Shown here piece by piece: positions 1-64,000 of a stretch of 64,000 nt of DNA; position 1 is the first letter of the stretch; each line of letters opens with the position of its first letter. Source of the DNA: Ferrovibrio sp. MS7 (GTDB lineage: Bacteria > Pseudomonadota > Alphaproteobacteria > Ferrovibrionales > Ferrovibrionaceae); contig NZ_JBBKBA010000001.1 of assembly GCF_038404985.1 (NCBI RefSeq), positions 834,001 through 898,000 on the forward strand. Reading direction: 5' to 3'. The notes below the pieces were generated by a model, which did no database searches, was not told the origin of the DNA, and saw only the letters and a program-made list of their open reading frames with translations. The translations under genes were made by a program, and so were the position numbers.

Positions 1-684
1 GAGCGCGAATGCTCGTTTCAGCGCCGGCATCAGAAGGTGATCGAAGAGGCGCCGGCGCCGAATCTGCCGCAGGCGCTGCGCCAGGCGATGGCCCAGGCGG
101 CGGTGGATCTGGCCCGCTCGCTCGATTATGTCGGCGCCGGCACCATCGAATTCCTCTACGACGAAACGCGCGAAGGCTTCTACTTCCTGGAGATGAACAC
201 CCGCATCCAGGTGGAGCATCCGGTGACCGAGGAAATCACCGGTCTTGATCTGGTGGCGGCGCAGATCCGCCTGGCGCTGGGCCAGGCGCTGCCGGATTTC
301 GTGCAGGCGGATATCGTGGCGGCGGGTCATGCCATCGAGGCACGGCTCTATGCCGAGCGTCCAGCGAAGAATTTCCTGCCCGCGCCAGGCCTGATCGAGC
401 GGCTGCGGCTGGAGGTGATGCCCGGTATCCGCGTCGAAAGCGGCTATGCGGAAGGCCAGAAAGTGACACCGTTCTACGATCCGATGATCATGAAGATTGT
501 CGCCCATGGCGCCGACCGTGGTGAAGCCCTGGCGCGGCTGGATGCGGCGCTGGCGGCGCTCGATATTGTCGGCATCGAAACCAACCGGGATTTTCTGCGC
601 CGCCTGATCGCGCATCCGGAAGCCGCTGCCGGCCGCGCCTATACCCGTTTCATAGAAGAGCACCTGACCGAACTGGTTGCCTGA
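1..684 (+). CDS. Biotin carboxylase subunit of an acyl-CoA carboxylase (5' end outside window)
   Basis: C-terminal part of an ATP-dependent biotin carboxylase, which carboxylates biotin on a carrier protein using bicarbonate. The frame is open from base 1 and begins inside the ECSFQRRHQK motif followed by EEAPAP, so the GTG at 37 is internal. The signature EMNTRIQVEHPVTEEITG is intact and supplies the catalytic Glu, Asn and Arg. The protein stops soon after the biotin carboxylase C-terminal domain and has no fused biotinyl domain. This agrees with the separate carrier at 10010 and carboxyltransferase at 8463. The stop is followed 11 bp later by the cupin gene, with GAGGAG between, so they are probably co-transcribed. 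An AccC serving fatty-acid synthesis is less likely given the catabolic neighbours. Confidence 0.93.
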   Translation, partial: ERECSFQRRHQKVIEEAPAPNLPQALRQAMAQAAVDLARSLDYVGAGTIEFLYDETREGFYFLEMNTRIQVEHPVTEEITGLDLVAAQIRLALGQALPDFVQADIVAAGHAIEARLYAERPAKNFLPAPGLIERLRLEVMPGIRVESGYAEGQKVTPFYDPMIMKIVAHGADRGEALARLDAALAALDIVGIETNRDFLRRLIAHPEAAAGRAYTRFIEEHLTELVA

Positions 685-695
685 GGAGAACGACC

Positions 696-1097
696 ATGGC
701 CGCTGAAACCCCATTCCTGGCCAATCAAGAGAAGCTGGCGCGGCTGGCCTCGCGCTATGTCACCGTGGCCGACCTGCCGTGGAAGCCGACGCCGACACCC
801 GGCATCGACATGAAGATCCTGCTGCAGGACAAGGATACCGGCCTGCTTACCGCCCTGTTCCGCTGGGAACCGGGCACCTCGCTGGCGCTGCATGAGCATG
901 TCGAGATCGAGCAGACCTATGTGCTGGAAGGCAGCATCGTCGATGACGAGGGCGAGGTGCGGGCCGGTGATTATGTCTGGCGTCCGAAGGGCAACCGCCA
1001 TCTGGCGCGCTCGCCCAATGGCGCGCTGGTGATTTCCTTCTTCCTCAAGCCCAACAAGTTCCTGCTCGGCGATCTCGCCGGCAAGGAACTGGTGTGA
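696..1097 (+). CDS. Small cupin-domain protein (ChrR-like cupin)
   Basis: A 133-residue single-domain cupin. The metal-site pattern is visible as HEHVEIEQTYVLEG (motif 1) and a later GDYVWRPKGNRH (motif 2), as in ChrR-type and acetylacetone-dioxygenase-like cupins. It has no HTH or signal peptide, so it acts in the cytosol. ATG at 696 follows a GAGGAG ribosome site. It sits between the biotin carboxylase and an HMG-CoA-lyase-like gene, which suggests a role in the same acid-degradation pathway, as a metal-dependent enzyme or a binding protein. The exact reaction cannot be told from sequence. Confidence 0.8.
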   Translation: MAAETPFLANQEKLARLASRYVTVADLPWKPTPTPGIDMKILLQDKDTGLLTALFRWEPGTSLALHEHVEIEQTYVLEGSIVDDEGEVRAGDYVWRPKGNRHLARSPNGALVISFFLKPNKFLLGDLAGKELV

Positions 1098-1119
1098 TCC
1101 GTTAGCCGGAGTAGCCGCG

Positions 1120-2070
1120 ATGTCCGATCTGCCGCGTTTTGTCCGTATCCATGAGGAAGGCCCGCGCGAGGGCTTCCAGATCGAGGCCGCCACCATTCCC
1201 ACCGCCGAGAAGGTGGCTTTCATCGAGGCTTTGGCGGAAACCGGCATCAAGCAGATCGACTGCGTTTCCTTCGTCAATCCGCAGCGCGTGCCGGGCATGG
1301 CCGATGCCGAGGACGTGATCCGCTTCATCCGCAAGAAGCCGGGCGTGCGCTATACCGGCTTGTGGCTCAACACCAAGGGTTTGCTGCGCGCGTTGCAGAC
1401 GCCGGTGGATGTGGTTGGCGCCATCCGCGTCACCGCGTCGGAGACTTTCTGCATCAAGAATACCGGTATGGATGTGGCACAGACGCTGGCGGAACAGCGA
1501 CGCTGGATCGCCATTTACAAGGAACACAAGCTGCCGGTGGAGTGGGGTTATGTGATGACCGCCTTCGGCTGCAATTACGAAGGCTTCGTGCCACCGGCCC
1601 GGGTGGTGGAGATGGTTGGCCATGTGCTCGATCTGGCGGCGGAAGCCGATATCAAGCTGCAGGGCGTCTATCTCGCCGACACGGTGGGCTGGGGCACGCC
1701 GCTGGCGATGGAGCGGGTAATCGGCGCGGTGCGCGAACGCTGGCCGGATCTGCCGCTGGCGCTGCATCTGCACGATACGCGCGGCACCGGCCTGAGCAAT
1801 GCCTATGCCGCCCTGCGCCTCGGCGTGGCGCAGTTTGACACCACCTGCGCCGGGCTTGGCGGCTGTCCCTTTGCCGGGCATCAGGGCGCAGCTGGCAATA
1901 TCTGCACCGAGGACATGGTGTTCATGTGCCATGAGATGGGCCTCGATACCGGCATCGATATCGACAAGCTGATCGATTGCGCCCATATGGCGGAACGCAT
2001 CGTCGGCCATCCGCTGCCGGGCAAGGTGATGCGCGGCGGTAGCCTGACGCGCTATCGCAAGTCGGCGTGA
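1120..2070 (+). CDS. Hydroxymethylglutaryl-CoA lyase family protein
   Basis: A 316-residue TIM-barrel aldolase of the HMG-CoA lyase/homocitrate synthase superfamily. It keeps the family signature GLGGCPFAGHQGAAGN with the catalytic Cys. The N-terminal EGPREGFQIE loop and the HLHDTRGTG segment supply divalent-metal ligands. HMG-CoA lyase splits 3-hydroxy-3-methylglutaryl-CoA into acetyl-CoA and acetoacetate, the last step of leucine and of acyclic terpenoid degradation. Its place beside biotin-dependent carboxylase genes fits such a route. The real substrate may be an HMG-CoA analogue. Confidence 0.85.
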   Translation: MSDLPRFVRIHEEGPREGFQIEAATIPTAEKVAFIEALAETGIKQIDCVSFVNPQRVPGMADAEDVIRFIRKKPGVRYTGLWLNTKGLLRALQTPVDVVGAIRVTASETFCIKNTGMDVAQTLAEQRRWIAIYKEHKLPVEWGYVMTAFGCNYEGFVPPARVVEMVGHVLDLAAEADIKLQGVYLADTVGWGTPLAMERVIGAVRERWPDLPLALHLHDTRGTGLSNAYAALRLGVAQFDTTCAGLGGCPFAGHQGAAGNICTEDMVFMCHEMGLDTGIDIDKLIDCAHMAERIVGHPLPGKVMRGGSLTRYRKSA

Positions 2071-2080
2071 GGCCGTGGCG

Positions 2081-3172
2081 ATGACCGGATTGCTGTTCGA
2101 ACCGCTGCTGCTGGGTGCCTGGAGCCTGCCTAACCGCATCGCCATGGCGCCGATGACCCGCTCGCGGGCCGGTGCCGACGATGTGCCGACGGCGCTGAAT
2201 GCCGAATACTATGCGCAGCGCGCCGATGCCGGCCTGATCATCGCCGAAGCGGCGCAGATCACGCCCGAGGCCCAGGGCTATCCGCGCACGCCGGGCATCT
2301 ACAACGATGCCCAGGTGTCTGGTTGGCGCCAGGTGACCGATGCCGTGCATAAAGCGGGCGGCCGCATCGTGCTGCAGCTCTGGCATGTCGGCCGCATCTC
2401 GCATGCCGAGAATCGCCGCACGGCGGAAGCGCCGGTGGCGCCTTCTGCCTTGGCCGCGCAAGGCAAGATTTTCACGCCCCAGGGCGTGCGCGATTTCCAG
2501 CAGCCGCGCGGCCTGCGCACGGAAGAACTGCCGCGCCTCGCCGCCGATTATGCAGCAGCGGCACGCCGCGCGCTCGCCGCCGGCTTCGATGGTGTCGAGA
2601 TTCATGCCGCCAATGGCTATCTGATCGACCAGTTCCTGCATGCCTCATCGAATCAACGCGACGACCGCTATGGCGGCAGTATCGAGAATCGCTGCCGGCT
2701 GCTGTTCGAGATCTGCGAAGCGGTCTGCGCCGCTGTCGGCGCCGACCGGGTGGGCGTGCGGCTTTCGCCCTTCGGCACTTTCAATGATGTGGATGATCCC
2801 GAGCCGGAAGCCCTGTTCGCGGCGGCAATCCAGGGCCTCAACCGCTTCGGGCTGGCCTATCTGCATGTCATCAACCTGGAAGTCACCGGCGACCGCTGGA
2901 GCAAGGCCACCGGCGCCGCCGTGGTGCGTTTCGCGCGCCAGCATTACCAGGGCAAGCTGATGGCTGCCGGCGGCTATAGCCGCGAAAGCGCCGAGGCCGC
3001 CTTGCGCGAGGGCCAGGCCGATATCATCGCCTTCGGCCGTCCGTTCATTGCCAATCCGGACCTGCCCTACCGCCTGCGCCGTGGCCTCGACCTGGCCGAG
3101 CCGCAGCGCGCCACCTTCTACACCGAAGGGCCGCAGGGCTACACCGACTATCCCCGCCTGCAGCCGAATTGA
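2081..3172 (+). CDS. NADH:flavin oxidoreductase, Old Yellow Enzyme family
   Basis: A 363-residue FMN-dependent ene-reductase of the OYE/NemA class, which reduces activated C=C bonds of enones. Family features are LFEPLLLG near the start, MAPMTRSRAG for the FMN site, and HAANGYLIDQFLH followed by the RYGGSIENR region. ATG 2081 is preferred over the in-frame GTG 2075 because GAGG at 2069-2072 sits 8 bp before the ATG but only 2 bp before the GTG. It starts 10 bp after the lyase gene. In this cluster it may reduce an unsaturated intermediate before or after carboxylation. Confidence 0.9.
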   Translation: MTGLLFEPLLLGAWSLPNRIAMAPMTRSRAGADDVPTALNAEYYAQRADAGLIIAEAAQITPEAQGYPRTPGIYNDAQVSGWRQVTDAVHKAGGRIVLQLWHVGRISHAENRRTAEAPVAPSALAAQGKIFTPQGVRDFQQPRGLRTEELPRLAADYAAAARRALAAGFDGVEIHAANGYLIDQFLHASSNQRDDRYGGSIENRCRLLFEICEAVCAAVGADRVGVRLSPFGTFNDVDDPEPEALFAAAIQGLNRFGLAYLHVINLEVTGDRWSKATGAAVVRFARQHYQGKLMAAGGYSRESAEAALREGQADIIAFGRPFIANPDLPYRLRRGLDLAEPQRATFYTEGPQGYTDYPRLQPN

Positions 3173-3182
3173 GGAGAGCAAT

Positions 3183-3773
3183 ATGACCAGTCGCACCAGC
3201 GTCACAGCCAATGAAGCTACTCTGTTGCAGGCCGCGCTCATGCGCGGCGGCAATGCCGCGCTTACCCGATTGTTCGGCATTGCGCTGGGCATCGCCCTGC
3301 TCACCGCCGGCGCGAAGATTTCCGTGCCGTTCTGGCCGGTGCCGATGACGATGCAGACTTTCGCGGTGCTGATCGTTGGTGCCAGCCTGGGCCGCGCTGC
3401 TGGCGCTGCTTCGGTGCTCGGCTATCTCGGCCTCGGCGCCGCCGGCCTGCCGGTCTTCGCCGGTATTGCCGCCGGCCCGGCCTATTTGATGGGGCCGACT
3501 GCCGGCTACCTGCTTGGCTTCGTGGTGGCTGCTGCCTGCATCGGCTGGATTGCTGAACGCAAGGTTGAGCGCCGTATGCTGACATTGACGCTCGGTGGTA
3601 TTGCCGCCATGGCGCTGATCTATGCCTGCGGGGCCGGCTGGCTGGCGCTGCAGATCGGTGCGCAAAAGGCCTGGGCGGTTGGCGTGCTGCCTTTCCTGCT
3701 GGGTGATGCGCTGAAAATCGGCCTCGCGGCGTTGCTGCTCCGTGGTCTGGAGCGCGTTGCGCGCCGCGCCTGA
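3183..3773 (+). CDS. bioY: Biotin transporter BioY (ECF S-component)
   Basis: A 196-residue integral membrane protein with about six hydrophobic helices and the BioY hallmarks FWPVPMTMQTFAVL and GPTAGYLLGF. BioY is the biotin-binding S-component of energy-coupling-factor importers and can work alone at low rate. ATG 3183 follows GAGGAG; the frame is open further upstream, but that part overlaps the oxidoreductase gene. No ECF ATPase or T-component is adjacent. Its place inside a biotin-dependent carboxylase cluster suggests that cofactor supply is co-induced with the enzyme that needs it. Confidence 0.92.
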   Translation: MTSRTSVTANEATLLQAALMRGGNAALTRLFGIALGIALLTAGAKISVPFWPVPMTMQTFAVLIVGASLGRAAGAASVLGYLGLGAAGLPVFAGIAAGPAYLMGPTAGYLLGFVVAAACIGWIAERKVERRMLTLTLGGIAAMALIYACGAGWLALQIGAQKAWAVGVLPFLLGDALKIGLAALLLRGLERVARRA

Positions 3774-3801
3774 GCGGCTGTCGAAACAACAAGAAAACCG
3801 G

Positions 3802-3835
3802 CGCGCGGCGGTGATTTTGCTTGACCCGCCGCGCG
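3802..3835 (+). terminator. GC-rich hairpin after bioY
   Basis: A perfect 10-bp inverted repeat, CGCGCGGCGG at 3802-3811 and CCGCCGCGCG at 3826-3835, with a 14-nt loop. No clear T-run follows, so it is either a Rho-assisted terminator or an mRNA-stabilising hairpin separating the bioY transcript from the transporter operon. Confidence 0.5.
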
Positions 3836-3844
3836 TCTCAAATT

Positions 3845-3871
3845 AAACAAACAGGTGTTAGTTTATATAAT
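3845..3871 (+). promoter_or_regulatory. Promoter with dyad operator before the HAAT transporter operon
   Basis: A 20-bp imperfect palindrome AAACAAAC-AGGT-GTTAGTTT at 3845-3864 (7 of 8 arm positions pair) lies directly before a consensus -10 TATAAT at 3866-3871. It covers the expected -35 region, where only a poor TTAAAC is present. The layout is typical of a repressor site of the TetR type that controls acyl-CoA catabolism. A related AAACAAAC dyad sits upstream of the second binding-protein gene at 12593. No cognate regulator gene lies next to it in the window. Confidence 0.5.
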
Positions 3872-3929
3872 CAGGCTGCGGCCTGTATGAGTCCGGGCGC
3901 AAGCCTGGAATAAACATCGGGAGGAAACG

Positions 3930-5084
3930 ATGAATAAGTTCAAAACCCTGCGTGGTTGTCTGCTGGCCGCCGCCGCTATGCTGCTCGGTGCCAATGGCGC
4001 CATGGCACAGGAAACCATCAAGATCGGCGCGGTCTATGCCACGTCCGGCCCGGCCAGCTTCCTGGGCATTCCGGAAGAGCGCGGCCTGCGCCTGCGCGCC
4101 GAGGAAGTGAACAAGAATGGCGGCATCAATGGCCGCAAGGTCGAAGTCATCGTCTATGACACCGAAGGCAACGGCACCAAGGCGGCGCAGCAGATCCGCC
4201 GCCTGATCGACTCCGACAAGGTGCATATCGTGTTCGGCCCGTCCAGCTCCGGCGAAAGCCTGCTGGTGCTGCCGATCGCCAATGAATCCAAGGTGCCGAT
4301 CATCATGCATGCCGGCACCGAGAAGGTGGTGGTGCCGCCGACGCCTTATGGCTTCAACACCCCGCCGACCGACCGCGTCGTCGCCGCGCATCTGCTCGGC
4401 GTGTTCAAGAAGCGCGGCATCACCAAGCTCGGCCTGCTGACGGCGGCCGATGGTTTCGGCCAGTCCGGCGCCAATGTGGTGAAGGAGCAGGCGGCGGAAT
4501 ACGGCGTCACCGTGGTGCAGCATGAGGAATTCAACCGCCAGGACCCGGATATCACCGCCCAGGTGCTGCGCGTGAAGAATTCCCCGGCCCAGGCGGCGCT
4601 GGTCTGGTCGGCCTTCCCGGCCCCCACCATCATCCTGAAGAATGCCGCTGCCGTCGGCCTGAAGATCCCGATGTATAACAGCTTCGCCGCTGCCAGCCGC
4701 GACCTGCTGGTGCAGGGCGGCAAGGATGCCGAGGGCACCTTTGTGTCGTCGATGCGTCTGCTGGCGCCGGAAACGCTGAAAGACGGCGACCCGGCCAAGG
4801 CGATCGTGCTGAAGATCTACAACGATTATAAGGCGAAGTATAACGAGGCGCCGGCAACCTTCGTAGCGCATAGCTACGACTCGATGCTGATCCTCGAGGA
4901 AGCCGTGAAGAAGATCGACGGCCCGATCACCCGCGACAAGATCCGCGATGCCATGGAAAAGGTGACGGTGACCGGCGGCAACGGCACCTTCAAGCTGTCG
5001 CCGCAGCAGCATGGCCTGAGCGCCGAATCAAACTCGATGGTGCTGCTGGTGGCCAAGAACGGCGAGTGGCTGGTGGACGAATAA
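3930..5084 (+). CDS. HAAT-family ABC transporter solute-binding protein
   Basis: A 384-residue periplasmic binding protein of the branched-chain amino-acid/amide (LivJ/K) class. The first ~26 residues form a Sec signal ending in AMA-QE. Two Venus-flytrap lobes follow, opening with IKIGAVYATSGPASFLGIPE and containing the ligand-pocket stretch FGPSSSGESLLVLPIANE. GGGAGGAAACG precedes ATG 3930. It heads an operon with permeases and ATPases (5122-8430) and carboxylase genes, so the ligand is probably the acid degraded by this cluster rather than an amino acid. It is clearly paralogous to the protein at 12746. Confidence 0.9.
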   Translation: MNKFKTLRGCLLAAAAMLLGANGAMAQETIKIGAVYATSGPASFLGIPEERGLRLRAEEVNKNGGINGRKVEVIVYDTEGNGTKAAQQIRRLIDSDKVHIVFGPSSSGESLLVLPIANESKVPIIMHAGTEKVVVPPTPYGFNTPPTDRVVAAHLLGVFKKRGITKLGLLTAADGFGQSGANVVKEQAAEYGVTVVQHEEFNRQDPDITAQVLRVKNSPAQAALVWSAFPAPTIILKNAAAVGLKIPMYNSFAAASRDLLVQGGKDAEGTFVSSMRLLAPETLKDGDPAKAIVLKIYNDYKAKYNEAPATFVAHSYDSMLILEEAVKKIDGPITRDKIRDAMEKVTVTGGNGTFKLSPQQHGLSAESNSMVLLVAKNGEWLVDE

Positions 5085-5121
5085 GTCACCGCGCATCGTC
5101 ACGGCTTAAGGAACGCGAGCG

Positions 5122-5991
5122 ATGATTTACCAGATCGTGGTATCCGGTCTGACCCTGGGGGCGATCTACGCTTTGATCGCCATCGGCTTCACCATCGTCT
5201 TTTCGACGATGAAGCTGATCAACTTCGCCCATGGCGAATTCGTCATGGCGGGTGGCCTGGTCTACGGCTTCCTTCACTTCGCTGTTGGAATGCCGGTGCT
5301 GGCCGCGGCTGGTCTTTCGCTCGCGCTCTGCTGCCTGTTCGGCTGGCTGGTCTATGTCCTGGGCGTAAAAGGTGTGGATAGTTCCAACCACATCGCCCAG
5401 GTGATGATCACGCTCGGCCTCGGCATCACCGCCAAGGGCATCGCCCAGGTGGTGATCGGCAAGAATACCGTGTTCCCGCCGGCTCTGCCGGGCCTGCCGC
5501 CGCTGGCCATGGGCGGCATCACCATCGCGCCGCAATCGCTGTGGATCGTGATTGCCCTGGTGCTGTTCATGGCGGCGCTCTATCTGGTGCTGAAATACAC
5601 CTGGCTCGGCCTCAGCATGCGTGCCGTGGCGATCAATGGCTATGCCGCGGTGCTGATGGGCATTTCACCCAACCGCACGTCTGCCGCTGCCTTCGTTGTC
5701 GCCGGCCTGCTCGGCGGCGCCGCCGGCATCCTGCTGGCGCCGCTGGCTTCCGCCAGCTACGACAACGGCATCTTCCTCGGCATCAAGGGCTTTGCCGCCG
5801 CCATTCTCGGCGGCATCGGTAATCCTGTTGGCGCTGTGATCGGTGGCCTGGTGCTCGGCCTCGCCGAAGCGGTAGCCGCCGGCTATATCAGCTCGATCTA
5901 CAAGGATGCCATCACGCTGTCGCTGTTGCTGGTGATCCTGCTGCTGCGGCCGCAGGGATTGATCGGCGAAAAGCTGCCGCAGAAACTCTAG
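5122..5991 (+). CDS. livH: HAAT ABC transporter permease, LivH-type
   Basis: A 289-residue inner-membrane permease with about eight hydrophobic helices. LivH hallmarks are LINFAHGEFVMAGG near the N-terminus and AAILGGIGNPVGAVIGG in the cytoplasmic coupling region. It forms the translocation pore with the LivM-type subunit, whose start is 9 bp downstream. The symbol marks family position, not proven branched-chain amino-acid transport. Confidence 0.92.
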   Translation: MIYQIVVSGLTLGAIYALIAIGFTIVFSTMKLINFAHGEFVMAGGLVYGFLHFAVGMPVLAAAGLSLALCCLFGWLVYVLGVKGVDSSNHIAQVMITLGLGITAKGIAQVVIGKNTVFPPALPGLPPLAMGGITIAPQSLWIVIALVLFMAALYLVLKYTWLGLSMRAVAINGYAAVLMGISPNRTSAAAFVVAGLLGGAAGILLAPLASASYDNGIFLGIKGFAAAILGGIGNPVGAVIGGLVLGLAEAVAAGYISSIYKDAITLSLLLVILLLRPQGLIGEKLPQKL

Positions 5992-6000
5992 GGCCGCCCC

Positions 6001-6954
6001 ATGTCTCCCGCGACCGACCGCATCCTCACCATCCTGCTGCTGCTGTTGCTGCCAGTGCTGAGCCTGTCAACCGGCAATACCTTCTACAAGTCGATGCTGG
6101 TTTTCGGCATCATCAATGCCATCGCCGCCATCGGCCTGTGCATGATGCTGGGCTTTGCCGGCCAGATTTCGCTCGGCCAGTCGGCCTTCTTCGGCCTCGG
6201 CGCCTATGGCGCGGCGGTGATCGCCAACCGGACCGGCATCGAGCCGATCCTGGCGATCTTCGCCGGCGCGTTGATCGCCATGGCCGCCGGCTGGCTGATC
6301 AGCCGGCCGCTGTCGCGCCTGCATGATCACTACCTGGCGATGGCGACGCTGGCCTTCGGCATCATTCTCTACATCCTGTTCGCCAATGTCCGTTCGCTCA
6401 CCGGCGGTCTCGATCCGGGCATCAATATCGGTCGCCTGACCCTGTTCGGCCTCGATCTTTCCTCCACCGCCTCGTTCTTCTGGGCCGCCTGGGTGATGCT
6501 GCTGCTCACGGTGTTCATCGCCACCAATGTTTCCTCCAGCAAGCTCGGGCGTTCGCTGCTGGCAATGAAGATGGCGCCGCTCGCCGCCGCCAGCGTCGGC
6601 ATTGACACGCTGCGCGCCAAGGCGTTCGTGTTTGCCATCGGTGCTTTGTTCACTGGCCTGGCCGGCGGGCTCTATGCCTATTACGCCCGTTCCTTCAATG
6701 CCTCCGCCTTCGGCATCGGTTATGCCATCGAATTGCTGATGATGGTGGTGATCGGCTCGCTCAACCGCGTCTCCGGGGCTATCGTCGGCGCCTTCATCAT
6801 CACCGTACTGCCGGTGCTGTTCGACCAGTTCGAGGATTACAAGACGCTGATCTTCGGCATCACCATGGTGCTGATCATGAAATACATGCCGTCCGGCCTG
6901 GTCGATGCGGTATTCTCGCTGTTCGGCCGTCTGCGCCGCCGCGTGGTGAGCTGA
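6001..6954 (+). CDS. livM: HAAT ABC transporter permease, LivM-type
   Basis: A 317-residue multi-helix permease with the LivM signature MLGFAGQISLGQSAFFGLG and a C-terminal coupling-loop region around LNRVSGAIVGAF. It pairs with the LivH-type subunit encoded immediately upstream. The following ATPase starts 4 bp after the stop, which indicates one operon. It is shorter than the LivM of the second transporter in this window (425 residues). Confidence 0.92.
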   Translation: MSPATDRILTILLLLLLPVLSLSTGNTFYKSMLVFGIINAIAAIGLCMMLGFAGQISLGQSAFFGLGAYGAAVIANRTGIEPILAIFAGALIAMAAGWLISRPLSRLHDHYLAMATLAFGIILYILFANVRSLTGGLDPGINIGRLTLFGLDLSSTASFFWAAWVMLLLTVFIATNVSSSKLGRSLLAMKMAPLAAASVGIDTLRAKAFVFAIGALFTGLAGGLYAYYARSFNASAFGIGYAIELLMMVVIGSLNRVSGAIVGAFIITVLPVLFDQFEDYKTLIFGITMVLIMKYMPSGLVDAVFSLFGRLRRRVVS

Positions 6955-6958
6955 CGCC

Positions 6959-7716
6959 ATGCTGCAGACCCGCGATATCACCAAATCCTTCGGCGGCCTG
7001 CGTGCGGTGAATGCCGCCAGCATCGAAGTGCCCGGGGCCGCGATCACCGCCGTGATCGGCCCCAATGGTGCCGGCAAGACCACGCTGATGAATATCATCT
7101 CCGGTTTCGCCGTGCCGGATTCCGGCAGCGTCACGCTCGATGGCAAGGCAGCAACCGGGGCGCGGCCGCACCAGCTCTGCGCCATGGGCCTGGCCCGCAC
7201 CTTCCAGAACCTGCAGATGTTTTCCGACATGAGCGTGCTGGAAGTGGTGACCACGGGCCGCTACCGGCATCAGCGCGCCAGCCTGCTGTCCAACCTGCTG
7301 CATCTGCCGTCCACCCGCGCCGAGGAACGTGCAGGCGTGGAAAAGGCGCGCGACATCCTGCGCTTCCTCGGCATCGAGGAAAGCTACTGGGAGCGCCGCG
7401 CCGGCGACCTGCCCTATGGCGTGCAGCGCCGCACCGAGATTGCCCGCGCGCTCGCCACCGAGCCGAAATACCTGTTGCTGGATGAGCCCGCCGCCGGCCT
7501 CAACAATCAGGAAACCGCCGATCTGGGCCGCGTGCTGCGGCTGATCGCGGATAGCGGCGTGGCGGTGGTGCTGATCGAGCATGACATCGACCTGGTGATG
7601 GATGTGTCGCAGCGCATCTTCGTACTCGACGCCGGCACAGTGATCGCCGATGGCGATCCGGCCGCGATCCGCAGCAACAAAGCGGTGATTGCCGCCTATT
7701 TCGGAGGCGAGGAGTG

Positions 7717-7717
<1 letters not shown>
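6959..7717 (+). CDS. livG: HAAT ABC transporter ATPase, LivG-type
   Basis: A 252-residue cytoplasmic ABC ATPase. Walker A is GPNGAGKTT, the signature position reads LPYGVQRR (a usual LivG-type deviation from LSGGQ), Walker B is LLLDEPAAGL, and the switch His lies in IEHDI. It energises the LivH/LivM pore with its LivF partner. Its TGA overlaps the next ATG by one base (TGATG), so translation is probably coupled. Confidence 0.92.
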
Positions 7718-8430
<713 letters not shown>

Positions 8431-8462
8431 GCCGTCTGGGAAGAGTTTAAGGAGACGCAAGT

Positions 8463-9989
8463 ATGGATGTGTACGAGAAGCTGGAAGCCAAGCGGGCCTG
8501 GGCGCTGAAAGGCGGCAGCGGGTCCGAGAAGGCGGCGAAGATCCTGGCCGGCAAGCTGTTCGTGCGCGACCGCCTGGAGCGTTTCTTCGATGGCCCGTTC
8601 GAATTCGAGGACGGTCTCCTTGCTGGCGTGCAGAAGGGCGTGCCCGCCGATGCCGTGGTGACCGCCATCGGCCAGGTGAATGGCCGTCGCGTCGCGGTGA
8701 TCGCCAATGACTTCACCACCAAGGCCGGCACCTGGGGCTACCAGACCTTCCTCAAGATCACCCGCTTTCAGGAACTCGCCTTCAATCTCAAGCTGCCGCT
8801 GGTCTATCTGGTGGATTCCGCCGGAGCGCGCATCGACGAGCAGAAGCTGTGCTATCTCGGCCGTCGCGCCTGGGGCAATATCTTCTACAATCAGGTCAAG
8901 TTCTCCGGCGCCATCCCGCAGCTTTGCGTGCTGTTCGGCCCGTCGCCGGCCGGTGCCGCCTATGTGCCGGCCTTGTGCGACGCGGTGATCATGGTGGACA
9001 AGACCGCCACCGCCTATCTCGGCTCGCCGCGCATGGCGCGGATGGCGATCGGCGAGGATATCTCGGAAGAGGATCTCGGCGGCGCCCGCATGCATTGCAC
9101 GCTCTCGGGCCTCGGCGACATCCTGGTGCAAAGCGATGATGAAGCCATCGCGGTGGCCAAGCGCTACCTGGATTTCTTCCCCGCTTCCTGGACCGAGAAG
9201 CCGGCGCCCAAGGCCGATAGCGGCAAGGCCAATCCGGTGGATATCACCAAGATCATCCCGGTGAACCAGAACCAGCCCTATGACGTGAAGGAACTGATCG
9301 CGGCCCTGGCCGATGACGACAGCGTGCTGGAAATCAAGGCGCTGTTCGCCAAGGAGATGGTGACGTCCCTGGTGCGGCTTGGCGGCATGCCGGTCGGCAT
9401 CGTCGCCAATAATTCCAAGGTCAAGGGCGGCGTGCTGTTCAATGATTCGTCGGACAAGGCGGCGCGCTTCATCTGGATGTGCAACGCCTTCAACATCCCG
9501 CTGCTTTTCCTGCAGGATATCAGCGGCTACATGATCGGCTCGGCGGTGGAGAAGGCGGGTATCATCCGCCATGGCGCCAAGCTGCTTTCCGCCGTCTGCG
9601 AGGCCACCGTGCCGCGCATCTCGGTGATGGTACGCAAGGCGTATGGCGGCGGCTACCTGGCGATGTCCGGCGCGCCGACGCAGCCCGACGCGATGCTGGC
9701 TTTGCCCACCGCCATGCCGGCTCTGGTCGGCCCGGAGGCGGCGGTGAACGCGATGTATTTCAACCAGATCGCCGAATTGCCGGAAAAGGATCGCGCTGCC
9801 TTCATCATGAAGAAGCGCGAAGAATACGGCGCCGATATCGATGTCTATTCTGCCGCGGCCGATCCGCTGGCGGTGGAAGCGGTGGTCAATCCCAATGAAC
9901 TGCGCGACGAACTGATCCGCCGCTTCCGCGTGTATTCGCTCAAGAAGGCGGAAGCCTTCGAGAAGCGCAGTGCCGTGCATCCTGTGTAA
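8463..9989 (+). CDS. Acyl-CoA carboxylase carboxyltransferase (beta) subunit
   Basis: A 508-residue carboxyltransferase with two crotonase-like halves, of the propionyl-/methylcrotonyl-CoA carboxylase beta family. It moves CO2 from carboxybiotin to an acyl-CoA. Visible features are LVYLVDSAGARIDEQ and GPSPAGAAYVPALCD (acyl-CoA and oxyanion region of the N-half), and FLQDISGYMIGS with KAYGGGYLAMSG (biotin side of the C-half). AAGGAGACGCAAGT precedes ATG 8463. Together with the lyase-like gene it resembles methylcrotonyl- or geranyl-CoA carboxylase systems. The acyl substrate cannot be set from motifs alone. Confidence 0.9.
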   Translation: MDVYEKLEAKRAWALKGGSGSEKAAKILAGKLFVRDRLERFFDGPFEFEDGLLAGVQKGVPADAVVTAIGQVNGRRVAVIANDFTTKAGTWGYQTFLKITRFQELAFNLKLPLVYLVDSAGARIDEQKLCYLGRRAWGNIFYNQVKFSGAIPQLCVLFGPSPAGAAYVPALCDAVIMVDKTATAYLGSPRMARMAIGEDISEEDLGGARMHCTLSGLGDILVQSDDEAIAVAKRYLDFFPASWTEKPAPKADSGKANPVDITKIIPVNQNQPYDVKELIAALADDDSVLEIKALFAKEMVTSLVRLGGMPVGIVANNSKVKGGVLFNDSSDKAARFIWMCNAFNIPLLFLQDISGYMIGSAVEKAGIIRHGAKLLSAVCEATVPRISVMVRKAYGGGYLAMSGAPTQPDAMLALPTAMPALVGPEAAVNAMYFNQIAELPEKDRAAFIMKKREEYGADIDVYSAAADPLAVEAVVNPNELRDELIRRFRVYSLKKAEAFEKRSAVHPV

Positions 9990-10009
9990 AATACGTAAGG
10001 ATTGTGACA

Positions 10010-10222
10010 ATGAAAAAAATCAGCTCTCCCATGGCCGGCACTGTCTGGAAGATCGTCAAGGCGGTCGGTGACGAGGTTGACTACGGCGATACCGTGGTGA
10101 TCCTGGAATCGATGAAGATGGAAATTCCGGTGGAAGCCGACAATCGCGGCAAGATCAGCCGCATCCTGGCCGAGGAAGGCCAGGTGGTGGATGAAGGCAC
10201 GCCGCTGATCGAGTTGGCCTGA
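10010..10222 (+). CDS. Free-standing biotin carboxyl carrier protein
   Basis: A 70-residue biotinyl domain and nothing else. The biotinylation site is ESMKMEIPVEA, with the Lys of MKM modified by biotin ligase. N- and C-terminal beta-strands (ISSPMAGTVWKI, EEGQVVDEGTPLIE) complete the hammerhead fold. ATG 10010 is better placed than GTG 10004 relative to AAGG at 9997-10000. In most catabolic acyl-CoA carboxylases this domain is fused to the biotin carboxylase; here it is separate, so the enzyme has three chains. Confidence 0.92.
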   Translation: MKKISSPMAGTVWKIVKAVGDEVDYGDTVVILESMKMEIPVEADNRGKISRILAEEGQVVDEGTPLIELA

Positions 10223-10258
10223 ATAGAGTAGGCTTGCGGCCGGTTGAAGGAGTACAGC

Positions 10259-11788
10259 ATGACCACCTCGGTATCGGATCACGTCGCCCGCAATGCCCGG
10301 AAATTTCCGGATCGCATCGCGCTGATCGACGAGGCCGGCGAGATCAGCTACCGCGATCTTGATGCCAATGCCACGCGGCTGGCGAATTACCTGCTGGCCC
10401 AGGGTATCGGCACCGGCGACAAGGTGGCGTTGCTGGCGAAGTCGTCGATCAACTGGGTGGTGGCCTATCTCGCAATTCTCAAGCTGCGCGCCACCTGCGT
10501 GCCGCTGAACTACCGTCTTACCCGCCAGGATATCGCCAACAACCTGGAAGACGCGGAATGCCGCTTTGTCATCACCACCGCCGATCTGCAGCGCTCGCAT
10601 CTGGCGGAGGCTGATGCGCTGCCCTATGCGCTGATCGACGACAGTGCCGGCGCGAACAGCCTCAAGGCGATACTATCCAGCCAGTCGGCGACTTTGCCCG
10701 ATATCCGGCCGCAGGACGACGACCTGCAGCTCATCATGTTCACCGGCGGCACCACTGGCCGTTCCAAGGGCGTGATGCACAAGAATGCCGGCGTTTTCTG
10801 GAATACCGTGCATGAAAGCCTGGATACCGGCATGCATGAATTCGACAACACCATCCTGGCGACGCCGCTGCACCATGCCGCCGCGCTGAATTGCTGGCTG
10901 CTGCCACATCTCTATCTCGGCGCGCGGGCCACGATCATGACCGAATACAGCGCCGAGAAGATGGTGGACATGATTCACCGCCACAAGGTGACGAACGGCT
11001 TCGCGCCGCCTTCGGTGGCGCGCGAGATGTGCCTGGCCGCGGAATCGGCGCCGGAAAAGCTGGCCAGCTTCAAGCGCTGGTATGTCGGCGGCGGCATCCT
11101 CTCGGCCAAGGACCGCGACCGCATGCATGCCTTGGTGCCGGGTGTGCGCATCTATTACCAGTATGGCCTCACCGAAGCCGGCGTGATCGTTACTGTGCTG
11201 AAGGAAGAGGATTACGCCACCGCGCCCGATTCCATCGGCCGGCCATTCATCAATTTCGAGGTCAAGATCGCGCGCGATGACTTGAGCGACGCCGATATCG
11301 GCGAAGAGGGTGAAATCCTGGTGCGCGGTCCCTCGGTGATGGCGGGCTATTTCAAGCGCCCCGATGCCACGGCGGCGGCCTTCCATGATGGCTGGCTGCG
11401 CACTGGCGACATGGGGGTGATGGATGCCAATGGCTATGTCTTTTTCAAGGACCGCCTGAAGGACATGGTCAAGACCGGCGGCCTCAATGTCTATTCGCAG
11501 GAGGTCGAGCGCATCCTGCAGAAGCATCCGGCGATTCGCGAGGTCGGCATCATCGGCCTGCCGAGCGAGAAATGGGGCGAGGAAGTGACCGCCATCGTCG
11601 TGCTGCGCGATGGCCATCAGGCGGCGCCGGACGAGATCATTGCCTTCGCCAAGGCCAACATGGCCAGCTACAAGGCGCCGAAGCGCGTGATCCTGATCCC
11701 CTATGCCGATATGCCGATCAACTATTCCGGCAAGATCATCAAGCGCGAATTGCGCGACCGTATCGCTGCCATGGTGGAGGCCGCCTGA
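10259..11788 (+). CDS. AMP-forming acyl-CoA ligase
   Basis: A 509-residue ANL-superfamily enzyme that activates a carboxylic acid with ATP and CoA. The phosphate-binding motif is FTGGTTGRSKGVMHKN. Later motifs are YYQYGLTEAG, RTGDMG and FKDRLKDMVKTGGLNVYS, and the catalytic Lys lies in NYSGKIIKREL near the C-terminus. AAGGAG precedes ATG 10259. The stop overlaps the following SDR start. Placed downstream of transporter and carboxylase genes, it should make the acyl-CoA that enters the pathway. Confidence 0.9.
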   Translation: MTTSVSDHVARNARKFPDRIALIDEAGEISYRDLDANATRLANYLLAQGIGTGDKVALLAKSSINWVVAYLAILKLRATCVPLNYRLTRQDIANNLEDAECRFVITTADLQRSHLAEADALPYALIDDSAGANSLKAILSSQSATLPDIRPQDDDLQLIMFTGGTTGRSKGVMHKNAGVFWNTVHESLDTGMHEFDNTILATPLHHAAALNCWLLPHLYLGARATIMTEYSAEKMVDMIHRHKVTNGFAPPSVAREMCLAAESAPEKLASFKRWYVGGGILSAKDRDRMHALVPGVRIYYQYGLTEAGVIVTVLKEEDYATAPDSIGRPFINFEVKIARDDLSDADIGEEGEILVRGPSVMAGYFKRPDATAAAFHDGWLRTGDMGVMDANGYVFFKDRLKDMVKTGGLNVYSQEVERILQKHPAIREVGIIGLPSEKWGEEVTAIVVLRDGHQAAPDEIIAFAKANMASYKAPKRVILIPYADMPINYSGKIIKRELRDRIAAMVEAA

Positions 11789-12543
11789 TGCGCCTGGATT
11801 ACAGCGGCAAGGTGGTGGTGGTAACGGGCGCAGGCCAAGGCAATGGCGCGGCGATGGTGCGCGGCTTCGCCGCTGCCGGGGCTGCGGTGGCGGTGGTGGA
11901 CCGCAACCTGGGCAATGCCGAAGCCGTCGCCTCCGGTATCATCGCCGATGATGGCAAGGCCAAAGCCTATCAGGCCGATGTCGCCGATGCCGGGGCCTGC
12001 GCCGCGCTGGCGGCGAAAGTTGCCGCCGATCTCGGCCCGGCCGATGTACTGGTGAACAATGCCGGTATTCTGCTGCGCGGCCGGCTGGAGGAGATCGATC
12101 CGCTCGCCACCTGGCAGCAGACGCTGTCGGTCAATCTCGGCGGCGCCTTCAACATGTGCATCGCCTTCCTGGCGCAACTAAAAAGCCGGCGCGGCTGCAT
12201 TCTCAATGTCGGCTCGATCCAGTCTTTCGTCGCGACGCCGAATTCGGTCGCCTATACCGCCTCCAAGGGCGGCGTGGCACAGATGACCAAGGCCATGGCC
12301 TATGAATTCGCCGAGAACGGTATCCGCGTGAACGCGATTGCCCCCGGCGTCATCGCCACGCCGATGACCGAGGCGACGCGCGGCGATCCGGCCAAGCTTG
12401 GTGCGCTGCTGGCGCATGTGCCGATGCGCCGCTATGGCGAGGCCGAGGAATTGATCGGCCCGGCGCTTTTCCTCTGTTCATCCGCAGCATCCTACGTGAC
12501 AGGCACGATCCTGCCCGTGGATGGCGGCTATCTGGCCGCCTGA
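11788..12543 (+). CDS. Short-chain dehydrogenase/reductase
   Basis: A 251-residue classical SDR. The cofactor motif is TGAGQGNG, NNAG follows at about residue 87, and the catalytic Tyr and Lys are in YTASKGG with Ser in NVGSIQS before it. The C-terminal substrate loop and VDGGYLAA ending are typical. It starts at the ATG of the TGATG overlap with the ligase gene. The likely role is oxidation or reduction of a hydroxyacyl intermediate in the same pathway, probably with NAD(H) or NADP(H). Confidence 0.9.
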   Translation: MRLDYSGKVVVVTGAGQGNGAAMVRGFAAAGAAVAVVDRNLGNAEAVASGIIADDGKAKAYQADVADAGACAALAAKVAADLGPADVLVNNAGILLRGRLEEIDPLATWQQTLSVNLGGAFNMCIAFLAQLKSRRGCILNVGSIQSFVATPNSVAYTASKGGVAQMTKAMAYEFAENGIRVNAIAPGVIATPMTEATRGDPAKLGALLAHVPMRRYGEAEELIGPALFLCSSAASYVTGTILPVDGGYLAA

Positions 12544-12592
12544 CCGGCGATGCGGAACCGGGTGCATAGCCGCCTTGTTCTGCCTGCTATAG

Positions 12593-12612
12593 AAACAAAC
12601 GACCGTTTATCA
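12593..12612 (+). promoter_or_regulatory. Candidate repressor dyad upstream of second binding-protein gene
   Basis: AAACAAACGACCGTTTATC contains a 5-2-5 palindrome AAACG-AC-CGTTT at 12597-12608 and shares the AAACAAAC half with the 3845 operator. It lies about 140 bp before the next start codon. No convincing -35/-10 pair is visible here. A small hairpin GCTGCC-TCCG-GGCAGC follows at 12638-12653 in the leader. Confidence 0.4.
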
Positions 12613-12745
12613 AGTGATCAGCATGGTCTGTCACGCTGCTGCCTCCGGGCAGCGGTGCGGCGTGCCATGCCATTCGGGACAGGCGGTGCCTGGCCCTAAC
12701 AAAGCACCGGCAACAAGGCCGGGGCGACACAACAGCGAGGAGGAA

Positions 12746-13906
12746 ATGACCATGAAGATTATGATGCAGGGGCTTAAAGCCCTGACCGCGGCGGCGGCCT
12801 TGTGGTGTGCCGGCACGGCAGCACAGGCGCAGCCGATCACCATCGGCGCGGTTTATCCGATGACCGGTTCAGCCTCCTTCCTCGGTATCCCCGAGGATCG
12901 CGCGCTGCGCATGATCGTCGAGGAATGGAACAAGGCTGGTGGCCTTGGCGGCCGTGAGGTCAAGGTGATCGTCTACGACACCGAGGGCAATTCCTCCAAG
13001 ACGGTGCAGCAGCTCCGCCGGCTGGTCGAATCCGACAAGGTGGATGTGGTGTTCGGCCCCTCCAGTTCCGGTGAAAGCCTGGCGGCGATCCCGATCGCCA
13101 ACGAACTGGCGACACCAATGATCGCCCATGGCGGCACCGAGGCGATTGTCACGCCGCCGCTGAAATATGTGTTCAACTCGGTGCCGGTCGACCGCGTGGC
13201 GATTTCCCATGTGCTGAATTATGCCAAGACAAAGGGCATGAAAAAGATTGCCATGATGAGCGCGGCGGATGGCTATGGCCAGTCAGGCGCCCGCATCCTC
13301 AAGGAGATTGCCGGTAATTTCGGCCTCGATGTGGTGGCGATGGAGGAATTCAACCGCCAGGATCTCGATATCACCGCCCAGGTGCTGCGCGTGCAGCAGA
13401 AGTCGCCGGATGCGGTGATGGTGTGGAGCGCATTGCCAGGGCCGTCGGTGATCCTGAAGAATGCCCATGCTGTCGGCTTCAAGGCGCCAATCATCGTCGG
13501 CTATGGCGGCGCCTCGAACCAGCTTGTCGCCAATCTCGGCCCGGCGGCCGAGGGTGTCTATATCTCCTCCTTCCGCCTGCTGGTGCCAGATAGCCTGCCG
13601 GACAGCGATCCGTCCAAGCCGGTGGTCGACCGCCTGTATAAGAACTACAAGGCGAAATACGGCGAGGCGCCGGAGAATTTCGCCCAGCACAGCTTCGATG
13701 CGGCACTGATCCTGGAACAGGCCGTGAAGCAGATCAGCGGCAAGGTGACGCGCGACAACCTGCGGGACGCTATCGAAAAGGTGCAGGTCACCGGCGCCAA
13801 TGGCCAGTTCCGCTTCACGCCGGAGAATCACGGCGGCTTGAGCGTTGAATCGAAGCCGCTGATCATGCTGCGGCATGAACAGGGCAAGTGGAAGGTGGCG
13901 GAATAA
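12746..13906 (+). CDS. Second HAAT-family solute-binding protein
   Basis: A 386-residue periplasmic binding protein with a Sec signal ending in AQAQP, then ITIGAVYPMTGSASFLGIPE. It is paralogous to the protein at 3930 over its whole length; both share FGPSSSGES and EEFNRQD. ATG 12746 follows GCGAGGAGGAA; ATG 12752 is a nearby alternative. The open frame continues upstream to 12614, but that part is not protein-like. It has no permease of its own nearby, so it probably docks on the LivHMGF complex encoded at 5122-8430 and widens its substrate range. Confidence 0.9.
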   Translation: MTMKIMMQGLKALTAAAALWCAGTAAQAQPITIGAVYPMTGSASFLGIPEDRALRMIVEEWNKAGGLGGREVKVIVYDTEGNSSKTVQQLRRLVESDKVDVVFGPSSSGESLAAIPIANELATPMIAHGGTEAIVTPPLKYVFNSVPVDRVAISHVLNYAKTKGMKKIAMMSAADGYGQSGARILKEIAGNFGLDVVAMEEFNRQDLDITAQVLRVQQKSPDAVMVWSALPGPSVILKNAHAVGFKAPIIVGYGGASNQLVANLGPAAEGVYISSFRLLVPDSLPDSDPSKPVVDRLYKNYKAKYGEAPENFAQHSFDAALILEQAVKQISGKVTRDNLRDAIEKVQVTGANGQFRFTPENHGGLSVESKPLIMLRHEQGKWKVAE

Positions 13907-13926
13907 CCGCCAGGTCCGACCATACA

Positions 13927-13954
13927 GGCGCGGGCGGCGAAGGCTGCCCGCGCC
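13927..13954 (+). repeat. Intercistronic hairpin between binding protein and ligase
   Basis: A perfect 9-bp inverted repeat, GGCGCGGGC at 13927-13935 and GCCCGCGCC at 13946-13954. It has no T-run and lies in the 71-bp gap before the ligase gene. This is consistent with mRNA processing or stabilisation that keeps binding-protein expression above that of the downstream enzyme. Confidence 0.45.
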
Positions 13955-13977
13955 GCATTCCCGCGCAAAGGTGAACC

Positions 13978-15513
13978 ATGCTGAACATTCCGCAGAACAC
14001 GCTGCCCGATATATGGGCTTATCATGCCCGCACAGCGCCGCGCAAAACCGCCATCACCTGCGGCAGCGACAGCATCACCTGGGGCGAATTCGGCGCCCGC
14101 ATGAACCAGGTCTGCCATGCGCTGTCCGGCCTCGGCGTGCAGCGCGGCGAGCGCATCGCCTTCGTGATGTCGAATACCATCGAATATCTGGTGCTGCTCT
14201 GTGGCGCGATGAAATACGGCGCCTGCGTGGTGCCGATCAGCACCCTGCTGGCGCCGGAACAGATCGCCACGCTGGCGAATGATTCCGACAGCCGCTTCCT
14301 GTTCACCGATGCCGGCTTCATCGACGTGGTATCGGGTATCCGCGCCAGCCTGCAGCATGTCGACCGGGGCGGCGTCTTTTCCAGCCAGGGTGAAGGCGGC
14401 TGCCGCTCGATCCGCGATCTGCTCGAGAATGCCTCGCGGGATGAGCCGGGCATCGCGCTCATGCTCGATGACCTGATGAATATCAGCTATTCCTCGGGCA
14501 CCACCGGCCTGCCCAAGGGCGTGGTCTATTCCCATCGCGCCCGCGCCCATATGGGCATGACCTACGCCATCGCGATGAAGTTCGGCCCGACTTCGCGCAG
14601 CCTGCTGACCACGCCGATCTATTCCAACGGCACCTGGATCACGCTGTGGCCTGCGCTGCTTACCGGCGGCGAGGTGGTGATCATGCCGGCCTTCACGCCG
14701 CTTTCCTGCCTGGAGCTGATGCAGCAGCATCGCATCACCCATGCCTTCATGGTGCCGACCCAGTTCATCCGCCTGATGGCCGAGCCGCGCTTCGGCGATT
14801 TCGATCTCTCCAGCCTGCGCATGTGCCTCACCGCCGGTTCCAGCATGAGCGTGGAAGTGAAGCGCCAGGTTTTTGCCGCCTTCGGCCCTTGCCTGCATGA
14901 ACTCTATGGCTGCTCTGAAGGCGGCGCCACGATCATCACGCCGGAGGAATTGCAGCAGCGCATGGCTTCCGTCGGCCGCCCGACGCCGGGCTTCGATACC
15001 CGCATCCTGGGTGGCGACGACCGCGAAGTGGCGCGCGATGAACCAGGCGAAATCGCCTTCTATGGCGGCTGGATGATGCGCGGCTACCACAACAACCCGA
15101 AGCAGACCGAGGAAGCGACTTGGCGCGACGAGCATGGCCGCGAATTCATCCGCACCGGCGATATCGGCCGCATGGACGAAGATGGTTATCTCTATGTCGT
15201 CGATCGCAAGAAGGACATGATCATTTCCGGCGGCTTCAATGTCTTCCCTTCCGATATCGAGGCGATCCTGCAGCAATGTCCGGATGTGCTGGAAGCGACC
15301 GTGATCGGTGCACCGCATCCGGTCTGGGGCGAAACGCCGGTGGCCTTCGTCATCCCGCGTAATGCTGCCAAGGCAGAGGCCGGTAGCATTGCCGCCTGGG
15401 CGAATGAGCGGCTGGCCAAGACCCAGCGCCTTTCCCGCGTGGTGCTGATGGAGGAATTTCCGCGCAATGCGCTCGGCAAGGTGATGAAGCGCGATCTGAA
15501 GGCCGCTTTGTAA
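13978..15513 (+). CDS. Second AMP-forming acyl-CoA ligase
   Basis: A 511-residue ANL enzyme with the P-loop-like motif YSSGTTGLPKGVVYSH, then LYGCSEGG, IRTGDIGRMDEDGYLY and DRKKDMIISGGFNVFPS, and the catalytic Lys in ALGKVMKRDL. It is distinct from the ligase at 10259 and is closer to long/medium-chain fatty-acyl-CoA synthetases in motif wording. It follows the second binding protein in the same direction, so the pair may form an import-and-activate unit for a second acid that feeds the same carboxylation route. Confidence 0.88.
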   Translation: MLNIPQNTLPDIWAYHARTAPRKTAITCGSDSITWGEFGARMNQVCHALSGLGVQRGERIAFVMSNTIEYLVLLCGAMKYGACVVPISTLLAPEQIATLANDSDSRFLFTDAGFIDVVSGIRASLQHVDRGGVFSSQGEGGCRSIRDLLENASRDEPGIALMLDDLMNISYSSGTTGLPKGVVYSHRARAHMGMTYAIAMKFGPTSRSLLTTPIYSNGTWITLWPALLTGGEVVIMPAFTPLSCLELMQQHRITHAFMVPTQFIRLMAEPRFGDFDLSSLRMCLTAGSSMSVEVKRQVFAAFGPCLHELYGCSEGGATIITPEELQQRMASVGRPTPGFDTRILGGDDREVARDEPGEIAFYGGWMMRGYHNNPKQTEEATWRDEHGREFIRTGDIGRMDEDGYLYVVDRKKDMIISGGFNVFPSDIEAILQQCPDVLEATVIGAPHPVWGETPVAFVIPRNAAKAEAGSIAAWANERLAKTQRLSRVVLMEEFPRNALGKVMKRDLKAAL

Positions 15514-15524
15514 ACGCGCAGGCT

Positions 15525-15794
15525 TCAGGCGGCGGCTTCCTTTGCTGGCGCCGTCATCGCTTCGATCAGGCCGATAGCCTCCGCCGTGCTCACCACTTCG
15601 GCGTATTTATAGGCCATGTCGAACAGGTTGACCGCATGCAGCATCGGCGCACGGTCGTAGCAGCCATCATGCGGCACGATGACTTTTTAGTCATGGGCAT
15701 AGCCGTCGATTATCGACGCACGGATGCAGCCGCCGGCCGTCTGGTAATGCGCCAGGGTTTCAGCCGGGATATAGCCGTCCCACGGATTTGACAT
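15525..15794 (-). pseudogene. Remnant of an isochorismatase-like cysteine hydrolase (internal deletion plus stop)
   Basis: Read on the minus strand from ATG 15794, which is preceded by AAGGAG, the frame gives 89 residues interrupted by one TAA at 15687-15689 (codon 36, where the family commonly has an aromatic residue). The start, SNPWDGYIPAETLAHY, looks like the N-terminal arm of this hydrolase family. The next segment, GGCIRASIIDGYAHD, is the active-site Cys region that normally lies far downstream. After the stop, KVIVPHDGCYDR and HAVNLFDMAYKYAEV match the C-terminal end. Roughly 130 residues of the core therefore appear to be missing at the join near residues 21-23. The gene is convergent to the ligase, 11 bp from its stop. 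The call rests on family recall, not a search. Confidence 0.7.
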
Positions 15795-15864
15795 CGCGCT
15801 TCTCCTTTGCCGTTTGGCAGCCGCGACACAGCAAGCTTGGCTAAATCGTTGATATTCCGCCAAA

Positions 15865-15899
15865 GAAAATAATATTCTGTTGAGTAGAATTTATATTTC
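15865..15899. promoter_or_regulatory. AT-rich dyad in the divergent control region
   Basis: A 35-bp imperfect palindrome with outer arms GAAAAT and ATTTC and inner perfect arms ATTCT (15874-15878) and AGAAT (15886-15890); about 10 of 14 arm positions pair. It is the most AT-rich patch in this part of the window and lies between the divergent hydrolase remnant and the response regulator gene. A regulator site or promoter is likely. Confidence 0.4.
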
Positions 15900-15923
15900 T
15901 GGACGAGGTGGAAGCCGTCGGGT

Positions 15924-15945
15924 CATACATAGGTATGGGTGCCCC
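15924..15945. promoter_or_regulatory. CATAC-N4-GTATG dyad, copy 1
   Basis: CATAC-ATAG-GTATG at 15924-15937 is a perfect 5-4-5 palindrome, followed by GGTGCCCC. The block from ATAC to CCCC matches 17 of 21 bases of the block at 16681-16701. It lies about 80 bp before the response-regulator start. Likely a binding site for a LuxR/FixJ-type regulator, possibly this one (autoregulation). Confidence 0.5.
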
Positions 15946-16013
15946 TGAAAGTGGTACTTTCCCGCATCTTCCTGGTGTAGCGTCGTTGCAGACGTTGCTG
16001 GCGGGGGTGCGCC

Positions 16014-16634
16014 ATGGCGAATGCCATAGTCCATATCATTGAAGACGATGCTTCGCTGCGCGAGGCGATTGGCAGCCTGATGCGCTCGGTCGGGCTGGAG
16101 GCAAGGGCCTATGGCAGCGTGCAGTCCTTCCTGCAGGGCCGGCATGACGATGCGCCGGGCTGCCTGCTGCTGGATGTGCGCCTGCCGGGCATGAGCGGCC
16201 TGGATTTCCAGGCCGCGCTCGCCGAGCATGACGTGCATATGCCGGCCATTGTGATGACCGGCTATGGCGATATTCCGATGACGGTGCGTGCGATGAAGGC
16301 CGGCGCGGTGGATTTCCTCACCAAGCCGTTCCGTGAGCAGGACATGCTCGATGCCGTCACCACCGCGATCGAGCGTGACCGCCGCCGCCGTGCCGGTTCG
16401 GAAGGCAGCGCGGCGCTGAAGGCGCGCTACGACAGTTTAAGCCAGCGCGAACGCCAGGTCATGGCCCTGGTCACGGCGGGCAAGATGAACAAGCAGGTGG
16501 CCGGGGATCTGGGCTTGAGCGAAATCACGGTGAAGATCCACCGCGGCTCGGTGATGCGCAAGATGGCGGCCAAGAGCCTGGCCGACCTGGTGCGCATGGC
16601 GGAAGCGCTGAATCCCCTGCTTCAGGCGCACTGA
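16014..16634 (+). CDS. FixJ/NarL-type two-component response regulator
   Basis: A 206-residue regulator. The receiver domain spans about residues 1-120, with acidic pair EDD near the start, the phospho-acceptor Asp in [12 protein letters not shown], Thr in MTGYGD and Lys in LTKPF. A LuxR-type HTH covers about 138-200 (LSQREREVM-like start, then [18 protein letters not shown]). It binds DNA when phosphorylated, presumably by the kinase at 17215. ATG 16014 is the only sensible start. It is part of a three-gene signalling cluster with a lone receiver and the kinase. Confidence 0.92.
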
Positions 16635-16679
16635 CTGCGCGGCAGGCGGCGACGACAGGGCCATTATTTTCCGCTGATA

Positions 16680-16701
16680 TATACTTGCGTATGAGTGCCC
16701 C
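16680..16701. promoter_or_regulatory. CATAC-N4-GTATG dyad, copy 2
   Basis: TATAC-TTGC-GTATG at 16680-16693 followed by AGTGCCCC, with the same spacing and downstream block as copy 1. It lies 75-96 bp upstream of the stand-alone receiver start. The adjacent CCGCTGATATATAC (reverse complement GTATATATCAGCGG) resembles GTATATCAGCGG at 19298-19309. Confidence 0.5.
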
Positions 16702-16775
16702 CCGGCAGACCCACCCCTATAGTCGGACAAAGCTTATTTACAGTATGCCAATGGGCGCCCTGTGCGACCCTGGGC

Positions 16776-17177
16776 ATGGAAAGTCGAGTCTGCCGCGTGC
16801 CTAGTCCAGCTTCCGCTCCGCTCCCGCAAATCGCCATCGTCGATGATGATGACTCCATGCGCCAGGCCTTGGTGGCGCTGATCCGCTCCTTCGGCTTTGC
16901 GGCCAGTGCCTATGGCTCGGCTGAGGAATTCCTCGCTGCCCCGGCTTTGCGGCAGGCCGATTGCCTGGTCACCGATATTCACATGCCGGGGCTTTCCGGC
17001 ATCGAGCTGAAGCGCAAGTTGACCGAGCGCGGCATTGCCTTGCCGGTTATTATGATCACGGCCCGGGCCGAAGCCGGGCTGGAAGAAAAGGCCATGGCCA
17101 GCGGCGCGCTGTTCGTCTTGCGCAAGCCGTTCGAGGCCGAGGTGCTGGTGAATTGCATCGAACAGGCGCTGGCCTAG
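16776..17177 (+). CDS. Stand-alone receiver (CheY-like) response regulator
   Basis: A 133-residue protein consisting of one receiver domain: DDDD acidic pocket, phospho-Asp in CLVTDIHMPGLSG, Thr in MITAR and Lys in VLRKPFEAE. It has no output domain. The start is uncertain: ATG 16776 is used here, GTG 16797 gives a shorter protein, and an upstream in-frame ATG at 16695 adds unlikely sequence. Lying between a FixJ-type regulator and a kinase, it could act as a phosphate sink, a phosphorelay intermediate or a kinase modulator. Confidence 0.85.
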   Translation: MESRVCRVPSPASAPLPQIAIVDDDDSMRQALVALIRSFGFAASAYGSAEEFLAAPALRQADCLVTDIHMPGLSGIELKRKLTERGIALPVIMITARAEAGLEEKAMASGALFVLRKPFEAEVLVNCIEQALA

Positions 17178-17214
17178 GCGTTACCCGCCGGGCCTGGTGC
17201 GATAATGGGGCGGC

Positions 17215-19257
17215 ATGAGCGGCGTATTTGGCGCGGATCTCGCGGATCTGATCGAACTGGTGCATGAAAGCGTGCTGGTGCGCGATGCGGCGGGCCAGAT
17301 CACGCATTGGAGCAAGGGCAGCGAGGTGCTGTATGGCTGGCCGCGCGAGGCCGCCATCGGCAAGCCGGCGCAGAGCCTGCTGAACACTCAGTATCCGCTG
17401 CCTGAATCCGAACTGGCGGCGCATCTGGAACAGCACGGACATTGGGAAGGCGAGGTGCGCCGCGCCAATGCCGCCGGGCAGGATCTGCTGGTGCGGGCAC
17501 GCATCTCGCGCCGCTGCGATGCTCAAGGCGCGGTCCAGTTTGTGGAATCCGGCGTGCCGCTGGGGGCCGAGGCGCGCGACGCGGCGCTGAAGGCCAGCGA
17601 ATACCGCTACCGCAATCTGTTTCAGGCCATGGCGGCGTCCTTCTGGGAGATTGATTTCACCCCGGTCGGCGCCATGCTGCGCAAGCTGCGCGAACAGGGC
17701 GTCACCGAACTGCCGCGCTATTTCCGCGACCACCCGGAATTCGTGCGCGAGATGATGCGCGCCAGCCGTATCATCGATGTGAACGACCAGACGGTTGCCT
17801 TGTTCGCCGGTGGTGATCGCGCCCGCATGAACCTGCCGCTGGATGCCTTCTGGCCGGATGAAAGCACCCATGTCTATGCCGAAAGCGTGCTGGCGGCCGT
17901 GACCAAGAAGCCGAATTACTGCACGGAGACAAAGCTGCGCCGGGCCGATGGCACGTTGTTCGACGGCTTGTTCACCGCCTGCTTTCCGGCTGAATCGGTG
18001 GCCAAGGGCACGCTGCTGATCGGCGTCATCGACATCAGTGAAAGCAAGCGCGCCTTCGCCGAACTGGAAAAGAGCGAGACGCGCTACCGCAATCTTTACA
18101 ATTCCATGGGCGTCACCTGCTACCAGCTCGACATACGCGGCCTCGGCGCGCTGTATGACGAACTGCGTCGCCAGGGCGTCACCGATATCGCCGCCTATAT
18201 GGAGGCGCATCCCGAATTCGTCACCCGGGCCATGGAAGTCACCTGCATCGTCGACAGCAACGAGCCCGGCCTGCGGCTGATGGGCGCGGAGAAGCGCGAG
18301 GATGTGCTCGGACCGGTGCGGCGCTATTGGATCGAGGATGATTGCGAGGGTTTCAAGCAGTCGCTGGTCTCGGGCTTCGCCGGCAATTCCCGCTTCCAGA
18401 CCGAGACGCGCCAGCGCCGGCTCGATGGCAGCGAGATGGATGTGCTGTTCACGCTGGCCTCGGCGCCAGCAATGCGCGCCGCCGGCATGGCGCTGATCAG
18501 CGTCATCGATATCACCGAGCGCGTGCAGGCGCAGCGCGACCTGTCGCGGCTGCAGAATGATTTCGCCCATGCGGCGCGCATCTCGATGCTGGGCGAACTC
18601 ACCGCCTCGCTGGCGCATGAGGTGAACCAGCCGCTGGCCGCCATCGCCGCCAATGGCGCCGCCGGCCTGCGCTGGTTGTCGCGGCCGGAACCGGATCTCG
18701 CCGAGGTGACGGCGATTACCCGGCGTATGACCGCCGATGCCCAGCGCGCCGCCGAGATTATCTCGCGTATCCGCCTGATGGCTTCGCGCCAGGCACCGGA
18801 AAAGGCGCCGCTGCCGGTCAACGCGCTGATCGAGGAGGCGATCCTGTTCCTGCGCCATGAGATGCAGGCCCAGGGCGTGGCGGTGTCGCTGGAGCTGGAG
18901 CGCAATCTGCCCGATGTGCTGGGCGACCGCACGCAGTTGCAGCAGGTGGTAGTGAATCTGGCGCTGAATGCCATCCAGGCGCTGGCCGAGGCCAAGGCGG
19001 AAAGCCGCATTCTCCGCCTCTCCACCCAGCGTACCGACAGCCGCATCCTGCGTATCTCGGTGGACGATAGCGGCCCCGGCATCGCGCCGGAACAGCGCGC
19101 CAAGCTGTTCGACAGCTTCTACACCACCAAGCCGAACGGCATGGGCATGGGGTTGCCGATCTGCCGTTCGATCATCGAGCGCCATGGCGGCGAAATCTGG
19201 GCCGAAGCCGCCGCCATCGGCGGTGCACGCTTCTCCTTCACGCTGCCTGTTGCTTAA
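17215..19257 (+). CDS. PAS-domain sensor histidine kinase (soluble)
   Basis: A 680-residue kinase without obvious membrane helices. PAS1 spans about residues 5-115. Two further PAS-like units (about 125-280 and 286-440) are duplicates of each other and share YRNL, LR-QGVT and HPEFV elements. The HisKA box is LAHEVNQPLAAIAANGA, with N-box NLALNAIQAL, G1 DDSGPGI and G2 NGMGMGLPICRS. It resembles FixL/TodS-type kinases. Its partner should be the FixJ-like regulator at 16014, with the lone receiver between them. The signal is unknown; nearby redox enzymes suggest a metabolite or redox cue. Confidence 0.9.
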   Translation: MSGVFGADLADLIELVHESVLVRDAAGQITHWSKGSEVLYGWPREAAIGKPAQSLLNTQYPLPESELAAHLEQHGHWEGEVRRANAAGQDLLVRARISRRCDAQGAVQFVESGVPLGAEARDAALKASEYRYRNLFQAMAASFWEIDFTPVGAMLRKLREQGVTELPRYFRDHPEFVREMMRASRIIDVNDQTVALFAGGDRARMNLPLDAFWPDESTHVYAESVLAAVTKKPNYCTETKLRRADGTLFDGLFTACFPAESVAKGTLLIGVIDISESKRAFAELEKSETRYRNLYNSMGVTCYQLDIRGLGALYDELRRQGVTDIAAYMEAHPEFVTRAMEVTCIVDSNEPGLRLMGAEKREDVLGPVRRYWIEDDCEGFKQSLVSGFAGNSRFQTETRQRRLDGSEMDVLFTLASAPAMRAAGMALISVIDITERVQAQRDLSRLQNDFAHAARISMLGELTASLAHEVNQPLAAIAANGAAGLRWLSRPEPDLAEVTAITRRMTADAQRAAEIISRIRLMASRQAPEKAPLPVNALIEEAILFLRHEMQAQGVAVSLELERNLPDVLGDRTQLQQVVVNLALNAIQALAEAKAESRILRLSTQRTDSRILRISVDDSGPGIAPEQRAKLFDSFYTTKPNGMGMGLPICRSIIERHGGEIWAEAAAIGGARFSFTLPVA

Positions 19258-19277
19258 GGGGGGGCAGCGTGATCGGC

Positions 19278-19291
19278 CATACCTTGGTTTG
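19278..19291. promoter_or_regulatory. CATAC-N4-GTATG dyad, copy 3 (degenerate)
   Basis: CATAC-CTTG-GTTTG keeps the 14-bp layout of copies 1 and 2, with one mismatch in the right arm. It sits about 90-105 bp before the aldo/keto reductase start, the same distance range as the other copies. It suggests that the two-component system controls the reductase operon. Confidence 0.35.
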
Positions 19292-19383
19292 TCTCGCGTA
19301 TATCAGCGGCTGATTCAACGCCGGCCCGCCCAAGTCTAGCCTGCATCTGCCGCAACAGCGCGGCATAACAGCAGGGACATACC

Positions 19384-20415
19384 ATGCGCTACCGCATCCT
19401 GGGCCGCAGCGGCCTCCGCGTTTCCACCTTCGCGCTCGGCACCGGCAATTTCGGCAAGGGCTGGGGCTACGGCACTGAAGTTGCCGAAGCGCGCAAGATC
19501 TATGATGCCTACCGCTCTGCCGGCGGCAATTTCATCGACACGGCGGACCAATACCAATTCGGCCAGGCCGAAACCATGCTGGCGGATTTCATTGGCCCCG
19601 AGCGCGACGATATCGTGCTGGCGACGAAGTATTCGCTCGGCGCCACCCATGGCGCCGGACTGCAGCATACCGGCAACAGCCGCAAGGCCATGGTGCAGTC
19701 GGTGGAAGCCAGCCTGAAGCGGCTCAAGACCGACCGCATCGACCTGCTCTGGGTGCATATGCCCGATGGCGTGACGCCGATCGAGGAAATCGCCCGCGGC
19801 CTGGATGACCTGAGCCGCGCCGGCAAGATCCTCTATGGCGGCCTGTCGGATTTCCCGGCCTGGCGCTGCGCCACGGCCGCCACGCTGGCGGAATTGCGCG
19901 GCTGGGCGCCGGTGGTGGCGGTGCAGATGGAATACAGCCTGGTGGAACGCACGGCCGAGCGTGAACTGCTGCCGATGACCGCCGCCTTCGGCCTGGCGCC
20001 GGTGATCTGGTCGCCGCTCGGCGGTGGCTTGCTCACCGGCAAATACCGCAAGGGCGAGCAGGGCCGCGCGCAAGGCCTGGGCGTGGTGATCCAGCATGAA
20101 AGCGATGAACGCCGCGCCGCCACGCTGGACGCCGTGCTGGAAATTGCTGGCGAGCTTGGCGTTTCGCCGGGCCAGGTGGCGATTGCCTGGACCTTGAGCC
20201 GAGGCGTGCTGCCGATCCTGGGGCCGCGCACGCTGGAGCAGTTCACCGATAATCTGGCGGCGGCGGATGTGCGCCTGAGCGAAGCGCAGCTTATTCGGCT
20301 CGACGAGGTCAGCGCCACGCCGCTAGGCTTCCCGCATGAGGTGGTGGCCAAGACCGCCGCCGTGCTCGCCGGCAGCAAGCCGGAGCTGATCGACCGCCAT
20401 GTGGCGGTGCGCTGA
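19384..20415 (+). CDS. Aldo/keto reductase
   Basis: A 343-residue NADPH-dependent (beta/alpha)8 reductase. Catalytic tetrad elements are visible: FIDTADQYQFGQAE (Asp and Tyr), the Lys in VLATKYSLG and the His in LLWVHMPDG. The C-terminal cofactor region reads PILGPRTLEQFTDNL. It belongs to the YghZ/Tas-like group that reduces aldehydes and ketones. It is followed 11 bp later by a cysteine hydrolase gene with a strong AAGGAGG site, forming a two-gene operon. Confidence 0.9.
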   Translation: MRYRILGRSGLRVSTFALGTGNFGKGWGYGTEVAEARKIYDAYRSAGGNFIDTADQYQFGQAETMLADFIGPERDDIVLATKYSLGATHGAGLQHTGNSRKAMVQSVEASLKRLKTDRIDLLWVHMPDGVTPIEEIARGLDDLSRAGKILYGGLSDFPAWRCATAATLAELRGWAPVVAVQMEYSLVERTAERELLPMTAAFGLAPVIWSPLGGGLLTGKYRKGEQGRAQGLGVVIQHESDERRAATLDAVLEIAGELGVSPGQVAIAWTLSRGVLPILGPRTLEQFTDNLAAADVRLSEAQLIRLDEVSATPLGFPHEVVAKTAAVLAGSKPELIDRHVAVR

Positions 20416-20426
20416 AGGAGGCCGTC

Positions 20427-21068
20427 ATGACCGAACGCCGCGACGTCATGCAGCAGGGTTATCCGAAGGACCATACCGCGCTGCTGTTCCTCGATCCCTA
20501 TAACGATTTCCTTGCCGAGGGTGGCAAGCTGTGGTCGCGCGTGCAGGCGGTGGCCATCGCCGCCGGCCTGCATGGCAACCTCACGCGCATCACGGCTGAA
20601 GTACGCCGGCAGGGCTTGAAAGTGTTCATCGTGCCGCATCACCGCGCCGAGCCAGGTGATCTCGACCATTGGGATCACCCGACGCCCTATCAGCTCGGCA
20701 GCTCGAAATTCCAGGTCTTCGCCAAGGGCTCCTGGGGTGGCGAATGGTTTCCGGCCTTCGCGCCGCAGGCCGGCGACGTGGTGGCGAAGGAGCATTGGGG
20801 CGGCAGCGGCTTCGCCAATACCGATCTGGATTTCCTGCTCAAGCAGCACCGCGTCACGCATTGCATCTTCATCGGCCTGATCGCCAACACCTGCGTTGAA
20901 TCCACCGCGCGTTTCGCCGCCGAGCTTGGCTATCACGTCACCCTGGTGCGCGATGCCACCGCCGCCTTCAGCGCGGAAGCCATGCAGGCTGCGCATGACA
21001 TCAACGCGCCGACCTATGCCCATGTCGTCACCACCACCGATGCCCTGCTGGCGGCGCTGGCTTTGTAA
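20427..21068 (+). CDS. Isochorismatase-like cysteine hydrolase
   Basis: A 213-residue hydrolase of the isochorismatase/nicotinamidase superfamily. The catalytic Asp is in LLFLDPYNDFL, the Lys in VVAKEHWGGSGF, and the nucleophilic Cys in GLIANTCVESTARFAAELGY. These enzymes cleave amides or vinyl ethers. AAGGAGG precedes ATG 20427, right after the aldo/keto reductase stop. It is intact, and it belongs to a different subgroup from the decayed family member at 15525-15794. Confidence 0.9.
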   Translation: MTERRDVMQQGYPKDHTALLFLDPYNDFLAEGGKLWSRVQAVAIAAGLHGNLTRITAEVRRQGLKVFIVPHHRAEPGDLDHWDHPTPYQLGSSKFQVFAKGSWGGEWFPAFAPQAGDVVAKEHWGGSGFANTDLDFLLKQHRVTHCIFIGLIANTCVESTARFAAELGYHVTLVRDATAAFSAEAMQAAHDINAPTYAHVVTTTDALLAALAL

Positions 21069-21090
21069 GCAACGATGCATCGTGAAATCG

Positions 21091-21115
21091 ACGGCTGGGC
21101 CATAAGCCCGGCCGT
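21091..21115 (+). terminator. Weak terminator-like hairpin
   Basis: ACGGCTGGGC at 21091-21100 pairs with GCCCGGCCGT at 21106-21115 (one G-T wobble, 5-nt loop), followed by TGTCGTTTCT. It lies after the cysteine hydrolase. The T-tract is poor, so termination may be partial. Confidence 0.5.
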
Positions 21116-21263
21116 TGTCGTTTCTGCCACAGGGTTATCGCTCTCATACCAAGAGATGGCGCGACATACCGCAGGTCTGATTCAAGCTGCCTGGCGCTTT
21201 TGGCATTCTGTCCCTGTCGACGCGGACAGCGTCAACGCAAACCGAACCGACAGGAGCCAGGCG

Positions 21264-22262
21264 ATGACCGCCACAAAACTGACCACCTCGCGCCGTAGTG
21301 TGATGCAGGGCGGCCTCGGCATCGCCGCTCTCGCTACGCTGCCAAGCACCATGCTGGGCGGCACGGTATTTGCTCAGACCACCCAGGCTACTCCCACGCA
21401 ACTCGTTCCGCAGCAACAGGAAGGCAACACCATGGATACCATCATCACCGCCGACGGCACCCGTATCTTCTTCAAGGATTGGGGCCCGAAAACCGCTCCG
21501 GCGATCATGTTCCACCATGGCTGGCCGCTCTCGGCCGACGACTGGGACAACCAGATGCTCTACTTCCTGGCCAAGGGCTATCGCGTCATCGCCCATGACC
21601 GCCGCGGCCATGGCCGTTCGACCCAGACCTACAGCGGCAACGAGATGGACACCTACGCCGCCGATGTCGCCGCCCTGGTGAAGGCGCTCGACTTGCGCAA
21701 TGTGATCCATGTCGGCCATTCCACCGGTGGCGGTGAAGTGGCGCACTACGTGGCGCGGGCCGAGAAGGGCCGGGTCGCCAAGGCGGTTTTGCTCGGCGCC
21801 GTGCCGCCGATCATGGTCAAGACCGACAAGAATCCCGGCGGCCTGCCGATCGAGGTGTTCGACGGCTTCCGCGCCGCCCATGCCGGCAACCGCGCGCAGT
21901 TCTTCCACGACGTGCCGGCGGGGCCGTTCTACGGCTTCAACCGCCCCGGCGCCGAACCGTCCCAGGGCATCATCGACAATTGGTGGCGCCAGGGCATGAT
22001 GGGCGGCACCAAGGCGCAGTATGACTGCATCAAGGCCTTCTCCGAGACCGACTTCACCGACGACCTCAAGCAGATCGACGTGCCGGTGCTGATCATGCAT
22101 GGCGACGACGACCAGATCGTGCCGATCGGTGCCTCCGCCTTGCTGGCGATCAAGCTGGTGAAGCAGGGCACGCTGAAGGTCTACAAGGGCCTTGGCCATG
22201 GCATGGCGACGATCAACGCCGACATCATCAACGAAGACCTGTTGGCGTTTTTCAAGGCCTAG
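21264..22262 (+). CDS. Tat-exported alpha/beta hydrolase, non-heme chloroperoxidase type
   Basis: A 332-residue alpha/beta hydrolase. The N-terminus TSRRSVMQGGLGIAALA is a twin-arginine signal, with likely cleavage near FAQTT, so the enzyme is periplasmic. The nucleophile elbow is HVGHSTGGGEV; the acid lies in MHGDDDQIVP and the catalytic His in GLGHGM. The oxyanion region HHGWPLSADDW and AHDRRGHGRS are typical of cofactor-free haloperoxidases/esterases. ATG 21264 follows CAGGAG. In vivo it is probably an esterase or perhydrolase. Its last codons are echoed after the stop (see repeat at 22251). Confidence 0.88.
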   Translation: MTATKLTTSRRSVMQGGLGIAALATLPSTMLGGTVFAQTTQATPTQLVPQQQEGNTMDTIITADGTRIFFKDWGPKTAPAIMFHHGWPLSADDWDNQMLYFLAKGYRVIAHDRRGHGRSTQTYSGNEMDTYAADVAALVKALDLRNVIHVGHSTGGGEVAHYVARAEKGRVAKAVLLGAVPPIMVKTDKNPGGLPIEVFDGFRAAHAGNRAQFFHDVPAGPFYGFNRPGAEPSQGIIDNWWRQGMMGGTKAQYDCIKAFSETDFTDDLKQIDVPVLIMHGDDDQIVPIGASALLAIKLVKQGTLKVYKGLGHGMATINADIINEDLLAFFKA

Positions 22263-22280
22263 TCTGGCTTCAAGGCGTAA
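22251..22280 (+). repeat. Duplicated 3' end of the hydrolase gene
   Basis: TTCAAGGCCTAG at 22251-22262 (Phe-Lys-Ala-stop) recurs 18 bp later as TTCAAGGCGTAA at 22269-22280, 10 of 12 identical and again ending in a stop codon. Confidence 0.6.
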
Positions 22281-22291
22281 GCATTTTGCCG

Positions 22292-22356
22292 ACTGGCCGC
22301 TTCCCCCCGGCCAGTTCGTCCCGCCGCCGCCCGTGCCTCCCCCTTGCGGGCGGCGG
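22292..22356. terminator. Two tandem GC hairpins between convergent genes
   Basis: ACTGGCCG/CGGCCAGT (22292-22299 and 22308-22315) and CCGCCGCCCG/CGGGCGGCGG (22324-22333 and 22347-22356) are perfect stems. They lie in the 128-bp gap where the hydrolase and the M50/HlyD genes meet tail to tail. Neither has a T-run; a role in blocking read-through in both directions is plausible. Confidence 0.45.
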
Positions 22357-22390
22357 CCCCCCATTCAGGGCTACGCCATCGGGGAGAGGG

Positions 22391-24535
22391 TCAGAAGCCG
22401 CTTTCGCGCAGCAGCACGGCGACAGTCTGGTCAAACAGACGGCGAGCAAAGCTCTGCGCCGGGGCCTCGGCCAGCACGGTGCCGCGCAAGCTGCGCTCGA
22501 TACCTTCCAGCTTGCCTTCCGGCACCAGCACCACACGATAGAGGCCATGGCTCGGCCGTTCGCGGCCATCGGCTTCCTTGCGTGCCGGCAAGGGTCCGCC
22601 ATGCAGGCTGCTCAGTGCCAGCACGTCGATGCTGTCGAGCGTGCCGGCGGCGATCTCGCTGACCCGCAGCGGGAAACTCTCGGCGGCATTGTCGAGCGGC
22701 ACGAAGCGCGCCGCCGCACCGGGTTCGAGGCGCCGGATATCGGTTTCATCCAGATAAGCCACGGCTTCGATGCGCTGGCGGTCGGCGAGCAGCAGCAAGG
22801 GCTGGCGCGGCTCCACCCACAGGCCGGGGCGCAAGCCCTTCAAAATCTCCACCACGCTGCCGTCCACATTGGCGCGCAGCAGCAAGCGGCCGCGCAGTTC
22901 TTCCAGGCCGGCGCGGCGTCGCTCCAGGCTGGCGCGCTGTTCACGCAAAACCGGCATCTGGCGCCGCACATCCGGGCTGGCGGCGGCGCGGGCGATCTGC
23001 AGGTCCAGGATGGCGATGCGCTGCTGCGTGAGTATCAGGTCATGATCGAGGTCCGGTGCCGCCAGCCGCAACAGCGGCGTGCCAGCCACGACGCGCTGCT
23101 CGCGTTCAATCAGCACTTCCTCCACCCGGCCGCTCACTGGTGCATAGGCCATGGCATATTCCGAGGCGCGCAGCATCGCCGGCATCGTCACTTCGCCGCG
23201 CCACGGCGTGATGAAGGCGGCAAGGCCAATGCCGGCCAGCAGCAGAGTGGCGAGCAGCCGCCGGTTCGGCCGCAGCAGGCGGCGCTGCTGCCACCAGGCG
23301 CGCATCTCGGTCCAGATCGGGCGCAGGATGAACCATACGACCTCGACCACGAACAGCAGAATGCCGAGCAGCTTGAAGAAGAAATAGTAGACCAAAGCCG
23401 CGATGCCGATGAACAGGATCAGGCGGTAGACCCAGGTGATATAGGCATAGGCGATCAGCAGCTTCTGCCGGCGCGGCGGAAAGACTTCCGGCGGCGCCAG
23501 GCCGAGGCCGAACAAGGTTTCGCGCAAATGCCATCGTGCCAGGGCGAAGGCGCGCTCCTGCAGATTCTCAACCCCGAGCCAGTCGGCCAGCAGGTAATAG
23601 CCGTCGAAGCGCATGAACGGGCTGGCATTGATCGCCACCGTGGCGATGAAGCTCACCGCCGCCAGGCTGAAGGCGACCGAGCGCAGCGGACCTTCGGGCA
23701 GCAGGCTCCAGGCCAGCAGCGCGAAAGCCGCCAGGCTGCCTTCCGCCATCATGCCGGCGGCGCCGATCAGCAGGCGCGGACGGCGCTCGGTCAGCCGCCA
23801 GGCATCGGTGACATCGGTATAGAGGACGGGATAGAGCACCATGAAGGCGATGCCCATGCTGGGCACGCGGCAGCCCTGGCGCTTGGCCATCAGGGCATGT
23901 CCCATCTCATGGATGCTCTTGGCCAGGCCGAGCGCGATGCCGAAATAGAGCAGGCCCTGCCAGCTCGCCATGTCAGGCAAGGTGGCCCAGAACTGGTCCC
24001 ATTGCCGGCTGGCGAGATAGAGCCCGAGCAGGGCGATGCCGGCGATGATCAGCGCGGCGCCACGGCTGAACAGGAAATCCAGCTTCGGCGCCAGTTGGCT
24101 GAGAAACTTATCCGGCCGTAGCAAAGGCATGCGGATGAACAGGTAATTATGCAGCAGCCAGGTGGCCCAATGATGGCGCTGCGCCGCGCGTGCCTGCACC
24201 AGCTTGGTGATGCCGCCGCTATCCTCGCGCCGCAGCAGGTTGTTGCCATCCAGGAAACGCAGCATGGCTTCCAGGCGGTCGCCGGCCAGGGGACGACCAA
24301 GCTGCGTCGCGGCGGCGCTCAGCACCGCCATCGCCTCGCCGCGCTGCCAATGGCGCAGCAGCGCGAAGGCTTCGGCGCCGATACGGTAATAGCGGTTGCG
24401 CACCGGATCGTGGATGGTCCAGGTCGGGCCGCCATTTTCCGCTGCCGGGCCGGGCAGCAGGCTGAGATCGTCGCGCAGCCGCGGCAAGACTTGTGCGGGC
24501 GCTGCCCCTGGGGCGGAGAGGGCGGCGGCCTGCAT
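22391..24535 (-). CDS. PqqD-like / M50 metalloprotease / HlyD fusion membrane protein
   Basis: A 714-residue polytopic protein with three parts. About residues 15-105 look like a PqqD-type winged domain. About 155-445 are membrane helices carrying the M50 site HEMGH (209-213) and the second motif NASPFMRFDG (303-312), whose Asp is the third zinc ligand. About 470-714 form an HlyD/biotinyl-lipoyl adaptor starting AYAPVSGRVEEVLIEREQ, with a coiled coil. It starts one base after the stop of the GAF-like/HlyD gene. No ABC or RND transporter or TolC gene lies nearby. The family is known beside exporters of peptides or large proteins, but its function is not settled. Confidence 0.75.
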   Translation of the reverse strand: MQAAALSAPGAAPAQVLPRLRDDLSLLPGPAAENGGPTWTIHDPVRNRYYRIGAEAFALLRHWQRGEAMAVLSAAATQLGRPLAGDRLEAMLRFLDGNNLLRREDSGGITKLVQARAAQRHHWATWLLHNYLFIRMPLLRPDKFLSQLAPKLDFLFSRGAALIIAGIALLGLYLASRQWDQFWATLPDMASWQGLLYFGIALGLAKSIHEMGHALMAKRQGCRVPSMGIAFMVLYPVLYTDVTDAWRLTERRPRLLIGAAGMMAEGSLAAFALLAWSLLPEGPLRSVAFSLAAVSFIATVAINASPFMRFDGYYLLADWLGVENLQERAFALARWHLRETLFGLGLAPPEVFPPRRQKLLIAYAYITWVYRLILFIGIAALVYYFFFKLLGILLFVVEVVWFILRPIWTEMRAWWQQRRLLRPNRRLLATLLLAGIGLAAFITPWRGEVTMPAMLRASEYAMAYAPVSGRVEEVLIEREQRVVAGTPLLRLAAPDLDHDLILTQQRIAILDLQIARAAASPDVRRQMPVLREQRASLERRRAGLEELRGRLLLRANVDGSVVEILKGLRPGLWVEPRQPLLLLADRQRIEAVAYLDETDIRRLEPGAAARFVPLDNAAESFPLRVSEIAAGTLDSIDVLALSSLHGGPLPARKEADGRERPSHGLYRVVLVPEGKLEGIERSLRGTVLAEAPAQSFARRLFDQTVAVLLRESGF

Positions 24536-24536
24536 C

Positions 24537-25916
24537 TCAGAAGCCGATCATTTGCCGCAAAGCCGCCGCCGGGCGGCGGAACAGATACAGCGCCAGCGGC
24601 ACCGGGCGGCCCTGGATCTTCGCCGTGCCGCGCAGCCCGAGGCGGGGCAATGCCGCGCCGGCGGGCAGCGCCAGATCGGCATTGACGCGGTAGGCAGCGA
24701 TATTGTCAGCGCCGACTTCCGGCTCGAAGGCGGCATCGCGCAAGGTTGCGTCGAGGGCTTTAAGCGGGTCGCTGTCGAGGAACATCTGTACGGCGGCACC
24801 GCTTTCCAGCGCCACCGCATCGGCGACGGGCAGCCGCGCTTCGATCTCGACCCGCGCCGGATCGGCGATGGTGAGAATGCGCATCCCGGTACTCACCGGG
24901 CGACCGAGCCAGTCATTGGCGCTGCGGAACACCGCCACGCCGTCACGCTCGGCTTTCACCTTGCTGCGTTCCAGCCGCGCCTGGGCGAATTGATGCTCGG
25001 TGGCGCGCAGGTTGGCTTGTGCGGTGAGCAGCGCGATCTGAGCGCCGGAGCGCGGATCGCCAAACGCGCCCTGCTGTGCGCTGCGCAATTCCGCCTGCGC
25101 CACGGCCAGTTCCTGCGCCGCCACTTCGGCGCGGGCGCGCAGGTCGGTATCCTCGAGATCAAGCAGCGGCTGGCCGGCGCGTACCGCCTCGTTCGGCCGC
25201 ACATGCAGCCGTGCCACCACGCCATCCAGCGGCGCCGTCACCAGGAAGGGATCGCGCGGCACGATTTCCGCAGGCGCCAGGGCCGATTGCCGCACCGGGA
25301 TGAAGCCGGCGGCGATGATCAGCGCCAGCACCAGCCATTGCAGTTTCGCGAAAGCCGGCCAGCCGCGCCGCCGCGCGATGCGCCCTTTGCGCTGCGCAAG
25401 CAGGGCCCAGGCATGGCCATAGGTTTCCGCCAGGCGCTCGGCCAGCACCATTTCCTCCGGACTCCAGGGCTGCTGGCGGGCCAGCCACAGCACGGCAATC
25501 GGCTGTGCCGCTTCGGTCGCCTCGGGCAGCGGCAGCGGCAGCCACAAGGCCTGCGCGGCGGAAAATTCCGCCCAATCGGCGGCCAGTTCGGGTGTCGTCT
25601 GGGTGGCGTTCAGGGTTTGCGTCTTCGCCGCATCGGGCTGGCGCAGGCGCTCCGCTGCAACCGTCTCCAGCCAGCGGATGAAGGGTGCATTACGCTCCAC
25701 ATCGGGTACGTCGGCGGCGGCCAGCACGCGCGGCATGCCGCTGGCCGGCCAGTCGAGCAGGGCAATCTGCGCCGCCGGCAGCAGGCTGCGGCTGCGGTTC
25801 ACCAGGATGAAGCGCAAAGCCTCCAGCGAGGCGGCGCGGCGCACCTCGCGCTCAAGCGTCAGCAGCGCCACCAAAGCTGCGGAAGGGGGGGCGGCAGAAG
25901 GCGTTTCCAGCTTCAT
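24537..25916 (-). CDS. GAF-like / HlyD membrane-fusion protein
   Basis: A 459-residue protein. About residues 15-175 form a cytoplasmic, GAF-like domain. One membrane helix follows (LQWLVLALIIAAGFIPV, about 193-209). Then comes a periplasmic HlyD adaptor with the half-lipoyl motif VTAPLDGVVARLHVRPNEAV, a coiled coil and a beta-barrel. It is first in a two-gene minus-strand operon with the M50/HlyD protein. The arrangement suggests a cytoplasmic sensor joined to an envelope conduit. The exported substrate is not apparent. Confidence 0.72.
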   Translation of the reverse strand: MKLETPSAAPPSAALVALLTLEREVRRAASLEALRFILVNRSRSLLPAAQIALLDWPASGMPRVLAAADVPDVERNAPFIRWLETVAAERLRQPDAAKTQTLNATQTTPELAADWAEFSAAQALWLPLPLPEATEAAQPIAVLWLARQQPWSPEEMVLAERLAETYGHAWALLAQRKGRIARRRGWPAFAKLQWLVLALIIAAGFIPVRQSALAPAEIVPRDPFLVTAPLDGVVARLHVRPNEAVRAGQPLLDLEDTDLRARAEVAAQELAVAQAELRSAQQGAFGDPRSGAQIALLTAQANLRATEHQFAQARLERSKVKAERDGVAVFRSANDWLGRPVSTGMRILTIADPARVEIEARLPVADAVALESGAAVQMFLDSDPLKALDATLRDAAFEPEVGADNIAAYRVNADLALPAGAALPRLGLRGTAKIQGRPVPLALYLFRRPAAALRQMIGF

Positions 25917-26094
25917 CGCACCATCCTACACGCCATCTGCGCGTATTTCACCGGCCGACAGTTAGCGACATGGTGGTGAAATGCCGGTTCCATGCCTAAG
26001 GCCCTGGAAAAACACCAAAGTTGCCGCAATCCGGCCCCATTCGGCGCCAAGCCTGTTCCTCACCGCAACCGCCTTGTTGTAACCGGAGGAACCG

Positions 26095-26664
26095 ATGATG
26101 ACGACGACCCCCGCTGCCACCCCGCAAAATCAGGAGGGCCTGCGCGAACAGATGCTGGCGCTGCTGCCAAGCCTGCGCGGTTTTGCCCGCGGTCTTGCCG
26201 GCCAGCGCGCCGAGGCCGATGATCTGGTGCAGGAAACCCTGCTCAAGGCGTTGAGCAACGTCGAGCAGTTCCGCCCTGGCACCAATCTGCGTGCCTGGCT
26301 GTTCACCATCCTGCGCAACCATTTCTATTCCACCAAGCGCCAGGAACGCCACGAAGTTTCCGACAGCGACGGCAGCATCAGCGCGATGCAGAGCGTGCCG
26401 CCGCCGCAGGAGGGTGCCCTGGTGGCGAAGGAGCTGGCTGTAGCCATGCGCCGGCTGCCGGAGCCGCAACGCGAGGCGCTGCTGCTGGTGGCGGTGTTTG
26501 GCCTGTCCTACGAGGAAGCCGCCAGCATCGGCGGCTGTGCCATCGGCACGATGAAAAGCCGCGTCAACCGTGCCCGCAACCGCCTTGGCGAATTACTCGG
26601 GCTTGAGGCCGGCCAGCGCGCCACCGGCAGCGATGCCGTGATGCTGGCCGGCACGCGGCTCTAG
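26095..26664 (+). CDS. ecfG: EcfG-type general stress sigma factor
   Basis: A 189-residue ECF sigma factor. Region 2 is RAEADDLVQETLLKAL with the conserved FRPGTNLRAWLFTILRN stretch characteristic of the EcfG group. Region 4 is LPEPQREALLLVAVFGLSYEEAA and GTMKSRVNRARNRLGELL. EcfG factors direct the alphaproteobacterial general stress response and are held by the anti-sigma NepR, itself titrated by PhyR. GGAGG precedes the ATG. It is convergent with a NepR-like small gene that has a perfect EcfG promoter. No phyR lies in the window. Confidence 0.88.
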   Translation: MMTTTPAATPQNQEGLREQMLALLPSLRGFARGLAGQRAEADDLVQETLLKALSNVEQFRPGTNLRAWLFTILRNHFYSTKRQERHEVSDSDGSISAMQSVPPPQEGALVAKELAVAMRRLPEPQREALLLVAVFGLSYEEAASIGGCAIGTMKSRVNRARNRLGELLGLEAGQRATGSDAVMLAGTRL

Positions 26665-26688
26665 CCGGTCAAGTTTAAAGCCCGCCGA

Positions 26689-26910
26689 TTAAAGTCCCGG
26701 CGGCGTCATCGGCAGCGGCTGCAACTGGGGTTGTTCCTGGGGCTGCTGCTGGTGCGCTGCCGCCAGTTTTTCCGCCAGTTGGTCCACCAGGGCGCGCTGC
26801 GCTTCCGGCAGCGGCTCGCTCGGGGCTGCATACAGCGCCTTGAGTTCACGGTTCAGCGCCGCCCGGGTGCGGGCCTGGCGGGTCTTGTCCTGCAGCAGAT
26901 TGAACGACAT
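26689..26910 (-). CDS. NepR-like small protein (candidate anti-sigma factor)
   Basis: A 73-residue protein. Its central part, LNRELKALYAAPSEPLPEAQ followed by RALVDQLAEKL, keeps the NepR pattern: an amphipathic helix ending in LY, an EP-hydrophobic-P turn, then a second helix with regularly spaced leucines. The C-terminal tail is rich in Gln and Pro. ATG 26910 follows GAGGAG. A perfect EcfG-type promoter lies 35-60 bp upstream. Convergence with the sigma gene, with a 24-bp gap, supports a sigma/anti-sigma pair. The match is by pattern only, so another small stress protein is possible. Confidence 0.5.
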   Translation of the reverse strand: MSFNLLQDKTRQARTRAALNRELKALYAAPSEPLPEAQRALVDQLAEKLAAAHQQQPQEQPQLQPLPMTPPGL

Positions 26911-26944
26911 GGCTGGTCTCCTCGACAGTTCCTGATGCAGGCAA

Positions 26945-26969
26945 AACGTCCAGGACAGGTCAAAGTTCC
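26945..26969 (-). promoter_or_regulatory. EcfG-dependent promoter
   Basis: On the minus strand, GGAAC (26969-26965) is separated by exactly 16 bp from CGTT (26948-26945), the consensus of EcfG-controlled general-stress promoters. The predicted start lies near 26938, giving a leader of about 28 nt before the NepR-like ATG. Confidence 0.75.
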
Positions 26970-27111
26970 CCTCATCAGCAATATTTTTCAGTTCCGCCCT
27001 GCCGGCGCATCCTTCTTTGCTTTTGCAAAAATATTTCGGGCAACCAACGCGCCGCCCCGGCGTTGTATGGGCGTGGTCAATGAAGGCCATGCAGTCTGAG
27101 GAGAGTGACTC

Positions 27112-27297
27112 ATGAATCCGAATCAGCAGACACCGCAGCATAACCCGAGTGGGCAGCAGGGTCAGAGTGGCAAGCCGAATCAGCAGTCGCAGCAGACCCC
27201 GCCGAAGCAGGGTCAGCCGGGCCAGGCCCAGCCGGGGCAGCAGAAGCAGCCCCAGCACAACCAGCAGCCGGGCAGCGGTAACCCGCGCCAGCGTTAG
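27112..27297 (+). CDS. Small Gln/Pro/Gly-rich protein
   Basis: A 61-residue protein made almost entirely of Gln, Pro, Gly, Asn, Ser and Lys, with repeats such as GQPGQAQPGQQKQPQ and no hydrophobic core. It is therefore expected to be disordered, soluble and basic. GAGGAG lies before ATG 27112 and a strong intrinsic terminator follows, so it looks like a genuine monocistronic gene. It is divergent from the NepR-like gene and near ecfG. I do not recognise a family; such proteins near stress regulators may act as hydrophilins. Confidence 0.6.
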   Translation: MNPNQQTPQHNPSGQQGQSGKPNQQSQQTPPKQGQPGQAQPGQQKQPQHNQQPGSGNPRQR

Positions 27298-27343
27298 TTG
27301 GTACCCTGACAAATACCGACAGATTCTGACACATTACAGGAGG

Positions 27344-27374
27344 GCCCCGCCGGAAAACGGCGGGGCTTTGTTTT
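27344..27374 (+). terminator. Rho-independent terminator
   Basis: Perfect 9-bp stem GCCCCGCCG (27344-27352) and CGGCGGGGC (27358-27366) with loop GAAAA, followed by TTTGTTTT. It ends the small Gln/Pro-rich gene. Confidence 0.9.
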
Positions 27375-27387
27375 CTGCGACGGCGAG

Positions 27388-27435
27388 TTGATGTATATCA
27401 AAACCATAAACTACAGACTTCAGCTATAAGCTGAA
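27388..27435 (+). promoter_or_regulatory. FNR/FixK-type box and class II promoter of the aerotaxis-like operon
   Basis: TTGAT-GTAT-ATCAA at 27388-27401 is a perfect FNR/Anr/FixK palindrome. A -10-like TATAAG at 27425-27430 puts the predicted start near 27437, so the box is centred at about -42, the standard position for class II activation. The -10 lies inside a second perfect palindrome, TTCAGCT-ATA-AGCTGAA (27419-27435), which could be a repressor site. The PAS gene begins about 60 bp downstream. Confidence 0.75.
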
Positions 27436-27499
27436 AACGACGGACCACAAGCAAGAGTGATGCGATTTGCTTTGTGGTGTTTATTCTGGGGTGAAGTGA

Positions 27500-28030
27500 A
27501 TGGCCAAACCGACGCTTATTGATCGCGCCCGGCATTTTGGCGCGGAAGACATCATCGTTTCCAAAACCGATCCGCAGGGCCGCATTACCTATGCTAATGA
27601 TGTGTTCTGCCGTGTCGGCGCCTACAGCGTGCCGGAACTGATCGGCAAGCCGCATGCGATTCTGCGCCATCCCGACATGCCGCGCTGCGTCTTCAAGCTG
27701 CTCTGGCAGCGTATCAAGGCTGGCGAGGAAATCTTCGCCTATGTGAAGAACCTGGCCAAGACCGGCGAATACTACTGGGTGCTGGCGCATGTGACGCCGG
27801 ATATCGGCCCCGATGGCGCCATCACCGGCTATCACTCCAACCGCCGCGCGCCGCATGACAGCGCGATTCAGGTGATCGAGCCGGTCTATGCCGCTTTGCT
27901 GGCCGAGGAAGCCAGGCATGACGACCGCAATGCGGCGATTCAGGCCGGCACGGCGTTGCTTGAGGCGACGCTGGCCAAGGCCGGCAAGAGCTACGACGAA
28001 TTCATCTTCAGCATCACGCCTGAGGCCTGA
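27500..28030 (+). CDS. PAS-domain sensor protein, Aer-like
   Basis: A 176-residue cytoplasmic protein. Residues ~15-125 form an Aer-type PAS domain (VSKTDPQGRITYANDVFCRV, then GKPHAILRHPDMPR and FAYVKNLAKTGEYYWV), the version that binds FAD in the aerotaxis receptor Aer. The remaining helix may dock on the partner. The chemotaxis transducer gene begins 3 bp after the stop, so sensor and signalling module look like two halves of a split Aer. The FNR box upstream fits oxygen control. Confidence 0.88.
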   Translation: MAKPTLIDRARHFGAEDIIVSKTDPQGRITYANDVFCRVGAYSVPELIGKPHAILRHPDMPRCVFKLLWQRIKAGEEIFAYVKNLAKTGEYYWVLAHVTPDIGPDGAITGYHSNRRAPHDSAIQVIEPVYAALLAEEARHDDRNAAIQAGTALLEATLAKAGKSYDEFIFSITPEA

Positions 28031-28033
28031 GCC

Positions 28034-29257
28034 ATGTTCAGCTTCCGCAAATACCGACTGATGGAACAGGCGCTGCAGGACCTCGATGCCGTGGCTCGCC
28101 GTGTTGCGATGGGCGATTTCTCTGCCCGCCTGGTGCATACCGAAGCCTATGGCGAATATTCGCCGACCCTGGTGGCGTTCAACCGCGCGCTCGATCTCGC
28201 CGATGCTTATTTGCGCGAATCCCAGGCCTCTTTGCGCTATGCCGCTGCCGGCAAGTATTTCCGCCCCTTCCTGGTGCGTGGCATGGCGGGCGATTTCCGC
28301 CGTGGCGCCGAGCAGATCAACGCCGCGCGCCGCGCCATGCAGGCCAAGGCCGAGGAAGCGGCGCGGCTGGAACTGGCAGTGGAGAGCGAACGGCGCGAAG
28401 CCGAAATCCGCGCCCGCGCCGAGCGCGAAAAGCTGGCGCGTGAATTCGAGGCCGGCGTGATGGCGGTGGTAGAATCCGTGCAGAGCACCAGCGGTCAGCT
28501 TGCCGGCCATGCCGATCAGCTTGCCAGCGACACCCGCGAAGCCGCCACAGCCGGCGCGCAAGCCGTCAGCGCTGCCGACCAGGCGACGCAGAACACCCAG
28601 GCGATTGCCGCCGCCGCCGAGGAATTGTCGGCGACGGTGCAGGAAGTGGCGCAGCAGGTGCGGTCATCGCGCGAGGCCAGCAAGAGTGTCGCCAGCGAGG
28701 TCGGTCATGCTTCCGAAGCGGTGGCGCAGCTTGAAGTGGCCAACCGCAAGATCGACGAGGTGGTGGAATTCATCCGCTCGGTGGCGTTCCAGACCAATCT
28801 GCTGGCGCTGAATGCGTCAGTGGAGGCGGCGCGCGCCGGTGAGGCCGGCAAGGGCTTTGCCGTCGTGGCGCAGGAAGTGCGCAGCCTGGCGCAGAAAACC
28901 ACCGAGGCGGCGAAGGATATCGCGCATCAGATCAGCGCCATCCAGAATGCCTCGGCGCTTACCGTGCGTTCCATCGCGGTGATCCAGGAGCAATCGGCAA
29001 GCCTGGATGGCCGGGTCGGCGCGATCTACGATTCCACCCAGGAACAAGCCGCCGCCACCAGCGACATCTCGGGCAATATTCAGGAAGCGGCGGCCCGCAC
29101 CGAAAGCGTCGCCAGCAACATCCAGCATATCTCCCAGAGCATCGAACGGTCCGGCGGCGTGGCCGAGGAAGTGTCGCAGGGCGCGGCGCATCTGCAGAGC
29201 CAGGCAAGCCTGCTGGCCGATCAGGTGGCGGCGTTCCTGAAGTCGATCCGGGCTTAG
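28034..29257 (+). CDS. Soluble methyl-accepting chemotaxis protein
   Basis: A 407-residue cytoplasmic chemotaxis transducer with no membrane segment. The N-terminal ~110 residues form a helical, PAS/HAMP-adjacent region; the rest is a long coiled coil. The highly conserved hairpin tip is [20 protein letters not shown] followed by [20 protein letters not shown], where CheA and CheW bind. It is translated right after the Aer-like PAS protein and probably receives its redox signal. Confidence 0.9.
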
Positions 29258-29273
29258 GCGTTTCTTTCCTGGC

Positions 29274-29345
29274 GTCATTCCCGCGCAAGCGGGAATCCCA
29301 TTTGCTTGTAATGAATGAGCCTCTCGCTTGCGCGAGAGTGACAAT
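29274..29345. repeat. Palindromic intergenic repeat, type A copy 1
   Basis: Two hairpins: ATTCCCGC-GCAA-GCGGGAAT (29277-29296) and CTCTCGC-TTGC-GCGAGAG (29321-29338), joined by CCCATTT plus spacer and flanked by GTCA and GTGACAA. The same architecture recurs at 39470 and 45886. Placed between convergent genes, so it may also act in termination. Confidence 0.75.
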
Positions 29346-29367
29346 GGAGAGGCTTGAGGGGGGGCGT

Positions 29368-29820
29368 CTAGCGCCTGGCGGGCTTCTTGGCTTTAGCCTT
29401 TGTCTTGGCCTTCGGCTTGGCTGGTACCGGGGCGGGGGCTGGAGCCAGGGCCGGCGGACGCGCGGCATTGATCAGCAGCAGCGCCATGTCGTCCACTTCC
29501 ACCGAAAGCTGGGCCAGGCGCGGTGCTGCGATATGCAGCCGGCCGTGCAGGCCGCGCGGGCTGCTGCCCACCACGGTGGCGGAAAGCGGCTTGGCACGGT
29601 CGGCCAGCCACAGCTTCACCTTGGTTTCGGATGCGATATCCAACGCCGGGTTGAACAGGAAGCCGGTAAGTGAAAGATTTTCGACCTTACCGTCATGCAG
29701 CACGCCGCCATGGTCCAGCTTGGCGGCAATCGCCGTATCGCGGCGGTCGAACAGCCGCCGGTTAGCCGCCTGCCCACCTTTCGCCGGACCTCCCTTTGCC
29801 TTGCCTGCTTTGCTGGCCAT
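29368..29820 (-). CDS. PilZ-domain-like protein
   Basis: A 150-residue basic protein. The core contains RRLFDRRDTA followed by VENLSLTGFLF, which resembles the RxxxR and (D/N)xSxxG elements of PilZ domains that bind cyclic-di-GMP; the first motif position is not exact. The C-terminus is a Lys/Ala/Pro tail (AKPKAKTKAKAKKPARR). ATG 29820 is chosen because the frame upstream lacks protein character. It stands alone in the minus direction between chemotaxis and pentapeptide genes. A cyclic-di-GMP role is an inference from the motif. Confidence 0.6.
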   Translation of the reverse strand: MASKAGKAKGGPAKGGQAANRRLFDRRDTAIAAKLDHGGVLHDGKVENLSLTGFLFNPALDIASETKVKLWLADRAKPLSATVVGSSPRGLHGRLHIAAPRLAQLSVEVDDMALLLINAARPPALAPAPAPVPAKPKAKTKAKAKKPARR

Positions 29821-30023
29821 CGCCTGTCCCCGCCAGATGCACCGATAACGCGGATCATAATCGACTCTTTGTGACGAGGGAATGCGCCGCTCTTGCCACA
29901 TCGATCCTTTCGCCCAGGCATGCTTTCGCACTGCACGCAGCGGCGCGGTGGTGGCGCCCGTGCAACTCCTTGCCTATTATTACACCAAGTTGACCGCTTA
30001 CAGGCTCAAAGCTTCAGGATGCC

Positions 30024-31256
30024 ATGACCGCCCGGCTGCCGCCGCAAACTGTCGTGCACGCGCTTTCGCGCCACGCCGCCTATCTTTCCGGGCGACCGGG
30101 CGGCGAGCGCCTGCAGCGCCGCAACGATGATTTCTCCGGCCTCGATCTCGGCGGCGCCATTCTCGACGATGCCATCCTGCCCGGCTGCATCTTCACCGAT
30201 GCGGCGCTGAATTCGGCGCAGTTCGTGCGCGCCGATCTGTTCGGCAGCGACTTCACCCGCGCCGACCTCACCCGCACCATGTTCGACAAGGCGGACCTGC
30301 GCGGTGCCAATTTCCTCATGTCGATCCTGCGCCAGACCTCGTTCCGCCAGGCCGACCTGCGCGCCGGCCAGATCCTGCGCCACACCACCGATGGCAAGGA
30401 AGTGGCCGAGACCGTGCCGGTGAACATGAGCGGCGCCAATCTCGAGGATGCCAATCTCAAGAGCGCCTATCTTGACCATGCCAACCTGACCAATGCTTCC
30501 GCCGTCGGCGCCAGCTTCGCCGCCGCCAACCTGTTCGCGGTCAACCTCACCGGCGCCGATCTCACCAACGCCGATTTCGCCGGCGCCAAGCTGAAGGAAG
30601 CCAGTTTTGTCGGCGCCAAGCTGGATGGCGCGCGCTTCACCGGCGCTGATCTGCGCGGCGCCAATCTGCGCAGCGTCGATCTCAGCACCGCCGATACCAC
30701 CGGCGCCAACCTGCAGGGTGCGATCCATCGCGGCGCCTCGGCGCAGCTTCCCCCCGATGTCGAAGCCAAGCTCAAGGGCCATGGCCGCTGGATCGTTTCC
30801 AATGGTGCAGAGGGCGAGCGCGCGGTGTTCAGCAAGATGAAGCTGCAGGGGCTGGATTTCTCGAGCTGCGATCTGCGCGCCGCCGTTTTCCACGAAACCA
30901 ATCTCGCTGGCGCCTTCTTCACCCGCAGCCAGTTGATGTTCGCCAGTTTCATCGGCGCCGATCTACGCAAGGCGAATTTCGACCAGGCGGATTGCGGCGG
31001 CGTCAATTTCTCCGCGGCGATATTGGCCGGCGCCGCCTTTCGTGGCACCCAGCTTGTTGGCGTGCCGATCTACAATGCGCTGAACCAGCGCACCGGCAAG
31101 GTGGTGTTCCCGCGCTTCGATACCAGCGACCTCACCGGGGCCGACCTGCGCGGCGCGGTGATCGAAGGCGTGGATTTCTCAAGCAGCATCTTCGCCAAGG
31201 TCAACATTGCCGGCACCGATCTGCGGCAATGTATCGGCATGCAGGCAAAACGCTGA
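30024..31256 (+). CDS. Pentapeptide-repeat protein
   Basis: A 410-residue protein built of A(D/N)Lxx repeats forming a right-handed beta-helix. One block covers about residues 35-240 (ADLFGSDFTRADLTRTMFDK type). A short non-repeat linker at ~240-270 includes LKGHGRWIVSNG, and a second block covers ~275-405. There is no signal peptide. Pentapeptide proteins include DNA mimics such as Qnr and unknown scaffolds; nothing here assigns a role. The PAS_5 gene follows after 13 bp, so the two may be co-transcribed. Confidence 0.88.
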   Translation: MTARLPPQTVVHALSRHAAYLSGRPGGERLQRRNDDFSGLDLGGAILDDAILPGCIFTDAALNSAQFVRADLFGSDFTRADLTRTMFDKADLRGANFLMSILRQTSFRQADLRAGQILRHTTDGKEVAETVPVNMSGANLEDANLKSAYLDHANLTNASAVGASFAAANLFAVNLTGADLTNADFAGAKLKEASFVGAKLDGARFTGADLRGANLRSVDLSTADTTGANLQGAIHRGASAQLPPDVEAKLKGHGRWIVSNGAEGERAVFSKMKLQGLDFSSCDLRAAVFHETNLAGAFFTRSQLMFASFIGADLRKANFDQADCGGVNFSAAILAGAAFRGTQLVGVPIYNALNQRTGKVVFPRFDTSDLTGADLRGAVIEGVDFSSSIFAKVNIAGTDLRQCIGMQAKR

Positions 31257-31269
31257 GGCTGGCAATACA

Positions 31270-31746
31270 ATGACCGTATTGCTCGATCCCGGCCTCGGCT
31301 ACAGCGATGCCCGGCTTAAGGCACTGCACCGCCTGTGGCAGGACAAGACCGAAGCCCACAAGATCGAAGCGCGGGGTGCATTGCCATCGCGGGCGGAATT
31401 CACGCCGCTGGAGATGCGCGACTTCCTGAGTGATCTCTACATGGTGGATGTGGCGCACAGCGGCCGCTTCCGCTATCGCCTGATCGGCACCGCGATCACC
31501 CAGCGCGTCGGCCGCGATGTCACCGGCAAGTATTTCGATCAGATCTATGCGCCTGAGGTGCTGGAGAATTTCTGCGCCAGTTTCCACTGGATCGCACGCC
31601 ACAAGCTGCCGTTGCGCAGCTACGGCACGATGGCTTTCTCGGATCAGGAATATTTGAGCTTCGAGGCGCTGGAAGTGCCGCTGGCCAGCGATGGCGTCAC
31701 GGTCGATATCATTCTCGGCGTGGTGGCGGTGCGCTCGGCGAAGTGA
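31270..31746 (+). CDS. Single PAS_5-type domain protein
   Basis: A 158-residue protein with the layout of PF07310 (PAS_5): a helix around LKALHRLWQ, then GALPSRAEFTPLEMRDFL, LYMVDV, FRYRLIGT, GRDVTGKYFD and a closing LPLASDGVTVDIILGVV. ATG 31270 is taken; the upstream open frame overlaps the pentapeptide gene. No output domain is attached. The same fold occurs four more times at 49023-51055. The ligand is unknown. Confidence 0.75.
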   Translation: MTVLLDPGLGYSDARLKALHRLWQDKTEAHKIEARGALPSRAEFTPLEMRDFLSDLYMVDVAHSGRFRYRLIGTAITQRVGRDVTGKYFDQIYAPEVLENFCASFHWIARHKLPLRSYGTMAFSDQEYLSFEALEVPLASDGVTVDIILGVVAVRSAK

Positions 31747-32010
31747 TCAGACTTCGAAATGCTGCCAGTTGACGCGGCCCAGCGGCATGTCCTTGAGCTT
31801 TTCCACAAAGGGCTTCGCGCCGATATAGATCGGCGTCAGGCTGATGCCCTGCGCCACCAGCACGAGATCATGTCGGCCTAGTTTCTGCTGGAAGGCGGAC
31901 ATCGAACGCTGTGCCAGTTCAGGTGTCGAAATCCCGGCCTCGGCGACCATGATCAAGGTGACCACCTTGCCGTCGATCTGGAAATTCGCGAAAGGATATT
32001 TTTGTGCCAT
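31747..32010 (-). CDS. Conserved-looking hypothetical protein
   Basis: An 87-residue protein I do not recognise. It is balanced and soluble, with alternating strands and helices (VVTLIMVAEAGI, RHDLVLVAQGIS, LTPIYIGAKPFVEKL). The gene has a good GGGAGGGG ribosome site before ATG 32010. Its stop codon abuts the stop of the PAS_5 gene with no base between (TGATCA). An AT-rich stretch near 32070-32120 could hold its promoter. Confidence 0.6.
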   Translation of the reverse strand: MAQKYPFANFQIDGKVVTLIMVAEAGISTPELAQRSMSAFQQKLGRHDLVLVAQGISLTPIYIGAKPFVEKLKDMPLGRVNWQHFEV

Positions 32011-32208
32011 CAGCCCCTCCCGGTATGCGGGACGCGGTATCTATCGTAGACCTGTTTCCAGCTACGTCCAGGGTAATTTGACGCAATGTGACTAAAATAT
32101 GGTTAATTGCATGCATTTCGGTTGCGGTGCCGCTAGGGTACTGGAAACGCTGCGTAAGACCTGCCTTTTAAGGGCACAACCATGGACCTTCCGGCAATCA
32201 ACCGGGAG
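32011..32208. other. Intergenic region with AT-rich patch
   Basis: 198 bp between the hypothetical gene (minus) and the end of the FkbM gene (minus). It holds an AT-rich stretch around 32072-32115 containing a TGCATGCA palindrome. I see no further gene. It probably contains the promoter for the hypothetical gene. Confidence 0.5.
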
Positions 32209-32952
32209 TCACGCCGGCAGGAAGATGAAGTTGAAAATGTAATCGCCGCGGCTGGTCGGGCGGCGGTGATTGGCCTCCGGGTCGAGGGCCGAAAACGGTA
32301 CCAGCTGGCCATGGCGCAGCGCGAAGGCGGCATAGCCCATGGCCACCACTTCGCCCACCATGGTCTCGATCGGCTTGCGGGTATGGACCTCTTCCATTTC
32401 GATCACCAGCACCGGGCGGTCGCGGCGGATCAGCCCGGCGGCGCCTTCCAGCACCTCGGCCTCGAAGCCTTCCACATCGATCTTGATGAAGCCGATGGGC
32501 GGCAGGGCGCAATCGTCCAGCCGCTTGGCCGGCACTTTCACGCTGCCGAAATGCTCGCCCACCTTGGCGGCGTTGAGCGAGCCGCCCTGGTTGGAATAGC
32601 CCTTGCGGCCAAGCGGGATGCGCAATTCCGCCTCGCCGCTGGCATTCGAAGCCGCGATCTGCCAGGCCTCGGCATTACCCGGCTTGCAGCGCGCCAGCAC
32701 CTTGAACGGCTTCGGGTTGGGTTCGAGCGCGAAAACCTTGGGGCAGTAGCGCGCCAGCATGGCGGTCCACACCCCCTTGTTGGCGCCGACATCCAGGGCG
32801 GCCCGGCCGCGATCGACCAGGAAGGGCACCAGGTGCAGCTCTGCCTCGCCGCGGCGCAGTTCTTTCCACAGCCGGTAGCTGCGGTACAGCCCCGGCGGCA
32901 CCAGGGCGTATTTCAGCTTTTCTTCAAGGGTGGAGGGCGGTTCCCAGGCCAA
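32209..32952 (-). CDS. FkbM-family methyltransferase
   Basis: About 247 residues, an S-adenosylmethionine-dependent methyltransferase. The SAM site is AALDVGANKGVWTAML with the acidic residue in KVFALEPNP; IGFIKIDVEGFEAEVLEG is the FkbM family hallmark. There is no ATG in the N-terminal part. TTG 32952 is chosen because AAGGA lies 7 bp upstream; GTG 32901 is the alternative. The frame is open further upstream only because it reads through the tRNA. Such enzymes often methylate sugars or lipids of surface polymers; the substrate is unknown. Confidence 0.75.
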   Translation of the reverse strand: MAWEPPSTLEEKLKYALVPPGLYRSYRLWKELRRGEAELHLVPFLVDRGRAALDVGANKGVWTAMLARYCPKVFALEPNPKPFKVLARCKPGNAEAWQIAASNASGEAELRIPLGRKGYSNQGGSLNAAKVGEHFGSVKVPAKRLDDCALPPIGFIKIDVEGFEAEVLEGAAGLIRRDRPVLVIEMEEVHTRKPIETMVGEVVAMGYAAFALRHGQLVPFSALDPEANHRRPTSRGDYIFNFIFLPA

Positions 32953-32981
32953 GCGCGGATCCTTAAGCGAAGGAAGGGCGC

Positions 32982-33056
32982 TGGTGCTGCCGGACAGGAT
33001 TGAACTGTCGACCTCGTCATTACCAATGACGTGCTCTACCACTGAGCTACGGCAGC
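32982..33056 (-). tRNA. tRNA-Thr (anticodon GGT)
   Basis: A 75-nt cloverleaf on the minus strand. Acceptor GCTGCCG pairs with CGGCAGC, the D-arm is GCTC...GAGC, the anticodon stem CGTCA/TGACG encloses the loop TTGGTAA (anticodon GGT), and the T-arm GACAG-TTCAATC-CTGTC is standard. The discriminator A and CCA are encoded. Confidence 0.96.
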
Positions 33057-33222
33057 GCGCCGGCTGAAAACGGCGCGGAAAGTGCCACAGGCCCCCTCCC
33101 GATGCAAGCACCCCGGGGGACGAAAATCCCCGGCAGTGGTGTCGCACCCGCCGTGCCCCGACTTGATTTGACGGGACAAGGGTTTATGCAGGCTTCGGGT
33201 AAAGAAATGGTTGAGGTGCGGC

Positions 33223-33759
33223 GTGGCCGCGAAGCTGGAAATCGAACGCAAATTCCTGGTCCGCGATCCCGGCATCGTTGCCGGGCTGGGCGGCCGCCGG
33301 CTGGAGCAGGGCTATTTCGGCCAAGTAGGCGCCTACCACCTGCGTATCCGCATCGCCGGTGAGGAAGCCTGGGTGACGCTGAAAAGCGACACGCCCGGCG
33401 CGGCGCGGCAGGAATACGAGGCGGCGATACCGCTTGCACTGGCCCGCCGCCTGCTGAATGGCTGCCCGGAACGGCACAAGGTGACCAAGACCCGCTACCG
33501 CCTGCCGGCCCTGGGGCAGGGGGAGCCCCGGCTAACCTGGGAGATCGACCAGTTTCACGGCCGCCATGAGGGTCTGTGGCTGGCCGAAATCGAACTCGAT
33601 CGCCCGGACCGCACCCTCGACCTGCCGGTCTGGCTCGGGGTGGAAGTGACCGACGATCCCGGCTACCGCAATGCCGCCCTGGCCGAGGCCCCGCAACAGC
33701 CGGCACTGCTGGATGCCGAGTTGCGTCCCCATATCGAAGCCCTGGGTGCTTTTGAGTAA
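33223..33759 (+). CDS. CYTH-domain protein
   Basis: A 178-residue CYTH-fold protein (adenylate cyclase class IV / thiamine-triphosphatase / inorganic triphosphatase). The signature EIERKFLV lies at the N-terminus. Basic and acidic tunnel residues follow (YHLRIRIAG, VTLKSD, KVTKTRYRLP, WEIDQFHG, AEIELD). It probably hydrolyses a triphosphate with a divalent metal. GTG 33223 with TGAGGTG just upstream is used; TTG 33211 is possible. The position is ahead of a small charged protein and dcd. Confidence 0.85.
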   Translation: MAAKLEIERKFLVRDPGIVAGLGGRRLEQGYFGQVGAYHLRIRIAGEEAWVTLKSDTPGAARQEYEAAIPLALARRLLNGCPERHKVTKTRYRLPALGQGEPRLTWEIDQFHGRHEGLWLAEIELDRPDRTLDLPVWLGVEVTDDPGYRNAALAEAPQQPALLDAELRPHIEALGAFE

Positions 33760-33761
33760 AC

Positions 33762-33795
33762 TTGAGCCGGGCGGGGCCATTTGAGGCCGGCGGGG
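33762..33795 (+). repeat. 19-bp tandem duplication after the CYTH gene
   Basis: TTGAGCCGGGCGGGG at 33762-33776 and TTGAGGCCGGCGGGG at 33781-33795 lie 19 bp apart, directly behind a stop context that also contains TTTGAG. It belongs to the group of post-stop duplications seen in this window. Confidence 0.5.
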
Positions 33796-33814
33796 AGTTC
33801 GCTATAACCGGCGC

Positions 33815-34003
33815 ATGACCCGCCTGACCGAGGAAACCGAGGCCCGCCACGAGGAACGCCGCCAGCGCCTGGCGGCGCAGTTGCGCGCCAATCTCGGGCG
33901 CCGCAAGCAGCAGGACCGGGCGCGCCAGGAGACGGGTGCGTCCGCGCCACCGCCTGAACCACAACAGCCTGAACCACAAAAGTCTGAAGGGGAGCCGCGC
34001 TGA
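33815..34003 (+). CDS. Small highly charged hypothetical protein upstream of dcd
   Basis: A 62-residue protein. The first 40 residues are a charged, Arg/Glu/Gln-rich helix ([20 protein letters not shown]); the tail is Pro/Gln/Glu-rich. Its TGA overlaps the dcd ATG (TGATG), which points to coupled translation and a real gene. I do not recognise a characterised family. Confidence 0.6.
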
Positions 34004-34557
34004 TGGCGGTGATGAGCGATATCTGGATCCGCGACATGGCCCGGCAGCAGGGCATGATCGAGCCGTTTGTGGAGGCGCAGAAGCGCGAGGGCACGATTTC
34101 CTATGGCCTCTCCTCCTATGGCTACGATGCCCGCGTGGCGCGCGAGTTCAAGATCTTCACCAACGTCAACAGCGCCGTGGTCGATCCGAAGCAGTTCTCG
34201 CCCAACTCGTTCGTCGATTTCGACACCGATGTCTGCGTCATCCCGCCGAATTCCTTCGCCCTGGCGCGCACGGTGGAGTATTTCCGCATCCCGCGCGATG
34301 TGCTGGTGATCTGTTTAGGCAAAAGCACCTATGCCCGCTGCGGCATCATCGTCAATGTCACACCGCTGGAGCCGGAATGGGAAGGCCATGTGACGCTGGA
34401 ATTCTCCAACACCACGCCGCTGCCGGCGAAAATCTACGCCAATGAAGGCGCCTGCCAGTTCCTGTTCCTCAAGGGCGACCAGCCCTGCGAGACCAGCTAT
34501 CGCGACCGCGCCGGCAAATACATGGGCCAGCGCGGCGTCACCCTGCCTAAGCTCTGA
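34003..34557 (+). CDS. dcd: dCTP deaminase
   Basis: A 184-residue trimeric dUTPase-fold enzyme that converts dCTP to dUTP and ammonia for thymidylate supply. Characteristic segments are [43 protein letters not shown] and [20 protein letters not shown], the last with the catalytic Glu. ATG 34003 ([13 protein letters not shown]) matches alphaproteobacterial Dcd N-termini; ATG 34012 is internal. Length is normal. Confidence 0.96.
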
Positions 34558-34586
34558 TCTGACGTTGGGCTCTGATCTGATCTTGG
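34551..34586 (+). repeat. 18-bp tandem duplication of the dcd 3' end
   Basis: GCTCTGATCTGACGTTGG (34551-34568, containing the dcd stop) is repeated directly as GCTCTGATCTGATCTTGG (34569-34586), 16 of 18 identical. Confidence 0.8.
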
Positions 34587-34766
34587 CAGCAAAGATTCCG
34601 GCGCTTCGCCTGAATTCCGCCAGAATCCGCCGTTAAGTCACCGGCCCAAGCGCCCCGTCCGGCTGGCAAAGCCCGGCGGAATGCTCTAGATACACACGCA
34701 ATTGGCCACATTTCTGCGCCCGCCCGGCTGGTTGGCCGCGCGTGGGCCTCTCGGGTAGTTCAGCAC
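34587..34766. other. Intergenic region between dcd and murA
   Basis: No further gene is visible. The region must hold the murA promoter, but no clear hexamer pair stands out. It starts right after the tandem duplication of the dcd end. Confidence 0.4.
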
Positions 34767-36047
34767 ATGGATCGCATTCGGTTGCGCGGCGGCAAGCCGC
34801 TCCAGGGCAGCATCGGCATCGGTGGCGCCAAGAACGCGGCATTGCCGCTGATGGCCGCCAGCCTGCTGACGGCGGAGACCCTGTCGCTGTCCAATGTGCC
34901 GCATCTCGCCGATATCGCCACCATGGCGCATCTGCTGCAGCAGCATGGCGTGGATGTGGCGATGGATGGCGGCAATGGTACCGCCGAGGGCCGCACCATC
35001 CACCTCACCGCCGGCCATATCGCCTCCACCCTGGCGCCCTATGACCTGGTGCGCAAGATGCGCGCCTCCGTGCTGGTGCTGGGGCCGCTGCTGGCGCGCT
35101 GCGGCGAGGCGGAAGTCAGCTTGCCGGGCGGCTGCGCCATCGGCACCCGGCCGGTGGACCTGCATATCGCGGCGTTGCGCGAAATGGGCGCCGAGATCGA
35201 GATCGCCAACGGCTATATCAAGGCGCGTGCGCCCAAGGGCCTCAAGGGCGCCCATATCCGCTTCCCCATGGTGTCGGTCGGCGCCACCGAGAATCTGCTG
35301 ATGGCGGCCTGCCTGGCGGACGGCACCACGATCCTGGAAAATGCCGCGCGTGAGCCGGAAATTGGCGACCTGGCGCGCTGCCTGATCGCCATGGGCGGCC
35401 AGATCGAGGGCCTGGACAGCGAAACGCTCACCGTGCGCGGCCAGACCTCGCTGCATGGCGCGCGGCACATGATCCTGCCCGACCGCATCGAGACCGGCAC
35501 CTATGCTGCCGCCGTCGCCATCACCGGCGGCGAGGTGGAACTGGTCGGCGCCCGGCCGGACCTGACCGAAGCGGTGAATGACAAGCTGGTGGAAGCCGGC
35601 TGCGTCATCACCGCCACGCCGCGCGGCATGCTGGTGAAGCGCAACGGCAGCCGGCTCAAGGGTGTCGATTTCCTCACCCAGCCGTTTCCCGGTTTTCCGA
35701 CCGACATGCAGGCCCAGGTGATGTCGATCATGGCGGTGGCCGAGGGCGCCTCGATGATCACCGAGACGATCTTCGAGAACCGCTTCATGCATGTGCCCGA
35801 ACTCACCCGCATGGGCGCCAATATCGTGGTGCATGGCTCTTCCGCCCTGGTGCGCGGCGTTGGCGAACTCACCGGCGCGCCGGTGATGGCCACCGATCTG
35901 CGCGCCTCGGTGTCGCTGGTGCTGGCCGGCCTGGCGGCCAAGGGCGAGACGATTGTGAACCGCGTCTATCATCTCGACCGTGGCTACGAGCGGCTGGAAG
36001 AGAAGCTCGCCGCCTGCGGCGCCGAAATCGAACGGCTCAAGGGATGA
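34767..36047 (+). CDS. murA: UDP-N-acetylglucosamine 1-carboxyvinyltransferase
   Basis: A 426-residue enolpyruvyl transferase, the first committed step of peptidoglycan synthesis (PEP plus UDP-GlcNAc). The N-terminus [16 protein letters not shown] contains the Lys-Asn PEP site. The fosfomycin-target Cys lies in [15 protein letters not shown] (about residue 123). Also seen are FPTDMQAQ and [11 protein letters not shown]. Full length. Its stop overlaps the DUF2948 start by 4 bp. Confidence 0.97.
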
Positions 36048-36532
36048 GCAAGCTGACGCCGCTCAAGCTGCGCGCCGAGGATGCCGAGGACATCACTGTG
36101 CTCTCGGCCTGCCTGCAGGATGCCACCTTGCAACTGGCGGATATCGTCTGGCAGCCGAAGCAGCGCCGTTTCACCCTGGTACTGAACCGTTTCCGCTGGG
36201 AGGACGAGGCCCGCGATACCGTGCGCGGCGCCCGCCGGCTTGGCGCCAAGCCGCATTTCCGCAGCAAGGCCGGGCTGCATTTCGATGGCGTGCTGCGGGT
36301 GCAGCATCAGGGGCTGGAAGCAGCCGGGCCGCTGGAATTGCTCTCCGTGCTGGCCGAATTTGGCCCGGATGATCTTGGTGGAGCCCCGGCGGCGCGGCTC
36401 ACCCTGGTTTTCGCCGGGGGTGGCGCCGTGCGCCTGGATGTGGAATGCATAGCCGCCGAATTGCAGGATATCGGCACGCCCTACCCGGTGCGCCGGGTGC
36501 CGAAACATCAGACCGACGATCTCCAGTCATGA
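36044..36532 (+). CDS. DUF2948 family protein
   Basis: A 162-residue alphaproteobacterial protein of unknown function, recognised by [20 protein letters not shown] at the start and [12 protein letters not shown]. This family typically sits between murA and his genes, as here. It overlaps murA by 4 bp and hisG by 4 bp, so it is translated from the same transcript. No catalytic motif or export signal is visible. Confidence 0.88.
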
Positions 36533-37194
36533 CCCCGCCAGATTCCACTCTTGTCATGGCCCTGCCCAAGGGCCGCATCCTCAAGGAAGTGCTGCCCTTG
36601 CTGGCGCGCGCCGGCATCGTGCCGGAAGCCGATTTCCATGATGACAATTCGCGCAAGCTGCGCTTTGCCACCAGCCAGCCGGGCCTGGAGCTGATCCGCG
36701 TGCGCAGCTTCGATGTCGCCACCTTCGTCGCCTTCGGCGCAGCCCAGCTTGGCGTCGCGGGCAACGATGTGCTGATGGAATTCGATTATCCGGAAATCTA
36801 CGCGCCACTCGATCTCGGCATCGGCCATTGCCGCCTGAGCGTCGCCGAGCCGGCAGAGCTGAGCCAGTCCGACGACCCGCGGCGCTGGAGCCATGTCCGC
36901 GTCGCGACCAAATACCCGCATGTCACCCATGACTATTTCGCGCGCCGTGGCGTGCAGGCGGAATGCATCAAGCTGAACGGCGCCATGGAACTGGCGCCGA
37001 CGCTCGGGCTGTGCCGCCGCATCGTCGATCTGGTCTCCACCGGCGCGACGCTGAAAGCCAATGGCCTGGTGGAAGTGGAAGTGATCGCTGAAGTGACCTC
37101 GCGGCTGGTGGTGAACCGCGCCGCGCTGAAAACCCGGCCGCGCGAAGTCGGTGGCTGGATCGAACGCGTCCGCGAGGTGGTCGATGCCGCTTGA
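36529..37194 (+). CDS. hisG: ATP phosphoribosyltransferase, short form
   Basis: A 221-residue catalytic subunit of the first histidine-biosynthesis step (ATP plus PRPP). Motifs are [18 protein letters not shown], the [11 protein letters not shown] region and [14 protein letters not shown] for PRPP binding. It lacks the C-terminal regulatory domain, so it is the short form that needs HisZ, which is not in this window. ATG 36529 overlaps the DUF2948 stop; hisD overlaps its end by 11 bp. Confidence 0.95.
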
Positions 37195-38473
37195 ACTGAA
37201 TGACCGCGATGCCGATTTCGATACCCGTTTCGACGCCCTGGTGAAATCCAAGCGCGACGCCGAGGCCGATGTTGGCACGGTTGCCGCCAGCATCATCAAG
37301 GATGTGCGCAAGCGCGGCGATGCTGCTTTGCACGAACTGAACGCGAAATTCGACAAGGTCGATTCCGCCAAACTCGGCCTGCGCATTTCCCAGGGCGAGA
37401 TGGACGCTGCCGCCCTACAGGTCGATGCCGACACCATGGCGGCACTGGAAACCGCCGCCGAACGCATCCGGGCCTTCCATGCCCGCCAGCAGCCGGCGGA
37501 CGATTTCTTCACCGATGCCCAGGGGGTCAAGCTCGGCCATCGCTGGACCGCGCTGGATGCCGTCGGCCTCTATGTGCCGGGCGGCAAGGCGGCTTATCCG
37601 TCTTCCGTGCTGATGAACGCGCTGCCCGCCGTGGTCGCCGGCGTGCGCCGCATCGCCGTCTGCGTACCCACCCCGGGCGGCGAACTCAATCCCCTGGTGA
37701 TGGCGGCGCTGAAGCTATGCGGCATCACCGAAGCCTATCGCCTCGGCGGTGCGCAGGCCGTGGCGGCGCTGGCCTATGGCACGGAGACGATTGCCCCGGT
37801 GGACAAGATCACCGGCCCCGGCAATGCCTATGTCGCTGCCGCCAAGCGTCAGGTGTTCGGCCAGGTCGGTATCGATAATCCGGCGGGGCCGTCGGAAATC
37901 CTCGTCGTCGCCGACGCCGCCAACAATCCGGCCTGGATCGCGGCGGACCTGCTCAGCCAGGCCGAGCATGACGAAGTGGCGCAGTCGGTGCTGATCACCG
38001 ACAGCGCCGCCTTCGCGATCAAGGTGCGCGAGGCGGTGGCGAAGCAATTGTCCAAGATGCCGCGCGGCAATATCGCGGCGGCAAGCTGGGCCAATTTTGG
38101 CGCGCTGATCACCATTGGCGATATGAACCGCGCCCCGGCGCTGATCAACCGCATCGCGCCGGAGCATCTCGAACTGGCGATCCACCAGCCGCATGAACTG
38201 GCCAAGGCGGTGCGCCATGCCGGCGCCATCTTCCTCGGCCGCCATACCCCGGAAGCCATCGGCGACTATGTCGCGGGGCCGAATCATGTGCTGCCCACGG
38301 CGGGCGCGGCGCGCTTCGCATCTGGCCTCAATCTGCTCGATTTCATGAAGCGCACCACTTTGGTGGAATGCGACGCCGCTTCGCTGGCCCGCATCGGCCC
38401 GGCCGCCGCCCGGCTGGCCGCCGCCGAGGGGCTGCATGCCCATGGTTTGTCGGTTACGATACGTCTCGACTAG
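37184..38473 (+). CDS. hisD: Histidinol dehydrogenase
   Basis: A 429-residue zinc enzyme that oxidises L-histidinol to histidine in two NAD+-dependent steps. Signatures are [50 protein letters not shown] and [14 protein letters not shown] with the zinc Gln/His, then [14 protein letters not shown] 37184 is chosen by homology of the N-terminus (upstream frame overlaps hisG). Full length. Confidence 0.97.
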
Positions 38474-38485
38474 GTCCGCCGCTCG

Positions 38486-38980
38486 ATGAACGCCAAAACC
38501 CTGCCCACCAACCACCGCCTCGTCGATGTGCAACTCGACGAGCGAACGCTGGTGCGCCGCTCCGCCGATATCGAGCATGAGCGCAAGGTGGCGATTTTCG
38601 ATCTGCTGGAGCAGAACATCTTCTCGCCGATCGGCGCGCATGAAAATCAGGGGCCGTTCACGCTCTTCCTCGGCATCGAGGAAAACCGCCTGGTATTCGA
38701 TATCCGCGATGCCGAAGCCATTCCGCTCGGCAAAATCATCCTGGCGCTGTCGCCGTTCCGGCGCATCGTGAAGGATTATTTCGAAATCTGCGACAGCTAC
38801 TTCGAGGCAATCAAGACCGCGACGCCATCGAAGATCGAAACCATCGACATGGCGCGGCGCGGCGTACACAACGAAGGCTCCACTTTGCTGATGGAGCGCC
38901 TCAAGGGCAAGATCGATACCGATTTCGATTCCGCCCGGCGGCTCTTCACGCTCATCTGCGTCTTGCACATTCGGGGCTGA
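38486..38980 (+). CDS. UPF0262 family protein
   Basis: A 164-residue alphaproteobacterial protein of unknown function. The family is recognised from ERKVAIFDLLEQN, LGIEENRLVFDI and RRGVHNEGSTLLMERL, and from its fixed place after hisD. It is cytoplasmic, 12 bp behind hisD and followed within 4 bp by the phosphatase-like gene, so it belongs to the same operon. Confidence 0.9.
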   Translation: MNAKTLPTNHRLVDVQLDERTLVRRSADIEHERKVAIFDLLEQNIFSPIGAHENQGPFTLFLGIEENRLVFDIRDAEAIPLGKIILALSPFRRIVKDYFEICDSYFEAIKTATPSKIETIDMARRGVHNEGSTLLMERLKGKIDTDFDSARRLFTLICVLHIRG

Positions 38981-38983
38981 CCT

Positions 38984-39427
38984 GTGGAAGGCATGCCCGG
39001 CAGCGTGTTGTTCTGTTGCACCATGAACAGCATCCGCTCCCCGATGGCCGAGGGCATCCTGAAAAGCCTGTTTCCGCGCCAGGTATTCGCCGACTCGGTC
39101 GGCCTGCGCAAAGGCCAGCTCGATCCGCTGGCCGTCGAGGTGATGGACGAGATCGGCCTCGATATCACGCGGCACAAGCCGAAGAGCTTCGATGAACTGG
39201 AAGACTCGTCCTTCGACCTGATCATCACGCTGTCGCCGGAAGCGCATCACCGCGCACTCGAAATGACTCGCACCATGTCCTGCGACGTGGAATTCTGGAA
39301 TACCTTCGATCCCTCCATTGTCGAGGGCAGCCGCGAGCAACGGCTTTCCGCCTACCGCGAAGTGCGCGACACCCTGATGCAGCGCATCCGCAAGCGCTTC
39401 CCGAAATTCGGCACCCAGGGCGGCTAG
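38984..39427 (+). CDS. Low-molecular-weight phosphatase/arsenate-reductase-fold protein
   Basis: A 147-residue protein (144 if ATG 38993 is used instead of GTG 38984). The P-loop is CTMNSIRS, which fits CX5R followed by Ser as in low-molecular-weight phosphotyrosine phosphatases and thioredoxin-coupled ArsC. The Asp in FWNTFDPS may be the general acid. The family member at this position in alphaproteobacterial genomes follows UPF0262. The physiological substrate is unknown; phosphotyrosine and arsenate are the family options. Confidence 0.85.
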   Translation: MEGMPGSVLFCCTMNSIRSPMAEGILKSLFPRQVFADSVGLRKGQLDPLAVEVMDEIGLDITRHKPKSFDELEDSSFDLIITLSPEAHHRALEMTRTMSCDVEFWNTFDPSIVEGSREQRLSAYREVRDTLMQRIRKRFPKFGTQGG

Positions 39428-39469
39428 GGCGATCGAGTAATTTGGCTTGAGTGTAATCCACCTCACCGG

Positions 39470-39538
39470 GTCATACCCGCGCACGCAGCTATCCCATTTA
39501 ACCGTTAAACGGGACTCTCGCTTTCGCGAGAGTTACAA
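39470..39538. repeat. Palindromic intergenic repeat, type A copy 2
   Basis: GTCATACCCGCGCACGC begins a decayed first hairpin, followed by ATCCCATTT, a spacer, and the perfect hairpin ACTCTCGC-TTTC-GCGAGAGT (39514-39533) with TTACAA after it. Same order as the copies at 29274 and 45886. It lies in the gap where the conserved operon is interrupted. Confidence 0.7.
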
Positions 39539-39644
39539 AAACTAAAAACGCAGGCTGGGCGGATAGCCTCCATAATCTCGCCATTTTCCGGCTCTAAGTA
39601 GGCTGCGGCGCGATAGTAGCGTCCATACCCCACGGAGTCGCCCG

Positions 39645-40355
39645 ATGCGTCTTGAAGCCCTTGCCCTTGCCCTTTTCCTGCTGGCCCACCCGGCCAATGC
39701 CCAGCCTGTTGTCAGCCAGCCGGCCGAGCCGCGCGGCACAACGCTGAGCCTGTCGGAGACCGCCGAGCGCGAAGTGACGCCGGACCTGCTGCGTGCCCGG
39801 CTGGCTGCCGAAGCCAGCGGCGACACCGCCGCCAAGGCCCAGGCGCAGGTCAATGCCGCGCTGGAAAAGGCCGTGGCCAAGGCCAAGGCCGCCGGGCTGC
39901 AGGTCGCCACCGGCGGTTACACCACCTGGGAAGACGCACCACGCGGCCCCAATGGCCAACTCACCGGCCCGCCGCGCTGGCGTGCCAGCGCGCAATTCAG
40001 CATCACCTCGAAGGATTCGGCGAAGCTGCTCGAAGCCGCCGGCACGCTGCAACAGGACGGCCTGCTGCTGCAGGGCCTGAGCTTCGAGGTGTCGCGTGAG
40101 CTGCGCCGCAGCCTGGAGGATGACCTGACCCGCGAGGCCATCGCGCGGCTGAAGGCCCGCGCCGAACTCGGCGCTGCCGCTCTGGGCCAGGCCTTCGCCG
40201 GCTGGCAGCAGGTGCGGATCGGCGGCGGGCTGCAGCAGCCGCAGCCGCGCATGATGGCCATGGCGATGTCTGCCAAGGCAATGGCGGCACCGGTTGCCGA
40301 GCCGGGCAGCCAGACCGTCAGCCTCACCATAGAGGGCGACGCCCGCCTTCAGTAA
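39645..40355 (+). CDS. SIMPL-domain (DUF541) periplasmic protein
   Basis: A 236-residue exported protein with a Sec signal (LALALFLLAHPANA-QP). The SIMPL/DUF541 pattern is visible: LSETAEREVTPDLLRARL, repeated Ala-rich helices, YTTWEDAPRG, WRASAQFSITSKD and VSREL. Members form periplasmic or membrane-associated oligomers of poorly known role, linked to oxidative stress or envelope integrity. The last 24 bases recur just past the stop. Confidence 0.82.
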   Translation: MRLEALALALFLLAHPANAQPVVSQPAEPRGTTLSLSETAEREVTPDLLRARLAAEASGDTAAKAQAQVNAALEKAVAKAKAAGLQVATGGYTTWEDAPRGPNGQLTGPPRWRASAQFSITSKDSAKLLEAAGTLQQDGLLLQGLSFEVSRELRRSLEDDLTREAIARLKARAELGAAALGQAFAGWQQVRIGGGLQQPQPRMMAMAMSAKAMAAPVAEPGSQTVSLTIEGDARLQ

Positions 40356-40379
40356 ATAGAGGGCGATGCCAGGCTTCAG
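40329..40379 (+). repeat. 27-bp-spaced duplication of the SIMPL gene 3' end
   Basis: ATAGAGGGCGACGCCCGCCT and the next four bases at 40329-40352 recur at 40356-40379 with 21 of 24 bases identical. The first copy is coding and the second lies just after the TAA stop. Confidence 0.8.
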
Positions 40380-40422
40380 GAGCTTTGGTTGTAGCAATCG
40401 TGTGATGCAGCCAGGGCGTGTC

Positions 40423-40450
40423 TTGGGTTGTTGGCTTATGCCGCTATAAT
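40423..40450 (+). promoter_or_regulatory. Promoter giving a probable leaderless kinase mRNA
   Basis: Consensus -10 TATAAT (40445-40450), with TTGGGT (40423-40428) 16 bp upstream as -35. The -10 sits inside the inverted repeat CCGCT-ATAATC-AGCGG. The expected start, 7-8 bp after the -10, falls on the ATG at 40458, which also lacks a ribosome-binding site. Confidence 0.5.
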
Positions 40451-40457
40451 CAGCGGT

Positions 40458-41705
40458 ATGCAGCAATCCGAGGCGCCCGTGACAGCAGCCCCGTTTCCGC
40501 CCAACGAGGCCGACCGCCTGGCGGCGCTGCACCGCTATGGCATTCTTGATACCCCCGCCGATCCGCGCTTCGACCGTATTGTGGCGCTGGCGGCGCGGCT
40601 GCTCGACATGCCGATCGCGCTGGTGTCGCTGATCGATGCCGAGCGGCAATGGTTCAAGGCCGGGCAAGGTATCGACCTGCCGGAAACGCCGCGTGACATT
40701 TCCTTCTGCACCCATGCTGTTGCCGATGGCGCGATGCTTGAAGTGTCGGATGCCCTGCAGGATACGCGTTTCATCAACAATCCGCTGGTCACCGGCGATC
40801 CTGGCATCCGTTTCTATGCCGGTGCGCCGCTGCTTGATGAAGCGGGCCATGCGCTCGGCACGCTTTGCGTGATCGACCGCAAGCCGCGGCAGCTCAGCGA
40901 GGACCAGCGCGCCCTGCTCAGCGATCTCGCCGGCATGGCGCAGGATGCCATGCAACTGCATCGCGCGCTGATCGAGGCCGAACGGGCCCAGGCCGAGGCG
41001 GAATACGCCAATCGCGCCAAGACCAATTTTCTCGCCTTCATGAGCCATGAATTGCGCACGCCGCTCAACGCGGTTATCGGTTTCGGCGAATTGATGGAAG
41101 CCGAGCCTTTCGGCCCGCTCGGCTCGCCGCGCTACAAGCATTATGCCGGCATGATCGTGGAAGGTGGCCGCCACCTGCTGGAAGTGATCAACGCCATCCT
41201 CGATCTCACCCGCATTGAATCCGGCAAGTTCACGCTGCAGCGCGAATCCATGGCGGTAGGCGAGGAAGTCGCCGTGGTCACCGGCCTGGTGCGGGTGCAG
41301 GGCGATGCCGGTAATGTCGCTTTGAAACTTGATGCCGGAGCCGTCGGCGTCCTGCCGACGATTTCCGCCGACCGCTCGGCGATCCGCCAGATCTTGCTCA
41401 ACCTGATCGGCAATGCGGTGAAATTCACGCCTCCCGGCGGCCAGGTTTCGATCACCGGCGAAGTCCGGGGCGGCAAGCTGCGCCTGATCATCGCCGATAC
41501 CGGCGCCGGCATCGCGCCAGAGGATCTGCGCCGGCTGGGCGAGCCTTTCTTCCAGTCCGGCCCCGTCATGGCACGTCGCGCCGAGGGCAGCGGCCTCGGC
41601 CTCGCCATCACGCGCCAGCTCATCACGCTGCATGGCGGCAGCCTCGAAATCGAGTCCGAACTCGGAAAGGGCACCACCGTCACGGTCAGCCTGCCGCTGG
41701 CGTGA
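40458..41705 (+). CDS. GAF-domain sensor histidine kinase (soluble)
   Basis: A 415-residue cytoplasmic kinase. A GAF domain covers about residues 20-165 (LDTPADPRFDRIVALAARLL, DISFCTHAV, FYAGAPLLDEAGHALGTLCV). HisKA at about 185-255 has H in FMSHELRTPLNAVIGF. The ATPase domain carries NLIGNAVKFTPPGG (N), IADTGAGI (G1) and GSGLGLAIT (G2). No receiver is fused and no response regulator is adjacent, so it is an orphan kinase. ATG 40458 is used; the frame upstream is not protein-like. Confidence 0.9.
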   Translation: MQQSEAPVTAAPFPPNEADRLAALHRYGILDTPADPRFDRIVALAARLLDMPIALVSLIDAERQWFKAGQGIDLPETPRDISFCTHAVADGAMLEVSDALQDTRFINNPLVTGDPGIRFYAGAPLLDEAGHALGTLCVIDRKPRQLSEDQRALLSDLAGMAQDAMQLHRALIEAERAQAEAEYANRAKTNFLAFMSHELRTPLNAVIGFGELMEAEPFGPLGSPRYKHYAGMIVEGGRHLLEVINAILDLTRIESGKFTLQRESMAVGEEVAVVTGLVRVQGDAGNVALKLDAGAVGVLPTISADRSAIRQILLNLIGNAVKFTPPGGQVSITGEVRGGKLRLIIADTGAGIAPEDLRRLGEPFFQSGPVMARRAEGSGLGLAITRQLITLHGGSLEIESELGKGTTVTVSLPLA

Positions 41706-41741
41706 TGCTGCCCGGCTGATGCCCCCTGCCGCTGGCGGCAG
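41690..41741 (+). repeat. Duplicated 3' end of the kinase gene, second copy forming a hairpin
   Basis: CCTGCCGCTGGCG (41690-41702, last codons of the kinase) recurs at 41725-41737. There it forms CTGCCGC-TG-GCGGCAG (41726-41741) followed by CCTTGGTTTTC, a terminator-like structure. Confidence 0.6.
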
Positions 41742-42054
41742 CCTTGGTTTTCGCTGGCCCCGGCCCGGTCACTTTCCCGAACGAACTTGCCGCCAGACCT
41801 GGCCTTGGGGCCTGGCTGGCACGGCGGCCTTGCCACCATGATGAGCAAATAACAGCGGATTCAGTGACTTACCGGGCTGCATCGACCTGCCCGGAGGGTC
41901 CCGCTTGGCGACAAAGCGTCGCGCTGCCGGCTTGATTTTCCTGGGGTTTGGACGCATGTTCGGCGCCGCTTGCGCCGGCCCGGGCTACTCCCGCCCGATT
42001 TCGGGCCCGATTTCGGGTTCTGGCGCGCAATTGTTCGGATCGAAAAGAGGGCTG
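41742..42054. other. Upstream region of infA with tandem palindromes
   Basis: No gene is supported, although one frame runs open into infA. CCCGATTTCGGG, a self-complementary 12-mer, occurs twice without a gap at 41994-42005 and 42006-42017, ending 37 bp before the infA ATG. The two would form adjacent hairpins in the leader, or one longer hairpin, and could control infA expression. Confidence 0.55.
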
Positions 42055-42273
42055 ATGTCCAAGGAAGCATTGCTGGAATTCCCCGGCGTCGTGTTGGAAT
42101 TGTTGCCCAACGCGATGTTCCGCGTGAAGCTTGAGAATGACCACGAGTTGCTCGCCCAAGTGTCGGGCAAGATGCGCAAGAACCGCATCCGCGTGCTGGC
42201 CGGCGACAAGGTCATGGTGGAAATGACCCCCTATGACCTGAGCAAGGGCCGCATCACCTTCCGCTTCAAGTAA
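42055..42273 (+). CDS. infA: Translation initiation factor IF-1
   Basis: A 72-residue S1-fold protein that binds the 30S A site. The sequence is near-canonical: [20 protein letters not shown], then [16 protein letters not shown] and [16 protein letters not shown] 42055 follows AAAGAGG. It is followed 6 bp later by maf, the usual alphaproteobacterial order. Confidence 0.98.
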
Positions 42274-42279
42274 GTCCCG

Positions 42280-42891
42280 ATGCCGCCGCTCGTGCTCGCT
42301 TCGGCGTCGCCCCGGCGGCTTTCGCTTCTGGCCCAGATCGGCGTGGTTCCAGCCCATGTGCTGCCCGCCGACCTCGACGAGACCCCGCTCCCCCGCGAAA
42401 TCCCGCGCCAGCTTGCCCGCCGGCTCTGCCGCGCCAAGGCGGCGGCAACCGCTACCGCGTTGCCCGCCAGCGTCCCGCAAGACTGCCTGATCCTGGCCGC
42501 CGATACCGTGGTCGGCCTTGGCCGCCGCATCCTGCCCAAGGCCGAGACGCCCGAGGAAGTGGAAGCCTGCCTGCGGCTGCTCTCGGGCCGCCGCCACCGC
42601 GTCTATACCGGGCTCTGCCTGCTGCAAAATGGCGCCCAGGGTGTTACGCGCCGTGCCGAGCGCGTGGTGGAAACCGCCGTCTCCTTCAAGCGCCTCTCGG
42701 ATGCCGAGATCGCCGGCTATATGCTGAGTGGCGAGGGCCTGGGCAAGGCCGGCGGCTATGCCATCCAGGGCCGTGCCGACCTGTTCGTCGCCCAATTGCA
42801 GGGCGGCTATTCCAACGTGGTTGGCCTGCCGCTGCACGAGACCGCTGCTCTGCTCGGCGGTTTCGGCTATCCCTTGTGGCCTACAGCATAA
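42280..42891 (+). CDS. maf: Maf-like nucleoside triphosphate pyrophosphatase
   Basis: A 203-residue house-cleaning enzyme that hydrolyses non-canonical or methylated nucleotides. Motifs are LVLASASPRRLSLLAQIG at the N-terminus, LILAADTVVGLGRRILPK, the HRVYTGLCL segment and GKAGGYAIQGRADLFV. Full length, 6 bp behind infA. Confidence 0.95.
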   Translation: MPPLVLASASPRRLSLLAQIGVVPAHVLPADLDETPLPREIPRQLARRLCRAKAAATATALPASVPQDCLILAADTVVGLGRRILPKAETPEEVEACLRLLSGRRHRVYTGLCLLQNGAQGVTRRAERVVETAVSFKRLSDAEIAGYMLSGEGLGKAGGYAIQGRADLFVAQLQGGYSNVVGLPLHETAALLGGFGYPLWPTA

Positions 42892-42913
42892 TCTCACGCT
42901 ATATAGGTGGGGC

Positions 42914-44473
42914 ATGGCGAACGAATTGCTGATCGACGTCGGCCTCACCGAAACCCGCGTCGCGCTGGTCGAGGATGACCGGCTGGTGCATCTCGACCTG
43001 GAACGGCCCGACCGCGATTCCGCGCTCGGCGCTATTTTCCTTGGCCGCGTGCGGCTGATCGAGCCGGGTTTGCAGGCGGCCTATGTCGATATCGGCCTGG
43101 CGCGCGACGGTTTCCTCAATGCCAGCGACCTGGCGCCGGATTTGTTTGGCGACAACAGCCGGCCAATCGAACAGCGCCTGGCGGAAGGCGATGCCATCCT
43201 GGTGCAGGTGATCCGCGATCCGGTGGGCGAGAAGGGCGTCAAGCTCACCGCGCGCCCCAGCCTGCCGGGCCGCTTCCTGTCGCTCACCCCCTATGATTCC
43301 CGCATCCGCGTGTCCAAGCGCATCCTGGAGGATGCCGAGCGCATGCGGCTGGCTGCCTTGCTGCAAAGCATGCTGGGCCTGGCCGATCAGACGCCGGCGC
43401 AGGTCAGCCTGAAATTGCGCCGCAAGCTCGGCGAGCGCCGCGTCGGCAAGTCGGCATCGCCGGTGCCGGACCGCCGTGGCGAGGACCGCCGCCCGCCAAT
43501 GGGCGCGCTGGTGGAAATGGCCGCCGAAAAAGCCGATCAGGAAGCGCTCGGCGCCGATCTGCAGCGACTTCGCGCGCGCTGGATCGCGATTGAGGAACGC
43601 CGCGCCAAGGCCACCGCGCCGGCGGAATTGTGGCGTGAGATGGGGCCGGTGGGCCGCGCGCTGCGCAACCATGTCGGCGCCAAGCTGGATACCATCCGTG
43701 TCAACGATGCGCGCGGTTTCGCCGAGGCACGCGCCTGGCTGTTCGAACATGCGCCGGAACTGGTCGGCAAGCTGGAACGTTATGACGAGCCAGGCGCGCT
43801 GTTCGAACTCTTCGACATCGAGAGCGATATTGATGCCGCGCTGTCGCGCCGTGTCGCGCTGCCTTCGGGCGGCGCGCTGCTGTTCGGCGAAACCGACGCG
43901 CTTACCGCCATCGATGTCGATATCGCGCGCGGTGCGCGGCGCGGCAATGATTTCGAGGAATTGGCGTTGCGCATCAATCTCGATGCGGCGGAGGAAATCG
44001 CGCGCCAATTGCGGCTGCGCGGCATCGGCGGGATCATCGTGATCGACTTCCTGCACATGGATTCTTCGGCCTACCGCGCCCAGGCGGTGAATGCGCTGCG
44101 CAAGGCCTTGAGCCGCGATCCGGCGGCGGTGAAGGTGCTCGGCATGTCGGCGCTCGGCCTGGTGGAGATGACGCGCAAGCGTATCGGCGAGCCGCTCGGC
44201 ACCAGGCTGTTCGAGGCCTGCCCGACCTGCGACAGCGACGGCCATATCCCCTCATTGCCCGCCGTGCAGGCGGAACTGATCCGCCGCGCCATGGCGGAAG
44301 CCGCCATGAGCCCGCGCGGTTCCCGCTTCGCCATCGCCTGCGCGCCGGATGTGGCGGCCTTGTTCGGGCCGGACCTGCTCGGCCAGTTGGAACGCCGGCT
44401 CGGCGCCCATGTCGAGGTGCGGCCCGAGGCCGGGCGGCGGCGCGAGGTTTTCAGCATCGACCGGGTGAATTGA
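42914..44473 (+). CDS. rng: Ribonuclease E/G family endoribonuclease (RNase G-like)
   Basis: A 519-residue enzyme lacking the long scaffold tail of RNase E. The S1-like domain starts GAIFLGRVRLIEPGLQAAYV. Catalytic acidic residues lie in TAIDVDIARG and GGIIVIDFLHMDSS. The zinc-link motif is CPTCDSDG. It processes rRNA precursors and mRNA. ATG 42914 was chosen because the upstream frame overlaps maf. The yacG start lies one base past its stop. Confidence 0.93.
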   Translation: MANELLIDVGLTETRVALVEDDRLVHLDLERPDRDSALGAIFLGRVRLIEPGLQAAYVDIGLARDGFLNASDLAPDLFGDNSRPIEQRLAEGDAILVQVIRDPVGEKGVKLTARPSLPGRFLSLTPYDSRIRVSKRILEDAERMRLAALLQSMLGLADQTPAQVSLKLRRKLGERRVGKSASPVPDRRGEDRRPPMGALVEMAAEKADQEALGADLQRLRARWIAIEERRAKATAPAELWREMGPVGRALRNHVGAKLDTIRVNDARGFAEARAWLFEHAPELVGKLERYDEPGALFELFDIESDIDAALSRRVALPSGGALLFGETDALTAIDVDIARGARRGNDFEELALRINLDAAEEIARQLRLRGIGGIIVIDFLHMDSSAYRAQAVNALRKALSRDPAAVKVLGMSALGLVEMTRKRIGEPLGTRLFEACPTCDSDGHIPSLPAVQAELIRRAMAEAAMSPRGSRFAIACAPDVAALFGPDLLGQLERRLGAHVEVRPEAGRRREVFSIDRVN

Positions 44474-44474
44474 A

Positions 44475-44699
44475 GTGACGGCCCGCACCTGCCCGATCTG
44501 CGGCAAGACTGTTGAAGGACCGGAAGCGGCGAAGCTTGCCCCGTTCTGTTCCCCGCGCTGCAAGGATGTCGACCTGCATCGCTGGCTCAGCGGCCAGTAT
44601 GCCATACCGGCGGTCGAGCAGGACGACTCGGATGCTGCCGAGGATGGGCAGGCAGAGGCTTCAGGGCAGTCTGCCGGGCGCCGTCCGCTGCTGCATTGA
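44475..44699 (+). CDS. yacG: DNA gyrase inhibitor YacG
   Basis: A 74-residue zinc-finger protein: CPICGK and FCSPRCKDVDLHRWLSGQY give the four Cys ligands and the YacG consensus. It binds gyrase subunit B. GTG start at 44475, one base after the RNase G stop. Confidence 0.95.
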   Translation: MTARTCPICGKTVEGPEAAKLAPFCSPRCKDVDLHRWLSGQYAIPAVEQDDSDAAEDGQAEASGQSAGRRPLLH

Positions 44700-44895
44700 T
44701 GCTCCGCAGGCTGCCTTTAACTTATTGAAAAACCTAGCCGCTACTGTTGCTTTTTTGCACCACCAGCAGCAAAAAGCGGTTCTTCGCGACGGGAAAGGGC
44801 GGCGGCGCCCAAGCTGGCCCGGAATAGTCTTGCCCTGGCTCGGCAAATGCCTGATAAGTCTAGGGCTATAAAGCAGTAAGAGGTCGTAAGACGCC
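44700..44895. other. Intergenic region before mlaA
   Basis: No gene is seen. An inverted repeat GCTTTTT...AAAAAGC near 44752-44778 could terminate the yacG operon. The mlaA promoter should lie in the second half, but I see no consensus pair. Confidence 0.4.
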
Positions 44896-45726
44896 ATGCT
44901 CGCAGCCCCGAAGTTCGATGGGTGGAAGAAGTTTGCCCTGGTTTCCGTTTGCTCGCTTGGCCTGTTGGCCGGCTGTGCCTCGGGCGGTTCCGCGCCCGCC
45001 ACGGGTGGTTCCACCGCTGAAGCCGATGCGATCAATGATCCGCTCGAGCCGGTGAATCGCGCCATCCTCGAGTTCAACAAGGTCGTCGACCATTTCCTGC
45101 TCAAGCCGGCGTTGCTGGCCTATCAGCTGGTGCCGCCGCCGATCCGCGATGGCGTGCATAACGCGCTGCTGAATCTCAAGGCGCCGATCGTTTTCGCGCA
45201 TGACCTGCTGCAGGGCGAAAGCAACCGCGCTGGCGACACCGCCTCGCGCTTCGCGATCAATTCCACCATCGGCCTGCTCGGCATCTGGGATCCCGCCGCC
45301 AAGTGGTTCGGCCTGCCGGGCCATACCGAAGATGCCGGCCAGACGCTCGCCGTCTGGGGCGTCGGCGAAGGCCCGTTCCTGATGCTGCCGGTGCTCGGCC
45401 CCTCGAACCCGCGTGACCTGGTTGGCATGGGCGTCGATTCCTTCGCCGATCCGTTCAACTGGTATGCCCGCAACATCGATGCCGATGGCTTCATCTATGG
45501 CCGCCTCGGCCTCACCGTGCTCGATACCCGCGATGAAGTCGGCGGCACGCTGGATGCGCTGGAGCGCACTTCGCTGGATTTCTACGCCAGCCTGCGCACC
45601 ATCTACCGCCAGCGCCGCGCCGACGAAATCAAGAACCGTCCGGTGACGCAGAAGCCGACCGCACCGAGCGTCAGCATGGCCGCCAAGCCGAGCGACGACA
45701 TCGAGACCAAGCCGGCGGCGAAGTAA
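44896..45726 (+). CDS. mlaA: MlaA/VacJ outer-membrane lipoprotein
   Basis: A 276-residue lipoprotein. The lipobox is LLAGC after a hydrophobic signal. The family start is INDPLEPVNRAILEFNKVVD; LGIWDPAAKWFGLP and FLMLPVLGPSNPRD are typical of the ring-shaped MlaA that removes mislocalised phospholipid from the outer leaflet. The C-terminal 40 residues are a variable Pro/Lys-rich tail. The remaining Mla genes are not adjacent. Confidence 0.95.
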   Translation: MLAAPKFDGWKKFALVSVCSLGLLAGCASGGSAPATGGSTAEADAINDPLEPVNRAILEFNKVVDHFLLKPALLAYQLVPPPIRDGVHNALLNLKAPIVFAHDLLQGESNRAGDTASRFAINSTIGLLGIWDPAAKWFGLPGHTEDAGQTLAVWGVGEGPFLMLPVLGPSNPRDLVGMGVDSFADPFNWYARNIDADGFIYGRLGLTVLDTRDEVGGTLDALERTSLDFYASLRTIYRQRRADEIKNRPVTQKPTAPSVSMAAKPSDDIETKPAAK

Positions 45727-45750
45727 GCCGCAGGTTCTCGCACAGAAATG

Positions 45751-45779
45751 AAAAAGGCGCCCATCGCGGCGCCTTTTTT
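45751..45779. terminator. Bidirectional intrinsic terminator
   Basis: AAAAAGGCGCC-CATCGC-GGCGCCTTTTTT: a GC stem with A-run and T-run on both sides. It ends mlaA and can also stop transcription arriving from the right. Confidence 0.92.
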
Positions 45780-45793
45780 GTTGTCCAACGCGT

Positions 45794-45868
45794 CGTCACC
45801 CCCGGGCTTGACCTGGGGGTCTCAGGCAACTCGGCATGAGATGCCCGCATCAAGTGCGGGCATGACGA
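45794..45868. repeat. Palindromic intergenic repeat, type B copy 1
   Basis: Pattern CCCCGGGCTTGACCTGGGGG, then TCTCAGGCA, a short spacer, TGAGATGCCCGCATCAAG and TGCGGGCATGACGA. It matches the block at 61793-61866 in order and wording. Confidence 0.7.
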
Positions 45869-45885
45869 TATGTGTTTGTTCCTTT

Positions 45886-45956
45886 GTCACCCTCGCGGAA
45901 GCGAGGGTCCCATTTCATTGGTAAAAATGGGACTCCCGCTTACGCGGGAGTGACAA
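45886..45956. repeat. Palindromic intergenic repeat, type A copy 3
   Basis: GTCACCCTCGC-GGAA-GCGAGGGT, then CCCATTT, a spacer with AAAATGGGA, then CTCCCGC-TTAC-GCGGGAG and TGACAA. Same two-hairpin layout as the copies at 29274 and 39470. Confidence 0.75.
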
Positions 45957-45975
45957 AGGGAATGACGGAACCAGC

Positions 45976-46494
45976 TTACAGCTTGAGCCAGTCTTCGCTG
46001 GCATCGGCGGCGAGCGCGGCGATGGCGGGGCGCGTCATGCGGTAGGGCAGCCAGGACTGGCGCTCGTCCTTCATGTGCTTGATGTCTAGGCGGTGATAGA
46101 AATCCCGCGTCGGATTCCAGTCCAGCACATTCAGGTCGACGCGTGGGCAATCGCGCTGCTTCGCAATCGCCGCGATGGCGGTGATCAATTGCCGGCCGAT
46201 GCCGTGGCCGCGTGCCGTCTGCAGCACGAACAGATCCTCGATATAGATGCCGGCGCGGCCTTCCCAGGTCGAGTAATTGTGGAAGAACAGCGCGAAGCCG
46301 ACCGCTTCGCCCTTGAGTTCGGCGATCAGCGCCTCGAAACGGCGCGGTTCGGAAAAGCCGTCGCGCAACACGTCGGCCTCGGTGATCTTCACGCTGCTCG
46401 GCGGTTCCTTTTCATACGCCGCCAGCGCCTGCACCAGCCGCACGATGGTGGCAGCATCCTTGGCGGTGGCGGTGCGAACGATACTCTCACTCAT
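45976..46494 (-). CDS. GNAT-family N-acetyltransferase
   Basis: A 172-residue acetyltransferase of the diamine/spermidine acetyltransferase-like type. Acetyl-CoA loop: LFVLQTARGHGIGRQLI. Substrate-side features are YEKEPPSSVKIT and NYSTWEGRAGIYIEDL, which match SSAT-like enzymes. Its start overlaps the end of oxyR by 4 bp, so it is the second gene of that operon. This raises the possibility that polyamine or related acetylation is tied to peroxide stress. Confidence 0.85.
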   Translation of the reverse strand: MSESIVRTATAKDAATIVRLVQALAAYEKEPPSSVKITEADVLRDGFSEPRRFEALIAELKGEAVGFALFFHNYSTWEGRAGIYIEDLFVLQTARGHGIGRQLITAIAAIAKQRDCPRVDLNVLDWNPTRDFYHRLDIKHMKDERQSWLPYRMTRPAIAALAADASEDWLKL

Positions 46495-47462
46495 ACGACT
46501 CTCCCTTCGGCGACTTTTTCTTCGGCAGGCTTTTCCAATGCCGGCTTTGCCTTCGGCAAGGCGGCCAGCAAGGCCTCGCCGAACAGGCGGAATTCCTTAG
46601 CGCGTTGCGTGCCGCGGCGCCAGACCAGGCCGATCTGGCGCGCCGGCGGCTCGGCATGATCCGGCGTCATCACCGGCCGCGCCACCACATCGGTGCCGCG
46701 CAGGATGCCGGCCTGCAGCGCCAGGTCGGGCAGCAGCGTGACGCCAAGGCCGTTATCCACCATCTGCACCAGGGTATGCAGGCTGGTGGCGCCGACGCTT
46801 TCCCGGCGGGCCGGGCGCGGCAACTGGCAGGCATCCAGCGCATGATCGCGCAGGCAATGGCCATCTTCCAGCAGCAGCAGCGATTCGTTCTGCAGCGCCG
46901 GCAGCGGCACGCCGTTGGATTCCGCCAGCGGGTGATCGTTGCGGCAGGCGAAGCGGAAATGGTCGCTGAACAGCGGCATGGTTTCCACCGCGCGGGCCTC
47001 TATCGGCAAGGCCAGCAGCAGCAGGTCCAACCGCCCGGCTTCGAGCTGCTGCACCAGCCGCGCGGTGAGGTCCTCGCGCAGGAACAGTTTCAGCTTGGGG
47101 AAGCGGCGGCGCAGGCTGCGCAGCACGCGCGGCAGCAGGAAGGGGCTCACCGTCGGGATGACGCCGAGATTGAGCGGTCCGGCCAGCGGCTCCGACACGG
47201 CGCGGGCCAGCAGCACAATTTCCTCGGCCTGGGCGAGCACTTCCCGCGCCTTGGCCGCCATCACCTGGCCCAAGGGGGTGAGCACCACCTTGCGCCGGGT
47301 GCGGTCAACCAGGGCGGCATCAAGCTGTGTTTCAAGTTCCTGGATTCCGGCCGAAAGCGTCGGTTGGGTGACAAAGCAGGCCTCCGCTGCCTTTCCGAAA
47401 TGCTTGGTTTCGGAAAGGGTTACCAGATAGCGGAGCTGTTTCATGCTGGGCAGATTTATCAT
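46491..47462 (-). CDS. oxyR: Hydrogen-peroxide-sensing LysR regulator OxyR
   Basis: A 323-residue LysR-type regulator. The N-terminal HTH is LKQLRYLV-like (MKQLRYLVTLSETKHFGKAA, TQPTLSAGIQELE). The redox pair is conserved: LLLLEDGHCLRDHALDAC puts Cys203 and Cys212 nine residues apart, exactly as Cys199/Cys208 in E. coli OxyR. ATG 47462 gives the usual MINLPS start. It is divergent from ahpC, the classical arrangement for a peroxide regulon. The C-terminal tail past residue 300 is variable and charged. Confidence 0.93.
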   Translation of the reverse strand: MINLPSMKQLRYLVTLSETKHFGKAAEACFVTQPTLSAGIQELETQLDAALVDRTRRKVVLTPLGQVMAAKAREVLAQAEEIVLLARAVSEPLAGPLNLGVIPTVSPFLLPRVLRSLRRRFPKLKLFLREDLTARLVQQLEAGRLDLLLLALPIEARAVETMPLFSDHFRFACRNDHPLAESNGVPLPALQNESLLLLEDGHCLRDHALDACQLPRPARRESVGATSLHTLVQMVDNGLGVTLLPDLALQAGILRGTDVVARPVMTPDHAEPPARQIGLVWRRGTQRAKEFRLFGEALLAALPKAKPALEKPAEEKVAEGRVV

Positions 47463-47469
47463 CGGGAAA

Positions 47470-47509
47470 ATCGATTAGTGTGACAATTTTAATCCATTTG
47501 ATCGATTAG
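47470..47509. promoter_or_regulatory. OxyR/ahpC divergent control region with direct repeats
   Basis: ATCGATTAG occurs at 47470-47478 and again at 47501-47509, 31 bp apart, i.e. three helical turns. The spacing suits a LysR-type tetramer binding one face of the DNA. The 152-bp gap is AT-rich here and separates oxyR from ahpC. Confidence 0.55.
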
Positions 47510-47614
47510 ATAGCTTTCTGTAGCTTCCCCGTCAAGGCAGCGGCGACGCTGCCCCAGCCCCGGATCGAAACGAGCCCCAGCCAACCAGGTGGGGCCATAA
47601 ATCAGGAGAGTAAA

Positions 47615-48157
47615 ATGCTGACCATTGGCGATGCCTTCCCGAGCTTCAACCTCAAGGCTGTGGTGTCCACCGACATCAAGAATGCCTTCACCGACATCTC
47701 CAACGCCACCGACAAGGGCAAGTGGAAGGTCGTGTTCTTCTGGCCGAAGGACTTCACCTTCGTCTGCCCGACCGAAATCGCTGCCTTCGGCAAGCTGAAC
47801 AGCGATTTCAACGACCGTGACACGGTGGTCTATGGCGTCTCGACCGACTCTGAGTTCGTGCACCTGGCGTGGCGCCAGAACCATGCCGACCTGAAGGCGC
47901 TGCCGTTCCCGATGCTGGCCGACATCAAGCGCGAGCTGAGCCAGGCGCTCGGCATCCTCGACAAGAATGAAGGCGTCGCGCTGCGCGCCACCTTCATCGT
48001 CGACCCGGAAGGCGTGATCCGCTTCGTGTCCGTGAACGACCTCTCGGTCGGCCGCAACCCGGCGGAAGTGCTGCGCGTGCTCGACGCGCTGCAGACCGAC
48101 GAACTCTGCCCCTGCAACTGGCAGAAGGGCGAGGACGTGCTGAAGCCGGCTGCCTAA
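47615..48157 (+). CDS. ahpC: Alkyl hydroperoxide reductase AhpC (AhpD-linked type)
   Basis: A 180-residue peroxiredoxin. The peroxidatic Cys51 is in FTFVCPTEIAAF. The C-terminal resolving region DELCPCNWQKGED has Cys165 and Cys167, the wording of mycobacterial-type AhpC that is recycled by AhpD rather than AhpF. CAGGAGAG precedes ATG 47615. It is divergent from oxyR and 76 bp ahead of ahpD. Confidence 0.95.
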   Translation: MLTIGDAFPSFNLKAVVSTDIKNAFTDISNATDKGKWKVVFFWPKDFTFVCPTEIAAFGKLNSDFNDRDTVVYGVSTDSEFVHLAWRQNHADLKALPFPMLADIKRELSQALGILDKNEGVALRATFIVDPEGVIRFVSVNDLSVGRNPAEVLRVLDALQTDELCPCNWQKGEDVLKPAA

Positions 48158-48233
48158 GCAGCGAAGCAATACCCCGCCGTGCCGATCCTGAAGGTCAGGC
48201 GCGGCGGGGCTCTCTCTCCCCGGAGGATTTCCC

Positions 48234-48794
48234 ATGTCGATCGAAGTGCTGAAGAACCGCCTGCCCGAATACGCCAAGGACCTGAAGCTGAACCTGTCCT
48301 CGCTCGCCGCCGAGCAGGGCCTGACACAGCAGCAGCGCGCCGGCACCTTCGTCGCCACCGCGCTGGCGGCGCGCGAGCCGAGCGTGATCCAGGCCGTGCT
48401 CGCCGAATTCGGCCCCCAGCTCAGCCCAGAGGCGCTGCAGGCCGCCAAGGCCGCCGCCGCGATCATGAGCATGAACAACATCTACTATCGCTTCGTGCAC
48501 ATGATGGGCGATCAGTCGGCCTACAAGACCATGCCGGCCAAGCTGCGCATGAACGTGATTGGCAAGCCAGGCGTCGAGAAGCTGGATTTCGAAATCTGGT
48601 CGCTCGCCGTCTCCGCCATCAATGGCTGCGGCATGTGCGTGGAAGCGCATGAGCATGAGCTGACCAAGGGCGGCCTCGAAGCCGAGAAGATCCAGGCCGC
48701 CGTGCGCATCGCCGCCACCGTGCATGCTGTTGCCGTGACGCTGGAAGGCGAGGCCGCGGCGGTTGACGCGGTGCAGGCCCAAGCCGCCGAGTAA
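48234..48794 (+). CDS. ahpD: Alkylhydroperoxidase AhpD
   Basis: A 186-residue all-helical protein of the carboxymuconolactone-decarboxylase fold. The redox site is [20 protein letters not shown]: Glu120, Cys132, Cys135 and His139, the same spacing as in Mycobacterium AhpD. It reduces oxidised AhpC, normally with lipoyl-protein electrons. CCGGAGG lies before ATG 48234. Its 3' end is duplicated past the stop. Confidence 0.95.
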
Positions 48795-48810
48795 CTTGGC
48801 CGCCGAGTAA
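48783..48810 (+). repeat. Duplicated 3' end of ahpD
   Basis: GCCGCCGAGTAA (48783-48794, Ala-Ala-Glu-stop) recurs exactly at 48799-48810, 16 bp later. Confidence 0.8.
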
Positions 48811-48874
48811 GGCGGCGCGAAACAGACGAACCCCCAGCAACCCACCGGCTCCTGGTTGCCGGCAGGGTTGCCCA

Positions 48875-48919
48875 GGGCCGCCGGACATGATCCCCATCCT
48901 GTCCGGCGGCCCTTCTTTT
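48875..48919 (+). terminator. Strong intrinsic terminator after ahpCD
   Basis: A 13-bp perfect stem GGGCCGCCGGACA (48875-48887) / TGTCCGGCGGCCC (48900-48912), followed by TTCTTTTG. Confidence 0.92.
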
Positions 48920-49022
48920 GCTATTTCAGGCCAGGCTCCAATTCAATCGAAGCAGTCAATTCAACCAACGCGGCAGCGCCTCACCGCTTGACCGCGCCAG
49001 AGTGATTGGCGTCAATGCACCT

Positions 49023-50045
49023 ATGTACACGCCGCCCATCAGCCTGCTGGCGCATCCTGGTTTCGATCTGGGCCTGTGTGGCGAACCAGATGATCTGAAG
49101 CCGCATCTGCTCAACGCACCGCTGGTGCAATTGCTGCAAGACTGGCAGAGCGCCGGCAAGGATGGCCGGCTGCCCGGCCGCAATGCCTTCCCGCCCGAGC
49201 GTCTGCGCTATGTGCTCGGCAATCTCGTCATGCTGGATGTGGAGAACAGGCCCGAAGGCGGCCCGGAATTCCGCTACCGCGTCTTCGGCTCGAATTTCTC
49301 CTTCGCGCGCGGCTTCGATCTCACCGGCAAGACACTGGCGGAACATCCCGATCCCAATGCTGCCACGCGGGCATACCCTGCCTTCAGCGAGGTATTGCGC
49401 CGCCGCCAGCCCCTGCTCGGACGCTGGAGCATGGCGGATCAGCATGGCGTGATGCTGCTGGCGGAAATGATCGTGCTGCCGCTCTCGGATGATGGCGTCA
49501 CGGTCAACCGCCTGCTGGCCGGCCAGTTCAACCAGCCGCTCAGTCTCGAGCTTGAACGCAGCCGCGCCGCGCTCGAAATCGTTTACGCCGAACCGGAATT
49601 GCTTGGCCTGCGCCTGCGCCATGCCGGATTGCTGCGCCTGCTTGCCGATTGGCGGATCTGGCGCGGCACGCGGCGTTATCCCAGCCGTGCCGATGTGCAG
49701 CCCGAGAAATTGCGGTATCTGCTCGGCAACCTGTTTCTGCTCGATGTGGTGCCGCAGGAAAACGCTCCGCCCCGCTTCCGTTACCGCCTGTTCGGCTCCA
49801 ACGTGGCGCGCTTCCGTGGCTATGATTTGTCGAACCGGTTTCTCGATCAGCATCCCGATCCCAGTCTCGGCGCCATGGCGCAGCAGGGCTATGCGCCGGT
49901 GGCGATCTATGGCCGGCCGCTCTGGGTCGACCTGATCGATAGCAGCGAAGCCAGGCTCGGCAGCCGCTTCGAAGGCCTGATCCTGCCGTTATCCAGCGAT
50001 GGCGAGACGGTGGATATGGTGCTGGCCGCCCAGATATTGCGATGA
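49023..50045 (+). CDS. Protein with two tandem PAS_5-type domains (first of pair)
   Basis: A 340-residue soluble protein made of two copies of the PAS_5 layout. Copy 1 (about 20-175): LLQDWQSAGKDGRLPGRNAF, RYVLGNLVMLDV, FRYRVFGSNFSFARGFDLTG, LPLSDDGVTVNRLLAGQ. Copy 2 (about 190-340): LLADWRIWRGTRRYPSRADV, RYLLGNLFLLDVVPQENAPP, FRYRLFGSNVARFRGYDLS, LPLSSDGETVDMVLAAQ. No output domain follows. ATG 49023 is used; the ribosome site is weak. It overlaps the next gene by 4 bp. Confidence 0.75.
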   Translation: MYTPPISLLAHPGFDLGLCGEPDDLKPHLLNAPLVQLLQDWQSAGKDGRLPGRNAFPPERLRYVLGNLVMLDVENRPEGGPEFRYRVFGSNFSFARGFDLTGKTLAEHPDPNAATRAYPAFSEVLRRRQPLLGRWSMADQHGVMLLAEMIVLPLSDDGVTVNRLLAGQFNQPLSLELERSRAALEIVYAEPELLGLRLRHAGLLRLLADWRIWRGTRRYPSRADVQPEKLRYLLGNLFLLDVVPQENAPPRFRYRLFGSNVARFRGYDLSNRFLDQHPDPSLGAMAQQGYAPVAIYGRPLWVDLIDSSEARLGSRFEGLILPLSSDGETVDMVLAAQILR

Positions 50046-51055
50046 GTGTCGCCGCGGAAGCCTTGCGTGACCTCTGGCAATGCCAGCTTGTCGATGGCCC
50101 GGAGCTGTTGTCGCCGCTGCTGCGCCAGCCGGAACTGCGCCAGATGCTGATCCACTGGCAGAACATGCTGCGCAACCGCGCTGGCCAATTGCCGAGCCGC
50201 GCCGATTTCGCGCCGGAGGATTTTCGCGCCAGCCTCGGCCATGTGGTGATGTTCGACGTGGTGCCGCAAGAAAATGCCGTGCCGCGTTTCCGCTATCGCC
50301 TCTATGGCAGCCATTTCACCTTCGCGCGCGATTTCGATCTGAGCGGCCGCTTCATCGAGGAACATCCCAATCCGCATTTCGCCGGCCTGGCGGCGCGGCA
50401 GATGCAGCAGGTCTGCGCCACGCGGCTGCCGGCGCTCGGTATCGGCCGCTTCCGCCAGGCGGACAATCTCGACTACAGCATCGAGGCGCTGTCGCTGCCG
50501 CTGGCCGATGATGGCTGCCATCCCGATGTCATCCTGGTTGGCCAGTATGATCATCGCGTGTCCGAATCGCCCTTGCCGATGCGCTGCAACATCGCAGAGC
50601 CGGCCTTGCTGCGGCCCTGGCTGCAATCGGATCAGCTTCGCGCATTCTATGATCTGTGGTTCGATATCGCGGCGAAGCGGCGGCCACGGCGCGAGGATTT
50701 TCCACCCGAACGGCTGTTGCCCTGGCTCGGCCGCGTGCTGCTGGTGGAGCGTGATGCCAGCGCCGCACGGCTGCGCTATCGCCTGGTCGGCACGCAGCTC
50801 ACCGAACAGCGCGGCTTCGATCTCACCGGCCGTTATCTCGATGAACATCCCGATGCGGATTTCGGTGCCAGCATAAGCTGGCTCGGCCTCGAGGCGCTGC
50901 GGCTCGGCCGCCCGGCCTGGTATCGCGGCGATGGCTACACGCAAAGCGGCTTTTCGCTGCGCATCGAGGGCGTCGGCCTGCCATTGGCCAGCCAGGGCGA
51001 GGCGTATGACATGCTGCTGGTCTGCCAGGTGCCTACCGGCGATATGCCGACTTGA
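50042..51055 (+). CDS. Protein with two tandem PAS_5-type domains (second of pair)
   Basis: A 337-residue soluble protein, again two PAS_5 copies. Copy 1 (about 25-180): MLIHWQNMLRNRAGQLPSRA, LGHVVMFDVVPQENAVP, FRYRLYGSHFTFARDFDLSG. Copy 2 (about 195-335): FYDLWFDIAAKRRPRREDFP, LPWLGRVLLVERD, RLRYRLVGTQLTEQRGFDLTG, LPLASQGEAYDMLLVCQ. ATG 50042 overlaps the stop of the preceding gene (ATGA), so the two are translated together. Presumably a sensor or scaffold partner of its neighbour. Confidence 0.75.
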   Translation: MSVAAEALRDLWQCQLVDGPELLSPLLRQPELRQMLIHWQNMLRNRAGQLPSRADFAPEDFRASLGHVVMFDVVPQENAVPRFRYRLYGSHFTFARDFDLSGRFIEEHPNPHFAGLAARQMQQVCATRLPALGIGRFRQADNLDYSIEALSLPLADDGCHPDVILVGQYDHRVSESPLPMRCNIAEPALLRPWLQSDQLRAFYDLWFDIAAKRRPRREDFPPERLLPWLGRVLLVERDASAARLRYRLVGTQLTEQRGFDLTGRYLDEHPDADFGASISWLGLEALRLGRPAWYRGDGYTQSGFSLRIEGVGLPLASQGEAYDMLLVCQVPTGDMPT

Positions 51056-51089
51056 AGCGGCCGCCTTGCAGCCCTAAATAAACAGCAGC

Positions 51090-51140
51090 GCCGGGACGGC
51101 CCGGCCGCTTCGCTTTCATCGCGATGGGGACGGCCCCGTC
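51090..51140 (+). promoter_or_regulatory. Guanidine-II (mini-ykkC) riboswitch
   Basis: Two hairpins with the diagnostic ACGG tetraloop: GCCGGG-ACGG-CCCGGC (51090-51105) and GATGGGG-ACGG-CCCCGTC (51123-51140, one G-T pair), joined by a 17-nt linker. Guanidine-II riboswitches consist of two such ACGR hairpins that form a kissing dimer and bind two guanidinium ions. A further hairpin GGATACC...GGTATCC (51148-51171) lies between the aptamer and the GGAG ribosome site (51180-51183), and is the likely expression platform. The downstream gene is a guanidinium exporter, the classical target. Confidence 0.92.
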
Positions 51141-51190
51141 ATCCCCCGGATACCGTCCACTCCAGGTATCCGCTATTCCGGAGCTATCCC

Positions 51191-51511
51191 ATGGCATGGT
51201 TGATTCTGCTGCTGGCTGGCCTGGCCGAGATCGGCTGGGCGGTCGGCTTGAAATATACCGAAGGCTTCTCCCGCCTGATCCCCAGTCTGCTCACCGTCAG
51301 CGCCATGATCGTCAGTCTGGCGCTGCTTGGCCTGGCGCTGAAAACCCTGCCGCTTGGCACCGCCTATGCGGTGTGGACCGGTGTCGGGACCGTCGGCACC
51401 GCCTTGCTCGGCATCTGGCTGTTTGGCGAAAGCGCCGACCTGCTGCGGCTTGGCTGCATCGCCCTGATCGTCGCCGGCATTGCCGGGCTCAAGATCCTCA
51501 GCCCGGCCTGA
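51191..51511 (+). CDS. sugE: SMR-family guanidinium exporter (SugE/Gdx)
   Basis: A 106-residue four-helix small multidrug resistance protein. The essential Glu13 and Trp16 lie in [34 protein letters not shown] is the Gdx signature. It exchanges guanidinium for protons as an antiparallel dimer. The guanidine-II riboswitch in its leader strongly supports Gdx over a quaternary-ammonium efflux role. Confidence 0.95.
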
Positions 51512-51514
51512 GCC

Positions 51515-52684
51515 TCAGCCGTTCGGCAGCAGGAAGGCCGTGGGCTGCGGTGCTTCGCGTGGCAGGAATGCCAGCTTGATGCGTTGCAGCCGCTCGGCCA
51601 GCGCGGCAAATTCGCGGCCATTTTCGCCGCGCAAGGCTTCCGCGATACGGTCAAAGCGCTCGGCGCCGATCTGGCTGCGGCCATCCTGCATCGCCGAAAG
51701 TGCGCCCTCGAAATAGGCCCGGCCGAGATTGCCAGCTTCCAGCCTGCCGCGCGTCGCGGCGGGCAGGAAGTCATAGACGATATGCGGCAGCCAGTCGTTG
51801 GCGATACGCAGGCTGCTCAGTGCGAAGGGCCGCACCGTGAAATTTTTGCTGGCTGGGCTGCCGTCGATATGGTTCTGCTCCAGTTCAGCCATGAACAGGT
51901 CGCTGGCGGCACGCGCCCCGGCGCCATCGCGCAGATAAAGCTTCGCCGACATCATCGGCAGCAGTAGCATGGTGGCGACATCGCGATGCAGCACACCGCC
52001 TTCGCGCAGCAGCCGCGCACGGTAGCGATCCACCGCCGCCACAGCACCGTGCAGATCGGCCTTCTGGCGCAAGGCAAGCAGGCGCAGTTGCGGCAGGCCG
52101 ACCAGCAGCTTGTCATGGGCGTCGCGTACATAGAGATTGCCATAGGCAACCCAGTCATGCGCCTCAATGCGGTCCATCCAGGCCAGCGCGCCGGTAACAT
52201 CGTCGCGCTGCAACAGGATCGAGGCGCCAAGCAGTTCGGCATTGGCCGAGAGCGCGCGCAGGCTGGCATTGCCATCATTGCCAAAGGCATCGCGGCTGGC
52301 ATAGGCCGTGGTCAAGGCCTCGAGCGGCCGTTCGGCATGAATGTAGAGATAGGTGATCTGCCAATGGGCGGCGGCCTGGATAGCGCGGGCATATTCGGTC
52401 TGCGGCGCCGCCTTGCCATGGGCCATCGCCTCGGAGCAGGCGGTGATGCCGCGCTCTGCGGGCCGCAACTGACTCAGTGCCATGCAGCGGTTCATGCTCG
52501 CAGCGGCGCCGAGATCGCTGTTCGGCCGCGCCAGAGCGAGTTCCTCGAAACGCGCGGCGGCAAGCGGATAGCGCCCGGCACGCAGATCGGCGAAAGCGGC
52601 GTCGTAAATGCGGCGGTCATTGTCGGCCTGGCCGCCGGCGCAGGCGGCGAGCAGCAGGGGCAGCAGCAGGAGAAGCGGGCGCAT
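51515..52684 (-). CDS. Hypothetical lipoprotein with TPR-like helices
   Basis: A 389-residue predicted lipoprotein: signal LLLLLPLLLAAC with lipobox LAAC. The body is helical and TPR/SEL-like (DLRAGRYPLAAARFEELALA, ALSQLRPAERG). ATG 52684 is chosen because it begins exactly at the signal peptide; the open frame upstream is not protein-like. The end is convergent with sugE, only 3 bp apart. Function unknown; a role in envelope assembly is possible. Confidence 0.65.
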   Translation of the reverse strand: MRPLLLLLPLLLAACAGGQADNDRRIYDAAFADLRAGRYPLAAARFEELALARPNSDLGAAASMNRCMALSQLRPAERGITACSEAMAHGKAAPQTEYARAIQAAAHWQITYLYIHAERPLEALTTAYASRDAFGNDGNASLRALSANAELLGASILLQRDDVTGALAWMDRIEAHDWVAYGNLYVRDAHDKLLVGLPQLRLLALRQKADLHGAVAAVDRYRARLLREGGVLHRDVATMLLLPMMSAKLYLRDGAGARAASDLFMAELEQNHIDGSPASKNFTVRPFALSSLRIANDWLPHIVYDFLPAATRGRLEAGNLGRAYFEGALSAMQDGRSQIGAERFDRIAEALRGENGREFAALAERLQRIKLAFLPREAPQPTAFLLPNG

Positions 52685-52751
52685 ATTTACCAGAGGTGGT
52701 GATTTCTGCGGCAGAATTGCCCACCTCCGCGCGAAGTGCAAGCCAATGCGT

Positions 52752-53201
52752 CTAGTCTGGCGCTGCCGGGCTGACCAGCAGCAGGGCGCCATCTGCGCCG
52801 GTGACGGTGACGATGCTGCCGGCCGGCAGATCGGGACCGCTGACCGGCCACACGGTATCGCCCAGCCGCATCTCGCCCCGGCCATTCTCCAGCGCGGTTT
52901 CCAGCCTGCCGCGCTGGCCGATCAGCCGCGCCGCGCCCTGGTTCACGCTAGGCTCAGGCTCCGGACCGGCGCGGCGGCGCAGCCACAGGCCAAGCCCGAG
53001 CCAGCCCAGCGCCAGCAGCGCGAAAACCCCAAGCTGCGTACCGGCACTGAGATCGGGCAGCAGCCAGAGCAGCAGGCCAAGCGAGAAGGCAGCGGCGCCG
53101 AACCAGATCAGCACCGCACCGGGCATGATGACCTCAAGCGCCGCCAGCACCGCGCCAAGCGCCAGCCAATGCCAGGGTTCGGGATGGAAGGGCAGGGTCA
53201 T
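52752..53201 (-). CDS. NfeD-family membrane protein
   Basis: A 149-residue protein with two to three N-terminal membrane helices (LALGAVLAALEVIMPGAVLI, GLLLWLLPDL, LGVFALLALGWLGLGLWL) and a C-terminal OB-fold domain (ARLIGQRGRLETALENGRGE, GSIVTVTGADG). The short NfeD form normally works with an SPFH/stomatin partner, encoded here just upstream in the same direction (18-bp gap). Confidence 0.9.
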   Translation of the reverse strand: MTLPFHPEPWHWLALGAVLAALEVIMPGAVLIWFGAAAFSLGLLLWLLPDLSAGTQLGVFALLALGWLGLGLWLRRRAGPEPEPSVNQGAARLIGQRGRLETALENGRGEMRLGDTVWPVSGPDLPAGSIVTVTGADGALLLVSPAAPD

Positions 53202-53220
53202 AGTTGGCTATTCCGCCGTG

Positions 53221-54279
53221 TTAAACGTCATCCAGCGGCGCACCCCAGGGGCGGGCTGGTGGCACAGGTGCAGTGGTCTCGGCCGGCTTCGGCCCGGTGG
53301 CACGGGCCGGCATGCTGCGCGGTTTCGCCTGGCGGCCGGCGCCATCATTGCCGCTCGTATCCGGCCCCAGCGCATGGCGGGCCAGATCGGCAATGCCGCC
53401 GAGCGAAGCGATCACGCCGCTGGCTTCCATCGGCATGAAGACCAGCTTCTGGTTCGGGCTTTCGGCGAACTTGGCGAAAGCCTCGACATATTTCTGCGCC
53501 ACGAAGTAGTTGATCGCCGCCACGTTGCCGTCGGCGATGGCCTGACTCACCATCTGCGTCGCCTTGGCTTCCGCTTCCGCCAGCCGCTCGCGCGCCTCGG
53601 CGTCGCGCTTGGCGGCTTCCATGCGGCCCTCGGCTTCCAGCACGGCGGCCTGCTTGGCGCCCTCGGCGCGCAGGATACTGGCCTGCTTGGCGCCTTCGGC
53701 GGTGAGGATTTCGGCACGCTTCTCGCGCTCGGCGGTCATCTGCTTGGCCATGGAATCGAGCAGGTTCTGCGGCGGCTGGATGTTGCGCAGCTCGATGCGG
53801 GTGGCCTTGATGCCCCAGGCCAGGGTCGCCTGATCCACCACCGACAGCAGGCGGCGGTTGATCTGGTCGCGCTGCGATAGCACTTCATCCAGGTCCATGG
53901 CGCCGATCACCGAACGCACATTGGTCATCGCCAGGCTGGACAGCGCGAAGAGCAGGTCCTGCACTTCGTAAGCCGCCTTCACCGGGTCCAGCACCTGGAA
54001 GAACACCACGCCATCGGCGGTGACGGTGGCGTTGTCGCGCGTGATCACTTCCTGGCTCGGGATGTCGAGCACGGTTTCCATCAGCGACAGCTTGTGCCCG
54101 ATGCGGTCGACATAGGGGATGATCACCGACAAGCCGGGGGTGAGCGTGCGGATATACTTCCCCAGCCGCTCCACGGTCCATTGCTGGCCCTGTGGCACGG
54201 TCTTTACGCCAGCGAAGATGGTGACGCCGACCACCAGCAGAAACAGAACGGCTATGATCAGACCGGGGGAGATTTCCAT
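53221..54279 (-). CDS. SPFH/band 7 (stomatin-like, QmcA type) membrane protein
   Basis: A 352-residue protein with an N-terminal membrane anchor (SPGLIIAVLFLLVVGVTIFA), an SPFH domain (VPQGQQWTVERLGKYIRTLT, PGLSVIIPYVDRIGH, TADGVVFFQVLDP), a long Ala/Glu coiled coil (AEREKRAEILTAEGAKQA) and a Pro-rich tail. It forms oligomeric rings in the inner membrane that modulate proteases such as FtsH. ATG 54279 is chosen because the domain begins here. Confidence 0.92.
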   Translation of the reverse strand: MEISPGLIIAVLFLLVVGVTIFAGVKTVPQGQQWTVERLGKYIRTLTPGLSVIIPYVDRIGHKLSLMETVLDIPSQEVITRDNATVTADGVVFFQVLDPVKAAYEVQDLLFALSSLAMTNVRSVIGAMDLDEVLSQRDQINRRLLSVVDQATLAWGIKATRIELRNIQPPQNLLDSMAKQMTAEREKRAEILTAEGAKQASILRAEGAKQAAVLEAEGRMEAAKRDAEARERLAEAEAKATQMVSQAIADGNVAAINYFVAQKYVEAFAKFAESPNQKLVFMPMEASGVIASLGGIADLARHALGPDTSGNDGAGRQAKPRSMPARATGPKPAETTAPVPPARPWGAPLDDV

Positions 54280-54344
54280 GGGAGTGCCCTTGCGGTGGAA
54301 CTTCTCCCACAGATTGGCATTACTGGCAGCTTTTACAAGCCCGG

Positions 54345-55052
54345 CTAGACTTCCAGCCATTCCTTGCGGATCGCGGCATCGGCCTGCAATTGCGCCGGAC
54401 TGCCTTCGAACACCATATGGCCGTGGCCCATCACGTAAAGCCGCTGCGAGATTTTCAGCGCGATGGTCAGTTTCTGCTCCACCAGCAGGATACTGACGCC
54501 GCGCTCGGCGATGCGCACCAGCAGTTTGCCGACATGCTCCACCATCATCGGCGACAGGCCCTCGGTCGGCTCGTCCACCATGATCAGGTCGGGATCGCCC
54601 ATCAGGGTGCGGCACATGGTCAGCATCTGCTGCTCGCCGCCCGACAGCACACCGCCCGGCGCCTCCGCGCGTTCGGCCAGACGCGGAAAGATGTCGTACA
54701 TATCCTGGATGCTCCAGCGACCGCTTTTGCTGGCATGCTTCTGGCCGAGATACAGGTTCTCGCGCACCGTGAGGCCGGGGAAGATGTCGCGGTTCTCGGG
54801 CACGTAGCCCAAGCCCAGATGGGCAATTTCATGCGGCTTCCGGCCGACGATCTCCTGGCCCTTGAAGCGGATCGAGCCGATGGGCGGCACATCGCCCATG
54901 ATCGCCTTGATCGTGGTGGAGCGGCCGACGCCATTGCGGCCCAGCAGCGAGACGATCTCGCCCTCGCGCACATCGAAGCTGACGCCATGCAGGATATGGC
55001 TCTTGCCGTAATAGGCGTTGAGGTCGCGGACTTCGAGCAGATTGCCGGTCAT
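54345..55052 (-). CDS. livF: HAAT ABC transporter ATPase, LivF-type (Walker A with Arg)
   Basis: A 235-residue ABC ATPase. The Walker A reads GRNGVGRSTT, with Arg where the nucleotide-binding Lys normally stands. Signature LSGGEQQML, Walker B LIMVDEPTEGL and VEQKL are intact. The DNA (GGCCGCTCC) confirms the Arg. An Arg here occurs in some LivF-type proteins as I recall, so this may be a lineage feature rather than a defect. It is the last gene of the operon. Confidence 0.9.
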   Translation of the reverse strand: MTGNLLEVRDLNAYYGKSHILHGVSFDVREGEIVSLLGRNGVGRSTTIKAIMGDVPPIGSIRFKGQEIVGRKPHEIAHLGLGYVPENRDIFPGLTVRENLYLGQKHASKSGRWSIQDMYDIFPRLAERAEAPGGVLSGGEQQMLTMCRTLMGDPDLIMVDEPTEGLSPMMVEHVGKLLVRIAERGVSILLVEQKLTIALKISQRLYVMGHGHMVFEGSPAQLQADAAIRKEWLEV

Positions 55053-55053
55053 C

Positions 55054-55815
55054 TCAATGCTCCGCTTCCATCGCTTGACCCAGATAGGCTTCACGCACCG
55101 CCTTGTTGTTGCGGATCGCCGCCGGCGCGTCGCTGGCAATGATCTGGCCGTAGACCAGCACGGAGATGCGGTCGGCCAGATCGAACACCACGCCCATGTC
55201 ATGCTCTACCATGATTAGGGTGCGACCTTCGGAAATCTTCTTGATCAGCGCCACGGCATGATCGGTTTCCGAACGACTCATGCCTGCGGTGGGTTCGTCC
55301 AGCATGATCACGTCGGCACCGCCGGCGATGGTGATGCCGATTTCCAACGCCCGCTGCTCGGCATAGGTCAGCACGCCGGCCGGGATGTCGCGCCGGGCGG
55401 CGAGGCCGATGCGTTCCAGCACCGATTGCGCCAGCTCGTTGGCGTCGTTCAGTTTGCGCACATTGTGCCAGAAGGAATATTTGTAGCCCAACGACCACAG
55501 CACACCGCAGCGCACATTCTCGAACACGGTTAGCCGGGGAAAGATATTCGTGACTTGAAAGCTGCGGCTCAAGCCCCGGCGGTTGATCTCGAACGGCTTC
55601 CGCCCGGTGATATCCTCGCCTTTCAGCGCGATGCGCCCGGCGGTGAGCGACAGGCGGCCGGAGATGAGGTGAAACAGCGTCGATTTGCCGGCGCCGTTCG
55701 GGCCGATGATGGCATGGCGTTCGCCGGCCTTGATATCCAGCGACACGCCGCGGATGATCGGCGTGGCGCCGAAGCTCTTGTGCAGGTCCTGCAGGGAGAG
55801 GGCGATGGCGGTCAT
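55054..55815 (-). CDS. livG: HAAT ABC transporter ATPase, LivG-type
   Basis: A 253-residue ABC ATPase with canonical Walker A GPNGAGKST, LivG-type signature LTYAEQRALEI, Walker B VIMLDEPTAGM and switch VEHDM. It supplies the catalytic Lys that its LivF partner lacks. One base separates it from livF. Confidence 0.92.
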   Translation of the reverse strand: MTAIALSLQDLHKSFGATPIIRGVSLDIKAGERHAIIGPNGAGKSTLFHLISGRLSLTAGRIALKGEDITGRKPFEINRRGLSRSFQVTNIFPRLTVFENVRCGVLWSLGYKYSFWHNVRKLNDANELAQSVLERIGLAARRDIPAGVLTYAEQRALEIGITIAGGADVIMLDEPTAGMSRSETDHAVALIKKISEGRTLIMVEHDMGVVFDLADRISVLVYGQIIASDAPAAIRNNKAVREAYLGQAMEAEH

Positions 55816-55818
55816 GGC

Positions 55819-57096
55819 TCAGGCCCTCCCCTGGATCGAGGGTGTCAGAGCATCGTTCCAGGCGCGTTTCAGCACCGGCGCGCAGCGGTAGCCGAGATAG
55901 AGCCCGGCGATGATCAGCACCAGGGCGATGATCCAGGGCGCCGCCATGTTGGACTTGTAGGCGATGCCGAACAGTTTCATCGCCGGCCCGTCAGTGGCGG
56001 TCTTTACGAGTTGATGATGTGCCGTCTCGATCAGGGTGACGAGGCCGAGGAAGCCGAGTGCCGCGGGCATCGCCATCAGGCCATAGGCCGGCAGGATGCG
56101 GGTGAGCGTGCGGTTCTGCAGTAGCGGCAGATGCATCGCCAGCAGGCCGGCGATGCCATAGGGGGCGAACATCACCATGACGATGAACAGCAGGCCGAAA
56201 TACAGCAGCCAGGCACCGGTGATATCGGAGAGCATGACCTGCAGCAGCGTCACCAGAATGGCACCAAGGATCGGGCCGTAGAACAGCCCGATGCCGCCGA
56301 TATAGGCCATCAGCAGCACCACGCCGGATTGTGCGCCGGAGACGTTGACCGCATTCATCAGCTCGAAATTGATCGCCGCCAGGCCGCCGGCGATGCCGGC
56401 GAAAAAGCCGGAGGCGCAGAAGGTGATGAAGCGGATCATCTGCGTCGAATAGCCGACGAATTCGGCGCGTTCCGGATTCTCGCGCACCGCGTTGCACATG
56501 CGGCCCAGCGGCGTGCGGGTGTAGGCATACATCGCCACGATGCAGATGAAGCACCAGAAGGCGATCAGGTAATAGACCTGGATCTGCGGCCCGAAGCTGA
56601 TATCGAACAGCCGCAGCAGCTTGGTGCGGTTGGCGGTGACGCCTTCCTCGCCGCCGAAAAAGCCGCGCAGGATCAGGGAGAGCGAGAAGATCAGTTCGCC
56701 TAAGCCCAGTGAGATCATGGCGAAGGCGGTGCCGGCGCGGCGTGTCGAAACACTGCCGAAAATGATGCCGAACAAAAGCCCCATGGCGCCGCCGGCCAGC
56801 GGCACCAAAGGCAGCGGGATCGGCAGCTTGCCTGCCGTGACGATATTCATGGCATGCACGGCGAGGAAACCGCCGAGGCCATAATAGACCGCATGGCCGA
56901 AGCTCAGCATGCCGGTCTGGCCCAAGAGCATGTTATAGCTCAGCGAGAAGATCACCATGATGCCCATCAGGCACATGGTGGTGAGCGCGGCGCCGGAGGT
57001 GAAAATCCTGGGCAGCGCGATCATCACCACGATGATCGCGGCCCAGACCCAGTAGCGGCGGATGAGAGAGGGTTGCTGTATCGTCATGGCGCTCAT
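55819..57096 (-). CDS. livM: HAAT ABC transporter permease, LivM-type (long)
   Basis: A 425-residue permease with the LivM signature LLGQTGMLSFGHAVYYGLGG, about ten hydrophobic helices and a coupling region near MAYIGGIGLFYGPILGA. It is longer than usual (about 320-360): the C-terminal ~100 residues hold two extra hydrophobic segments (AYGLMAMPAALGFLGLVTL, PWIIALVLIIAGLYLGYR). ATG 57096 is used; ATG 57087 is an alternative. Confidence 0.9.
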   Translation of the reverse strand: MSAMTIQQPSLIRRYWVWAAIIVVMIALPRIFTSGAALTTMCLMGIMVIFSLSYNMLLGQTGMLSFGHAVYYGLGGFLAVHAMNIVTAGKLPIPLPLVPLAGGAMGLLFGIIFGSVSTRRAGTAFAMISLGLGELIFSLSLILRGFFGGEEGVTANRTKLLRLFDISFGPQIQVYYLIAFWCFICIVAMYAYTRTPLGRMCNAVRENPERAEFVGYSTQMIRFITFCASGFFAGIAGGLAAINFELMNAVNVSGAQSGVVLLMAYIGGIGLFYGPILGAILVTLLQVMLSDITGAWLLYFGLLFIVMVMFAPYGIAGLLAMHLPLLQNRTLTRILPAYGLMAMPAALGFLGLVTLIETAHHQLVKTATDGPAMKLFGIAYKSNMAAPWIIALVLIIAGLYLGYRCAPVLKRAWNDALTPSIQGRA

Positions 57097-57097
57097 C

Positions 57098-58048
57098 TCA
57101 GGTATCCCGCGTGCCCATCAGCCCGGTGGGCCGGAAGATCAGGATCAGCACCAGCATCAGATACGGCACCACCGGGCCGATCTGCGCCACTGTCACCTGC
57201 CACAGATCCGACAGCGCGCCCTGCATCGGCCGCGCCATGCCCAGCAGGCTCAGCAGGTCGCCGAGCGAGTAGTTCACCGCGATGGCGAAGGTCTGGATCA
57301 GGCCGATCATCAGGGAAGCGATGAAGGCACCGGGCAGCGAGCCCAGCCCGCCAAACACCACCACCACGAACAGGATCGGGCCGAGCACATGCGCCATGCT
57401 CGGCTGCGTCACCAGGGCCGGGCCAGCGATCACGCCGGCAATCGCCGCCAGGCCGGAGCCGACGCCGAAGACCAGCATGAACACGCGCGGCACATTGTGG
57501 CCCAGCATCGCCACCATGTTGGGATGGCTTAAGGCCGCCTGGATGACCAGGCCGATGCGCGAGCGGGTGAGGATCAGCAGCAGCACCAGGAAGATCGCCA
57601 CCGAGATCAGCAGCATGAACATGCGGAAGGCGGGATAGGTGGTGCCGAACAGCGTGAAGGCGGAGAAATCCAAGAGCGGCGGCACGCGGTAATCCACCGG
57701 CAGCTTGCCCCAGATCATCTGCACCATTTCCTCGATCACGAAGGCGAGGCCGAAGGTGAACAGCAATTCCGCGACATGGCCGTGCTTGTGCACCAGCCTG
57801 AGGCCCCAGCGTTCGACCCCGGCGCCGATCAGGCCGACCAGGATGGGGGCGGCGATGAGCGCCACCCAGAAGCCGAGCCACTGGCTGAGCTGGAAGCCGA
57901 AATAGGCGCCCAGCATGTAGAAGCTGGCATGGGCGAAATTCAGCACGCCCATCATGGAAAAGATCAAGGTGAGGCCGGAGGCCAGGAGAAACAGCAGCAT
58001 GCCGTAGAGCACGCCGTTCAGCGTCGAAAACACCACCAGTTCAAGCAA
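57098..58048 (-). CDS. livH: HAAT ABC transporter permease, LivH-type
   Basis: A 316-residue permease with VLNFAHASFYMLGAYFGF near the N-terminus and GVIAGPALVTQPSMAHV plus VFGGLGSLPGAFIASL in the coupling region. It overlaps no neighbour but lies one base from livM, so the four transporter subunits form one operon behind the binding-protein gene at 58124. Confidence 0.92.
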   Translation of the reverse strand: MLELVVFSTLNGVLYGMLLFLLASGLTLIFSMMGVLNFAHASFYMLGAYFGFQLSQWLGFWVALIAAPILVGLIGAGVERWGLRLVHKHGHVAELLFTFGLAFVIEEMVQMIWGKLPVDYRVPPLLDFSAFTLFGTTYPAFRMFMLLISVAIFLVLLLILTRSRIGLVIQAALSHPNMVAMLGHNVPRVFMLVFGVGSGLAAIAGVIAGPALVTQPSMAHVLGPILFVVVVFGGLGSLPGAFIASLMIGLIQTFAIAVNYSLGDLLSLLGMARPMQGALSDLWQVTVAQIGPVVPYLMLVLILIFRPTGLMGTRDT

Positions 58049-58081
58049 GGCCGATCCCCCTGAAAAGCCCCCAAGAAGAAA

Positions 58082-58113
58082 AATGGCGGCGGCTTGTTGG
58101 CGCCGCCGCCATT
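58082..58113 (-). terminator. Attenuator-like terminator between binding protein and permease genes
   Basis: On the minus strand, a perfect 12-bp stem AATGGCGGCGGC/GCCGCCGCCATT with 8-nt loop is followed by TTTTCTTCTT. It sits in the 75-bp gap after the binding-protein stop and would allow high binding-protein and lower permease expression. Confidence 0.7.
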
Positions 58114-58123
58114 CTACGCCGCT

Positions 58124-59374
58124 TCAGCTCGGCTTCGCCATCTTGCAGGTGGTCGGCACGTCGGTGTCGGCCATCTTCACCGTCGCCGCCGTCTTCCAGC
58201 CCCAGCCGGTGCCTTCCTCGTCATACTTCAGCTTGGCTTCGGCAATCGGGGTGAACACCTCGATGAACATGTCCTGGAAGAACTGGTGATCTTCCGCGCG
58301 CATGTAGGTCGCCGAGCCGTAGATGTTGGTGTACTTCATGCCGCGCAGCTTCTCGGCGAACACCTTCGGGTCGTTGGACTTGGCTTCGTTCATGGCGCGG
58401 GCCAGCATTTCCATCTGATTGCGCACGCGCGGATACCACACGCCCATATTGGCTTTCTTGCGGAACTCTTCCTCGAATGCCTGGTTGCCGCCTTCCATGT
58501 GGTTCGGGCCGCCTTCGACGATGGCATAGACGCGGTCCTTCAGGCCGGTCTGCTTGATCGCGGTGGGGCCGCCGGCGCCGCCGGCATAGTAGGTGTACCA
58601 GTCGACCTGCAGGCCGGCATCGGCCGCCGCCTTCAGCAGCAGCGCGATATCGGAACCCCAGTTGCCGGTGATGACGCTGTCGGCGCCGCTGGCCTTGATC
58701 TTGGCGACATAGGGCGAGAAGTCGGTCACCTTGGCCAGCGGATGCAGTTCATCGCCGACGATCTGGATGTCGGGCCGCTTCGCCTTCAGCATCTCGGTGG
58801 CGGATTTGCGCACCGCTTGGCCGAAGGAATAATCCTGGTTGATCAGGTAGACCTTCTTGATCTTCGGATTGTCCTTCATGTAGCTGGTGAGCGCCGCCAT
58901 CTTCACGTCGGCATGAGCATCCCAGCGGAAATGCCAGTAGCTGCACTTGTCGTTGGTGAAGGCCGGATCCACGGCGGCATAGTTGAGGTAGACCACCTCC
59001 TTGCCGGGATTGCGCTCGTTATGCTTGTTCACGAAGTCGATCAGCGCGGCGGCGACGCCGGAGCCGTTGCCCTGGGTGATGATGCGGATGCCGGCATCGA
59101 TGGCCTTCTGTGCCGCGACGATGCTTTCCTGGGGCGAGAGTTTGTTGTCGTAGGTGACCAGTTCCAGCTTCTGGCCGTTCACGCCGCCCTTGGCGTTGAT
59201 GCGGTCGATCATGAAGTTGAAATGCTTCACGCCGCCTTCGCCGATCGGCGCCATGGCGCCGGACAACGGATCGATATAGGCGATCTTCACCTGCGCCTGC
59301 CCTGGCAATGCCATCAGAGTCAGCGCCGCCGCGCCGAGTAACGCCGGCACCAGTACTTTACCTACCACAGCCAT
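58124..59374 (-). CDS. HAAT-family ABC transporter solute-binding protein
   Basis: A 416-residue periplasmic binding protein. Sec signal ends near LPGQAQ-VK. The mature start is VKIAYIDPLSGAMAPIGEGG; YDNKLSPQESIVAAQKAI and TNDKCSYWHFRWDAH are characteristic of this subfamily. ATG 59374 is preferred because GGAGGAAACG immediately precedes it; the frame upstream begins in that ribosome site. It heads the second HAAT operon. A close paralogue is encoded at 61967. Confidence 0.92.
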   Translation of the reverse strand: MAVVGKVLVPALLGAAALTLMALPGQAQVKIAYIDPLSGAMAPIGEGGVKHFNFMIDRINAKGGVNGQKLELVTYDNKLSPQESIVAAQKAIDAGIRIITQGNGSGVAAALIDFVNKHNERNPGKEVVYLNYAAVDPAFTNDKCSYWHFRWDAHADVKMAALTSYMKDNPKIKKVYLINQDYSFGQAVRKSATEMLKAKRPDIQIVGDELHPLAKVTDFSPYVAKIKASGADSVITGNWGSDIALLLKAAADAGLQVDWYTYYAGGAGGPTAIKQTGLKDRVYAIVEGGPNHMEGGNQAFEEEFRKKANMGVWYPRVRNQMEMLARAMNEAKSNDPKVFAEKLRGMKYTNIYGSATYMRAEDHQFFQDMFIEVFTPIAEAKLKYDEEGTGWGWKTAATVKMADTDVPTTCKMAKPS

Positions 59375-59513
59375 CGTTTCCTCCATCTTTTTATGTCGCG
59401 GCGCCGCACCGTGAGCGGGCGGTTCGCCGATCCCCTGCCTATTGCGCAGGAAATGCCGTCAAATCCGTGCAATCACCTCGTTTGCCTAATCTGTTCTATC
59501 GGTGCGGCGCCAC

Positions 59514-60854
59514 TTACTTCGTGAGCGCGCCATACACCATGTCGCGCAGCAGGCTGCGATAGGGCACACGCTGCTTCGGCGACTGCATCATGAACACCAC
59601 GAACAGGTTCTGCTTCGGGTCCACCCACATATAGGTGCCGCCGGCGCCGCCCCAGTTATATTCGCCGGCCGAGCCCTGCAGCGGCGACACGCCATCGCTC
59701 TTGCGCACGGCAAAGCCGAGGCCGAAGCCATAGCCTGTGCCTGGCAGGTAGAACGGGCCGGGCTTCACCACATCGCCCATATGATCGGCGGTCATGAAGC
59801 TGACGGTGGCGGGGCTGAGATAGCGTTTGCCGCCAAAGCTGCCCTTGTTCAGCATCATCTGCAGGAAGCGGGCATAATCCATTGCCGTGCCGGTGAGGCC
59901 GCCGCCGCCGGATTCCCATTTCGCCGCCTGGCGCGGATCGAAGAAATCGGCATCGGTGCCGATATTGCGATCATTGGCGAAAGGCTCGGCAACGCGCTTC
60001 TGCTTCGCTGCGTCGGTAACGTAGAAAGCCGTGTCCTTCATGCCCAGCGGATTGAAAATGCGCTGCTGCATCGACTGCCCGAGCGACTTGCCGTCCGCCA
60101 CTTCGATCACGCGGCCCAGCACATCGGTGTTGTAGCCGTAATCCCAGGTGGTGCCGGGCTGGTAGCCGAGCGGCAGCTTGGCGATGCGGTCGGCGAATTC
60201 GGCATTGTCGATATTGGTGCTGAGCGACACGCTCTCGCGGTAGGCGCGCTTCTGCAATGTGTCGCCGAAAAAGCCATAGGTAATGCCGGCGGTATGGCGC
60301 AGCAGATCCTGCACGCTGGGGGCGCGTGCCGGTGCCAGTTCCAGCACCATCTTGCCGTCGGCGCTGGGCTTTTCGACGCCCAGCTTGGCGTCCTTGAAGC
60401 TCGGGATGTAGCGCGCCACCGGATCGCCGATGGTGACCTTGCCTTCCTCCACCAGCTGCATCGCCACCGCGCTGGTGATCGGCTTGGTCATGGAATAGAT
60501 GCGGAAGATGCTGTCCTTGGCCATCGGGATCTTGGCCTGCGGGTCCTGCTGGCCGATGGCTTCGAAATAGGCAACCTTGCCGTGCCGCGCGATCAGCAAT
60601 ACCGCGCCCGGGATGGTGCCGGCATCGACATCGCTTTTGATGCGCTTGGAAATGGCGCCGAGCTTGGCGGAGGAGAAGCCCAGGGCTTCCGGCTTTTCGC
60701 GCGCCAGTTCGGCCGGCGCCTCGGCGGCGAGCACGGCTGTTGAGAGCAGCACGGGCGCTGAGAGCAGCAGGCCTGCTGCAAGAATGGATGTGGGGGCGAG
60801 AAAGCGGGTCTTATCGTGCCGCGCGAATTGACGCGGCAGGCCATAACGCTGCAT
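59514..60854 (-). CDS. Serine beta-lactamase-fold hydrolase/esterase, exported
   Basis: A 446-residue protein with a Sec signal (LAPTSILAAGLLLSAPVLLS, cleavage near VLAAEA). The class C beta-lactamase/EstB catalytic pair is SMTK (Ser-x-x-Lys, in FRIYSMTKPITSAV) and YGYN (Tyr-x-Asn). The third motif region is GGAGGTYMW. Such proteins are more often esterases or peptidases than beta-lactamases. GGGAGG precedes ATG 60854. It is divergent from a FadR-type regulator, which may control it. Confidence 0.88.
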   Translation of the reverse strand: MQRYGLPRQFARHDKTRFLAPTSILAAGLLLSAPVLLSTAVLAAEAPAELAREKPEALGFSSAKLGAISKRIKSDVDAGTIPGAVLLIARHGKVAYFEAIGQQDPQAKIPMAKDSIFRIYSMTKPITSAVAMQLVEEGKVTIGDPVARYIPSFKDAKLGVEKPSADGKMVLELAPARAPSVQDLLRHTAGITYGFFGDTLQKRAYRESVSLSTNIDNAEFADRIAKLPLGYQPGTTWDYGYNTDVLGRVIEVADGKSLGQSMQQRIFNPLGMKDTAFYVTDAAKQKRVAEPFANDRNIGTDADFFDPRQAAKWESGGGGLTGTAMDYARFLQMMLNKGSFGGKRYLSPATVSFMTADHMGDVVKPGPFYLPGTGYGFGLGFAVRKSDGVSPLQGSAGEYNWGGAGGTYMWVDPKQNLFVVFMMQSPKQRVPYRSLLRDMVYGALTK

Positions 60855-60871
60855 CGTATTTCCTCCCAAAT

Positions 60872-60917
60872 GGCGTTTCGTTTGCTTGAACGCCTTATTT
60901 GTGGGATTGTCGGACAA
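60872..60917. promoter_or_regulatory. Divergent operator region of FadR-type regulator
   Basis: TTGTC-G-GACAA at 60907-60917 is a perfect 5-1-5 palindrome of the kind bound by FadR/FCD-family GntR regulators (T-GT/AC-A core). A second inverted repeat, GGCGTT...AACGCC (60872-60877 and 60889-60894), lies next to it. Both fall in the 130-bp gap between the hydrolase (minus) and the regulator (plus). Confidence 0.5.
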
Positions 60918-60984
60918 AGTAGGGGGCGCGTCAAGGGGGCCTGATTTCGCGGCTTCCTCGATGCGCGGGGGAACCGAAGTCACC

Positions 60985-61776
60985 ATGGCTCAGCAGGACG
61001 AGCGCTTTCCGCGCATCAGCAATATTCCCGCGTATCAGCGCGTGGCCGAGATGATCGAGCAGGAGATCGTCAGCGGCCGGCTGCGTCCGGGCGAGGCGCT
61101 GGGCACGGAGGCCGAACTGGTGAAGCAGTTCGGCGTCAACCGCTCCACGGTGCGCGAGGGCATCCGGCTGCTGGAGCAGGGCGGCCTGATCCGCCGCGAT
61201 CCCAGCCGCAGGCTGATCGTCGGCCTGCCGCATTACGACAAGCTTTCCACCCGTGTCAGCCGCGCGCTGATCCTGCACCAGGTCAGTTTCCTGGAATTGT
61301 GGGAAGCCACCATGGCGATGAGCCTCGCCACGTTCGAACTGGCGATGAACCGCGCCACACCGAAGCTGATCGAGCGGCTGGAGCGCAACATCGCCGCCAC
61401 CGAAGCCGCCAAGCATGATCCGGCGGCGGTCGGCGAACTGGATGGCGAATTCCATATCCTGCTGGAAGAAGCCAGCAACAACCGCGTGCTGCAATTGGCC
61501 CGCGAGCCATCGAATATGCTGATCTATTCCGTCACCGAACTGGTGGTGCGCGATATCAGCCAGGGCGCCGAACGCCTGATCCAGGCGCACCGCATGCTGG
61601 TGCAGGCGCTGAAAGACAAGGATGTCGAACTCGGCCGGCTCTGGACCCGGCGCCATCTCAACGACTGGCGCAAGGGCTTCGAGCTTGGCGGCCGCGACCT
61701 CAACCAGCCGCTCGATTCAGTGCTGCTGGATGCCACCCGCATGCGCGAAAGCGCCAGCCGCAGCGCGGCGGAGTAG
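60985..61776 (+). CDS. GntR-family transcriptional regulator, FadR/FCD subgroup
   Basis: A 263-residue repressor-type regulator. The winged HTH (about 12-75) contains YQRVAEMIEQEIVSGRLRPG, TEAELVKQFGVNRSTVREGI and LEQGGLIRRD. The helical FCD ligand domain follows (DGEFHILLEEASNNRVLQLA). FCD regulators usually bind an organic acid. ATG 60985 is used; ATG 60961 is possible. It is divergent from the hydrolase and lies between two HAAT binding-protein genes, so it may govern both. Confidence 0.88.
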   Translation: MAQQDERFPRISNIPAYQRVAEMIEQEIVSGRLRPGEALGTEAELVKQFGVNRSTVREGIRLLEQGGLIRRDPSRRLIVGLPHYDKLSTRVSRALILHQVSFLELWEATMAMSLATFELAMNRATPKLIERLERNIAATEAAKHDPAAVGELDGEFHILLEEASNNRVLQLAREPSNMLIYSVTELVVRDISQGAERLIQAHRMLVQALKDKDVELGRLWTRRHLNDWRKGFELGGRDLNQPLDSVLLDATRMRESASRSAAE

Positions 61777-61792
61777 GGCAACACCTCTACTC

Positions 61793-61866
61793 GTCATCGC
61801 CGGACTTGATCCGGCGATCTCAGGCAGTCTGGCGTGAGATGCCCGGGTCAAGCCCGGGCATGACGA
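61793..61866. repeat. Palindromic intergenic repeat, type B copy 2
   Basis: CGCCGGACTTGATCCGGCG, then TCTCAGGCA, spacer, TGAGATGCCCGGGTCAAGC and CCGGGCATGACGA, the same order as the block at 45794-45868. Confidence 0.7.
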
Positions 61867-61884
61867 TGGTATTTGATCGGTTGG

Positions 61885-61968
61885 CCGTCATGCCCCGCTT
61901 TAGCCGGGGCATGACGCATTCCTTGTTTTTCGTGTCCTGTCATTCTCGCTTTCGCGAGGATGACGATT
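61885..61968. repeat. Two single-hairpin repeat fragments
   Basis: GTCATGCCCCGCTTTAGCCG continuing into GGGCATGAC (61887-61915), and GTCATTCTCGC-TTTC-GCGAGGATGAC (61939-61964). Each is one hairpin with the GTCAT/ATGAC ends that mark types A and B. They fill the gap between the convergent regulator and binding-protein genes. Confidence 0.6.
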
Positions 61969-63193
61969 ATTGTTTTATCCTGCAGGTGGTGGGCAAAGCG
62001 GTGGCGGCGGCTTTCACCACGCCCTGCGTCTTCCAGCCCCAGCCGGTGTTTTCCTCGTCGAACTTCATGCCGGCTTCCAGCGGGCCGAAGGAAGCGATTT
62101 CCAGATCCTGCAACAACTGGTGGTCAGTCGCGCGCATCTCCGCTGGCTGGCCGTAAAGCGTGCGGTAGCGCATGCCTTCCAATGCTGCCGCCACGCGTTT
62201 CGGTTCGGTGCTGCCGGCCTTGACGATGGCGGCATCCAGCATGTCCATCAGGGCGCGGATACGCGGCACGTTGAAGCTGCCGCCGAAGCGGGCGCGGTAG
62301 GCGGTCTCGATGCCGTCGCGGTCGGCCTCCGGGTGATTGGCATGGCCTTCGATGCTGGCGAACACGCGGTGCGTCAGGCCGGTCTGGCGGATCGCGGTCG
62401 GGCTGCCGATGCCGCTGGCGTAATAGGTGTACCAGTCGACCTGCAGGCCGGCATCGGCGGCGGCTTTCAGCAGCAGCGCCAGATCCGAGCCCCAGTTGCC
62501 GGTGATCACGCTGTCGGCGCCACTGGCCTTGATCTTCGCCACATAGGGCGCGAAATCAGTGATCTTGGCCATCGGGTGCAGTTCATCGCCAACGATCTGC
62601 AAGTCAGGCCGCTTGGCCTGCAGCATGTCGAGCGCTGATTTGCGCACCGCCTGACCGAAGGAATAATCCTGGTTGATCAGGTAGAGCTTGCGCGCCTGCG
62701 GCCGTGCCTTGATGAAGTCGGTCAACGCCTGCATCTTCATGTCGGCATGGGCATCCCAGCGGAAATGCCAGGGGCTGCATTTGTCGTTGGTCAGCGCCGG
62801 ATCAATCGCCGCGTAGTTCAGCAGCAAGGCCTGCCGGTTCGGGTTGCGCTCGTTATGCTTGTCCAGGAAATCCACCAGGGCGGCGGCAACGGCCGACGAA
62901 TTGCCCTGGGCGATAAAGCGGATGCCGGCATCGATCGCCTTCTGCGCCGCGACGATGCTTTCCTGCGGGCTCAACTTGTTGTCGTAGGCAACGATCTCGT
63001 AGCTGCGCGTGCCGCTGCTCAGGCGCTCGGCCATGAAGCGGAAATGATTGAGGCCGTTCTGCGTTACGGCAGCGGCGCCACCGGACAGCGGATCGATGAA
63101 GGCAACACGGACCGGCTCCGCTGCCTGCGCGGCAGCAGCAACGCAGAACAGCAGCGCCGCAACAAGAAAGCCACGCATGGTCAGCCTGGGCAT
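61967..63193 (-). CDS. Second HAAT solute-binding protein (orphan paralogue)
   Basis: A 408-residue binding protein clearly paralogous to that at 58124 (VRVAFIDPLSGGAAAV, YDNKLSPQESIVAAQKAID, TNDKCSPWHFRWDAHADMKM, EENTGWGWKT shared). Signal: FLVAALLFCVAAAAQA-AE. ATG 63193 lies 2 bp after the kinase stop; ATG 63178 is a possible alternative. It has no permease of its own and probably feeds the LivHMGF at 54345-58048. It is co-transcribed with the PfkB kinase. Confidence 0.9.
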   Translation of the reverse strand: MPRLTMRGFLVAALLFCVAAAAQAAEPVRVAFIDPLSGGAAAVTQNGLNHFRFMAERLSSGTRSYEIVAYDNKLSPQESIVAAQKAIDAGIRFIAQGNSSAVAAALVDFLDKHNERNPNRQALLLNYAAIDPALTNDKCSPWHFRWDAHADMKMQALTDFIKARPQARKLYLINQDYSFGQAVRKSALDMLQAKRPDLQIVGDELHPMAKITDFAPYVAKIKASGADSVITGNWGSDLALLLKAAADAGLQVDWYTYYASGIGSPTAIRQTGLTHRVFASIEGHANHPEADRDGIETAYRARFGGSFNVPRIRALMDMLDAAIVKAGSTEPKRVAAALEGMRYRTLYGQPAEMRATDHQLLQDLEIASFGPLEAGMKFDEENTGWGWKTQGVVKAAATALPTTCRIKQ

Positions 63194-63195
63194 GA

Positions 63196-64000
63196 TCAAC
63201 CGGCACGCGCCTGCTGCACGAAGGGCTTGAGGTCGATCAGCGGCCGGGCGCCGACATGGCTGATCACTTCCGCCGCGCAGAGGCTGCCAAGCCGGCCGCT
63301 GGCATGCAGGTCGAGGCCGGCGGTATAGCCATGCAGGAAGCCGGCGGCATAGAGATCGCCGGCGCCGGTGGTGTCCTTCACGCTCACGCCCTTCACCGCG
63401 TCGATGATATGCACGGTCTCGCCGGCCAGGATCACCGAGCCCTTTTCCGAGCGCGTCAGCGCCGCCACATCGACATGATGGCGCACATGCTGCAAGGCAC
63501 CGTCGAAATCGCTGCTCTGGTAGAGCGAGATGATCTCGCTCTCATTGGCAAACAGGATGTCCACCGCGTGCTCGACGAGATACTGGAATTCGGCGCGGTG
63601 GCGTTCGACGCAGAAGGCATCCGAAAGCGTCAGCGCCACCTTGTTGCCGGCTTCATGCGCCAGCCGCATCGCCTTGCGCATGGCTTCCTTGGCGCGCGGC
63701 TGGTCCCACAGATAGCCTTCGAGATAGGTCACCTTGGCACCGGCGACGGCGGCGGCGCTCACATCGTCGGGCGTCATCTCGGCGCAGGCGCCGAGATAGG
63801 TGTTCATGGTGCGCTGGGCATCGGGGGTCACCAGGATCAGGCAGCGCGCCGTGGCCGGGCCATCGGTTGCCGCCTTGGTATCGAAGCCGACGCCGATCTT
63901 GCGGATATCATGGCTGAAGGCATCGCCGAGTTCGTCGTTGCGCACGCGGCCGACGAAGCTGACCGAACCGCCGAGCATGGCGATGCCGGCGGCGGTATTG
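63196..64000 (-). CDS. PfkB-family carbohydrate/adenosine kinase (5' end outside window)
   Basis: At least 267 residues. The frame is open to the window edge, reading NTAAGIAMLGGSVSFVGRV, so the ATG at 63978 is internal and the true start lies outside. The PfkB signature 2 with catalytic Asp is VKDTTGAGDLYAAGFLHG. The segment YLEGYLWDQP and the NESEI motif match bacterial adenosine-kinase-like proteins. It phosphorylates a nucleoside or sugar. Linked to a binding-protein gene two bases downstream. Confidence 0.88.
   Translation of the reverse strand, partial: NTAAGIAMLGGSVSFVGRVRNDELGDAFSHDIRKIGVGFDTKAATDGPATARCLILVTPDAQRTMNTYLGACAEMTPDDVSAAAVAGAKVTYLEGYLWDQPRAKEAMRKAMRLAHEAGNKVALTLSDAFCVERHRAEFQYLVEHAVDILFANESEIISLYQSSDFDGALQHVRHHVDVAALTRSEKGSVILAGETVHIIDAVKGVSVKDTTGAGDLYAAGFLHGYTAGLDLHASGRLGSLCAAEVISHVGARPLIDLKPFVQQARAG

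Follow-up and report, generated by a model that had tools for sequence, protein, structure and literature searches.

A GAF-HlyD and RRE-M50-HlyD gene pair in Ferrovibrio sp. MS7 is part of a split five-gene module linked to giant LExR proteins

Two adjacent genes in a 64,000-nucleotide stretch of the Ferrovibrio sp. MS7 genome (hereafter the window) encode a GAF-HlyD protein (A) and an RRE-M50-HlyD protein (B) which are orphans only in the local sense: together with a distant gene trio, they form one split copy of a five-gene module consisting of a giant LExR protein, a TolC-type channel, a short HlyD, A, and B. This module is widespread and, apparently, undescribed. With moderate confidence, we read the pair as the inner-membrane half of an envelope module for giant LExR proteins, which would act through RRE binding, M50 proteolysis, GAF sensing, and a conduit.

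Results

Both genes lie on the minus strand, A before B, with a single base between the stop of A and the ATG of B (Table 1). Their nearest neighbours encode an alpha/beta hydrolase and a sigma factor, and no ABC, RND, or TolC gene adjoins them. A fold search with A as modelled by AlphaFold (pLDDT 93.8) assigned its N-terminal part to the GAF fold and residues 185-445 to the MacA fold (Z 16.9); Pfam matches were to HlyD_3 (E 2.3e-20) and HlyD_D23. The Pfam GAF model matched 8 of 48 family members, window A not being among them.

Table 1. Location of the gene pair and its domains and motifs within the window
Feature	Position	Strand	Evidence
Gene A, 459 aa, encoding a GAF domain, a membrane helix, and a periplasmic adaptor of HlyD/MacA type	24537..25916	-	ORF; Pfam HlyD_3
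GAF-fold domain of A, residues 7-182	25371..25898	-	Z ~15-16 to solved GAF domains
Periplasmic adaptor part of A, residues ~207-445	24582..25298	-	MacA match; Pfam HlyD_3, HlyD_D23
Gene B, 714 aa, encoding an RRE/PqqD-like domain, an intramembrane protease of the M50 family, and an adaptor of HlyD/MacA type	22391..24535	-	ORF; Pfam
RRE/PqqD-like domain of B, residues 38-101	24233..24424	-	hhalign against PqqD profile
HEMGH zinc-protease motif of B, residues 209-213	23897..23911	-	HExxH conservation
Second metal motif of B, NASPFMRFDGY, residues 303-313	23597..23629	-	Conservation
Periplasmic adaptor part of B, residues ~446-694	22454..23200	-	MacA match; Pfam HlyD_3

Gene B (AlphaFold model pLDDT 89.3) matched Pfam Peptidase_M50 (E 1.1e-7) and HlyD_3 (E 1.9e-11). 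Fold matches for B were confined to its adaptor part, where residues 446-692 resembled MacA (Z 17.2), and the RRE and M50 readings are accordingly sequence-based. An HExxH motif occurs in all 80 homologues of B, 76 of which also show the strict pattern of the second metal motif, while H209, E210, and H213 of the former, as well as N303, D311, G312, and Y313 of the latter, are invariant among 56 aligned members. With HExxH and a second metal-ligand motif in membrane helices, B belongs with the site-2/M50 intramembrane proteases, and cleavage of a membrane-embedded substrate is its predicted activity. Its RRE/PqqD domain is assigned by profile homology: when aligned with hhalign to a profile built from 28 PqqD domains, this region scored a probability of 94.8 (E 5e-8), as opposed to less than 1% for each of eight control segments, and Pfam's own PqqD model matched none of the 56 B-family members. 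Binding of a leader peptide by this domain is putative. These results uphold the anatomy given in the preliminary description, which had proposed two adaptor-type genes in tandem, a GAF-like domain in A, M50 and PqqD-like domains in B, and the lack of an adjoining exporter ATPase, RND pump, or TolC gene.

Going by record titles, homologues of the pair are found in Azospirillum, Pseudomonas, Nitrospira, Methylomonas, Magnetococcales, Pelagibacteraceae, and others. The complete module, with all five genes on the same strand, occurs at 44 of 80 homologous loci; at a further 20, four of the five genes share a strand. Its TolC matches Pfam OEP and its short HlyD matches Pfam HlyD_3. The window pair conforms to the module in order and strand, scoring 538 (A) and 940.6 bits (B) against the module-family profiles; the three other genes of the module lie not beside it but some 629 kb away, in the trio. 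Based on motifs and a crude helix count, no ABC, RND, or MFS partner recurs at the 80 loci, and neither does any large many-helix transporter. ABC genes at these loci amount to eight stray ORFs, of which seven lie over 3.7 kb away from B.

At their N-termini the giants have a common motif, LExRxxFD, which is present in all 28 giants longer than 500 aa with an intact start; giant-cluster ORFs below 500 aa were left out of this count, and the two of these with an intact start (L052, 403 aa; L081, 336 aa) lack the motif. Motif counts use a looser LExR...D form adopted after trial of the strict form LE[PE]R, which was found in 18 of 28 when first counted. An Ala-rich stretch lies downstream of the motif. 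A common C-terminal stretch was seen in 30 of 38 giants, using a pattern drawn up after the tails had been seen.

The motif is linked to B. Among 289 genomes, at least 13 carry B, a lower bound given that three candidates were scored per genome, and 20 carry DUF4347; the two occur together in 10 (Fisher p 5e-11). LExRxxFD precedes 12 of 13 DUF4347 matches in genomes with B, versus none of 27 in genomes without it, three of the latter 27 matches falling below the Pfam cut-off (p 2e-9, relatedness of genomes ignored). This link could be due to shared descent of one DUF4347 subfamily; at G050 and L108 the motif is kept without DUF4347. Both giants of the window genome contain DUF4347 (Pfam PF14252) and the LEPR motif, and one of them matched the LEPR-XLL model (NCBIfam NF012209) in a genome search. 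As a probe, this model found matches in 6 of the 289 genomes, two of which were LExR proteins (G000, G050). The other four were judged by eye to be chance matches or shadow frames, which indicates that a model of 24 positions is too short for a census.

The window genome contains an intact five-gene copy of the module on another contig, as well as an intact giant-TolC-short-HlyD trio at contig C1:217,085-227,917. In gene trees, locus L049, where the operon is intact, is sister to window B (support 0.988), to window A (0.997), to the distant short HlyD (0.999), and to the distant TolC (0.984), while the copies from contig C2 are placed elsewhere. The pair and the trio thus belong to one module that has been split in two. 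The likely partners of the window pair are the C1 giant, TolC, and short HlyD, and the trees, coupled with the intact ORFs, suggest that the separated halves may work jointly. The C1 giant matches that of L049 weakly; repeats vary in these proteins and the L049 giant is incomplete in the stretch fetched. Two Skermanella genomes similarly contain an isolated A/B pair with a DUF4347 giant elsewhere. In one (G290), TolC and short HlyD are absent from the stretches fetched around the giant, and in the other (G289) the contig ends there.

Discussion

Under the reading we favour, the RRE (PqqD-like) domain of B would bind the giant's N-terminus, with its LExRxxFD motif, in the cytosol. The Ala-rich stretch past the motif may then be presented to the intramembrane M50 site, which would trim or release the giant, while the GAF domain of A would sense a cytosolic ligand and gate the process. 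Together with the short HlyD and TolC, the adaptor domains of both proteins may build a conduit through the envelope or dock one. Such gating would be akin in its logic to the control of LapA by LapD and LapG, carried out through different proteins. A stronger version of this proposal is that the module constitutes a separate kind of secretion system, in which an RRE-M50-adaptor replaces the ATP-driven transporter, reads LExRxxFD as a leader at the N-terminus, and conveys giants across both membranes, or holds them there, via TolC under GAF control and with no dedicated ATPase. We offer this version only tentatively and consider it doubtful. As regards the reading we favour, type I ABC proteins above cut-off occur in 8 of the 13 genomes with B, so that export by another system is conceivable.

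The presence of such ABC proteins also speaks for a rather unlikely, albeit substantive, alternative, in which the module is an anchoring and release switch instead of an exporter: the giant would be secreted, C-terminus leading, by a type I ABC exporter whose gene lies elsewhere, while A and B, as a Lap-like accessory device, would only hold its N-terminus and later cut it. TIGR01842 exceeded its cut-off in the eight genomes mentioned, that of the window included, and TIGR03375 in 3 of the 13, these being the two type I ABC models run. The common C-terminal stretch of the giants is as expected for a C-terminal signal, and a Vibrio LEPR-XLL giant has RTX domains at its end (PMC10868602). A precedent is found in LapA, which, according to one account, stays lodged in its TolC-like subunit until the protease LapG, controlled by LapD, frees it (PMC6890996). 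However, the module possesses its own TolC and three adaptors, and its 80 loci offer no ABC gene save the stray ORFs noted above. Moreover, both models remained below cut-off in 5 of the 13 genomes with B. In G070 (100% complete) and G109 (99%), ABC proteins reached generic scores only, while G028 and G050 gave type I ABC matches that were high yet below cut-off.

The separation of the pair from its trio may instead be taken to mean that the former is a decaying relic of a rearranged module, which no longer works with its distant partners. We regard this as improbable. Apart from the distance of ~629 kb, its basis lies in unrelated flanks and in the finding that, of 18 genomes from the family, 1 was seen to have a close copy of the pair. 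A comparison of flank synteny with other loci gave weak matches only. No clean empty site in congeners was seen among the matches listed, where flanking DNA matched scattered places. Against decay, the ORFs of A and B are intact with catalytic residues kept, the same-lineage trio is likewise intact, and the isolated arrangement recurs in the two Skermanella genomes.

A stand-alone conduit which senses a ligand and both processes and exports a small peptide, as the preliminary description envisaged, is very improbable: RRE and M50 do co-occur in this manner in daptide and epipeptide pathways, but a comparison of 2248 ORFs of 20-90 aa, all lying outside the main genes at the 80 loci and between 6 kb ahead of B and 4 kb past it, yielded no convincing recurring small ORF, whereas TolC, the short HlyD, and the giant LExR protein do recur. 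The recurring small-ORF groups, of which the largest spanned 14 loci, resembled low-complexity or shadow frames when judged by eye. Of the earlier proposals, that of an orphan pair holds as regards local isolation and fails in that the module is whole at 44 loci and a same-lineage trio is present in the same genome. A poorly described protease-plus-adaptor conduit remains a fitting description. Homologues are not always accompanied by a known exporter with an established substrate, which would have reduced the pair to a displaced accessory; their partners are the conserved, uncharacterised TolC, short HlyD, and giant.

B is of interest in that a leader-binding domain known from peptide biosynthesis is fused there to an intramembrane protease and a pump adaptor, and in that it accompanies surface proteins that rank among the largest in bacteria. 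This combination suggests a way of exporting such proteins, or of releasing them under control, of which the literature searched holds no description. In the same literature we found no account of the export route of LEPR-XLL/DUF4347 giants, and the accessible part of PMC7730722 mentions neither LEPR, M50, nor DUF4347. LEPR-XLL (NF012209) and DUF4347 (PF14252) are names of a motif and a domain, respectively. The motif gains a candidate reader, and the arrival at the surface of proteins of several thousand residues without a neighbouring ABC exporter becomes testable.

Three known systems invite comparison. Firstly, the best family match of B is daptide_HExxH (NCBIfam NF041824; residues 41-400, E 5e-49), at 167.4 bits and thus below the cut-off of 300. 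This family includes daptide MpaP, an RRE-dependent intramembrane peptidase named as the leader remover in PMC10036551. RRE and M50 are common to both, whereas B is fused to an adaptor and, at module loci, adjoins TolC and a giant protein as opposed to RiPP genes. Secondly, type I secretion and MacAB-TolC tripartite pumps share with the module a TolC-type channel and MacA-like adaptors; their energised inner-membrane transporter, a principal component according to PMC8277102, has no ABC, RND, or MFS counterpart in the module. Thirdly, the Lap system (LapA, LapG, LapD, and the TolC-like LapE) likewise combines a giant, a TolC-type channel, a protease, and a cytosolic sensor, and the giant's N-terminal region is its control point, as stated in PMC6890996. 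The module's protease is, however, an intramembrane metalloprotease, while LapG is a periplasmic cysteine protease; its sensor bears a GAF domain where LapD bears GGDEF/EAL; and, unlike in Lap, protease and sensor are themselves adaptors and no ABC exporter recurs alongside them.

Architecture of the pair

Gene A encodes a HlyD-type adaptor with an additional N-terminal domain, for which Pfam offered no name in the window copy. In fold searches with its AlphaFold model (pLDDT 93.8), residues 7-182 resembled solved GAF domains (Z about 15-16), while residues 185-445 resembled MacA (Z 16.9). Gene B, separated from A by a single base, encodes an M50 domain, in which HEMGH is joined by a second metal motif, as well as an adaptor part resembling MacA (Z 17.2). 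Residues 38-101 of B matched a profile of 28 PqqD domains (probability 94.8, E 5e-8), against less than 1% for each of eight segments taken from A and B as controls. Among the 80 B homologues listed, HExxH was present in all and the strict second metal motif in 76; H209, E210, H213, and D311 were invariant in 56 aligned members. These matches bear out the anatomy given for both proteins in the preliminary description.

Positions of the pair, related genes, and neighboring features
Feature	Position	Strand	Remarks
Gene A	window 25916-24537	minus	ORF, 459 aa
Gene B	window 24535-22391	minus	ORF, 714 aa
Window pair (A and B)	C1:856,391-859,916
Trio giant-TolC-short HlyD	C1:217,085-227,917		no A or B adjoining
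PAS protein and MCP-type chemotaxis protein	window 27500-29257		gap of four bases
Pentapeptide-repeat protein	window 30024-31256		410 aa, Pfam E 1.7e-62
TAXI-type periplasmic binding protein	L004:606-1583		contig C2, between TolC and short HlyD; TIGR02122, E 1.4e-61
GNAT acetyltransferase, DUF6916 protein, phage tail-collar-domain protein	L075:12229-13715		between B and giant; similar in other Pseudomonas-type loci
PMT_2-family mannosyltransferase and sulfotransferase	L101:13810-16423		precede giant in some other Pseudomonas-type loci
TAG inside DUF4347 match	G028:C1:963645-964136 (L027)		in the frame of one giant

A conserved five-gene module

A relative was encoded in 582 of 593 stretches among the matches listed. 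Gene clustering across 80 loci kept from a genome-collection scan (the true total is at least 80) yielded five families recurring far above all others: B (80), A (70), a giant protein (62), a short HlyD, about 260 aa long (58), and a TolC-type channel (49). By profiles, all five lie on one strand in 44 of these loci, and four of the five in 20 more. The order giant-TolC-short HlyD-A-B accounts for 28 of the 44, TolC-short HlyD-A-B-giant for 11, short HlyD-A-B-giant-TolC for four, and yet another for one; TolC lies beyond the giant in some Pseudomonas loci. Where at least 7 kb precede B (60 loci), A occurred in 60, the short HlyD in 57, TolC in 46, and, under a permissive definition, the giant in 53.

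A and B stand alone in five of the 80 loci. A locus start or end is close by in three of these (L051, L070, L105), while in the Skermanella loci L109 and L127 the pair stays isolated for 8-10 kb in either direction and a DUF4347 giant is encoded elsewhere in each genome. The window pair is very probably a member of this module, and its earlier description as an orphan peptide conduit is replaced by that of one half, now detached, of a conserved module for giant proteins.

Further genes accompany some loci. The mannosyltransferase and sulfotransferase of L101-like loci perhaps modify the giant. In the Nitrospira-type loci L074, L089, and L112, six other gene families in a row recur on the opposite strand before TolC.

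A probably split module in the window genome

A second A-B pair occurs on contig C2, in the order giant-TolC-TAXI protein-short HlyD-A-B; the two B copies are 41% identical. The trio on contig C1, with a giant of 2765 aa, lies about 629 kb from the window pair. In each of four FastTree gene trees (82, 79, 70, and 52 tips), the sister of the window or trio gene was locus L049, from a Rhodospirillales genome with all five module genes consecutive: support was 0.988 for B and 0.997 for A of the window, and 0.999 for the short HlyD and 0.984 for TolC of the trio. The C2 copies branched elsewhere every time. Because of these shared placements, pair and trio are best read, on sequence grounds, as the separated halves of a single ancestral module. 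Within the family, 3 of 18 genomes have a B homologue; two of these homologues, one from a 72% complete genome of the same species, share 41% identity with window B, as the C2 copy does, which leaves one genome of the 18 in which the window type was seen.

Association with DUF4347 and the N-terminal motif

Across 289 genomes of the class, B was found in at least 13 and DUF4347, over cut-off, in 20, with ten containing both (Fisher p 5e-11). The three B genomes lacking DUF4347 are drafts of 90-290 contigs; contig ends cut module genes in G147 and G109, while G050 instead encodes an LExR-motif protein with DUF7948 and SBBP domains.

L-E-x-R with D four residues on was present in all 28 giants longer than 500 aa with an intact start, including two from the window genome, most commonly as LEPRxMFDAA followed by an Ala-rich stretch. 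Among 40 DUF4347 matches from the class search, the motif preceded 12 of 13 in B genomes versus none of 27 in genomes without B (raw counts, kinship ignored); by genome, and likewise ignoring kinship, the figures are 10 of 10 versus 0 of 13. The single exception lies within a long open frame already holding a first DUF4347 domain. Since the motif persists even when another domain follows it in place of DUF4347, as in G050 and in locus L108 (RTX and cadherin domains), it tracks B more than DUF4347 does. A C-terminal stretch common to the giants, its pattern drawn up post hoc, was found in 30 of 38, versus 60 of 1850 random windows.

Proposed mechanism and comparison with known systems

RRE domains bind leader peptides. 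B is ordered as RRE, membrane helices, and adaptor, and its RRE should, by analogy, be cytosolic. We propose that this RRE would read the LExRxxFD motif of the giant, that the M50 domain would cut the giant in or near the Ala-rich stretch, and that a conduit gated by the GAF domain of A would be built from the short HlyD, TolC, and the adaptor regions of both A and B. As a whole, this inferred mechanism seems moderately likely.

Passages retrieved on DUF4347 contained no description of this system. A Vibrio giant is known that carries LEPR-XLL at its N-terminus and RTX and serralysin-type domains at its C-terminus (PMC10868602), and LEPR-XLL further appears in a transcript listing. Judged by titles and the beginnings of abstracts, in searches of mainly open-access papers, no description was found either for M50 combined with HlyD, TolC, GAF, giant, or adhesin, or for a site-2 protease combined with a periplasmic adaptor and a RiPP recognition element.

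An energised inner-membrane transporter belongs to tripartite and type I systems as described in PMC8277102; none recurs in the 80 loci listed. An ORF with both ABC motifs occurs in eight of these, in seven of them more than 3.7 kb from B; that of L071, 125 bp from B, is not exporter-like by eye. Of two type I ABC models, TIGR01842 scored over cut-off in 8 of 13 B genomes, including the window genome, and TIGR03375 in three; neither did so in five. Among the five, G193 is 64% complete, G070 (100% complete) and G109 (99%) have ABC proteins with generic scores only, and G028 and G050 have high type I matches below cut-off. A shared exporter encoded elsewhere is possible in many hosts, though not evident in all.

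Residues 41-400 of B match the NCBIfam daptide protease model, at a score below cut-off; in the passages retrieved from the daptide paper, MpaP, an RRE-dependent intramembrane peptidase, is named as the leader remover (PMC10036551). The Lap system, in which the retrieved passages have LapA anchored and then released by LapG under LapD (PMC6890996), is similar in logic to the mechanism proposed here, which would employ other parts.
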